Part shown: in pieces, positions 1-34,382 of the stretch
How the letters are laid out: each line of letters starts with the position of its first letter
Position numbering within the stretch: position 1 is the first letter of the stretch
Assembly: GCA_902564245.1 (NCBI GenBank)
Contig: CACFAF010000010.1
Location: 1-34,382 of the forward strand
Length of the DNA: 34,382 nt
From: an uncultured Pelagibacteraceae bacterium
GTDB taxonomy: Bacteria; Pseudomonadota; Alphaproteobacteria; Pelagibacterales; Pelagibacteraceae
Reading direction: 5' to 3'
Made by a program: the position numbers and the translations under genes
Notes under the pieces: model-generated
The model's database searches: none
What the model was told of the DNA's origin: nothing
Seen by the model: the letters and a program-made list of their open reading frames with translations, nothing else

Positions 1-429
1 AATAAACATCGCTAAATCAATATAAAAAACTTTTGGATTTTTCCCACTCAACACATATCTTGGTCTTTGTTGATCAAAAGTGTAAATTCTATTTCTTCTT
101 AAGTTTCTAGCTATTGAATAAAAGTTTTCATGAATAATATTATCATCATCTAAAAAATATATAAAAATATTTATATATTTAGAAAAATTTTTATTAACAA
201 ATTCTAGACCTTTGTTTCTTTGTGCATTACCTTGGTTTTCTTTATTTTTAGATTTGTGATAAAGTTCTATTATTTTAGAATTATCTTTAGATTTGTTTAA
301 ACCCTTAAAGTTTTTTTCTTTATCATAAATTATTATCCATTTAAAAATCTTGTTAAAATTTATACTTTCTTTAATTTTTTGTAAGTTATTAATTCTATAA
401 GCAGGAGTTATAATCACTATTTTATTCAT
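1..429 (-). CDS. GT-A glycosyltransferase, partial (GT43-like motifs)
   Basis: The frame is open for 143 codons from an ATG at 429-427 and runs off the left edge, so the C-terminus is missing. It starts MNKIVIITPAYR, the usual first beta strand of a GT-A fold. At about residues 60-105 it has NAQRNKGLEF followed by YFLDDDN. The QRN...L then DDDN pairing resembles family GT43 glucuronyltransferases, whose DDD motif binds the metal and sugar nucleotide. A GT2-like enzyme remains possible. It is the last visible gene of a minus-strand group with the oxidoreductase and GT17-like gene upstream (27 bp from the former), which suggests a surface-glycan role. The acceptor and sugar cannot be read from the sequence. 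Confidence 0.75.
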   Translation of the reverse strand, partial: MNKIVIITPAYRINNLQKIKESINFNKIFKWIIIYDKEKNFKGLNKSKDNSKIIELYHKSKNKENQGNAQRNKGLEFVNKNFSKYINIFIYFLDDDNIIHENFYSIARNLRRNRIYTFDQQRPRYVLSGKNPKVFYIDLAMFI

Positions 430-456
430 ATAATATCTCCAATTATTTTTAAATTT

Positions 457-1455
457 TTATTTTGATAGACCTTTAGACCATTCATCAAGGATTCTCATGT
501 TAACTAAAGACTCATCAATTTCCATCATAGTATCTTTTAAATTTTTATTTTGAATTTTTTTTGCAAACATATCTATTTGACTGGCATATACACTGTAATC
601 AGAGTTTACAAATTTCTTATAATATCTTTGATCAGTATAGATCTCAAAAAAACTTCTTTTTTCTGGATTCCATGGAGAAGATATTACAATTTTTCCTTTA
701 GTTCCTTTAATAATACAGTTGTTAATCATATGTTTTCTTATTGATGTGTTAAGTTTCATAACTATTTTATTATCAAAAGTTAAATCTGCATGAGCTATAT
801 CATCTACTCCAGTTTCACAAATATTACCTTTAATATTACTTAATTTAAATTGATTCAGATCAATGTCTTTTTTTATTATTCTTGCAATCAATAAACTTAA
901 AGAAGTTGGATAACATCCAACATCTAGTATAGCTCCTCCACCGAGTTTTTTATTAAAAATTCTTGAATTTGGATTAATTCTTTTTGTGTTGTACCCAAAA
1001 GAAGACTCTAAAGAATGAATATCTCCTATTTCTTTTTCATCGATAATTTTACACAATTCTTTAGTTTGTGGATGAGATCTGTATGCAAAAGCTTCAGAAA
1101 AAGTTATATCTGAATTAACTAATTCTTTTTTAATTTTTTCAGCTTCTTTAAAATTTAAAGTGATAGGTTTTTCACATAAAATATTTTTTTTTGCCTTAAT
1201 TGACTTAATAGCTAAATCTAAGTGAGTATTATTTAATGTTGCTATATAAACTGCATCAATATCTTTACAATTTAATAATTCATCGTAATTAGAGAAAAAA
1301 AGATTTTCCTCAATATTTAAATTCTTAATCAATTCAGAATTTTTTTTTTTAGTCAAACTTGATACTGCTACAATTTTAGAATTATCTACTTCTTTAATAG
1401 CATTTACGAATTTATTAGAAATATTTCCAAGTCCTATTATTCCCCATTTAATCAT
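457..1455 (-). CDS. Gfo/Idh/MocA-family NAD(P)-dependent oxidoreductase
   Basis: 332 residues, a normal length for the family. The N-terminus has the Rossmann glycine motif GIIGLGNIS at residues 5-13. CEKPITLN near residue 95 carries the family EKP signature that holds the nicotinamide and the catalytic lysine. The C-terminal half has the GGGAILDVGCYP segment typical of the alpha/beta substrate domain. Members oxidise or epimerise sugar hydroxyls, and also act as dehydratases or dehalogenases. With glycosyltransferases on both sides, a role in modifying a sugar for a surface glycan is the best guess. It starts 4 bp after the GT17-like stop and is probably co-transcribed. The exact substrate is unknown. 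Confidence 0.88.
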   Translation of the reverse strand: MIKWGIIGLGNISNKFVNAIKEVDNSKIVAVSSLTKKKNSELIKNLNIEENLFFSNYDELLNCKDIDAVYIATLNNTHLDLAIKSIKAKKNILCEKPITLNFKEAEKIKKELVNSDITFSEAFAYRSHPQTKELCKIIDEKEIGDIHSLESSFGYNTKRINPNSRIFNKKLGGGAILDVGCYPTSLSLLIARIIKKDIDLNQFKLSNIKGNICETGVDDIAHADLTFDNKIVMKLNTSIRKHMINNCIIKGTKGKIVISSPWNPEKRSFFEIYTDQRYYKKFVNSDYSVYASQIDMFAKKIQNKNLKDTMMEIDESLVNMRILDEWSKGLSK

Positions 1456-1459
1456 AAAA

Positions 1460-2347
1460 TTAGTTATCTAACCATTTTATATAATCGTTTTTATTATTAT
1501 TTAAATATTCTGGTAATAAACTTAAATCTACTTTTTTTAATTTATAGTTATAATTCCATTTTTCTTTTGAAGATTTATCTGCAAAGTGATCATAAAATAC
1601 AACTTTTTCTTTAATACTTTTCCTTAAGTCATCTAAAGTAAGTTTGCTAATTTCAAACTCATCGTGATGACCAAAATTTTTCATTTTATCAAATAAATCT
1701 TCAGGTGTTTTGATGTTAGTAAAATGCCAACCACCATCTTCTATTATTTCTAAGTTCATTTTCTTATTGTCTGAAAATAAAGTATCTATTCTCCAAAAAG
1801 GATATATCTTATTCTTTAAATTTCTAAGATTAGAAAAAGATATTAATTTTTTCTTTTTGCATGCTTTTGATCCAAACCAAGGCATTAAATCATATAGCAA
1901 ATTAAACTTATAATAAAATAATAATTGTTTAAAAATAAAAAAATCTTTTTTACTATTTTGAAAACTCTTAGAATCTAAATTCGGTATTTCATCATTATCA
2001 CTTAAAATAATTAGATCTTCATCTTGTGCTTCTTTTATAGCGTTAGACATATAATTATAAGATTGTTCAATTCTTTTTAAACTGTTGTGTCTTTTGACCT
2101 CTGGTTTTTTAATTTCATTTTCGTTTAGTATCAAATCAACTGGTTCATTTTCAATGACTAAATATATAATTTTATCTTTAAATCTAGGGTAATCATTAAT
2201 ATTAAAGTTTAATTTTTTTCTTTTTCCAGAATGTGAAAATAATGATTCAATTACTACAAATTTATGAACATTTTTATTAAGAACATTAAATCTTAAATCA
2301 AGCATCATACTTTCAGAATAAAAAGTTGTACAATCGTAAATTTTCAT
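1460..2347 (-). CDS. GT17-like glycosyltransferase
   Basis: 295 residues. The N-terminus, with DCTTFYSESMMLDLRFNVL at residues 5-23 and FVVIESLFSHSGKRK at about 31-45, matches the pattern of family 17 (beta-1,4-mannosyl-glycoprotein N-acetylglucosaminyltransferase-like). There is a DxD-type metal site, ILSDNDEIP, near residue 118, preceded by an R-x-EQSYNYM helix as in the family. Bacterial members are usually found in polysaccharide or glycan clusters, as here. It is the first gene of the minus-strand group running towards the left edge. Donor and acceptor are not predictable. No signal peptide is visible, so it probably acts on the cytoplasmic side. Confidence 0.8.
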   Translation of the reverse strand: MKIYDCTTFYSESMMLDLRFNVLNKNVHKFVVIESLFSHSGKRKKLNFNINDYPRFKDKIIYLVIENEPVDLILNENEIKKPEVKRHNSLKRIEQSYNYMSNAIKEAQDEDLIILSDNDEIPNLDSKSFQNSKKDFFIFKQLLFYYKFNLLYDLMPWFGSKACKKKKLISFSNLRNLKNKIYPFWRIDTLFSDNKKMNLEIIEDGGWHFTNIKTPEDLFDKMKNFGHHDEFEISKLTLDDLRKSIKEKVVFYDHFADKSSKEKWNYNYKLKKVDLSLLPEYLNNNKNDYIKWLDN

Positions 2348-2454
2348 AAAAAATTAATATTCTTTCTAATTTGTAATTGTAATATTATCTAGGTTAAATA
2401 ACTCAACTATGTGTCGAATCAATGTTCTTGTGAAATTGCGTTATTAAATATGGA

Positions 2455-2664
2455 TTATAAGGATGCGATTATCCCAGTTATTACGACTACTGAACTAATT
2501 AAACCAAAAAAAACTAGTGTTTCTTTTTTTTGTTTTTTTTGTTCTTCCCTGACTTTGAACAACAAATTATTAATATCTACTCTGCCAGGGATTTTTCTTT
2601 TTACAAATTCAGCACTTTCTGGGGTCCCACTTTGCTGTTTATGTAATAGTTGTTCCGAACTCAT
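2455..2664 (-). CDS. Small C-tail-anchored membrane protein, unknown function
   Basis: 69 residues. The first 45 are polar and charged (KIPGRVDINNLL, then VREEQKKQKKE). They are followed by one hydrophobic helix, about residues 50-68, which ends the protein. This is the shape of a tail-anchored protein with its N-terminus in the cytoplasm. The opposite strand has an overlapping open frame, but its translation is cysteine- and serine-rich with no recognisable pattern. The reverse frame has the ordered polar-then-TM layout of a real protein. I do not recognise a named family. It stands divergent from the winged-helix regulator, so the two may share a control region. Confidence 0.65.
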   Translation of the reverse strand: MSSEQLLHKQQSGTPESAEFVKRKIPGRVDINNLLFKVREEQKKQKKETLVFFGLISSVVVITGIIASL

Positions 2665-2719
2665 ATAAAAATAATTTAACCATGGTATTCAAATATTGAC
2701 AATGAATTTCTAATCCAAA

Positions 2720-2758
2720 TTGGGTTTGTGTACTAAATCTTGTGTTCATTTTGGGTTT
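2720..2758. promoter_or_regulatory. Direct repeat TTGGGTTT x2, possible operator
   Basis: TTGGGTTT occurs at 2720-2727 and again at 2751-2758, 31 bp apart, which is close to three helical turns. It lies in the 127 bp between the divergent small membrane protein and the winged-helix regulator. A repeat on one helix face upstream of a regulator with two DNA-binding units suggests an autoregulatory operator. The motif is short and could be chance. Confidence 0.25.
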
Positions 2759-2791
2759 AAGATATATTTAATATAAATTTTATTGTTGATT

Positions 2792-3766
2792 ATGAGCTTA
2801 AATATAAAATTACCTGATATTTCAAAACAAATTTATAAAAAAGATGTTCATCAAATATTACAAAGTAATTTTAATGAAATTGTTAAATTTTGGTGGATTC
2901 ATCAGTTGGGTTGGATTAATTCGGCATATTTAACTTTTAAAGATCATGAAAAATTTTTAATAGCAATATATTTACAAAAAAAAACTTTAGAGTTTTACTC
3001 GCGACACTTTGTAAAAATTTCATACGATGATTTTTATGCAAAAACTTCTTTAGAAATAGAAAAGTTCAATATTGTTGAAATTGCGAAAGATCTTGAATTA
3101 CCTAAAGAAACTGCACGTAGAAAAATTTTAGAACTTGAAAAAATAGGATTTATTCGTAGACAAAAAAAAAAGATCATATTGGATAGATCTGTTTTTCCTT
3201 CAATTAAACCAAATAACTCTACTAAAAGAATGGCTGAATTTTTATCTAAATTTTCAAAAATTTTAAAAAAATATAGAATTTTGAATAATTATTTAGATTC
3301 AAAAGATTTACTAAAATATATTCATAAAAATTTTAGCTATTGTTGGAAACTATTTTATGATCTTCAGTTGCCCATCGTAATGAATTGGAAAAAACACTTT
3401 AAGGAAATTGAGTGTTGGCACATATGGGGATTATGCATACTAAATAAATCCTATAATCCAAAATTTCAATCAATTGAAAATTCAGGAATTGAATTTATAG
3501 AACATTTGGTGCTTAAAAAAGAAAGTCTAGGTTTAAATGCGATGACAATTTCAGATATGACAGGGATACCTAGAGCAACAGTGGTAAGAAAATTAAAAAT
3601 ACTATTAGATAAAAATTATTTAAAAATTGATGAAAAAAAACACTATCATCCGTCAAATGATAATTTTAAAACTATACAAACAACAAATAGAGAAAATATA
3701 AATAATTTAGCAAAATTTACTACAGATATTTTTAATCAGTATTTAGGTTATGAGTTAAGAAAATAA
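2792..3766 (+). CDS. Transcriptional regulator with two winged-helix units
   Basis: 324 residues from the ATG at 2792; TTG codons 6 and 9 bases upstream extend the frame but are less likely starts. Two segments have the same helix-turn-helix pattern. About residues 94-130 hold IVEIAKDLELPKETARRKIL then LEKIGFIRRQKKK. About 250-287 hold MTISDMTGIPRATVVRKLK then LLDKNYLKIDEKK. Each has the recognition helix followed by a lysine/arginine-rich wing, suggesting an internal duplication. The middle is rich in aromatic residues (W37, W38, W44 and others) and matches no ligand-binding domain I know. Its targets are unknown; the neighbouring convergent DMGDH-like operon or the divergent small gene are candidates. 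Confidence 0.75.
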   Translation: MSLNIKLPDISKQIYKKDVHQILQSNFNEIVKFWWIHQLGWINSAYLTFKDHEKFLIAIYLQKKTLEFYSRHFVKISYDDFYAKTSLEIEKFNIVEIAKDLELPKETARRKILELEKIGFIRRQKKKIILDRSVFPSIKPNNSTKRMAEFLSKFSKILKKYRILNNYLDSKDLLKYIHKNFSYCWKLFYDLQLPIVMNWKKHFKEIECWHIWGLCILNKSYNPKFQSIENSGIEFIEHLVLKKESLGLNAMTISDMTGIPRATVVRKLKILLDKNYLKIDEKKHYHPSNDNFKTIQTTNRENINNLAKFTTDIFNQYLGYELRK

Positions 3767-3778
3767 AATCTTTATTTT
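3760..3778. terminator. Weak AT-only hairpin between convergent genes
   Basis: An 8 bp inverted repeat (AAAATAAA / TTTATTTT, 3 nt loop) spans the stop codons of the convergent regulator and GcvT-domain genes. It could end transcription in both directions. An A/T-only stem is weak and common by chance in DNA this AT-rich. Confidence 0.25.
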
Positions 3779-4919
3779 AATTTAGACGGAATGATTTATC
3801 TTTTAATGGTTTCATTTCTATATTTACAGAAAATTTCTTTTTTCCAACTTCTATAAACAAATTTTTATCAAGTAATTCTTCGTTTGATAAACCTGTATTG
3901 ATATATCCATATGATAAATTTTTTTTATAATTAAAAGAATAGTTTCCAGAAGTTGTATTTCCTATAATTTTATTATCTAAATAAATTGGTTCAAAATGTT
4001 GTAATAAAGGTTGACCAGGATTACTATTTTTAATTGAAAGCATAACAAATCTTTTTGATTGTTTCTTATCTTTAATTTTTAACAAAGCTTCTTTGCCAAT
4101 AAAATCAACATTCTTTTTATAACTGATTGCAAAAGCTAACCCTGCTTCATACTGGTTTTCTTCAGGTGAAATATCATGTCCCCAATGAAGAAAACCGCTC
4201 TCCATTCTCATTATATCCATTGCATGCATACCACAGTGTGAGAGATGGAAGTTTTTTCCTTCATTAACTATTATTTGATAAAGTTTTTTAGCATTCTTAA
4301 TTTCTACGTACAGTTCAAATCCTAGTTCGCCAACATAAGATAATCTTTGAGCCCATACTTTAATTCCATTAATTTCGACATACTTAGAAGTTCCAAATTT
4401 AAATATTTCTTTAGAATAATTATCATTGCTAATTCTTGATATTAAATCTCTACTCTTTGGACCAAATAATCCAAGACAACAATAATCTTCAGTAACGTCT
4501 TTAAAAATTATATTTTTTGACAAATATTTCTTAATGTGAAATTTATCATGCTCTCTAGTTGCGGCCGGACCTATTATTCTAAAATGGTTTTTATCAATAC
4601 ATACAACTGATAAATCTGCTTCAATACCTCCATCATTATTTAACATCTGAGTATAGGTAATACTGCCTAAAGTATTTTTTATATTAGCAGTACATAGTCT
4701 TTGAAGCTCTTGAAAAGTTTCCTCACCTTTTAAATCAAATTTAGAAAAAGGAGACATTTCAAATAACCCTACATTATTTATAGTATTTTTTGTTTCAAAC
4801 TCTACTGAAGGAAACCAATTTTGATAATCATAACTATATTCATATTCTGGTTTTTCTTTATTAATAGCGAACCACATCGGTCTTTCATATCCACCTGATA
4901 CTCCAAAGCATGCACCCAC
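3777..4919 (-). CDS. DMGDH-like protein, C-terminal GcvT (folate-binding) part, after frameshift
   Basis: 380-codon frame with GcvT-fold features: ANIKNTLGSITYTQML, NNDGGIEADLSVVCID, SYVGELGFELYVE and GHDISPEENQYEAGL are typical aminomethyltransferase/DMGDH motifs. In dimethylglycine/sarcosine dehydrogenases this region transfers the released C1 unit to tetrahydrofolate. It continues the upstream FAD-domain frame: the joined reading LKK-VGACFGVSGGYERP is what the family has at this junction. The only possible independent start is a GTG at 4919, because an in-frame TAA lies immediately upstream inside the A tract. It is therefore best read as the second half of one gene broken by a +1 base in an A8 run, not as a separate protein. 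Confidence 0.85.
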   Translation of the reverse strand: MGACFGVSGGYERPMWFAINKEKPEYEYSYDYQNWFPSVEFETKNTINNVGLFEMSPFSKFDLKGEETFQELQRLCTANIKNTLGSITYTQMLNNDGGIEADLSVVCIDKNHFRIIGPAATREHDKFHIKKYLSKNIIFKDVTEDYCCLGLFGPKSRDLISRISNDNYSKEIFKFGTSKYVEINGIKVWAQRLSYVGELGFELYVEIKNAKKLYQIIVNEGKNFHLSHCGMHAMDIMRMESGFLHWGHDISPEENQYEAGLAFAISYKKNVDFIGKEALLKIKDKKQSKRFVMLSIKNSNPGQPLLQHFEPIYLDNKIIGNTTSGNYSFNYKKNLSYGYINTGLSNEELLDKNLFIEVGKKKFSVNIEMKPLKDKSFRLN

Positions 4920-6219
4920 TTTTTTTTAATTCTTCATGATAAGGTAAAATTTTTTGATTTCTTGAAGTCTTAGGCTGTTTATATGGCCAATGCATTCCAT
5001 ACAAGTCTCCTAAAGTTTCTGTTACTCTTTCTTTGATAAAATTTACCTCAGAATGAAATTTTTGGAATCTTTTAATATCATAAATAAACAAATCTTCATT
5101 AATATGACCTCTCATCATCCATTCTGCAGTAACTTTTCCAACTCCTCCGCCACTTCCAATTCCAATACTATTAAGACCACAGCATACAAATAAATTCTTC
5201 AATTCTGGAACTTCTCCTAAAAGAGTATTAGTATCTGGTGTGAAAGACTCTGGCCCAGAAAAAAATTTTCTTATACCTGCTTTTTTTAACATCGGAACCC
5301 TTTTTAAAGAAGCTTCTAAATATGGTTCAAAATGTTCAAAATTTTCTGGAAATTCACCATACGAAAAATCTTCTGGAACTCTATTAGTTTTATTAAATGC
5401 TGGAATTGATTTTCCTTCAAAAATTCCAATTAACATTTTCCCTGCATCTTCTTTTAGATATAAACTATCATCAAAATCTCTTAGAACTGGAATGTTTTTT
5501 GGTAAATCATTCAATGGTTCAGTAATTACGTAAAAATGTTCTGCGGGATATAATGGGATACTAACGCCCATGTCTTCACCAATTTGTCTTGACCACATTC
5601 CTGTTGCTAAAACTATATATTCACATTCAATAATTTTACCATTAACTTTCACTCCATTAACTCTTCCATTTTTTGAAATTATTTTCTGAACTGGTGAATT
5701 TTGAAATATTTTCACTCCTTCGTTTCTCGCGGCTTTTGCTAACAAATTTGTTACCCCTATAGGATCTGCTTGACCATCTCCTGGCATATAAATTCCACCT
5801 AAAATATCTTGATCATTAATTATAGGATAAATATTTTTAATTTGATTAATGTTTAAAACTTCAACATTAACATCATATAGTTGAGCTGTTGTTGCTTGTC
5901 TTAAAAGTTCTTGCCATCTTCCTTTTGTTGTTGCTATTGAAAGAGCTCCATTAAGTTTTAATCCACTAGAAAAATCAATTTCTTTTTCTAGTCTTTTATA
6001 AAGTTCTAAAGAATATTTTCTAATTTTAGTTATTCCAGCAGATGGTCCTAATTGACTAACAAGTCCTGCCGCATGCCAAGTCGTTCCAGAAGTTAACTGA
6101 TCTCTTTCAAGTAAAATAGTGTCTTTCCAACCAAATTTTGCCAAGTGATATGCTGTAGAACAGCCTGATACCCCACCTCCAATTACTACAACTTTACAAT
6201 TATCAGGGATTTCTTTCAT
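4885..6219 (-). CDS. DMGDH-like FAD-dependent oxidoreductase, N-terminal part (frameshifted gene)
   Basis: 444 codons. VVIGGGVSGCSTAYHLAKFG (residues 11-30) is the FAD dinucleotide-binding motif. SGTTWHAAGL (44-53) has the histidine (H49) that in dimethylglycine and sarcosine dehydrogenases carries covalent FAD. The family N-demethylates glycine derivatives and passes the C1 unit to folate in the GcvT domain. After PYHEELKK the frame runs through an A8 tract (4920-4927) into the out-of-family tail SGCMLWSIRWI and stops. Removing one A joins it to the GcvT-part frame, giving one protein of about 810 residues, the normal DMGDH-like size. It follows the SET gene by 20 bp in the same operon. Demethylation of the exact amine is inferred. 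Confidence 0.87.
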   Translation of the reverse strand: MKEIPDNCKVVVIGGGVSGCSTAYHLAKFGWKDTILLERDQLTSGTTWHAAGLVSQLGPSAGITKIRKYSLELYKRLEKEIDFSSGLKLNGALSIATTKGRWQELLRQATTAQLYDVNVEVLNINQIKNIYPIINDQDILGGIYMPGDGQADPIGVTNLLAKAARNEGVKIFQNSPVQKIISKNGRVNGVKVNGKIIECEYIVLATGMWSRQIGEDMGVSIPLYPAEHFYVITEPLNDLPKNIPVLRDFDDSLYLKEDAGKMLIGIFEGKSIPAFNKTNRVPEDFSYGEFPENFEHFEPYLEASLKRVPMLKKAGIRKFFSGPESFTPDTNTLLGEVPELKNLFVCCGLNSIGIGSGGGVGKVTAEWMMRGHINEDLFIYDIKRFQKFHSEVNFIKERVTETLGDLYGMHWPYKQPKTSRNQKILPYHEELKKSGCMLWSIRWI

Positions 6220-6239
6220 ACGATATAAGATTATTACAC

Positions 6240-6680
6240 TTATATCATTTGTAAACCAACACCAGTTTTTGGATATGTATACAAATTATAATTCGCTGTC
6301 AGTTCTTGACCTGCTTTAATATCTTTGAATGCTACCATGAACATATATTTTGCATCTGTTTTTTCATGAAGGTTATAAAACATGTTTTCTCTATCATTCT
6401 TACCATCTTTAATTTTTTTAGTACTTGTATTTGGATCTACAGAGTCACCAAATTTTAATTTTGGCAGAACGTCTGATACCATTCTCATAACTGTTGGTTC
6501 ATTTGAATGATTATAAAAACCTCCAAGTGGAGTTCTGATATATTTATTTTCAAACTGTTCATCTCTTATATGGGTTACACCAATAAAAGAATTTTTTTTA
6601 ATATCGACCGTTGCAAACAAACCTAACCCTTCGATAGGTGAGTTTTTTATAGTTAATCCATCTGGTAAAGGTCTATACAT
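6240..6680 (-). CDS. Small SET-domain protein
   Basis: 146 residues, mostly one SET domain. EGLGLFA at 17-23 is the first SAM-binding motif, YNHSNEP at 56-62 is the NHS motif, and AGQELTANYN at 123-132 is the ELTxxY motif with the catalytic-type tyrosine. SET domains transfer methyl groups from SAM to protein lysines. In bacteria the targets are mostly unknown; ribosomal and other small proteins are the known cases for relatives. Its start codon overlaps the alanine dehydrogenase stop by one base (TAATG), indicating translational coupling. Placement between alanine dehydrogenase and the DMGDH-like gene suggests a link to C1/SAM or amino-acid metabolism, but that is inference. Confidence 0.85.
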   Translation of the reverse strand: MYRPLPDGLTIKNSPIEGLGLFATVDIKKNSFIGVTHIRDEQFENKYIRTPLGGFYNHSNEPTVMRMVSDVLPKLKFGDSVDPNTSTKKIKDGKNDRENMFYNLHEKTDAKYMFMVAFKDIKAGQELTANYNLYTYPKTGVGLQMI

Positions 6681-7795
6681 TATTGAACTACCTCTAGAGG
6701 TGAAATATATTTATGACCAAAAACATCTGCTACTGCTTTATACGTAACATTTCCTTTATAAACATTTAAGCCAGCTAAAAAATTATGATCTTCATTTAAT
6801 GCTTTACGATAACCATCTTTTGCTAACTTTGATAAAAAAGGTAACGTCGCTTTATTTAGTGCTATAGTAGAAGTTCTTGGTACTCCACCAGGCATATTAG
6901 CAACACAATAATGAACAACATCATCAACAATGTAGGTTGGTTCTGCATGGGTTGTAGGTTTACTTGTTTCTACACAACCTCCTTGGTCTATAGCTACATC
7001 AACTATAACTGAACCTCTTTTCATTTTTTTTAGCATTTCTTTAGTAATTAATTTTGGTGCTTCAGCACCAGGTATTAAAACTCCTCCAACTAATAAATCA
7101 CATTTTGTTAACAAATTTTCTAAATCAGCTTTATCAGTATGAATTGGATTAATTTTATCTCCAAAAATTTTAACTAATTGTTTTAATCTCTCTTCTGATT
7201 TATCTAATATACTTACATTAGCTCTCATACCAGTAGCTATAATTGCCGCATTTTCTCCCACTACACCACCTCCTAAAATCACGACATTTCCTGGTTCAAC
7301 TCCTGGAGCGCCTCCTAATAAAAGACCTCTTCCTCTCTGATTTTTTTCCAAACAATGTGCTCCAGCTTGCACAGACATTCTTCCAGCAACTGCACTCATA
7401 GGTGCTAACAATGGAAGTCTGCCAATATTGTCTGTAACTGTTTCATAAGCAATGCAAATAGATTTTGTATCTATCAATCCTTGTGTTAGTTCTTTTGCAG
7501 CTGCTAAATGTAAATATGTAAAAACAATTTGATTTTCTTTTATCATTTTTACTTCATTTGCTAGAGGTTCTTTAACTTTAACTATGATCTCTGCATCATT
7601 GAAAATATCTTCAGCTTTTTCGACTATTTTTGCTCCAGCATCTATATATTGTTCGTTATAAAATCCTGCTTCAAAGCCACCATTATTTTCTACCAAAACT
7701 TGATGTCCATTTGAATTTAAAATTTTAACACTTTCGGGAGTTAAACCTATCCTGTTTTCTTGAGGTTTTATTTCTTTAGGAACACCTATTTTCAT
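6680..7795 (-). CDS. ald: Alanine dehydrogenase
   Basis: 371 residues, the usual length. It starts MKIGVPKEIKPQENRIGLTP, the family N-terminus. FTYLHLAAAKELT near residue 95 has the substrate-binding histidine region. VILGGGVVGENAA near 173 is the NAD Rossmann motif, and AHCLEKNQRGRGLLLGGAPGV is the conserved pre-Rossmann segment. It interconverts alanine and pyruvate with NAD and releases ammonium. Beside a pyruvate-dependent taurine aminotransferase (34 bp upstream, same strand), its job is most likely to regenerate pyruvate from alanine, the known Tpa/Ald pairing in taurine dissimilation. It is translationally coupled to the SET gene. Confidence 0.95.
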   Translation of the reverse strand: MKIGVPKEIKPQENRIGLTPESVKILNSNGHQVLVENNGGFEAGFYNEQYIDAGAKIVEKAEDIFNDAEIIVKVKEPLANEVKMIKENQIVFTYLHLAAAKELTQGLIDTKSICIAYETVTDNIGRLPLLAPMSAVAGRMSVQAGAHCLEKNQRGRGLLLGGAPGVEPGNVVILGGGVVGENAAIIATGMRANVSILDKSEERLKQLVKIFGDKINPIHTDKADLENLLTKCDLLVGGVLIPGAEAPKLITKEMLKKMKRGSVIVDVAIDQGGCVETSKPTTHAEPTYIVDDVVHYCVANMPGGVPRTSTIALNKATLPFLSKLAKDGYRKALNEDHNFLAGLNVYKGNVTYKAVADVFGHKYISPLEVVQ

Positions 7796-7829
7796 ATATC
7801 CGCAGTTAAATTATAATTGATGAAATTTA

Positions 7830-9176
7830 CTAATTCTTAAGATTTTTTTGATAATTAGAAATTCCAGTCCTTAATTTATCAATTATTTCATCAATATGTT
7901 TTTTTTCACAGATGAATTGTGGTGCTATAATTAAGCAATCACCAGTTGCTTTAAAATTAACACCGGCTTTATAGCACGACTTAAAACATTCATAGCCTGC
8001 TTTGCCTGGTTTTACATTCATCTTCATGTCTATCCCTCCCATTAATCCATAACCTCTAATATTCTCCACTGAGTCTAAATCTTTTAATGAAAATAAACCT
8101 TTTTGAAAATACGAAACCATTCCTTTGACTTTATTAAATATATCTTCTTTTTCAAAAATTTCTTGTACCGCTAAAGCAGCTGCAACTGAAACAGGGATTC
8201 CTGAATAAGTATAACCATGAAATAATTCTACAGCTCCTTTAGGAGAAGCGTCCATTACAGCATCATAAATTTCATCTTTACAAGCAACTACTCCCATAGG
8301 AACAACTCCATTAGTTGTAGCTTTTGCCATTGTCATCATATCAGGTTCTACACCAAACTCTTGTGAAGCAAATGTGGAACCCATTCTTCCCCAACCTGTT
8401 ATCACTTCATCAAAAATTAATAAAATTCCATGCTTAGTACAAATTTCTCTAAGTTTTTGCAAATATCCTTTTGGAGGAACTAAAACTCCTGTTGAACCTG
8501 AAACTGGCTCAACAATACACGCTGCTATATTTTCAGCTCCAAAATTTGTACATATTCTTTCAAGGTCATTTGCCAATTCTGCTCCTGTCTCAGGTTGGCC
8601 ACTTACAAACTTATGTTCTTGTAAATGAGTGTGTCTCATATGTTGTACACCTGGCATTAAAATACTTGCAAAAGTTTTTACGTTATTAACCATACCTCCA
8701 ATTGAAACGCATCCTATATTCATTCCATGGTATGCTCTTTCTCTACCTACAAATCTAAATCTTTGTCCATTACCTTTTGCTTTGTGATAAGCCACAGCTA
8801 TTTTAATTGCAGTTTCTACTGCAGTAGATCCACAGATTGTGTAAAAAATTTTATTTAAGTCTCCTGGAGTGTGTTTAGAAATTTTTGTAGCTAATTCAAA
8901 TGATCCTCCAAAACCTTGTTGAAAGGGCTGACAGTAATCTAATGTTTCTAACTGTTTTGTTACTGCTTCAGTTATTTCTCTTCTTCCATGACCTAGAGGA
9001 TTACAGAATAACCCTGAACTACCATCGATCATTGTTTTACCTTCGTGATTTTTTAGATAAACACCATTCGCTTCAGTAATTAATCTTGGATTTTCTTTAA
9101 AATCTTTATTCGATGTAAACGGCATCCAATGTTCGTTTAGTGAATTTGGAACCGTTGTTCTATTTTCCGAGCTCAT
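7830..9176 (-). CDS. tpa: Taurine-pyruvate (omega-amino acid) aminotransferase
   Basis: 448 residues, a class III PLP aminotransferase. HWMPFTSNKDFKENPR at 16-31 is the N-terminal motif shared by omega-amino acid:pyruvate transaminases. LLIFDEVITGWGR at 252-264 holds the PLP-ring aspartate, and MTMAKATTNG has the Schiff-base lysine at about 285. The sequence alone could equally fit beta-alanine:pyruvate aminotransferase. The taurine call rests on context: it is divergent from tauABC and directly upstream of ald. The product would be sulfoacetaldehyde plus alanine. It heads the minus-strand operon. There is no clear Shine-Dalgarno before the ATG, as for several genes here. Confidence 0.85.
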   Translation of the reverse strand: MSSENRTTVPNSLNEHWMPFTSNKDFKENPRLITEANGVYLKNHEGKTMIDGSSGLFCNPLGHGRREITEAVTKQLETLDYCQPFQQGFGGSFELATKISKHTPGDLNKIFYTICGSTAVETAIKIAVAYHKAKGNGQRFRFVGRERAYHGMNIGCVSIGGMVNNVKTFASILMPGVQHMRHTHLQEHKFVSGQPETGAELANDLERICTNFGAENIAACIVEPVSGSTGVLVPPKGYLQKLREICTKHGILLIFDEVITGWGRMGSTFASQEFGVEPDMMTMAKATTNGVVPMGVVACKDEIYDAVMDASPKGAVELFHGYTYSGIPVSVAAALAVQEIFEKEDIFNKVKGMVSYFQKGLFSLKDLDSVENIRGYGLMGGIDMKMNVKPGKAGYECFKSCYKAGVNFKATGDCLIIAPQFICEKKHIDEIIDKLRTGISNYQKNLKN

Positions 9177-9262
9177 AATTTTTTAAAAATTAAATTGTTT
9201 TCAAATTCTTAGACTAAAATAATTTGTTTACTACCATTATTTTTGAAGCCCTTCTAAATTTT

Positions 9263-9281
9263 AGTTGTTACAACTTATAAT
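9263..9281 (+). promoter_or_regulatory. Palindrome plus TATAAT -10 upstream of tauA
   Basis: AGTTGT-T-ACAACT (9263-9275) is a perfect 6 bp inverted repeat directly followed by TATAAT at 9276-9281, about 80 bp before the tauA start. No good -35 box is seen 16-18 bp upstream. A palindrome touching a -10 box in the tpa/tauA divergent spacer is a plausible operator for a taurine-responsive regulator. The promoter for the tpa side is not recognisable. Confidence 0.33.
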
Positions 9282-9363
9282 TGTATTTTTAGTTTTTGTT
9301 TTACTTCTTATTAAAATTGAAATTAAATACGCAAATTAATTAATTAATATGAGAGGGGAATAA

Positions 9364-10344
9364 ATGAGAAAAATAATTAGTTTTATTCTAGGAAGTTTAC
9401 TTGCTCTTAACTTATCTGTTTCAGTTGCAAACGCAGCTGCTAATGAAGTTAGAGTTGCATTCTTTTTAGAGTGGGCGACTCCAAATCAAGAAGCAAAAGT
9501 TAAAAAGACTTTTGATAAAGCATTAGGAGTTCCTGTAAAATGGACTAACTTTGCAACAGGTGGAGAAATGACCGAAGCAATGTTGTCTGGAGATATTGAT
9601 ATATCTTACTCACAAGGATTAACTCCATTTGTAAATGCTGTAAATGCAAAAGCACCTATTAAGCTAGTTGATATAGCAGTTATTTATGGAATGGGTGGAA
9701 CTACTTGTGTTGCAGCTAGTGGTATAGATAAAAATAATGCTTCTTCAAAATTAGATGGTCAAAAAGTTGCTGTCCCATTAGGAACAATGGCTGACTACGT
9801 TTTTAAAGAAACAATGAGAGTAGTTGGTGCAGATATTTCTAAAATGAAAGTTGTTGATATGAATCCAGAAGATGGATCAGCAGCATTCGTTAATGGTGAT
9901 GTTGCTATGGCATGTTTGTTTGGTGGTAAATCTATCAAAGCAGCAAAAGAAAAAGGTGCTTCACTTTTAACTGTTGATGAAGCAAAAGCTGAAGGTATTG
10001 CTGGTATTGATATTACTTCAGTAACTAATAAATTCCTAAAAGAAAACCCAGGAATGGTTAGAACTTTTGTTGAAGTAACTCATGAAGCTAATGCTAGACA
10101 CAATGCTGGAAAATCAGATATGAACATAATCGCTAAAGATGCGGCTATGGATCTAGCAGGTACTAAAAAGCAAATGAGTGGATTTGAGTTTCCTGACGCA
10201 GCAACTATGAAATCTAAGTATATGAACAAAGGTGGTATACTTATGACTTACCTAGAAGTTATGGGTGGTATGTTTGCTACATCAGAAAACCCTAAGCTTA
10301 AAGATTATTCTAAGGTAGTTGATACTAGTTATCTACCTATGTAA
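9364..10344 (+). CDS. tauA: Taurine ABC transporter, periplasmic binding protein
   Basis: 326 residues with a signal peptide ending at about residue 24 (SVSVANA). The mature start, EVRVAFFLEWATPNQ, followed by GDIDISYSQGLTPFVNAV and VAVPLGTMADY, follows the TauA pattern of marine alphaproteobacteria, an NMT1/SsuA-type solute-binding fold. It captures taurine in the periplasm and delivers it to TauBC. A strong Shine-Dalgarno (GAGAGGGG) lies 6 bases before the ATG, and a hairpin terminator follows the gene. Both are usual for a binding protein made in excess over its transporter. Other sulfonates as ligand cannot be excluded by sequence alone. Confidence 0.92.
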   Translation: MRKIISFILGSLLALNLSVSVANAAANEVRVAFFLEWATPNQEAKVKKTFDKALGVPVKWTNFATGGEMTEAMLSGDIDISYSQGLTPFVNAVNAKAPIKLVDIAVIYGMGGTTCVAASGIDKNNASSKLDGQKVAVPLGTMADYVFKETMRVVGADISKMKVVDMNPEDGSAAFVNGDVAMACLFGGKSIKAAKEKGASLLTVDEAKAEGIAGIDITSVTNKFLKENPGMVRTFVEVTHEANARHNAGKSDMNIIAKDAAMDLAGTKKQMSGFEFPDAATMKSKYMNKGGILMTYLEVMGGMFATSENPKLKDYSKVVDTSYLPM

Positions 10345-10371
10345 TATTAATAAAAGCTTTAAAATAAAATT

Positions 10372-10410
10372 AAATAGGCGCCAATTTATTAAATTGGTGC
10401 CTATTTTTTT
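10372..10410 (+). terminator. Intrinsic terminator/attenuator between tauA and tauB
   Basis: A 16 bp inverted repeat (AAATAGGCGCCAATTT with its complement, one G-U pair) closes a 3 nt loop and runs into a T7 tract. It is the strongest hairpin I see in the window. Placed after tauA and before tauB, it should reduce read-through so the binding protein is made in excess of the ABC core. Confidence 0.8.
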
Positions 10411-10436
10411 AATTAAAATTCTAATATATTATTTTT

Positions 10437-11234
10437 ATGAGTGACCTAGTTTCTCAAGATATTAATATGATTTTTAAGTCTCCAAAGGGAGAGATAGTAC
10501 ACGCACTTAAAGATGTAACTTTTAGATTAAAAAAAGGTGAACTTTTGACAGTGCTTGGACCTTCTGGTTGTGGAAAAACAACTTTACTAAATATTGCAGC
10601 TGGCTTTCTTCGTCCAACATCTGGATTAATAACTTTAGGAAATAAGGAAATTGATGGTCCAGGAGTTGAAAGAGGAATGGTTTTTCAACAAGGTGCTTTA
10701 TTTGAATGGTTGACAGTAGCTGAAAATGTAAATTTTGGTTTACGAATGAAAAAAGAAGATCCAGTCAAAACAACAAAAAAAGTTGATGAATGGCTTGATA
10801 TAGTTGGTTTACAAGGTTTTGGAAATACACCCACTTATCAATTATCTGGCGGTATGCAACAAAGAGTAGCTCTTGCAAGATGTCTTATTAATGATCCAGA
10901 TTTAATACTTATGGATGAACCGTTAGGTGCACTTGATGCCTTAACTAGAGAAAAAATGCAGTCTTTAATTTTAAAAATTTGGAAAGAAACTGGTAAAACA
11001 ATTATTCTAATTACTCACTCTGTTGAAGAGGCATTGTTATTAGGTGAAAGAGTTTATGTAATGGCTCCTCGACCTGGAAGAATTCATAAGGAGTACAAAC
11101 TTCCATTTGCAAATATGGGCTTAAATGAAGATTTGCGTGAAATTAAAAATAACAAAGAATTCGTTGATAAAAGAGAAGAAATTTTATCAATGATTTGGGA
11201 TATGGAAGAAGAAATAATGGGTAAAGAAAATTAA
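10437..11234 (+). CDS. tauB: Taurine ABC transporter, ATP-binding protein
   Basis: 265 residues, the normal size. Walker A is GPSGCGKTT at 41-49, the Q-loop is VFQQGALFEW near 82-91, the signature is LSGGMQQR at 136-143, Walker B is LILMDEP at 156-162 followed by LGALD, and the H-loop is ITHSVEEAL near 200. The arrangement is that of the nitrate/sulfonate/taurine importer ATPases. It powers uptake through TauC. Its TAA overlaps the tauC ATG by one base (TAATG), so the two are translationally coupled. The start lies 27 bp after the hairpin terminator of tauA. Confidence 0.94.
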   Translation: MSDLVSQDINMIFKSPKGEIVHALKDVTFRLKKGELLTVLGPSGCGKTTLLNIAAGFLRPTSGLITLGNKEIDGPGVERGMVFQQGALFEWLTVAENVNFGLRMKKEDPVKTTKKVDEWLDIVGLQGFGNTPTYQLSGGMQQRVALARCLINDPDLILMDEPLGALDALTREKMQSLILKIWKETGKTIILITHSVEEALLLGERVYVMAPRPGRIHKEYKLPFANMGLNEDLREIKNNKEFVDKREEILSMIWDMEEEIMGKEN

Positions 11235-13129
11235 TGATTACTGGAATTGTCACTTTCTTAGTTATTTTTGCTGTTATTGGCTCTATTCTTTATGGTCAAA
11301 GATTAGTTAAAACTGAGAAAAGTGATGCAGTTTTTGGAAATCCTGAAAGAGCAAAAGGTGGTTTACATTGGGTAGTTGTTGGATCAAGTTTTCTTTTATT
11401 ATCATGGCTTTATTATTCTTGGGATATTGCTAAAGCTTTTTATCCAAAATCTGCAAATGAACTTTGTCAAGTTGCAAAAGTAAATGAGTCTCTTTTATCG
11501 TTAAAATATCTATTTCCAATTGAAGAACGACAGCATAAAAGCACAGCTTTAATTAAAAGAGAAAATATAAATATACAAAAAAAAATTATACTTATTCAAA
11601 ATTCACCAGATCTTAAAGATAAAGATAAAAAATTATTTATTGATTTACTTAATAAAACTAAAAAAACAATTCCCTTATTAACTGATGAAAAGTTTTTAGA
11701 AAATAAAACAAAAAATAAAATTGGAGAACTAACTAATCGAATTACATGGTTAACTGAAGATTTTCAAAAAATAAATTATCCACCAATTAAAAGCATAGAA
11801 GAAGAAAACAAAAGAATTGAGGCTTTAAAAAAACAATTAGGATGGGGTGCAACTGGAATGGAAGTTCCTCCACTTCCAGAAAGTAAAAAAGGGTTAAAAT
11901 TTCATGCTGCTGCTCAAGAATTAAATGAAATTAGTGACGAATTTTTTTCAATGAGAAATCATAATGTGGCTTATGTAACATTAATTAAAGAAATTAGAAA
12001 TGAAATTAAAGAATATCAAAATGAATTAAATGATGATCAAGAGTTAGAAATGACTCTTATAAAAGAAATAAAAAAACTCGGACAAAGAATTGAATATGAA
12101 AGTGTTTTTCCTCCTAATGCTTTAAATGAAATGGAAAAATCAATTAGAGAGTTTGATGTAGCTCAAAAAAAAGAACAGGGAAATTTAATCTATGTAGATG
12201 CCTTTTTATTCCCTGCTGGAACTATAGTAGCTAGTGGACCAACTTGTGCAGAAGATGGTCCAGGAAGATGGCTACCAAAACCGTCTGATACTTTTAGAAT
12301 TTTTGGTGATCTTTTAAAACCGAGTGTTGGATTTAAAATGATACCTATGATTTGGTATGAAATGATGGGGGTAAATAGAATAGTTGGATTTATATTACCA
12401 GACTGGATCGCCGATATAATGCCGGGTAAATACCCAGTGCATAGTTCAGATGGAACAGTAAAACCAAATTTTAAAAGTAAAGTTTTAGATATTGTAACTG
12501 GTGAATTTAATGCATTTAAAATACCAGTTCCAACTGGTCATATTTGGGATTCATTTTTAAGAGTATTTTTAGGTTTAGTTCTTGGTATTATTTTTGGAGT
12601 ACCATTAGGCATTTTTATGGGTTTAAATAGATTTGCAAAAGGATTTTTTGATCCATTAGTAGAATTATACAGACCAGTACCTCCTCTTGCTTGGGCTCCA
12701 TTAGTTATTACAGTTTTTGGAATTGATAACCTTGGAAAAGTTTTTTTATTATTCATGGTCTCTTTTTCGATTATGATTATTTCAGCAAGAGCTGGTGCAT
12801 CAGGAACTCAACTTTCAAAAATTCATGCCGCCCATTCGTTAGGTGCATCCAGATGGCAAATATTAAGAGAAGTTATATTTCCAAATTCGCTGCCTGAAAT
12901 ATTAACGGGGGTAAGAGTGGCTGTTGGAATGTGCTGGGGAACATTAGTAGCTGCAGAATTTTTAGCTGGTACTTCAGGAATTGGATTTGTAGAAAATGTC
13001 GCAAGAAAATATATGCAGTATGAGGTTATTTGGATTACAATATTTGTTATGGGAATGTTGGGACTATTATTCGACGTTACTATCAGAAAAATTATTGATA
13101 AAACCATTCCATGGCGAGGAAAGGGTTAA
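11234..13129 (+). CDS. tauC: Taurine ABC transporter permease with long N-terminal extension
   Basis: 631 residues, more than twice the about 250-280 of a minimal SsuC/TauC permease. Two hydrophobic helices (about 2-21 and 44-63) are followed by roughly 370 residues with no clear membrane helix, of which about 85-300 is rich in K/E and predicted coiled coil. The permease domain starts near residue 430 (GHIWDSFLRVFLG) and has the EAA loop HAAHSLGASRW, which contacts the ATPase. With two TM helices before it the insert should lie on one side of the membrane; a periplasmic position where it could meet TauA is possible. It overlaps the next gene by 19 bp. Confidence 0.9.
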   Translation: MITGIVTFLVIFAVIGSILYGQRLVKTEKSDAVFGNPERAKGGLHWVVVGSSFLLLSWLYYSWDIAKAFYPKSANELCQVAKVNESLLSLKYLFPIEERQHKSTALIKRENINIQKKIILIQNSPDLKDKDKKLFIDLLNKTKKTIPLLTDEKFLENKTKNKIGELTNRITWLTEDFQKINYPPIKSIEEENKRIEALKKQLGWGATGMEVPPLPESKKGLKFHAAAQELNEISDEFFSMRNHNVAYVTLIKEIRNEIKEYQNELNDDQELEMTLIKEIKKLGQRIEYESVFPPNALNEMEKSIREFDVAQKKEQGNLIYVDAFLFPAGTIVASGPTCAEDGPGRWLPKPSDTFRIFGDLLKPSVGFKMIPMIWYEMMGVNRIVGFILPDWIADIMPGKYPVHSSDGTVKPNFKSKVLDIVTGEFNAFKIPVPTGHIWDSFLRVFLGLVLGIIFGVPLGIFMGLNRFAKGFFDPLVELYRPVPPLAWAPLVITVFGIDNLGKVFLLFMVSFSIMIISARAGASGTQLSKIHAAHSLGASRWQILREVIFPNSLPEILTGVRVAVGMCWGTLVAAEFLAGTSGIGFVENVARKYMQYEVIWITIFVMGMLGLLFDVTIRKIIDKTIPWRGKG

Positions 13130-14172
13130 TATTTTTATTTTTTTTTCTAACTTCAATTGTTGAAGCTGAAGAATTTGACCTTAAAAAGATTATTTCATTA
13201 GACGAACCTTGGGGTTCGACTTTTATAAGTAATGATGAGTTATTGATTACTGAAAAAAAAGGTAAAATAAAATTATTAAATATAATTAATAATAATGTTA
13301 GTGAGATAGATCATAACTTAAAGGTATTAAATTATGGTCAAGGTGGACTTTTAGATATTATATTTCATAATAATTCAGTTTGGGTGTCTTATTCAGAACA
13401 AAGAGAAAACTGGAAAACAAGCACATCAATAGCTAAAGGCTTGTTTGATAAAAATAAAATACATTTTAAAAATATTTTTCAAGCTTCACCTCCAATTGAC
13501 TCTCCCTACCATTTTGGTTCTAGATTGGTTATTAAAGATAATTATTTATTTGCTTCAGTTGGAGAAAGAGGACAAGGGATGATTGCCCAAGATGTAACAA
13601 AACATCCTGGAAGTATAATTAGAATTCATCTAGATGGAAGTATTCCAAAAGATAATCCAAAATTTAAAAATAAAAAAAAATGGCTTCCTGAAATTTATCA
13701 AATTGGGGTAAGGAATCCACAAGGTTTAACATTGTCACCTTATGATAAAAAAATTTATATTAGTAATCATGGTGCTAAAGGCGGAGATTGGTTTGGTGAA
13801 GTTAAAGAGGGAGAAAACTATGGTTGGAAAATATTGGGCTGGGGTGGCACAAATTATAGTGGTACAAAAATTGGACCTAAATGGAAACCAGGTTTTACAA
13901 AAGCCATCAAATATTGGGTACCTTCTATAGCAACGAGTGCAATTACTATTTACAAGGGTGAGGAATTTAAAGAGTGGAATGGTTATGCTCTCATCACATC
14001 TTTAAAAGATAAGTCGCTAAGAAAACTTGATTTTTCAGATAAAAAAAATATTAAAGAAGATATTGTATTTAAGAATAAAATTGGAAGAATAAGAGATATA
14101 CAAATACACCCTAGTACTGGTAAGATATATTTTTTAAGTCAGAATGCACTATGGTTAATGGAAAAAAACTAA
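13111..14172 (+). CDS. PQQ-type soluble aldose/glucose dehydrogenase-like protein (GSDH family)
   Basis: 353 residues with a signal peptide (hydrophobic 5-16, then VEAEE). The beta-propeller motifs of the Asd/YliI and GDH-B family are present: YHFGSRL with the catalytic-type histidine near 130, IGVRNPQGLTLSP near 193, and GGDWFGEVKEGENYGWK near 223, the PQQ/calcium-site loop. Such enzymes oxidise sugars in the periplasm and pass electrons to the respiratory chain. Activity depends on PQQ, whose biosynthesis is not in this window. The start lies inside the last 19 bp of tauC, so it is in the tau transcription unit; the functional reason is not obvious. Confidence 0.83.
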   Translation: MARKGLIFLFFFLTSIVEAEEFDLKKIISLDEPWGSTFISNDELLITEKKGKIKLLNIINNNVSEIDHNLKVLNYGQGGLLDIIFHNNSVWVSYSEQRENWKTSTSIAKGLFDKNKIHFKNIFQASPPIDSPYHFGSRLVIKDNYLFASVGERGQGMIAQDVTKHPGSIIRIHLDGSIPKDNPKFKNKKKWLPEIYQIGVRNPQGLTLSPYDKKIYISNHGAKGGDWFGEVKEGENYGWKILGWGGTNYSGTKIGPKWKPGFTKAIKYWVPSIATSAITIYKGEEFKEWNGYALITSLKDKSLRKLDFSDKKNIKEDIVFKNKIGRIRDIQIHPSTGKIYFLSQNALWLMEKN

Positions 14173-15158
14173 ATCAAATAATAATTAAAATATTAAAGAA
14201 AAAAGGTCTTAGTTCAAAACATTCAAAAATTTGCTCAAAGGCTATTATAAATGCTGAATTAGTCGGCGCTCATTCCCATGGATTATCAAGGTTAAAGATG
14301 TATTGTGATAGAATTCACAAAAAAATTATTAATCCAAAACCAAAAATCAAAATAAAAAAAATTTCCCAATCTATAAGTCAAGTAGATGCTAATAATAGTA
14401 TTGGTTTTGTTGCTGCAGACATTGGAATAAAACAAGCAATTAAAAATGCTAAAAAAACAGGAATAGGTTTAGTTGGAATTAAAAATAGTGGTCACTATGG
14501 TTTATCAGGCTATTATGCAGAACAAGCCGTTAAAAAAAATTTAATTGCTTTTTGTTTTACAAATGCACCACCAGCAATAGCTCCTCATGGAGCACGAAAA
14601 AGTTTATTTGGAACAAATCCAATTTGTTTTGGAACCCCCACATCATCAAAAATCCCCTTTATTTTAGACACATCTGTTTCATTAATTAATAGAGGTAAAA
14701 TTAGATTAGCTGCTAAAACTGGAAAAAAAATACCAGAAGGAGTTGCTTTAGATAAATTTGGCAGACCAACCACAGATGCAAAAAAAGCATTAAAAGGTAT
14801 TCAGTTACCAATAGCAGGATTTAGAGGTTCAGGTCTTGCTTGGATGGTTGATATACTAAGTGGTGTATTTACTGGTGGTAATCATGGGGGAAAAGTAAAA
14901 GATCCTTTTGATGACTTTTCAGGTCCACAAAATATTGGTCATTTATTTTTTGTTATGAAACCTAATCTTTTTGTTGGGAATTATAGTCAAAGAATAAAAG
15001 AAAATATAAAAAGAATAAAAAGATTACCTAAAATTAAAAATGTAAAAGAAATTTTATATCCAGGCCAAAACAAACAACGAAGATACAAAAAAAATCTTTA
15101 TAAAAAGATTAATATTCCAAAAAATATTGCTAAAGATTTAAAAAAATTAGATGCTTAA
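14151..15158 (+). CDS. Ldh2/malate-dehydrogenase-family oxidoreductase, possibly sulfolactate dehydrogenase
   Basis: 335 residues. Family motifs are GAHSHGLSRL at 39-48, GIKNSGHYGLSG at 109-120 with the catalytic-type H115, and SLFGTNPICFGTP near 151-163. The LDH2/MDH2 family reduces 2-keto acids with NAD(P)H; members include malate, ureidoglycolate and (R)-sulfolactate (ComC) dehydrogenases. It overlaps the preceding gene by 22 bp and so belongs to the tau unit, and an HpsN-type sulfolactate-forming enzyme lies 2 kb downstream. Sulfolactate/sulfopyruvate is therefore an attractive substrate, but motif reading alone does not prove it. The C-terminal 60 residues are unusually lysine-rich. Confidence 0.85.
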   Translation: MVNGKKLNQIIIKILKKKGLSSKHSKICSKAIINAELVGAHSHGLSRLKMYCDRIHKKIINPKPKIKIKKISQSISQVDANNSIGFVAADIGIKQAIKNAKKTGIGLVGIKNSGHYGLSGYYAEQAVKKNLIAFCFTNAPPAIAPHGARKSLFGTNPICFGTPTSSKIPFILDTSVSLINRGKIRLAAKTGKKIPEGVALDKFGRPTTDAKKALKGIQLPIAGFRGSGLAWMVDILSGVFTGGNHGGKVKDPFDDFSGPQNIGHLFFVMKPNLFVGNYSQRIKENIKRIKRLPKIKNVKEILYPGQNKQRRYKKNLYKKINIPKNIAKDLKKLDA

Positions 15159-15169
15159 AAAAATATTAG

Positions 15170-16018
15170 TTAAAATTTATTTTTTAAAAAATATATAAAT
15201 ATAAATCCAGTAAAATACATTATTAATGCATAAGCAGCGGTTGGTATCATATATATAATTTCATTTGATATTTCAGTAGCTATAAAAACTGCTAATGTTC
15301 CATTTTGAAGACCACATTCAATTGATATGCATTTTATTTGTTCTATTCCAGACGCAAAAACTTTTGCTACATGATATGCAATTGTCATCATTACTATATT
15401 TAATGTTAATACAACTAAACCAGCTTGAGCCAAATAATTAAAAATATTATCTCTTTCCTCAATCCAAATTGAAAAGAAAACAATTAAAAACAATATACCT
15501 GTGATCTTATTAATAATTGATGTTTTTGAACTTATAAAATTATCTGCAAATTTTCTAATTACCATTCCTAATATTACTGGCACTGCTACTACTAACGCCA
15601 TTTTTAATGCAGTACCTGTCATATTTATTTTTTCATCTACGAGGCTAATTCCTAAAAGATCAGCTGAAGTAAAAACTATCAACGGCACAGTAATAATACT
15701 AATAATACTTATTACCGCTGTTAATGAGACTGATAAGGCAACATCACCATTAGCAAATTTTGTTAAAACATTTGATGTTATTCCACCAGGTGCTGAAGCT
15801 ATTATCATTACTCCAAGAGCAAGTTCGATTGGAGTTTTAAGAATTTTTATGAGTAAAAAAGCAACTATAGGTAAAATTATTAACTGACAAATAAATCCAA
15901 TAGAAAAATCTTTAGGGTTTTTTACAACTCTTTTAAAGTCCTCGGTTGTAAGGCCCATGCCAAGCCCAAGCATTATTATTGCTAAAGCTATGGGAGCTAT
16001 TTTGGTAACTATCTCCAT
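15170..16018 (-). CDS. Bile acid:sodium symporter (BASS)-family transporter
   Basis: 282 residues, almost entirely hydrophobic, with about nine or ten TM helices. Landmarks are LGLGMGLTTEDFKR at 17-30, APGGITSNVLTKFANGDVAL near 84-103, the conserved sodium-site crossover region, and SIECGLQNGTLAVFIA near 232-247, the second crossover with E-x-x-x-QN. BASS proteins move organic anions with sodium; bacterial members handle pantoate, pyruvate, 2-keto acids and others. It stands alone on the minus strand between the Ldh2-like gene and the acyltransferase/hpsN pair. A carboxylate or sulfonate substrate is an inference from place only. Confidence 0.88.
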   Translation of the reverse strand: MEIVTKIAPIALAIIMLGLGMGLTTEDFKRVVKNPKDFSIGFICQLIILPIVAFLLIKILKTPIELALGVMIIASAPGGITSNVLTKFANGDVALSVSLTAVISIISIITVPLIVFTSADLLGISLVDEKINMTGTALKMALVVAVPVILGMVIRKFADNFISSKTSIINKITGILFLIVFFSIWIEERDNIFNYLAQAGLVVLTLNIVMMTIAYHVAKVFASGIEQIKCISIECGLQNGTLAVFIATEISNEIIYMIPTAAYALIMYFTGFIFIYFLKNKF

Positions 16019-16109
16019 AAAGTTCTACTCTTTACGACTAAATTTTAATCTTATAATAAAGTATTACTATAAATTTAATACTATTTAATGTAAAAAATTT
16101 ATTAAAATA

Positions 16110-17021
16110 ATGCTGTCTAATAAAGAAATAATTTGTCCAAACAACCTTTTAAACGTCGCACACAAAAAAAAAGGTGTTACAGCAGGTATCGTTAATGCTG
16201 GAAAGATGCTTCCAATGCTATCTGTTATGGATGCAGTTAAAGAAGATTTGATTATTCCTATTTTCATTGGGGACAAAAAAGAAATTGAAAAATGTGCAGA
16301 TGATTTAAAGTTTGATATTTCGAATTATGATATTATTCATGAGCCCAATGAAAATGATACTGCAAAAGTTGCAGCTAAACTAGCTTCAGAAAAAAAAATT
16401 AAGATTATTGTTAAAGGCCATATACATACTGATGTATTAATGAAAGAAATTTTAAAAAGAGAATATGATTTGTTGGGTAAAACTAGAATAAGTCATATTT
16501 GGCATATGACACTCGATAAAGAAGATAAGCCTCTAATTATCACTGATGGTGCATTAAATGTACAACCAAATCTAAAAACTAAAGTTCATATTTTAAAAAA
16601 TGTAGTTAATTTTTGTAATCGTATTGGAATAGATAGACCAAAAGTATCAATATTGTCTGCAACTGAGGAAGTTTTAGAAAGTGTTCAAAGTTCAATTGAT
16701 GCTAAAGAAATTACTAATTTAGCTAAAAAAGAAAATATAAATGCTGATGTTTTTGGACCGCTTGCTTTTGATAATAGTGTTTCAAAAAAATCAGCTGGTA
16801 TAAAGGGAATAAAAAATGCTGTAGCAGGAGAAGCAGATGTCTTATTAGTTCCTAATATTGAAGCTGGTAACGCGCTAGTTAAAATGATGATATATTTCAT
16901 GGGAGCATGTGCAGCTGGTGTTGTTATTGGAGGAAAAGTACCTGTAGTAATTACAAGTAGGTCTGATGATCCACCTGCAAGACTAGCATCAATGGCAGCG
17001 GCAGTAGTTGCATTAGATTAA
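16110..17021 (+). CDS. Phosphate acyltransferase (Pta/Ptb type)
   Basis: 303 residues, the size of short Pta/Ptb proteins without the DRTGG domain. LIIPIFIGDKKEIEK near 47-61, DVFGPLAFDNSV near 213-224, EADVLLVPNIEAGNALVKM near 240-258, and the C-terminal ITSRSDDPPARLASMA are family signatures. It interconverts acyl-CoA and acyl phosphate. In sulfonate dissimilation Xsc releases acetyl phosphate plus sulfite from sulfoacetaldehyde, and Pta turns it into acetyl-CoA. That makes acetyl the likely acyl group here, although butyryl is possible. It is followed by the HpsN-like gene 24 bp later; no xsc is in the window. Confidence 0.88.
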   Translation: MLSNKEIICPNNLLNVAHKKKGVTAGIVNAGKMLPMLSVMDAVKEDLIIPIFIGDKKEIEKCADDLKFDISNYDIIHEPNENDTAKVAAKLASEKKIKIIVKGHIHTDVLMKEILKREYDLLGKTRISHIWHMTLDKEDKPLIITDGALNVQPNLKTKVHILKNVVNFCNRIGIDRPKVSILSATEEVLESVQSSIDAKEITNLAKKENINADVFGPLAFDNSVSKKSAGIKGIKNAVAGEADVLLVPNIEAGNALVKMMIYFMGACAAGVVIGGKVPVVITSRSDDPPARLASMAAAVVALD

Positions 17022-17045
17022 TTAATGATTTAAATACTTCTCAAA

Positions 17046-18332
17046 ATGGCTATTAAATATTTGAAAAAATCACCAAAAACATCTTCAAGTGATGATTTAA
17101 AAACTAGAGAGATTGTTCAAAAACTTCTTAATGATTTAGAAAAATCTAGAGAAGAAGGGTGTAAAGAACTTACTAAAAAATTTGATAAATATAATGGAGA
17201 AATTATTGTTTCAAAACAAAAAATTGAAGATATTAAAAAATCTTTAGATCAAAAAACAAAAGATGATATTAAATTTTCTTATGATAGGGTTAGGAAATTT
17301 GCTGAAGCTCAATTAAAAAATTATGGACAAGATTTTGAAGTAGAATTGTCTGATGGTTTATTTGCTGGTCAAAAGTTAATTCCTGTAAAAACTGCGGGTT
17401 GTTATGTACCTGGAGGTAGATATGCTCATATAGCATCGGCAGTAATGAGTGTTACAACTGCAAAAGTTGCAGGAGTAGAAAATATTATAGCTTGTAGCCC
17501 ACCAAAAGAAAATATAGGTGCTCATCCATCTATTGTTTATACAGCTGATTTATGCGGTGCTGATGTGATATTAAATTTAGGTGGTGTTCCTGCTATTGCT
17601 GCTATGACTTACGGTATGTTTGGAAATGCACCTGCTGATATTTTAGTTGGACCAGGAAATCAATTTGTAGCAGAAGCAAAAAGAATTTTGTTTGGTAAAG
17701 TTGGTATTGATTTATTCGCCGGGCCCACTGAAATAGCTATAATTGCTGATGAAACAGCTGATCCCGAAATAGTAGCTTTTGATTTAGTTGGACAAGCAGA
17801 GCATGGCTATAATTCTCCAGCATGGTTATTTACTACAAGTAAAAAGCTTGCTGATGAAGTTATGAAAAGAGTTCCAGAACTAATCGCAGATCTTCCTGAA
17901 CTTCCAAGAACTAGCTCAGAAGCAGCATGGAGAGATTATGGAGAAGTAATTTTATGTGAAACAGATGAAGAAATGGCATCAATAAGTGATGAATATGCTC
18001 CAGAACACCTAGAGATCCAAACCAAAAAAGATAAGTGGTTCCATAGTAGATTAAAAAATTACGGATCATTATTTATTGGCGAGGAAACAACAGTAGCATA
18101 CGGAGATAAATGTTCAGGTACTAATCATATTCTACCAACAAAAGGGGCTGGAAAATATACTGGAGGATTATTTGTTGGTAAATTTATTAAAACACTAAGT
18201 TTTCAAAGAATGACTAAAGAGTCTACAAAAGAAGTTGGAGCAGCTGCAGCAAGAATTTCTAGATACGAAGGAATGGAAGCTCATGCCAGAACAGGTGATG
18301 TTAGACTAAGAAAATACGGATTTTCGAATTAA
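17046..18332 (+). CDS. hpsN: Sulfopropanediol 3-dehydrogenase-like (HisD family)
   Basis: 428 residues. All catalytic features of the histidinol dehydrogenase fold are present: zinc ligands Q250, H253 (GQAEHG), D354 (YGDKCSGTNH) and H413 (GMEAHA), and the acid/base pair E320-H321. The substrate side differs from true HisD: GCYVPGGRYAHIASA at 118-132 replaces the HisD glycine/proline loop, QAEHGYNSP is used, and the start IKYLKKSP is the HpsN form. HpsN oxidises (R)-2,3-dihydroxypropanesulfonate to (R)-sulfolactate with two NAD+. No other his genes are next to it. Together with tauABC this supports a sulfonate role. Substrate remains an inference from motifs recalled for the family. Confidence 0.82.
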   Translation: MAIKYLKKSPKTSSSDDLKTREIVQKLLNDLEKSREEGCKELTKKFDKYNGEIIVSKQKIEDIKKSLDQKTKDDIKFSYDRVRKFAEAQLKNYGQDFEVELSDGLFAGQKLIPVKTAGCYVPGGRYAHIASAVMSVTTAKVAGVENIIACSPPKENIGAHPSIVYTADLCGADVILNLGGVPAIAAMTYGMFGNAPADILVGPGNQFVAEAKRILFGKVGIDLFAGPTEIAIIADETADPEIVAFDLVGQAEHGYNSPAWLFTTSKKLADEVMKRVPELIADLPELPRTSSEAAWRDYGEVILCETDEEMASISDEYAPEHLEIQTKKDKWFHSRLKNYGSLFIGEETTVAYGDKCSGTNHILPTKGAGKYTGGLFVGKFIKTLSFQRMTKESTKEVGAAAARISRYEGMEAHARTGDVRLRKYGFSN

Positions 18333-18337
18333 ATCTT

Positions 18338-18373
18338 ACTAAGGCTACTATTTTGTAGCCTTAGTGAATTTTT
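18338..18373. terminator. Bidirectional terminator hairpin
   Basis: A perfect 11 bp inverted repeat (ACTAAGGCTAC / GTAGCCTTAGT) with a 6 nt TATTTT loop lies between the convergent hpsN-like and pseudoazurin genes. A short T5 run follows on the plus strand after GAA. It most likely ends both transcripts. Confidence 0.75.
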
Positions 18374-18378
18374 GACAA

Positions 18379-18819
18379 TTATAGAGAATTAATTAATTCT
18401 GGAGCTATTTTTTTTGATCTAGAATAGAATTTAATTTTTTTTATATCCTCTAAATTAGATTTATCATTTCCAACAACAACAAATCCAATCATCCCCATAC
18501 TTTTATGAGGTGTACACCAGTAGGCATAAATGCCCGGAATTTTAAAAGTATACTGTGTATCTTTATTAAATTTAGTTTTGAATTTTTCAACTCCTTCTGG
18601 TACGCCACCTTTTATAAATTCGACATTATGTCCTTTATCTGTTGCTTTCCAGTAAACAGTATCTCCGATATCAACTCTTACAATTTTTTTTGAGTATACC
18701 ATTGATTCTTTGCCAAGTTTATTTAACATTTCAATAGTCTCATCAGCTGCCATTGAATTAGTTGAAAACAAAAATAAAAATATTGAAACTATAAATTTAA
18801 TTAAGTTTTTGTTTAACAT
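18379..18819 (-). CDS. Pseudoazurin-like blue copper protein
   Basis: 146 residues with a signal peptide (hydrophobic 8-20, cleavage near NSMAA at 21-25). The type 1 copper ligands are all present: H64 (KGHNVEF), C102 and H105 (YWCTPHKSMGM) and M110. The C-x2-H-x4-M spacing is that of pseudoazurin. It carries electrons in the periplasm, classically to denitrification enzymes. In oxygen-dependent marine bacteria it probably serves another respiratory or oxidase partner, as no nitrite or N2O reductase is here. A good AAAGG ribosome site lies before the ATG. About 125 bp without a gene follow upstream, with no clear promoter. Confidence 0.9.
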   Translation of the reverse strand: MLNKNLIKFIVSIFLFLFSTNSMAADETIEMLNKLGKESMVYSKKIVRVDIGDTVYWKATDKGHNVEFIKGGVPEGVEKFKTKFNKDTQYTFKIPGIYAYWCTPHKSMGMIGFVVVGNDKSNLEDIKKIKFYSRSKKIAPELINSL

Positions 18820-18945
18820 ATATTTATGACCTTTCTTAAAGATCTCCGCTAATCTTTTGATTTTTAATTAATATGTATTATTTAATAACTAAAATGATTT
18901 AAACAAGATGAGATAATGCAACAAGTTGCCACATGCAAAGTATTT

Positions 18946-19560
18946 TTAAATTAAATCTAAAATTTCGATAAATACATAGCTAGATAAAACTGTCATAAAT
19001 ATAATAATAAAAAAATTTATAACTTTCCAAGTATTTGAATTAATTAGATATTTAGAAAAAAATTTAGCTAAATAACCTAAAGAAAAAAAAAATAAAAAAG
19101 ATGCGATAGAAGCACCTATTCCAAATAAATATTTATTAGGAATTAAAAAATTCTTTGAAAAGTTTCCTAAAAAAAATACTGTATCTGAATAAACATGTGG
19201 ATTTAAATAAGTAAATCCTAGAGTTTTAGCTATTATATTTTTTAGAAATAAATTATTATTATCAAAGATAATCTCAAACTTTTTATATAATGACCTTACT
19301 TTGTTATAAATAAAATGAATTAAAAATATAAAAAGTAATATATTAAAAATTAATTCAACATTTTTTGTGAAGTAAATTTTAAAATATTCAAATAAGAATA
19401 TTCCTAAAAAAATTAAAATTAAATCAGATATAGAACAAATTAAACAAACTAAAAAAACATATTGTTTTTTTAAACCTTGTTCAATTACAAAGATATTTTG
19501 AGCTCCAATAGCAAAAATCAAACTAAGTCCAGTAAAAAACCCTAGTATTAAAAATTCCAT
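18946..19560 (-). CDS. LysE/ArgO-family amino-acid exporter
   Basis: 204 residues, the usual size, with about six TM helices. FTGLSLIFAIGAQNIFVI at 9-26 and the strongly conserved GFTYLNPHVYSDTVFFLG near 114-131 are the family signatures (NPHVY-D). These proteins export basic amino acids such as lysine and arginine, driven by the proton gradient. It is monocistronic, divergent from the cupin gene across a 53 bp spacer. The middle section (about 75-110) is unusually charged with K and N for a loop. No regulator of the LysG/ArgP type is adjacent. Confidence 0.87.
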   Translation of the reverse strand: MEFLILGFFTGLSLIFAIGAQNIFVIEQGLKKQYVFLVCLICSISDLILIFLGIFLFEYFKIYFTKNVELIFNILLFIFLIHFIYNKVRSLYKKFEIIFDNNNLFLKNIIAKTLGFTYLNPHVYSDTVFFLGNFSKNFLIPNKYLFGIGASIASFLFFFSLGYLAKFFSKYLINSNTWKVINFFIIIFMTVLSSYVFIEILDLI

Positions 19561-19613
19561 TTGTTTCTTTTATAATTTCTAAATAAAATGAAAAGAATAT
19601 TTTTATAAATTTT

Positions 19614-19958
19614 ATGAATAGAAAAATTATAAATAATCCACTAAATCTTAACTTTGAACCATTTGATAACTATGGAAAACCAATAAAAGGTATGAGTTGG
19701 TACAAAATTAGTTATAAAAAAGAAAAAGGAGAAGGAAGTTATATTTTAAAAATGGAACCTGGAGCTAAAAGCATTCCACATAAACATGTAAACTACGAAG
19801 AATTTTATATGCTCGATGGTGAATTGATAGATGAAGACGGTAAGATTTTTAAAAAAGGAGATTTTATAAGTTTCGAACCCGGATCAAAACATTATTCATT
19901 TACAAAAAAAGGTTGTTTAATTTTAGTTTTTATGAGATCAAGAAATAAAACAATTTAA
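19614..19958 (+). CDS. Cupin-domain protein
   Basis: 114 residues, a single cupin barrel. Motif 1 is IPHKHVNYEEFYMLDG near 56-71, with the two histidines and glutamate that bind metal. Motif 2 is GDFISFEPGSKHYSF near 84-98, with the last histidine. This is like the ChrR-type or anti-sigma cupin fold without the N-terminal zinc domain. The function is not known: it could be a small metal enzyme (isomerase or dioxygenase type) or a binding protein. Thirteen bases separate it from the racemase-like gene, so the two are probably one unit. Confidence 0.78.
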   Translation: MNRKIINNPLNLNFEPFDNYGKPIKGMSWYKISYKKEKGEGSYILKMEPGAKSIPHKHVNYEEFYMLDGELIDEDGKIFKKGDFISFEPGSKHYSFTKKGCLILVFMRSRNKTI

Positions 19959-19971
19959 TCAAAAAAATTTT

Positions 19972-20670
19972 ATGATTGGAATATTAGGTGGGATGGGCAC
20001 TCAGGCAGGTTTAGACTTTTGTAATAAACTTGCAGTTCTAAACAGAGGTAAGACTGATCAAAAATATCCTATTTTCACTCTTTATAATAAATCAAATATT
20101 CCACCAAGACCTAAAAATCTTAAAAAATATTACAATGTTTTAAAAAGTTTAATTCATGGATGTTTAATGCTTCAAAAAAATAAATGTAAGTTTATTGTTA
20201 TACCATGTAATACTGCACATTATTGGTACGATGATTTAAAAAAAAAAGTACGAGTTCCTATCATTAGTATGCCAAAAGAAGTTTATCTTCATACAAAAAG
20301 GAGCTGTAAAAAAAATTCTAAAATAGGCTTATTGAGTACTGAAGCTACTATAAAAACTGGAGTTTATAGCAGGTATTTTAATAAAGATTTTGAATTAGTT
20401 AGTCCAGGAAAAACCCTACAAAAAAAAAGTGTTAATAAAGCAATTAAGTTTGTGAAGATGGGAAAAATTAAGGAAGCTGAAAAAGCTTTAAGATCTGCAG
20501 TTAATTATTTAATTAAATTAAAATGTAAAAAAATTATACTTGGTTGTACTGAATTACCAATTGCAATATTTGCTTATAAATCCTTTAAAAAGATTAAAGA
20601 ATCTAAAATTTTTATCGATCCAAATTTATTGTTAGCTCAAGTTTCAATGAAAAAATATAAAAAAAATTAA
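19972..20670 (+). CDS. Aspartate/glutamate racemase-family protein
   Basis: 232 residues. IGILGGMGTQAGLDF at 2-16 is the aspartate racemase start. The two catalytic cysteines are seen in VIPCNTAHYW near residue 78 and LGCTELPIA near 192. The family works without a cofactor, moving the alpha proton between the two thiols, and acts on aspartate, glutamate, hydantoins or related compounds. The pattern favours the aspartate racemase (YgeA-like) branch. It is C-terminally lysine-rich and overlaps the convergent methyltransferase by 4 bp. It shares an operon with the small cupin gene. The substrate is not certain. Confidence 0.87.
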   Translation: MIGILGGMGTQAGLDFCNKLAVLNRGKTDQKYPIFTLYNKSNIPPRPKNLKKYYNVLKSLIHGCLMLQKNKCKFIVIPCNTAHYWYDDLKKKVRVPIISMPKEVYLHTKRSCKKNSKIGLLSTEATIKTGVYSRYFNKDFELVSPGKTLQKKSVNKAIKFVKMGKIKEAEKALRSAVNYLIKLKCKKIILGCTELPIAIFAYKSFKKIKESKIFIDPNLLLAQVSMKKYKKN

Positions 20671-21320
20671 ATTTTTTTATTATAGACACAAAAAAGTTTT
20701 CGAGGAAAACTTCCTTCTTCAAATATTTCAATTTGTATATTCTTAAAACCGTTTAATAATTGATTAATCTTCTCCTCTGAAAAAAAATGAACTATAAAAC
20801 CATCATTTTCATACAAATTTTCCCCTCTATGAATTCCTTTTTTATAATCACCATCACTTGTGTTTCTAACGGTATAAAAATTGATGCCGTCTGGTTTTAA
20901 TACTCTATGAATTTCTCTATTTAAATTTACTATTTCTGAATTAGTTAAAGCCATACAATAAAGCATATGAGAATAAAACGCATCTATTGAACAATCTTCA
21001 AAAGGTAATTTATTTCTAATGTCAATAACTTTAGTAGTAACAAATTTTGATAAATTTAGTTTTTGAATTTTCTTATTGATAATCTTAATTGCATTAAAAC
21101 TATTATCTATAGCCAAAACATTAATTGAATTTTTTGCAAAAAAAACGCTATCCCTACCCAGGCCAGCACCTAAATCAACTATATTGTTAATTTTCTTTTC
21201 TTTAAAAATTTCTAAGGCTTTTTTTGCAGAATAACTTGGTTCAAGACCAAACATCTCAGGCTTATTTGAGAAATTCTCCTCCCAATGCTGAGATTGTTGA
21301 TCTAATTTTGCTTGATCCAA
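20667..21320 (-). CDS. SAM-dependent methyltransferase (class I)
   Basis: 217 residues. Motif I is NIVDLGAGLGRDSVFFAK near 45-62, with the acidic residue at the end of strand 2 in VLAIDNS. Motif IV is CSIDAFYSHMLYCMAL near 108-123, and REIHRVLKPDG is the usual post-motif helix. The overall layout is like thiopurine or TehB-type small-molecule methyltransferases. The start WEENFSNKPEMFGLEPS also suits that group, which detoxifies chalcogens or thiols. It starts 2 bp after the peroxiredoxin stop, so both are expressed together, hinting at a stress role. The acceptor is unknown. Confidence 0.82.
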   Translation of the reverse strand: MDQAKLDQQSQHWEENFSNKPEMFGLEPSYSAKKALEIFKEKKINNIVDLGAGLGRDSVFFAKNSINVLAIDNSFNAIKIINKKIQKLNLSKFVTTKVIDIRNKLPFEDCSIDAFYSHMLYCMALTNSEIVNLNREIHRVLKPDGINFYTVRNTSDGDYKKGIHRGENLYENDGFIVHFFSEEKINQLLNGFKNIQIEIFEEGSFPRKLFCVYNKKI

Positions 21321-21322
21321 TT

Positions 21323-21985
21323 TTATTTATTTGGATCTGGCACCTTACGTAAATAAGGTTTTATTGTTTCCCATCCGTCTGGATATATTTTTTTTGCTTC
21401 CTCGTTAGTAACTTTTGGAACAATAATAACGTCTTCTCCTGGCTGCCAATCTGCTGGAGTTGCAATTTTATGTTTTGCTGTACGTTGCATTGAATCTATT
21501 GTTCTTAATATTTCATTAAAATTACGTCCAGTCGTCATCGGATAAGTTAAAAATAATCCAATTCTTTTATCAGGTCTGACAATATAAACTGTTCTTACTG
21601 TCTCATTATCAACAGCAGTTCTACCCATTGATGTTGTTCCAGCATCGCCTTCCAACATGTTATAAAGCTTTGCAACCTCTAATTTTTCATCTGCTATAAT
21701 TGGATAATTTGGTTTTAGACCGCATACATCTTTGATGTCTTCTAACCATTTTACATGATCTGAAACAGGATCTACGCTTAAACCCATAACTTTAACATTT
21801 CTTTTTTCAAACTCTGGTTTCATTTTAGCTAATGCACCTAATTCTGTAGTACAGACTGGTGTAAAATCTTTTGGATGTGAAAACAATACGCCCCAACTGT
21901 CTCCTAGCCATTCATGAAAAGATAATTTTCCTTCTGAAGTATCAGCAGTAAAGTCAGGTGCTAAACTATTTATTTTTAATGTCAT
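21323..21985 (-). CDS. 1-Cys peroxiredoxin (Prx6 group)
   Basis: 220 residues, the length of Prx6 proteins with the extended C-terminal dimer region. The peroxidatic cysteine is C45 in FTPVCTTELG; there is another cysteine at 88 (KDVCGL), but no resolving cysteine in the 2-Cys position. The PGEDVIIVP tail is typical. It reduces peroxides, with thiol or glutathione as reductant. AGGGAGA just before the ATG is a clear ribosome site. It leads a two-gene unit with the methyltransferase and is divergent from the persulfide-dioxygenase-like gene. Confidence 0.92.
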   Translation of the reverse strand: MTLKINSLAPDFTADTSEGKLSFHEWLGDSWGVLFSHPKDFTPVCTTELGALAKMKPEFEKRNVKVMGLSVDPVSDHVKWLEDIKDVCGLKPNYPIIADEKLEVAKLYNMLEGDAGTTSMGRTAVDNETVRTVYIVRPDKRIGLFLTYPMTTGRNFNEILRTIDSMQRTAKHKIATPADWQPGEDVIIVPKVTNEEAKKIYPDGWETIKPYLRKVPDPNK

Positions 21986-22030
21986 TTTTTTCTCCCTAAT
22001 AAGTTTTTAATAAATAAAGTATATGCAAGA

Positions 22031-22057
22031 TTGATTTCCCTTGCAATTTTTTATAAT
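22031..22057 (+). promoter_or_regulatory. Candidate promoter for the persulfide-dioxygenase-like gene
   Basis: TTGATT (22031-22036) and TATAAT (22052-22057) are 15 bp apart, slightly short for a sigma-70 promoter. Transcription would start near 22064, so the ATG at 22056 would lie within the promoter. This supports using the ATG at 22080 for the gene. Confidence 0.35.
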
Positions 22058-22079
22058 GTTTCTAAAGAACATAAAAACT

Positions 22080-22778
22080 ATGATTTTTAATCAATTTTTT
22101 GACGATAAATCTTCAACCTACACTTACATTTTATCTAGTGGCAAAGGTAGAGAGGCATTAATCATTGATCCTGTAATAGAAAACACAAAAGAGTATTTAA
22201 CTTTATTAAATAATTTAGAACTAAAATTAGTAAAAGTAATTGATACACATATACATGCTGATCACATTTCAGCGTTAAATGAATTAAATAAACAAACTAA
22301 TTGTAAAAGAATAATGGGAGAAAAGTCTGAGTGTGAAGTAATAGATATTAAAGTTAAGGATAATGAAAAAATTAAAATAGAAAATATTGAGCTAACCTCA
22401 ATCTATACGCCCGGTCATACTCAATGTTCATATAGTTTCTTAATGAATGATAGAGTTTTTACTGGAGATACTCTATTAATTAACGGTTCAGGTAGAACAG
22501 ATTTTCAAGGCGGAAGTGCTTTGGAGCAGTATGATTCTATTTTTAATAAATTACTAAAATTACCTGAAGATACACTTGTTTATCCAGCACATGATTATAA
22601 TAAAAAAAAATTTTCTACTATTGGAAAAGAAAAAGAGAATAATCCAAGACTTCAAGTTAAATCTGCTGAAGAGTATATCGAGATTATGAATAATCTTAAT
22701 TTAGCAAACCCAAAAATGATGGATATTGCTGTCCCTGCAAATAAAAAGGGTGTTACTGCAGAGCAATTGATTACTTAA
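22080..22778 (+). CDS. Metallo-beta-lactamase-fold hydrolase, persulfide dioxygenase-like
   Basis: About 232 residues from the ATG at 22080. MIFNQFFDDKSSTYTYIL is the normal family start, and the earlier TTG/ATG codons fall in the promoter. THIHADH is the metal motif HxHxDH, PGHTQCS gives the next histidine, and FTGDTLLINGSGRTDFQGG is the ETHE1/persulfide-dioxygenase segment that differs from glyoxalase II. YPAHDYN provides the last histidine. Persulfide dioxygenases oxidise glutathione persulfide to sulfite using one iron. It sits before the cysteine-rich peptide and cysE-cysK, which fits a sulfur role. Glyoxalase-II-like activity remains an alternative. Confidence 0.85.
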   Translation: MIFNQFFDDKSSTYTYILSSGKGREALIIDPVIENTKEYLTLLNNLELKLVKVIDTHIHADHISALNELNKQTNCKRIMGEKSECEVIDIKVKDNEKIKIENIELTSIYTPGHTQCSYSFLMNDRVFTGDTLLINGSGRTDFQGGSALEQYDSIFNKLLKLPEDTLVYPAHDYNKKKFSTIGKEKENNPRLQVKSAEEYIEIMNNLNLANPKMMDIAVPANKKGVTAEQLIT

Positions 22779-22857
22779 TTTAGTTGATAATTGTTCTCAA
22801 TTTAAATGTTTAAATAAAGTATTGTTTTTTAAATAATTAGTAACTATATATAATTCT

Positions 22858-22992
22858 ATGACATGCAATAATAAATCTTGTAATTGTAAAAACTGCGATC
22901 CAAAAAAATGTAAATGCAGTTCTGATGGCAATTGTGCGTGTAATTCTTGTAAATGTTCACCTAATTCAACTAATTGTTGTTGTAACAATTAA
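22858..22992 (+). CDS. Metallothionein-like cysteine-rich small protein
   Basis: 44 residues from the ATG at 22858 to TAA at 22990-22992, in a gap left by larger genes. It has 13 cysteines (about 30%) at 3, 8, 10, 13, 18, 20, 26, 28, 31, 33 and 40-42, including CNC, CKC, CAC and CKC pairs and a final CCC. The rest is small, polar or lysine, with no aromatic residue. This is the composition and C-x-C spacing of metallothioneins, which bind Zn, Cu or Cd in thiolate clusters. It lacks the histidines typical of bacterial SmtA. It sits between the persulfide-dioxygenase-like gene and cysE, where cysteine is made. No Shine-Dalgarno is visible. I know no named family for it. Confidence 0.72.
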   Translation: MTCNNKSCNCKNCDPKKCKCSSDGNCACNSCKCSPNSTNCCCNN

Positions 22993-23020
22993 TTGAATAT
23001 TTAAAAATATTTAAATAATC

Positions 23021-23590
23021 ATGAACAGTTTTTTAGAGTCAATAATTAAAAGAGATCCCGCAGCAAAATCAAAAATAAGTTTGATTTTAACTTATCCGGG
23101 AGTTAAGGCTATTTTTTTTCATAAAATAGCTAATTTTTTTTCTCTTGCTAAATTTGATTTGATAGCAAGAGTTATTTCTCAATTTTCAAGATTCTTAACT
23201 GGTATTGAAATTCACCCTAAAGCAAAAATTGGAAAAAATTTATTTATTGATCATGGTATGGGGGTTGTGATTGGTGAAACTTCAGAAATTGGAGACAATG
23301 TTACAATTTATCATATGGTCACTCTGGGTGGTATTTCTCCTAGTATAAATTCAAACGAACAGAGAAATACTAAAAGACATCCAACTTTAAAAAATAATGT
23401 CGTTGTAGGTTCTGGTGCACAAATATTAGGACCAATAATTGTTGGAGAAAATGCTAAAATTGGAGCTAATGCTGTTGTAACAAAAAATGTTCCTGAAAAA
23501 GCAGTAATGGTTGGAATTCCTGCAAAAAATGTTGGAACAGCAACAGATGAGTTTAAACCTTATGGTATTTCTAATGGAGATAATCAATGA
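23021..23590 (+). CDS. cysE: Serine O-acetyltransferase
   Basis: 189 residues, the short (EpsC-type) form. The N-terminus is helical ([11 protein letters not shown], then [15 protein letters not shown]). A left-handed hexapeptide helix follows, with [20 protein letters not shown] and the catalytic-type histidines in FIDHG and IYHMVTLGG, then [20 protein letters not shown]. It makes O-acetylserine from serine and acetyl-CoA, the first step of cysteine synthesis. Its last bases overlap the cysK start (ATGA), so CysE and CysK are coupled and can form the cysteine synthase complex. The cysteine-rich peptide gene lies 28 bp upstream. Confidence 0.93.
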
Positions 23591-24588
23591 AAGATACACA
23601 AAATAATTTTATAGAAGGAATTGGAAATACTCCGTTAATAAAACTTAAAGCAGCATCAGAAATAACTGGATGTAATATCTTTGGGAAAGCAGAATATCTT
23701 AATCCTGGTGGTTCAGTAAAAGATAGAGCAGCCCTTGCTTTAATTAAAGATGCACAAGAAAAAAAATTAATTTCAAAAGGTGGAATAATAGTTGAAGGAA
23801 CTGCTGGAAATACAGGAATTGGGTTATGTTTAATTGGAAACTCAATTGGTTATAAAACTATAATTGTAATGAACGATAATCAAACACAAGAAAAGAAAGA
23901 TATGCTTAAAAATATTGGAGCTGATTTAAGATTAGTGCCGCCTAAACCATACAAAGATGATGGCAATTATGTAAAAGTTGCAGGAAGATTAGCTGATGAA
24001 TTAAAAAGTTCAAATAATTACGGAGTAGTTTGGGCCAATCAATTTGATAATACCGCAAATGCGAAAGGTCATTATGAAACAACAGGTCCAGAAATATGGA
24101 AACAAACAGATGGTAAAATTGATGGTTTTGTATGTTCTTCAGGTACAGGAGGAACTATTGGAGGTGTAAGTAGTTATTTAAAAGAAAAGAACAAAGATAT
24201 TAAAATTTATTTATCAGATCCAACAGGATCTTCTCTTTATAGTTATATAACAAATGGTGAATTAAAAAGTGAAGGCGGATCAATCACAGAAGGAATTGGG
24301 TCGAGCAGAGTAACAGCAAATTTTGCTAAAGCTAAAATAGATGGGGCATTTTCAATTAGTGACAAAGAATCTTTGCCAATTCTTTATGATTTAATTCAAA
24401 ACGAGGGATTAAGTTTGGGCACTAGTTGTGGAGTTAACATAGCAGGAGCAATTAGGCTAGGAAAAGAACTTGGTCCTGGAAAAACAATTGTTACAATTCT
24501 TTGCGATAAATCAGATAAATACAACTCAAAGATGTTTAACAAATCATTTTTAAAAGAAAAAAACTTACCAATCCCTAGCTGGTTATAA
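23587..24588 (+). CDS. cysK: Cysteine synthase
   Basis: 333 residues, a fold type II PLP enzyme. The Schiff-base lysine is K45 in [23 protein letters not shown] near 69-79 is the substrate loop in the form common in alphaproteobacteria, and [10 protein letters not shown] near 180 is the PLP phosphate loop. It forms cysteine from O-acetylserine and sulfide. The ATG overlaps the cysE stop by 4 bp. The C-terminus ends with an isoleucine-free PIPSWL, unlike the classic CysK tail; interaction with CysE therefore may rely on other residues. Sulfide would have to come from outside or from reduced organic sulfur, as no sulfate-reduction gene is nearby. Confidence 0.93.
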
Positions 24589-24603
24589 TTACGCATACCA
24601 GCC

Positions 24604-24627
24604 ATGTAACAAAACTGTTACATTTTT
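24604..24627 (+). terminator. Intrinsic terminator after cysK
   Basis: ATGTAAC / GTTACAT form a 7 bp stem with a 6 nt loop, running straight into T5, 16 bp after the cysK stop. It is short but well placed to end the cysE-cysK transcript before the secreted-protein gene. Confidence 0.55.
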
Positions 24628-24655
24628 AGAATAATATTAATTAACGTCAAAATTT

Positions 24656-25030
24656 ATGAAAAAATATATTTTAATAATTTTATCATTATTAGTCTTTAAT
24701 CTTGCTCATGCAGGAATGAGTAAAAGCGACAAAACAAAAGCTTGGGAGTGCAGTGGAATTTATATGGCTAACTACTTCTTACCTTCAGGTGAACAATTTG
24801 AATATAGTATGAAAGAAAAATCAATGGCATCAGTAAAAGTAATGAAGTCTTACGCGCTCGAAGTTGGTATTTCTGAAAAAGAATGGGATGAAGGAGTTAA
24901 CAAAGCAGTCGATAAATACTATGGTTCTAAGTATGACAAAGTAAAAACTGAGGATTGTCACTCATTTATAGCTAATTCAATTCCTAATGGAGCTGAGAGA
25001 GTAAAAAAAGTAATTCAAACTTTATATTAA
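24656..25030 (+). CDS. Small secreted protein, unknown function
   Basis: 124 residues. The signal peptide is clear (MKKYILIILSLLVFNLAHAG, cut after AHA at 17-19). The mature part is helical and charged, with two cysteines (WECSG near residue 32 and EDCHSF near 102) that could form a disulfide in the periplasm. A SGEQFEYSMKEKSMAS segment and the ISEKEWDEGV helix show no known motif. I do not recognise the family. It leads a row of same-strand small genes, but the 16 bp to the next start and that gene's own strong ribosome site leave open whether it belongs to their unit. Confidence 0.7.
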   Translation: MKKYILIILSLLVFNLAHAGMSKSDKTKAWECSGIYMANYFLPSGEQFEYSMKEKSMASVKVMKSYALEVGISEKEWDEGVNKAVDKYYGSKYDKVKTEDCHSFIANSIPNGAERVKKVIQTLY

Positions 25031-25046
25031 CAAACAAGGAGGAAAA

Positions 25047-25331
25047 ATGGAAAAAGAGATGTTAGTAGTAGCTAAATTAAAAGAAGGTACTTTTGAAAAG
25101 TTTATGGGTTTTATGCAATCACCTGAAGGTTTAGCAGAAAGAGCTAAAGTTGCGGTAGTAGAAAAAACTATTGGAACGGTAACCCCAGATAAAAGTACTG
25201 TAATGTTTAAGATATTTTGTACTGACGAACCTGCATTACACAAGTTCATTGAAGGAACTGAAGTATCAAAACCTATCATGGATGCTGTTTTAGATAGCTA
25301 TTCAATCTATGATTTAACAAAAGTAAAATAG
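25047..25331 (+). CDS. Small ferredoxin-like-fold (ABM-type) protein, unknown
   Basis: 94 residues with no signal or membrane segment. Alternating strands and helices (MLVVAKLKEG, FEKFMGFMQSP, TVMFKIFCTDEPALHKFIEG) suit a dimeric alpha/beta-barrel of the antibiotic-monooxygenase type; this is a pattern judgement, not a motif match. A very strong Shine-Dalgarno (AAGGAGG) precedes the ATG. Seven bases separate it from the next gene of similar size and pattern. The single cysteine (F-C-T) is not in a known motif. The function is unknown. Confidence 0.75.
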   Translation: MEKEMLVVAKLKEGTFEKFMGFMQSPEGLAERAKVAVVEKTIGTVTPDKSTVMFKIFCTDEPALHKFIEGTEVSKPIMDAVLDSYSIYDLTKVK

Positions 25332-25338
25332 AAAAAAA

Positions 25339-25647
25339 ATGAAAGTAATTTACACAAGAACAATGAGAGTAAAAGATGACGGCTTAGGAAAAGCAATGGA
25401 AATTGGAAAAGGTTTAGCGGCAGTTAGAAAAAAACATTATCCTAATCATGATGTCTATTTTTCTTTTCAAATGGGCGGAGACCCAAGAACAATAAGAGAA
25501 ACTTTAATTGGACCTATGTTTGAAGGTGATAATGATGCTGACGCTAAAATGTCTGCAGATCCTGAATTTATAAAACTTTTAGAGCAATTGAAAGAAGTTG
25601 CGATAGAAGGTACAATAGAAGATGAAATAAGACCAATATTTAGTTAA
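25339..25647 (+). CDS. Small alpha/beta protein, unknown
   Basis: 102 residues. VIYTRTMRVKDDGLGKAMEI, then HDVYFSFQMGGDP and LLEQLKEVAIEG give a strand-helix-strand pattern like the ABM/dimeric barrel fold of its neighbour. The two may be related or form a heteromer. It has no signal peptide, no TM helix and no cysteine. It starts 7 bp after the previous stop and is followed 12 bp later by the four-helix membrane protein, so co-expression is very likely. No assigned function. Confidence 0.75.
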   Translation: MKVIYTRTMRVKDDGLGKAMEIGKGLAAVRKKHYPNHDVYFSFQMGGDPRTIRETLIGPMFEGDNDADAKMSADPEFIKLLEQLKEVAIEGTIEDEIRPIFS

Positions 25648-25659
25648 GGAGTTTAAAAT

Positions 25660-26076
25660 ATGATAGAAAAATTTAATGGAATATTTTATTTAGCAGTTTT
25701 TATAATTCATTTTATAGGGTTTGCTTTTTATGGATTTAGGTGTGTTTTCCAAACTAAATCCTTTTTAGATCAGTATGGTATTGATGATACTGGTGCAGGG
25801 ATGGTTAGATTTTTTGGATCAATATTTTTTGGATCTGTAGCAATGGCTATTTATGTAGGCTTCATAAGACCTAATGGTTTGGAAGCAACGTGGGGATTCT
25901 TTAATCTTATATTTTTACAGAATTTATCAGCTTTTATAGTTGGTTTTTATAGTACAAAAATAAATAAACTTGGTCATACAGACAAAACTTCTGATGAAGC
26001 AATATATGCGCCGTTAGTTCTAACTATTTTAAGCGCTGTACTTTGTTACGGTTTAGCAGATAAAATCTACATTTAA
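25660..26076 (+). CDS. Four-helix integral membrane protein, unknown
   Basis: 138 residues with about four TM helices (near 7-28, 47-68, 74-97 and 113-135). The loop FQTKSFLDQYGIDDTGAGMV between helices 1 and 2 is polar. Helix 2 has GSIFFGSVAMAIYVGF. It is preceded by AAGGAG at normal distance. It looks like the small uncharacterised membrane proteins found in marine proteobacteria; I cannot name a family. Lying between the two small globular proteins and a cupin, it could anchor or transport for this set. Confidence 0.75.
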   Translation: MIEKFNGIFYLAVFIIHFIGFAFYGFRCVFQTKSFLDQYGIDDTGAGMVRFFGSIFFGSVAMAIYVGFIRPNGLEATWGFFNLIFLQNLSAFIVGFYSTKINKLGHTDKTSDEAIYAPLVLTILSAVLCYGLADKIYI

Positions 26077-26091
26077 ATAAAAGGAGAGGTT

Positions 26092-26442
26092 ATGGCAGGA
26101 ATAGAAGTAAAAACTTTTGAAAAAGCAGATGAGGTTAATAATAATTTTGATAATGCAAAAATAGAAGCTGTAAAAGTTGGAAACCAGAGGATAATGAAAC
26201 TTACTCTACAACCTGGATGGAAATGGTCAAAAGATATTAAACCAACAGTTGGGGGTGATAGCTGCCAGGCAACACATCTTGGTGTAATTGTTTCAGGAGC
26301 TGTTTGCGCAAAACATAATGATGGAACCGAACTAACTTATAAAGCTGGAGACGCATATTCTATTCAGCCTGGACATGACGGATGGGTAGTAGGAAATGAA
26401 CAAGCTATTGTTTATGAATTTCACGGAATGTGGGGTGAATAA
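26092..26442 (+). CDS. Cupin-fold protein
   Basis: 116 residues. LTLQPGWKWSKDIKP is the typical lead-in strand, ATHLGVIVSGAVCAK is motif 1, and AGDAYSIQPGHDGWVVG is motif 2 with the histidine. Motif 1 keeps a single histidine (TH) and lacks the usual second H and E, so metal binding is doubtful. A good site AAGGAGAGG precedes the ATG. Its stop shares bases with the next start (ATAATG), indicating coupling with the NTF2-like gene. The role is unknown; small cupins in such clusters are often isomerases or ligand-binding proteins. Confidence 0.8.
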   Translation: MAGIEVKTFEKADEVNNNFDNAKIEAVKVGNQRIMKLTLQPGWKWSKDIKPTVGGDSCQATHLGVIVSGAVCAKHNDGTELTYKAGDAYSIQPGHDGWVVGNEQAIVYEFHGMWGE

Positions 26443-26762
26443 TGTCGATAATAGAAAAAATGACTAAAATAATTAACGAAGGTAATACTGCAGGTGCAGA
26501 ACAATTGATACATGATGATTATCAATTCTTAATGCACTCATCTGGTAAAAGTTTATCTAAGAAAGACGTAGTTGGCTGGGTTGGCATGAATGATGTTAAA
26601 AAAAGTAACGTAAGAATACTTTTTGAAAATGATGAAGTTGGTTTTGAACATGCCATGGTAACTTTTAATGATGGTAATAAAGAAGCTGTAATGACTTATT
26701 ATAAGTTTAAAGATGGAAAAGTTTCATATCAAGAAACTGGGGCTACCAAATTGCCTAAATAA
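26442..26762 (+). CDS. NTF2/SnoaL-like small protein
   Basis: 106 residues. The order is helix (KMTKIINEGNTAGAEQLI), DDYQFLMHSSGKSL, helix SKKDVVGWVG, then strands ending VMTYYKFKDGKVSYQETGA. This is the cone-shaped SnoaL-like/DUF4440 fold, a ligand-binding or isomerase scaffold. No catalytic residues can be named from sequence. It overlaps the cupin stop and its own stop is immediately followed by the GTG start of the DsbA-like gene, so the three are tightly coupled. Confidence 0.75.
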   Translation: MSIIEKMTKIINEGNTAGAEQLIHDDYQFLMHSSGKSLSKKDVVGWVGMNDVKKSNVRILFENDEVGFEHAMVTFNDGNKEAVMTYYKFKDGKVSYQETGATKLPK

Positions 26763-27359
26763 GTGAAAAATATTGATTTTTACTTTTCGATTGGAAGTAC
26801 TTACACATATCTAACAATAACTAGAATTTTAGATGTGGAAAAAAAACATGGTGTAAAATTTAATTGGAAACCATTTAGTGTAAGAGTGATTATGAAGGAA
26901 ATGAATAATATTCCATTCCCTAAAGATAAAAAAAACAAAGTAGATTACATGTGGAGAGATATTGAAAGAAGAGCTGAAAGATATGGTTTTTTTGCAAAAA
27001 CTCCAGTTCCATATCCTTTAAGTGAATTTGATTTAGCAAACAAACTAGCTATTTTAGGTTTAAAAGAAGGTTGGGGTATTGATTATGTAAGATTAACTTA
27101 TAAAAGATGGTTTCAACAAGGGAAAGAACCTGCTACTGAACCTAATATTTCTGAAATCTGTTCAGAACTTAAATTAGACAAAGAAAAAGTAATTTTAAAT
27201 GCAAATAGCAAAGAAATAGAAAAAGAATATTTAGTTAATACTGATAACGCACGGAACAATAAAGTTTTTGGAAGTCCATCATTTATAGTTGGAAATGAAA
27301 TATTCTGGGGAGATGACAGAATGGAAGATGCAATATCTTGGTCGAAAAATAATGTTTAA
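26763..27359 (+). CDS. HCCA-isomerase/DsbA-like thioredoxin-fold protein
   Basis: 198 residues from a GTG directly after the preceding TAA. IDFYFSIGSTYTYLTITRIL at the start matches 2-hydroxychromene-2-carboxylate isomerase (kappa glutathione transferase) proteins, in which a serine replaces the CxxC cysteine; here it is in SIGSTYTY. FNWKPFSVRVIMKEM, a long helical insert, and the end GVKSP-like VFGSPSFIVGNEIFWGDDRM are typical, the last with the cis-proline. These enzymes use glutathione to isomerise aromatic degradation intermediates or conjugate small molecules. The real substrate is unknown. Its last 8 bp overlap the DUF2798-like gene. Confidence 0.86.
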   Translation: MKNIDFYFSIGSTYTYLTITRILDVEKKHGVKFNWKPFSVRVIMKEMNNIPFPKDKKNKVDYMWRDIERRAERYGFFAKTPVPYPLSEFDLANKLAILGLKEGWGIDYVRLTYKRWFQQGKEPATEPNISEICSELKLDKEKVILNANSKEIEKEYLVNTDNARNNKVFGSPSFIVGNEIFWGDDRMEDAISWSKNNV

Positions 27360-27573
27360 AAAAAAATATTCTAATTTAATTTTTATTTTAATTATGGGAT
27401 TTGGAATGAGTCTATTTATGACTTTAATTATTACTTACATAAATACAGGTATGGATAATGAATATGCTCATAGATTTTTAAAAGCCTGGACAGTAAGTTT
27501 GCCTATAGCAATATTAACATCTTTATTGGTAGGTCCCCCAACAAAAAAATTTGTAGATAAAATTACAAAATAA
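27352..27573 (+). CDS. DUF2798-like two-helix membrane protein
   Basis: 73 residues from the ATG at 27352. The frame opens 63 bases further upstream, but that would be read out of frame with the DsbA-like gene and gives a non-membrane tail. Two TM helices: about 8-31 and 46-65. The phrase RFLKAWTVSLPIAILTSLLV, then GPPTKKFVDKIT is the DUF2798 pattern. The function of the family is unknown. It overlaps the preceding gene by 8 bp and is followed by the SMR pair after 15 bp. Confidence 0.78.
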   Translation: MFKKKYSNLIFILIMGFGMSLFMTLIITYINTGMDNEYAHRFLKAWTVSLPIAILTSLLVGPPTKKFVDKITK

Positions 27574-27588
27574 TAATATTCTTATTTG

Positions 27589-27927
27589 GTGAGTAATATA
27601 ACAGCTTACATTATTTTATTAATAGCAGTTGTTTTAGGAACTGTATCAAATGGCTTTGCTAAAGGTGCACAAGGTTTCACAATATTAGTACCAAGTATTA
27701 TTACTGCAGTAACTATAGTTGGATGCATGTACACTCTATCACTAGTTATGAAAACTATTCCCGTTGGTATAACTTATGCTTCTTTTGCTGGGCTTTGTAT
27801 TATAGCTACTACTATAGTTGGAATTTATAAATTTAAACAAATACCTGATTTTTATACAATCATAGGTCTTGTATTAATTATTGCTGGAGTAGTGATGGTG
27901 AATTTGATGGGTAACACGAATAACTAA
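27589..27927 (+). CDS. SMR-like small membrane transporter, subunit 1
   Basis: 112 residues from a GTG at 27589 (a TTG at 27586 is adjacent). Four TM helices. KTIPVGITYASFAGLCIIAT is the conserved SMR loop and helix 3, and IIGLVLIIAGVVMVNLMG is helix 4. In EmrE-type proteins helix 1 carries the essential glutamate (E14). Aligned through the shared GFT-L at the end of helix 1, this position is glycine, with an asparagine four residues on (VLGTVSNGF). So it is SMR by fold but probably not a classic proton-coupled drug exporter. It is paired with the next gene at 1 bp and likely forms a heterodimer. Confidence 0.8.
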   Translation: MSNITAYIILLIAVVLGTVSNGFAKGAQGFTILVPSIITAVTIVGCMYTLSLVMKTIPVGITYASFAGLCIIATTIVGIYKFKQIPDFYTIIGLVLIIAGVVMVNLMGNTNN

Positions 27928-27928
27928 A

Positions 27929-28264
27929 ATGAATAATTTGTCTGGATATATTTTTTTATTTTTAGCAGTAATATTAGGAATTCTAGCTAACAGTTATTTG
28001 AAGATGACATATGGTTTTACAAAATTAATACCATCTATTTATTGTTCAATATTAATTGTTCTTTGTATCTTGTGTTTAGCCAAAGCAATGATGGTTATCC
28101 CAGTAGGTTTTACTTATGCTACTTATGGCGGTTTAACAATCACTGCCGTCACTCTTTTTGGTATTGTTAAATATAACCAAATACCAAATCTATACGGATT
28201 ATTAGGAATTATCTTAATTGTAATTGGAGTCTTAATAGTAAATTTACTAGGAAAAGCAAATTAG
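27929..28264 (+). CDS. SMR-like small membrane transporter, subunit 2
   Basis: 111 residues, four TM helices. MVIPVGFTYATYGGLTITAV is the SMR core, near identical in pattern to subunit 1, and LLGIILIVIGVLIVNLLG is helix 4. Helix 1 (AVILGILANSYLKM) again has glycine where the essential glutamate of EmrE stands and asparagine four residues later. Both members share this change, so it is a property of the pair, not a decay of one. It starts 1 bp after subunit 1. Substrate unknown; as last gene of this run it may export or import the compound handled by the preceding enzymes. Confidence 0.8.
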   Translation: MNNLSGYIFLFLAVILGILANSYLKMTYGFTKLIPSIYCSILIVLCILCLAKAMMVIPVGFTYATYGGLTITAVTLFGIVKYNQIPNLYGLLGIILIVIGVLIVNLLGKAN

Positions 28265-28657
28265 TTATTTAAGATTTTTATCTACTTCTACTTGATACCC
28301 CTCAACAAATTTATTATTTTGATTAGCAATGCCAACAACATCAATCATCTCTTTGATCATTTGATCGGTCGCTCCCTTTTTTTTGGCAGCAAGTGTATGA
28401 GATCTTATACAATATTCACAACTATTGGTGATTGATACTGCTACATAAATAAGCTCTTTGGTAACAGGATCTAAGGCACCTTTTTTCATAATTTGTTTAA
28501 GGTTATTCCATGTTCTTTCTAAAGCTTCTGGATTGTGTGCCAGTGATCTCCAAAAATTAGGAATTCTTTTTATGTTTCTTGAGCTTTTAATATCATCAAA
28601 AATTTTTTTAACTTTTCCTTTTGCTTGTTTTTGATTAATTGGTTTAAATATTGACAT
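28265..28657 (-). CDS. Carboxymuconolactone decarboxylase / AhpD-like protein
   Basis: 130 residues, mostly helical. NSCEYCIRSHT at 78-88 has the AhpD-type CxxC (C80, C83) and histidine H87, and KELIYVAVSITN precedes it, as in the family. AhpD members are thiol-disulfide peroxidase partners; CMD members decarboxylate aromatic-ring products. The CxxC-x3-H form favours a redox function. AGGAGG lies before the ATG. It ends a three-gene minus-strand unit with the GATase and HisN-like genes and meets the SMR gene tail to tail with no gap. Confidence 0.88.
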   Translation of the reverse strand: MSIFKPINQKQAKGKVKKIFDDIKSSRNIKRIPNFWRSLAHNPEALERTWNNLKQIMKKGALDPVTKELIYVAVSITNSCEYCIRSHTLAAKKKGATDQMIKEMIDVVGIANQNNKFVEGYQVEVDKNLK

Positions 28658-28668
28658 TTTTCCTCCTA

Positions 28669-29397
28669 TTATATTCTAAGAATATCACTCTTAAATTTTG
28701 AATACAAAATATTAGAATAATTATTCATATTTTTCATATTTATTTGTGCTTCATTGTTAAACTTTTCAAGTGCATTTGTGCCTAATTGTTTTTCCAAAGC
28801 TGACTTATATTCTGGAACACACCCCCATTCACTTACAGTCGTATCTTTAACTTCTATATGAAATTGAATTCCATAAGCATGATTTTGATATTTAAAAATC
28901 TGATATTTGGTTTCAGGAGAAGATGCTAAAAGAGTTACATTATCATTACTTTCTAAACCTTGAACTTCATAAGAGTGCCACTGTAAAGACGTAATATTTT
29001 CTGGAAAATTTGAAAATAAAGGATCGCTATTTTTATTTTGAGAAAAATTAATATTTAACATTCCTATTTCTGGATTGTTCGATTTAACAACCTTTCCTCC
29101 AATAACTTCTCCTAGAAGTTGACATCCCAGGCAAAAACCTAAATACGGTTTCTTTAAATCAACTACAAATTCTTTAATTTTTTTTTTTTCATCAATTAAC
29201 CATGAATATTCTTTTTCCATCCAAGTATCCATAGGTCCACCCATACAAAACATAGCATCAAATTTTGAAAGATCTTTTGGAATTTTTTCTCCTTCATCTA
29301 GTTCTATTGTTGTTAGCTCAGCTTTATCTTTGATCATTAAATCTTTAATATAACCAGGATCTTCAATTTTAATATGCTGTAAGATTAGTATTTTCAT
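28669..29397 (-). CDS. Class I glutamine amidotransferase-like protein
   Basis: 242 residues. YLGFCLGCQLLGE at 85-97 is the nucleophile elbow with C89, and AYGIQFHIEVKD near 178-189 gives the catalytic histidine and glutamate. FDAMFCMGGPMDTW near 46-59 is the usual N-terminal loop (GGPM). Stand-alone members like this hydrolyse gamma-glutamyl bonds or donate ammonia to a partner. No synthase partner is next to it; the nearest neighbours are a HisN-like phosphatase and an AhpD-like protein. It starts 1 bp after the phosphatase stop. Substrate unknown. Confidence 0.88.
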   Translation of the reverse strand: MKILILQHIKIEDPGYIKDLMIKDKAELTTIELDEGEKIPKDLSKFDAMFCMGGPMDTWMEKEYSWLIDEKKKIKEFVVDLKKPYLGFCLGCQLLGEVIGGKVVKSNNPEIGMLNINFSQNKNSDPLFSNFPENITSLQWHSYEVQGLESNDNVTLLASSPETKYQIFKYQNHAYGIQFHIEVKDTTVSEWGCVPEYKSALEKQLGTNALEKFNNEAQINMKNMNNYSNILYSKFKSDILRI

Positions 29398-29398
29398 T

Positions 29399-30202
29399 TT
29401 AAAGCGCAGGCTTTAAAAGTTTTAACATTTTTTTATGTATATTTCTATTCGCAGAAAATAAAATATTACCTGCTAACTTCGCATCTTTATTCTTCCATGT
29501 AGAACCAATCCCACCTGCAGCTGCAATTATAGGAATTAAAGCATGAACATCCCATATCTTATTTTGACATTGTATAACTACATCTATTTTACCTTCACAA
29601 AGATGAGCATAACTTAATGCGTCAAAACATGGAAATTGCATAAGTTTTAGAACTTTAGGAATTTTACTTTGTTTTTTTAATGATAACCAACCATGGAAAG
29701 CTCCAGCTACCTTAGCTTTTTTTAAAGTAGTTTTTTTATTCACTGATAATTTTTTTTTTCTTCCATTTTCTACTACGTAAGCGCTTTTTGCTGAGATATT
29801 AAAATAGTACTTATTTAATTTTGGAAAGTTGGCTAAACCAAAAATTGGATTTCCTTTATAAGTTAAAGCTACTAAATTACTCCATGATGGATTGCCTATT
29901 ACAAATGATCTAGTTCCGTCTATTGGATCAATTACCCATGCAAAATCACTTTTAGTTTTTTTTCGTCCGTATTCTTCACCAATAATTTCATGATCTGGAA
30001 ATTTTTTTTGAATTTTAGATCTTATGAACTTTTCAAAAGCTTTGTCAGCTGTTGTAACAGGATCATAACCTTTGCCCTTTAATTTATTATCTACTTTAAA
30101 TGGCTTGTTGAGCTTAGAGTAGTAATATTTTGTCAAATCTTTAGCTAACTTGTTTAAAAAATTAGCAAAAAATCTCATTTTTTTTGTATTTAATTCAGTC
30201 AT
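29399..30202 (-). CDS. Inositol-monophosphatase family phosphatase, HisN-type
   Basis: 267 residues. Metal-site motifs are IIGEEYG near 74-80, WVIDPIDGTRSFVIGNPSW near 90-108 and IWDVHALIPIIAAAGG near 216-231. The DPVTTADKAFEKFIR start and the DGTRSF form are those of histidinol-phosphatase HisN rather than SuhB or CysQ. HisN dephosphorylates histidinol phosphate in histidine synthesis with Mg2+. No other his gene is adjacent, so the assignment is by motif only. It is lysine-rich at both ends and leads the three-gene minus unit. Confidence 0.82.
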   Translation of the reverse strand: MTELNTKKMRFFANFLNKLAKDLTKYYYSKLNKPFKVDNKLKGKGYDPVTTADKAFEKFIRSKIQKKFPDHEIIGEEYGRKKTKSDFAWVIDPIDGTRSFVIGNPSWSNLVALTYKGNPIFGLANFPKLNKYYFNISAKSAYVVENGRKKKLSVNKKTTLKKAKVAGAFHGWLSLKKQSKIPKVLKLMQFPCFDALSYAHLCEGKIDVVIQCQNKIWDVHALIPIIAAAGGIGSTWKNKDAKLAGNILFSANRNIHKKMLKLLKPAL

Positions 30203-30270
30203 TAAATGTTCACATACTATTTTATTTATCTTGATTAAAGTTAAATTTTAAATAATCCTCAAAAAACCTT

Positions 30271-31374
30271 ATGAAAATTGAACTAAACGAAAACAAAATT
30301 TTCTTTAATAATGGTCAATCTATTCAAGAGATTCACCCTTTCTGGTTAAGAGAAAGAGTAGATGGCGATGAATACTTGGATAAAGGTACCCAACAAAGAT
30401 TGTTCGACCCTTCAACAATGACTGGTGAAATACTTATAAAAAAAGCTGAAATCAAAAATGGCTTTCTTGAGGTTAATTTCAATGATGGTGTTAATTCTAA
30501 ACTTGATATAAGTAAACTTGAAACAGAATTTTCAAATAAAGATACAGTAATAAAATCAATTCCAAAAAAAAAATGGGATTCTGCTTTAAAGAATGTAAAA
30601 AATTTTGAATTTAAAAAAAATTTTTACGAGTCTAAAGAAATGTACGATTTATTAACTTCTTTTTACGAGTATGGTTTTGTAATAGTAAAAAATGTACCGA
30701 CTGAAAATAATTATATTGTAGAGTTCGCTAATTCTATTGGAAGTGTTAGAAGAACTAATTTTGGTGAACATTTTAATGTTAAATCTAAATCGAACCCTAA
30801 TGATTTAGCATATACAACTTTACCTTTAAGTCCTCATACTGATAATCCTTATAGAAATCCAGTTCCTTGCATTCAAATATTACATTGCATTGAAAATGAA
30901 GTAAGTGGAGGTTATTCAACTTTAGTTGATGGATACACTGTTTCTGAAAAATTAAAAATAGAAGACCCTGAAGCATATAAAGTTTTAACTGAAGTAAAAG
31001 TAAGATTTAGATTTATTGATAAAGACGTAGTTTTAGAAGATTGGTCAGAATTAATTCATTTAGACGATGAAAAAAATTTTAAACAAGTAAGATTTAGTCC
31101 AAGATTAGATTATGTTCCTATTTTGAAAAAAGATAAGTTAGACTTATTTTATAAATCGAGAAAAAAATTATCTGATTTATATAATTCTAAAAAAAATAGG
31201 ATAGAATTTAGGTTGTCACCAAAAGATCTTATATTAATGGATAACCACAGAATATTACATGGAAGAACAAAGTTTGATCCGAATGAAGGAAATAGATTTT
31301 TACAGGGTTGTTATATCGATTTTGATAGTACTGAAGGTAAATTAAGACATTTAAAAAGAAAATTTAAAATTTGA
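30271..31374 (+). CDS. Gamma-butyrobetaine hydroxylase-like 2-oxoglutarate dioxygenase
   Basis: 367 residues. The N-terminal DUF971-like domain has IHPFWLRERVDGDEYLD at 21-37 and GTQQRLFDPS. The TauD/GBBH core has the iron motif HTD (H189, D191) in PHTDNPYRNP, IENEVSGGYSTLVDG, and the last histidine H330 in DNHRILHGR. GBBH and TMLH hydroxylate trimethylammonium compounds on the carnitine route. The cysteines that bind zinc in animal GBBH (the WLRDNCPC region) are absent. That and context leave open another substrate. Its stop overlaps the start of the EamA gene (TTGA). Confidence 0.85.
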   Translation: MKIELNENKIFFNNGQSIQEIHPFWLRERVDGDEYLDKGTQQRLFDPSTMTGEILIKKAEIKNGFLEVNFNDGVNSKLDISKLETEFSNKDTVIKSIPKKKWDSALKNVKNFEFKKNFYESKEMYDLLTSFYEYGFVIVKNVPTENNYIVEFANSIGSVRRTNFGEHFNVKSKSNPNDLAYTTLPLSPHTDNPYRNPVPCIQILHCIENEVSGGYSTLVDGYTVSEKLKIEDPEAYKVLTEVKVRFRFIDKDVVLEDWSELIHLDDEKNFKQVRFSPRLDYVPILKKDKLDLFYKSRKKLSDLYNSKKNRIEFRLSPKDLILMDNHRILHGRTKFDPNEGNRFLQGCYIDFDSTEGKLRHLKRKFKI

Positions 31375-32231
31375 CGCTCCGCGACTCATTGATTGCAGCG
31401 TTAGTTCCAATTTTTTTAGGATTTGGTTTTGTTATTGCTAAACCAGCCATGGAGGAGTTGCCTCCTTTTTTATTAATGGGTTTGAGATTTACTTTTGTGG
31501 CATCAATGCTAATTTGGTGGTTTCCAATACCACGTGGCTTTCTTAAGAAAATATTTATTGTATCTCTAATAGCAAATACGTTGCAGTACAGTATTACTTA
31601 TACTGGTTTAAGTTTAATAGATGCATCCGCTGCTGTGTTACTTGTTCAAACAGAAGTCCCATTTGGAGTTGTTTTCGCATATTTTATGCTTAGAGAAAAA
31701 CCAACTGTAAAAAGTTTAGTAGGAATAAGTATAGCTTTTGTTGGTGTTTATGTTTTAACTGGTTCACCTAATTTAGATGGAAAATTTTTTGGTGTAGGTT
31801 TAACAATTTTAGGATCAGCTATTTGGGCGTTAGGCCAAGTTTTGGTAAAACCTTTAAGCAAAGAAATAAATCCATTAGCGTTAGTGGCTTGGCTGGGTTT
31901 ATTTTCAGGTCCAATTTTAATAGGACTCTCAGCAATTTTTGATGGTAATACAATTAACTATTTTAAAAATGCAAGTTTTGAAAGCTGGATGATTGCATTG
32001 TATTTAGGATTTATAATGCAGCCTATAACTTATGGATGTTTTTATTATGTTTTAAAAAATAATCCCTTATATAAAGTTTTACCTATAGTTACCATGGGTA
32101 TACCTCCTACAGGATTATTGGCTGCAATTTTTCTTTTAGGTGAGGAGCCAACTAAGGAATTATTTTTTGGTGGAGCTATAATAATTGTTGGAGTGATGTT
32201 GATAGTTTTTAATAAACCAAGTAAAAAATAA
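31371..32231 (+). CDS. EamA/DMT-family transporter
   Basis: 286 residues with ten TM helices in two EamA repeats. TLRDSLIAALVPIFLGFGF then AMEELPPFLLMGLRF is the usual EamA start, and PITYGCFYYVLKNNPLYKV lies in the second half. The only fitting start is a TTG at 31371 that overlaps the dioxygenase stop by 4 bp, giving the family-length N-terminus. These carriers move amino acids, nucleotides or other metabolites. Coupling to a GBBH-like dioxygenase suggests a substrate or product carrier, for example of a quaternary amine, but that is inference. Confidence 0.87.
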   Translation: MTLRDSLIAALVPIFLGFGFVIAKPAMEELPPFLLMGLRFTFVASMLIWWFPIPRGFLKKIFIVSLIANTLQYSITYTGLSLIDASAAVLLVQTEVPFGVVFAYFMLREKPTVKSLVGISIAFVGVYVLTGSPNLDGKFFGVGLTILGSAIWALGQVLVKPLSKEINPLALVAWLGLFSGPILIGLSAIFDGNTINYFKNASFESWMIALYLGFIMQPITYGCFYYVLKNNPLYKVLPIVTMGIPPTGLLAAIFLLGEEPTKELFFGGAIIIVGVMLIVFNKPSKK

Positions 32232-32232
32232 T

Positions 32233-32814
32233 TTAGGTTAACCTGTTTATTTTCTCTTCAGCTTTTTTAATTGAACCTTCATAATCTAAAGCCATTTGAT
32301 CTGCGGCGATAATATCTATTTTTTTAATTCCAAAGAAATTAAGAACATGAATTAACCAAGGTGTAAGAAAATCTTCTTTGCTATGGACTTTAGTGCCTCC
32401 TGAAGTGATAACAAGATAAACATGTTTATCTTTTAAAAGTCCCACCCTATTACCGTCTTTAGTATATTCAAAAGTTTCTTTAACTCTAGCGGCTAAATCA
32501 GACCACGCCTTTAATGTTGCAGGTGGTCCAAAATTATATATTGGTGCTGAAATTATTATTACATCACTTTCTTTTAATTCAACGACAAGTTTATCAGATA
32601 ATTCAAACATCTTTTTATGTTCTGAAGTTTGTTCTTTCTCAGGTATTTTCATTCCTGACTCTGTCAGACCTGAAACAAAAAGCATTTCATCATCTAGGTC
32701 TCTGTAGATAATTTCATCTCCTATTTTTTTAATACGGTTTAATAATTTTTTTGCGAGCTCTCTTGAGGTAGAACCCTCTTTTCTTGCGCTTGAGTCTATT
32801 TGATAAATTTTCAT
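32233..32814 (-). CDS. FMN-dependent NADH oxidoreductase (AzoR-like flavodoxin fold)
   Basis: 193 residues. IDSSARKEGSTSRELAKKLL at 6-25 is the FMN phosphate loop, APIYNFGPPATLKAWSDLAA near 90-109 is the AzoR FMN-ring segment, and FEYTKDGNRVGLLKDKHVYL follows as in the family. These dimeric enzymes reduce quinones or azo compounds with NADH. It is next to CcdA on the same strand but with an 18 bp gap. It ends 2 bp from the convergent EamA gene; AGGTTAACCT at 32235-32244 is part of its last codons. Confidence 0.9.
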   Translation of the reverse strand: MKIYQIDSSARKEGSTSRELAKKLLNRIKKIGDEIIYRDLDDEMLFVSGLTESGMKIPEKEQTSEHKKMFELSDKLVVELKESDVIIISAPIYNFGPPATLKAWSDLAARVKETFEYTKDGNRVGLLKDKHVYLVITSGGTKVHSKEDFLTPWLIHVLNFFGIKKIDIIAADQMALDYEGSIKKAEEKINRLT

Positions 32815-32831
32815 ATATATATCAATTATTA

Positions 32832-33539
32832 TTAACCAAAATTTTGTAAAAACGGAAATAAATTTAAAATATAAAACCCTAAAACTTGTAGTTGGTTTGT
32901 TAAAATTAAGACTCCTGTAATTAATAATATTGAACCTCCTGTTTTTGAAACTAAAACTATATTTTTTTTAAAGTTTTTAGAAAAAATTAAAAACTTTTGC
33001 ATTAGAAATCCTGATAAAATAAATGGAATTGATAAACCTAGAGAATAAAATATTAAAAGTAATATTGCTCTTGAAATAGTTTCTTCAGTAGAAGCGAGAG
33101 CAAGAATTGATCCTAATATTGGTCCTATACAAGGTGTCCAACCAAAACCAAAAGCCATACCTACAACAAATGAAAACCATCTGTTGTTTGATTTTTTTGT
33201 GTAAAATTTTTTTTCTACATTTAAAAAATTAATTTTTAATATTTCTAACAAATGCAAAGAAAAAATAATGATAATTATACCAGCTAAAATTCTTAATTGA
33301 TCTGAATTTTGTAATAAAAATTTTCCAAGTACTGATGCTGTTGCACCAAAAACAATAAATACAAATGAAAAACCTAAAGAAAATAATATTAATGGTAAAA
33401 AATTTATTTTTTTATTTTCTATTAATTCATTCAATGATTGTCCAGAAACAAATGAAATATACCCAGGTATTAAAGGTAAAACACATGGAGATAAAAAACT
33501 AACAAGTCCAGCGGCAAAAGAAATCAAATATTCAATCAT
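32832..33539 (-). CDS. ccdA: CcdA/DsbD-type thiol-disulfide membrane transporter
   Basis: 235 residues, six TM helices. The redox cysteines are in LVSFLSPCVLPLIPGYISF near 12-30 (helix 1) and FGWTPCIGPILGSIL near 129-143 (helix 4), each followed by proline, the standard CcdA form. It moves reducing power from cytoplasmic thioredoxin to the periplasm for cytochrome c maturation and other thiol proteins. Its ATG overlaps the SMP-30 stop by 4 bp (ATGA). Short size and lack of periplasmic domains exclude full DsbD. Confidence 0.93.
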   Translation of the reverse strand: MIEYLISFAAGLVSFLSPCVLPLIPGYISFVSGQSLNELIENKKINFLPLILFSLGFSFVFIVFGATASVLGKFLLQNSDQLRILAGIIIIIFSLHLLEILKINFLNVEKKFYTKKSNNRWFSFVVGMAFGFGWTPCIGPILGSILALASTEETISRAILLLIFYSLGLSIPFILSGFLMQKFLIFSKNFKKNIVLVSKTGGSILLITGVLILTNQLQVLGFYILNLFPFLQNFG

Positions 33540-34382
33540 CTTAAAATATTAAATGGTTTAGAAATTAGACCTTTTATATTTGTTTTAATATTAAGTAAAG
33601 AACCAGAATATTTAAATTTTTTAATTTCATTTTTTTTCATTCCTTTTAAAGCTGTTGTTATAAAAATTTCATTCTTATTTATTCCTCCAAAAGTACAATT
33701 AGTAATATTTTTTGCTGGTAAATTGATCTTATGAATTCTTTTTCCTTTTAAGTTAAAAACTGAAATACATGCGCCGCCATAATGGCATATCCAGATATTT
33801 TTTTTACTATCTATTGTCATTCCGTCAGGTGAACCTTCTTTTTTAGAGAATTTTAAAAACTTATTTTTTTTTATAATCTTAAATTTTTTATTAATTTTGA
33901 TTTTATAAACTATCCTTAAAACACTATCTGTATGTAAAAATGTATCATTATTAATAAATGTAGGCCCATTAGTAATATAATATTTTGTATCTACCTCATG
34001 AAGGTCTAATTTTTTATCCAAACAATATAAAGATCCATTCTTGATCCTTCGTTCAGAATTATCCATAGTACCAAACCAAACTCTTCCTTTAGGATCTGTT
34101 TTACCATCGTTTATTCTATTAAAAGGTTTATCGCCTTCAATTTTAATTTTTTTTAAAATTTTTTTATTCTTCAAATTAATAATTCTTATTTCTGATTTTA
34201 AACCAAGTAAAAATATATTATTTCTAATATGTACAATGAAACCAATCTCTTTATCTAATTTAAAAATTTTTTTTTTCTTTGATTTTATGTTTAATGACAA
34301 AATCTTTTTTTTTTTAATATCAACAAAGTAAATTGAATTGTGTGAAGGTACCCACAACGTTCCTTCCCCTAATATCGTGTTG
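33536..34382 (-). CDS. SMP-30/gluconolactonase-like protein, partial
   Basis: The frame runs off the right edge: upstream of a TTG at 34357 it reads NTILGEGTLW, the family N-terminus with the metal-binding glutamate, so the true start is outside. Visible motifs are RINDGKTDPKGRVWFGTMD near 83-101 of the visible open part, YITNGPTF with the metal asparagine, and SPDGMTID with the metal aspartate. These six-bladed propeller enzymes hydrolyse sugar lactones using a divalent metal. It overlaps ccdA by 4 bp. Its sequence is unusually lysine/asparagine-rich. The lactone substrate is unknown. Confidence 0.88.
   Translation of the reverse strand, partial: NTILGEGTLWVPSHNSIYFVDIKKKKILSLNIKSKKKKIFKLDKEIGFIVHIRNNIFLLGLKSEIRIINLKNKKILKKIKIEGDKPFNRINDGKTDPKGRVWFGTMDNSERRIKNGSLYCLDKKLDLHEVDTKYYITNGPTFINNDTFLHTDSVLRIVYKIKINKKFKIIKKNKFLKFSKKEGSPDGMTIDSKKNIWICHYGGACISVFNLKGKRIHKINLPAKNITNCTFGGINKNEIFITTALKGMKKNEIKKFKYSGSLLNIKTNIKGLISKPFNILR

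Follow-up and report, generated by a model that had tools for sequence, protein, structure and literature searches.

A conserved, unnamed metallothionein-like gene ahead of cysE in SAR11 bacteria, with an RNA stem-loop at its 3' end

Here we describe a cysteine-rich gene that stands directly before cysE in Pelagibacteraceae (SAR11) and belongs to an unnamed family of proteins of 36-44 residues, maintained by selection at the protein level and preceded by a conserved promoter-like motif. In addition, an RNA stem-loop over its terminal Cys-Cys-Cys codons and stop codon, reported here for the first time, is supported by folding, by covariation and by control genes at the same loci. From these data we infer that the gene is translated, that its product binds metal, that it is co-transcribed with cysE and that the hairpin affects cysE. 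As such, we lean, with somewhat more belief than doubt, to a translated metallothionein-like thiolate protein that would head a leaderless cysE-cysK mRNA and whose junction hairpin would tune cysE.

Results

A 13-cysteine reading frame between an MBL-fold gene and cysE

The window, that is, the whole stretch of DNA analysed (34,382 nt), belongs to an incomplete genome of 1.02 Mb in 38 contigs. Around the gene it holds the following features.

22080..22778, + strand: MBL-fold hydrolase, possible persulfide dioxygenase or GloB-like, conserved upstream neighbour (PF00753, E 1.6e-18)
22822..22827, + strand: putative -35 element (TTGTTT), its TTG at 87-98% per base in 93 distinct upstream regions
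22845..22850, + strand: putative -10 element (TATATA), 7 nt before ATG, its TATAT at 91-96% per position in 93 distinct upstream regions
22858..22992, + strand: gene of the 44-aa, 13-Cys metallothionein-like small protein (window translation, orthologues, codon-level conservation)
22964..22998, + strand: RNA stem-loop over the CCC (Cys-Cys-Cys) codons and stop, with two stems, 15 pairs and a 3-nt loop (fold, covariation, control genes)
22993..23020, + strand: AT-rich gap to cysE, 28 nt (window sequence, homologous gaps)
23021..23590, + strand: cysE, serine O-acetyltransferase of EpsC/CysE type (NF041874, 223 bits, cut-off 150; TIGR01172, 218 bits, cut-off 210.65)
23587..24588, + strand: cysteine synthase of cysK/cysM type, its start overlapping the cysE stop (NF007989, 516 bits, cut-off 387)

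Positions 22858-22992 (+) translate to MTCNNKSCNCKNCDPKKCKCSSDGNCACNSCKCSPNSTNCCCNN followed by a TAA stop, which bears out the original prediction of a 44-residue frame with 13 Cys and four C-x-C pairs before cysE. The CCC that had been placed at the very end of the protein is present, but two Asn residues separate it from TAA. The gene starts 79 nt past the end of the MBL-fold gene, and cysE follows 28 nt further downstream. The upstream gene had been called a persulfide dioxygenase; it is of the MBL fold (PF00753) and that function is plausible, but its product (22080-22778) falls under the NCBIfam cut-offs for GloB and for the sulfur dioxygenase Blh; this gene is probably a separate transcription unit from the Cys-rich gene. 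The 44-aa gene is overlapped by a 63-aa antisense frame (22797-22988, -) with much Leu, Gln and His, which seems to be a side effect of the Cys and Asn codons that it lies opposite. In 150 first-order Markov sequences of the window's length and composition, no open frame had more than 8 Cys in any 44-residue stretch, compared with a maximum of 13 in the window, in agreement with the earlier judgement that the frame is too regular for chance.

An unnamed family with the marks of metallothioneins

Throughout the family 11-13 Cys are found in 36-44 aa (28-33%), with conserved spacing and C-x-C motifs, and the members thus share the small size, the Cys content (~20-30% in the class), the C-x-C motifs and the conserved spacing of metallothioneins. 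For the window protein Pfam gave no match up to E 1, and for two other members none up to E 10, while searches of NCBIfam, PHROGs and PDB returned no relative, the PDB matches including no metallothionein. The description of the protein as metallothionein-like and without a named family therefore stands, whereas the lack of His, which had also been pointed out, holds for the window protein and most relatives but not for the 36-aa form, in which His7 is conserved. That form has 12 Cys, as do most of the 37-38 aa forms; the commonest form has 39 aa and 11 Cys, and the 44-aa window form carries one extra C-x-C loop relative to the family. The AlphaFold model was uninformative (no fold, pLDDT 55). 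Readings as a zinc finger and as a RiPP precursor were set aside, the former for its lack of CxxC pairs and the latter for the lack of modification enzymes nearby.

Searches with the protein and with profiles brought up relatives within the genus and in one sister genus, with a strong match (E below 1e-5) in 35 of 297 genomes of an order-level sample, and a motif scan of genome contigs added at least about 100 further Pelagibacteraceae loci. Among the matches listed, the relatives from the motif scan were labelled Pelagibacteraceae (SAR11) nearly throughout and came mainly from single-cell genomes. The orthologue search that had been proposed beforehand as a test thus yielded orthologues in many related genomes, with open frames and conserved cysteines. 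Samples at class and phylum level (other Proteobacteria) gave weak partial matches at most, and plasmids gave nothing more than weak matches inside unrelated genes. Matches of the genome scan outside SAR11 were recognised by inspection as out-of-pattern frames and rejected. One contig labelled uncultured Polaribacter (L200) carries a Pelagibacter-type cysE together with the Cys-rich gene and falls within SAR11 on the cysE tree; its label is probably due to wrong binning.

Fixed position and vertical inheritance

Wherever the 3' flank is readable (153 copies), cysE lies 25-38 nt downstream, which substantiates the tie to cysteine synthesis first suggested from the window, and the MBL gene is upstream in every copy with a readable 5' flank, both neighbours being in view for 148 of 157 copies. 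On a cysE tree of 126 rows the presence of the gene amounts to 3 changes, compared with 31 in shuffles, and together with the copies in the sister genus this indicates that the gene is old and vertically inherited. Many Pelagibacter genomes have no such gene, several complete ones among them (e.g. G443), and studies of cultured strains may have missed it because it is absent from the complete genomes examined. Relatives without the gene have short gaps before cysE, with 24-25 nt between the MBL gene and cysE in L287-L288 and a TATATA element directly before cysE in the L229 group.

Selection on the protein

Since the exact-motif scan fixes Cys and Asn positions, the conservation figures were taken from 44 distinct DNA sequences whose recovery did not depend on a Cys/Asn motif. 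In these, nine core Cys out of eleven are present in 44/44 sequences and the other two in 43/44, along with Asn5 (44/44), Asn12 (41/44) and Pro35 (42/44). The CCC near the stop occurs in every unfiltered copy, C3 and C8 are fixed as firmly as CCC, the first Cys equalling the last, and the Cys spacing is exact save in one loop. At the DNA level, TGT and TGC interchange freely at all eleven core Cys codons, third codon positions show about twice the variation of the others, and close pairs give an overall pN/pS of 0.20, with 0.006 at core Cys and 0.35 at the remaining codons. The dN/dS check proposed in advance gave about 0.2 in close pairs and, as Cys, Asn and Pro are fixed or nearly so while the Cys codons vary, the peptide is under selection as a protein. 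Judged by sequence, it has the Cys spacing and the composition of a peptide that binds metal through thiolates.

Promoter-like motif and a probable leaderless mRNA

A generic promoter scan is powerless in such AT-rich DNA. Across the 93 distinct upstream regions, TTG and TATAT are 16-17 nt apart and TATAT ends about 7 nt before ATG. Because the promoter-like motif ends so close to the start codon, a leaderless or nearly leaderless mRNA is expected, with transcription predicted to begin at or beside the A of ATG and probably to run through the gene, cysE and cysK. A Shine-Dalgarno-like motif before cysE was found in 0/91 homologous gaps, and the analysis turned up neither a metal regulator nor a metal-responsive operator. 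Within the 39-aa group (e.g. L213, L004, L010) the gap consists of A and T alone and often contains two ATTTAAAT palindromes about 20 nt apart, which might provide cysE with a second promoter or a binding site.

An RNA stem-loop over the last cysteine codons and the stop

We folded the nine final sense codons together with the stop and the following 15 nt, and compared the result with synonymous-codon shuffles. The window stem-loop reaches -10.5 kcal/mol against a null mean of -5.1 (percentile 0.01), and in 79 regions the mean z is -2.2, with 65% under the 5th percentile, whereas at the same loci cysE, cysK, mbl and prx show no excess at their ends (7-12% under the 5th percentile). The structure is strong in the 39-aa and window forms, clear in the 36-aa form, weak in the 37-aa form and absent from the 38-aa form. 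In an ungapped alignment of 46 sequences a 13-pair structure is 85.6% paired, and 58 cells are changed on both sides, compared with 27.4 in shuffled and at most 23 in slid alignments, although these cells may reflect few independent events. The compensatory switches include U-A/G-U, C-G/A-U and G-C/C-G, and some pair a coding base with a base past the stop. Codon choice close to the stop is also unusual: the last Lys codon is AAG in 38 and AAA in 9 sequences, while Lys34 and Lys7 are nearly all AAA. The stem-loop is followed by no clear U-run, hides no ribosome-binding site and has no match among the known RNA elements of Rfam.

In longer regions general RNA-fold z-scores are weak, and the signal emerges solely with the synonymous-codon null at the stop codon; a huge column-shuffle z from RNAalifold was discarded because shuffling AT-rich columns produces it artificially. 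Elsewhere in the window, a few gene ends also fold better than the null over the stop, at percentile 0.01 or less (29399-30202, 21323-21985, 28669-29397 and 32233-32814, all -). Thus, stop-spanning hairpins are not unique to the Cys-rich gene and may be a junction signal in the streamlined window genome.

Cysteine-rich proteins of similar spacing in marine viruses

A motif scan of IMG/VR gave 48 stretches, most of them coding for Cys-rich proteins of 20-62 aa such as MACENEKCKCENCTCDPCECTENNQCSCPKEQTDE, and a second viral scan without forced Asn again found Asn5 in most genuine cases (contigs L062-L109 and L258-L282, e.g. L072 reverse strand 7519, L066 4206 and L092 reverse strand 10418). The ORFs of these marine viral contigs follow the pattern M-x-C-x-N-P-x-C-x-C-E-N-C-T-C-D-P-C-x-C-T... 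and share with the SAR11 family the N-terminal spacing M-x-C-x-N-x2-C-x-C-x-N-C-x4-C-x-C. However, they range from 20 to 62 aa, have no CCC end, often possess Shine-Dalgarno-like sites of their own and lie away from cysE, several of them in virion gene clusters. The viral examples tested had no PHROG or Pfam match, and named phages gave no relevant match, in searches where low-complexity masking perhaps hides such queries. Two of the viral ORFs adjoin frames that by eye are NifU C-terminal-like or of HesB/IscA type (L072 reverse strand 7526-8059; L066 4832-5167), hinting at a viral metal or Fe-S module. The viral ORFs support the idea that such peptides may work as proteins away from cysE, their likeness to the SAR11 family being one of spacing.

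Discussion

According to the reading we prefer, a mostly Cys-only peptide with 11-13 Cys would wrap around some three to four metal ions of d10 type, Zn(II) or Cu(I) being the likeliest, and would serve to buffer or detoxify them. The four-metal domain of mammalian metallothionein uses eleven thiolates. As the first gene of a leaderless mRNA shared with cysE and cysK, the peptide would be made alongside the enzymes that supply its cysteine. The stem-loop that covers the final Cys codons together with the stop might set the expression passed on to cysE, probably in a translation-dependent manner, namely by being opened by a ribosome on the Cys codons and closing again in free RNA, and a long dwell of the ribosome on the Cys run could favour cysE. 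The stem has no clear U-run and no Shine-Dalgarno site to hide, and its target might be termination, RNA stability or re-initiation alike. A point against the metallothionein reading is that all cellular copies are locked before cysE, as would be the case for a cis-acting leader. Further points against it are the AlphaFold model without a fold, the failure to find a metal regulator or metal-responsive operator and, as regards the hairpin, its weakness in the 37-aa form and absence from the 38-aa form.

The gene and the hairpin, taken as a pair, suggest a joint control of metal buffering and cysteine supply. It is conceivable, albeit with rather more doubt than confidence on our part, that the gene has a dual function as a metallothionein whose Cys-rich end and stem-loop sense the cysteine supply and gate cysE-cysK, by which metal buffering and cysteine synthesis would become one self-adjusting operon in an organism without sulfate reduction.

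The main rival to the metallothionein reading is a pure cysteine-responsive leader peptide (attenuator) that is itself inert, in which Cys-tRNA starvation would make the ribosome stall at CCC, prevent the hairpin from closing and turn cysE-cysK on; we consider this unlikely. The leaderless start, the Cys run near the stop with cysE 25-38 nt downstream and the conserved stem-loop, which coincides with the Cys codons and stop, would all suit such a design, which matches that of the leaderless polycysteine short ORFs of mycobacteria. However, protein-level selection is strong on the eight further Cys from codon 3 onwards, on the distances between them and on Asn5, Asn12 and Pro35; a leader would have no need of it, and Cys3 would stall ribosomes ahead of the hairpin. 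In addition, cysE has no Shine-Dalgarno motif that could be masked (0/91), the stem lacks a canonical U-run and the 38-aa form lacks the hairpin. An attenuator peptide should be unconstrained outside its regulatory codons, but here pN/pS outside Cys is 0.35.

A reservoir of thiols or sulfur, or a persulfide carrier, acting without metal and banking cysteine or sulfane sulfur in cells that have no sulfate reduction, seems to us improbable. Such a role would fit the neighbours in cysteine synthesis and possibly persulfide chemistry, the constant presence of the MBL gene upstream and the missing assimilatory sulfate reduction of SAR11 (PMC5069961). Yet storage would not require an exact C-x-C spacing, a typical feature of metal clusters, one to a few Cys would suffice for a persulfide carrier, and MBL genes are also kept without the Cys-rich gene in other SAR11 genomes. 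Finally, a chance or decaying frame without function, to which the lack of annotation or family match and the many Pelagibacter genomes without the gene might point, is ruled out to near certainty by the simulation (13 Cys in 44 residues against at most 8 in 150 simulated windows) and by orthologue conservation, the frame, cysteines and place being kept in at least about 100 distinct sequences with a dN/dS of about 0.2.

Few cells in the sea are as abundant as SAR11 bacteria, whose genomes are streamlined. They depend on reduced organic sulfur and are without assimilatory sulfate reduction (PMC5069961), which makes a protein of ~30% Cys costly for them, and this protein has nevertheless persisted over long lineages. 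In P. ubique HTCC1062, cysE and cysK are not upregulated under sulfur limitation (PMC5069961). Most detoxification systems were scarce or absent in Pelagibacter in a profile-based survey (PMC4161860), and our search of the literature found no report of a metallothionein in SAR11. If the metal role is true, marine metal quotas would gain an unseen buffer, and if the hairpin acts on cysE, it would represent a new case of cysteine-linked control outside mycobacteria. The viral mini-proteins raise the question of whether phages also use such chelators.

Like SmtA, BmtA and the Pseudomonas metallothioneins, the SAR11 protein is short, Cys-rich, intracellular and furnished with C-x-C pairs, but it has no Pfam match (Metallothio_Pro), another Cys spacing, a CCC end and a length of 36-44 aa; most of its forms are without conserved His ligands, and the family heads a probable cysE-cysK operon. 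The Pseudomonas proteins have a Cys9His cluster, and their genes have no metal-responsive regulator and are apparently in an operon with their neighbours (PMC7387436). With the mycobacterial copper metallothionein MymT the family shares the type of a small bacterial Cys-rich metal chelator (PMC7387436), but no family match, and spacing and context differ, the MymT sequence itself lying outside this comparison.

On the side of regulation, candidate leader peptides with Cys runs ahead of cys operons were predicted earlier (PMC1262725), and in mycobacteria leaderless polycysteine ORFs are cysteine-responsive attenuators, according to the account of Canestrari et al. 2020 given in PMC13236596. The SAR11 gene resembles these ORFs in its predicted leaderless start, in the Cys run near the stop and in the cysteine-biosynthesis gene next to it, and the RNA structure near its Cys run might couple its translation to cysE. 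It departs from them in the conservation of the whole peptide, with 11-13 spaced Cys, in having no ribosome-binding site to mask and in belonging to an unrelated phylum. Set beside both kinds of system, and judged from its sequence, the gene described here is metallothionein-like, conserved and without a name; its genetic setting is new, and the RNA element at its 3' end is supported by the data.
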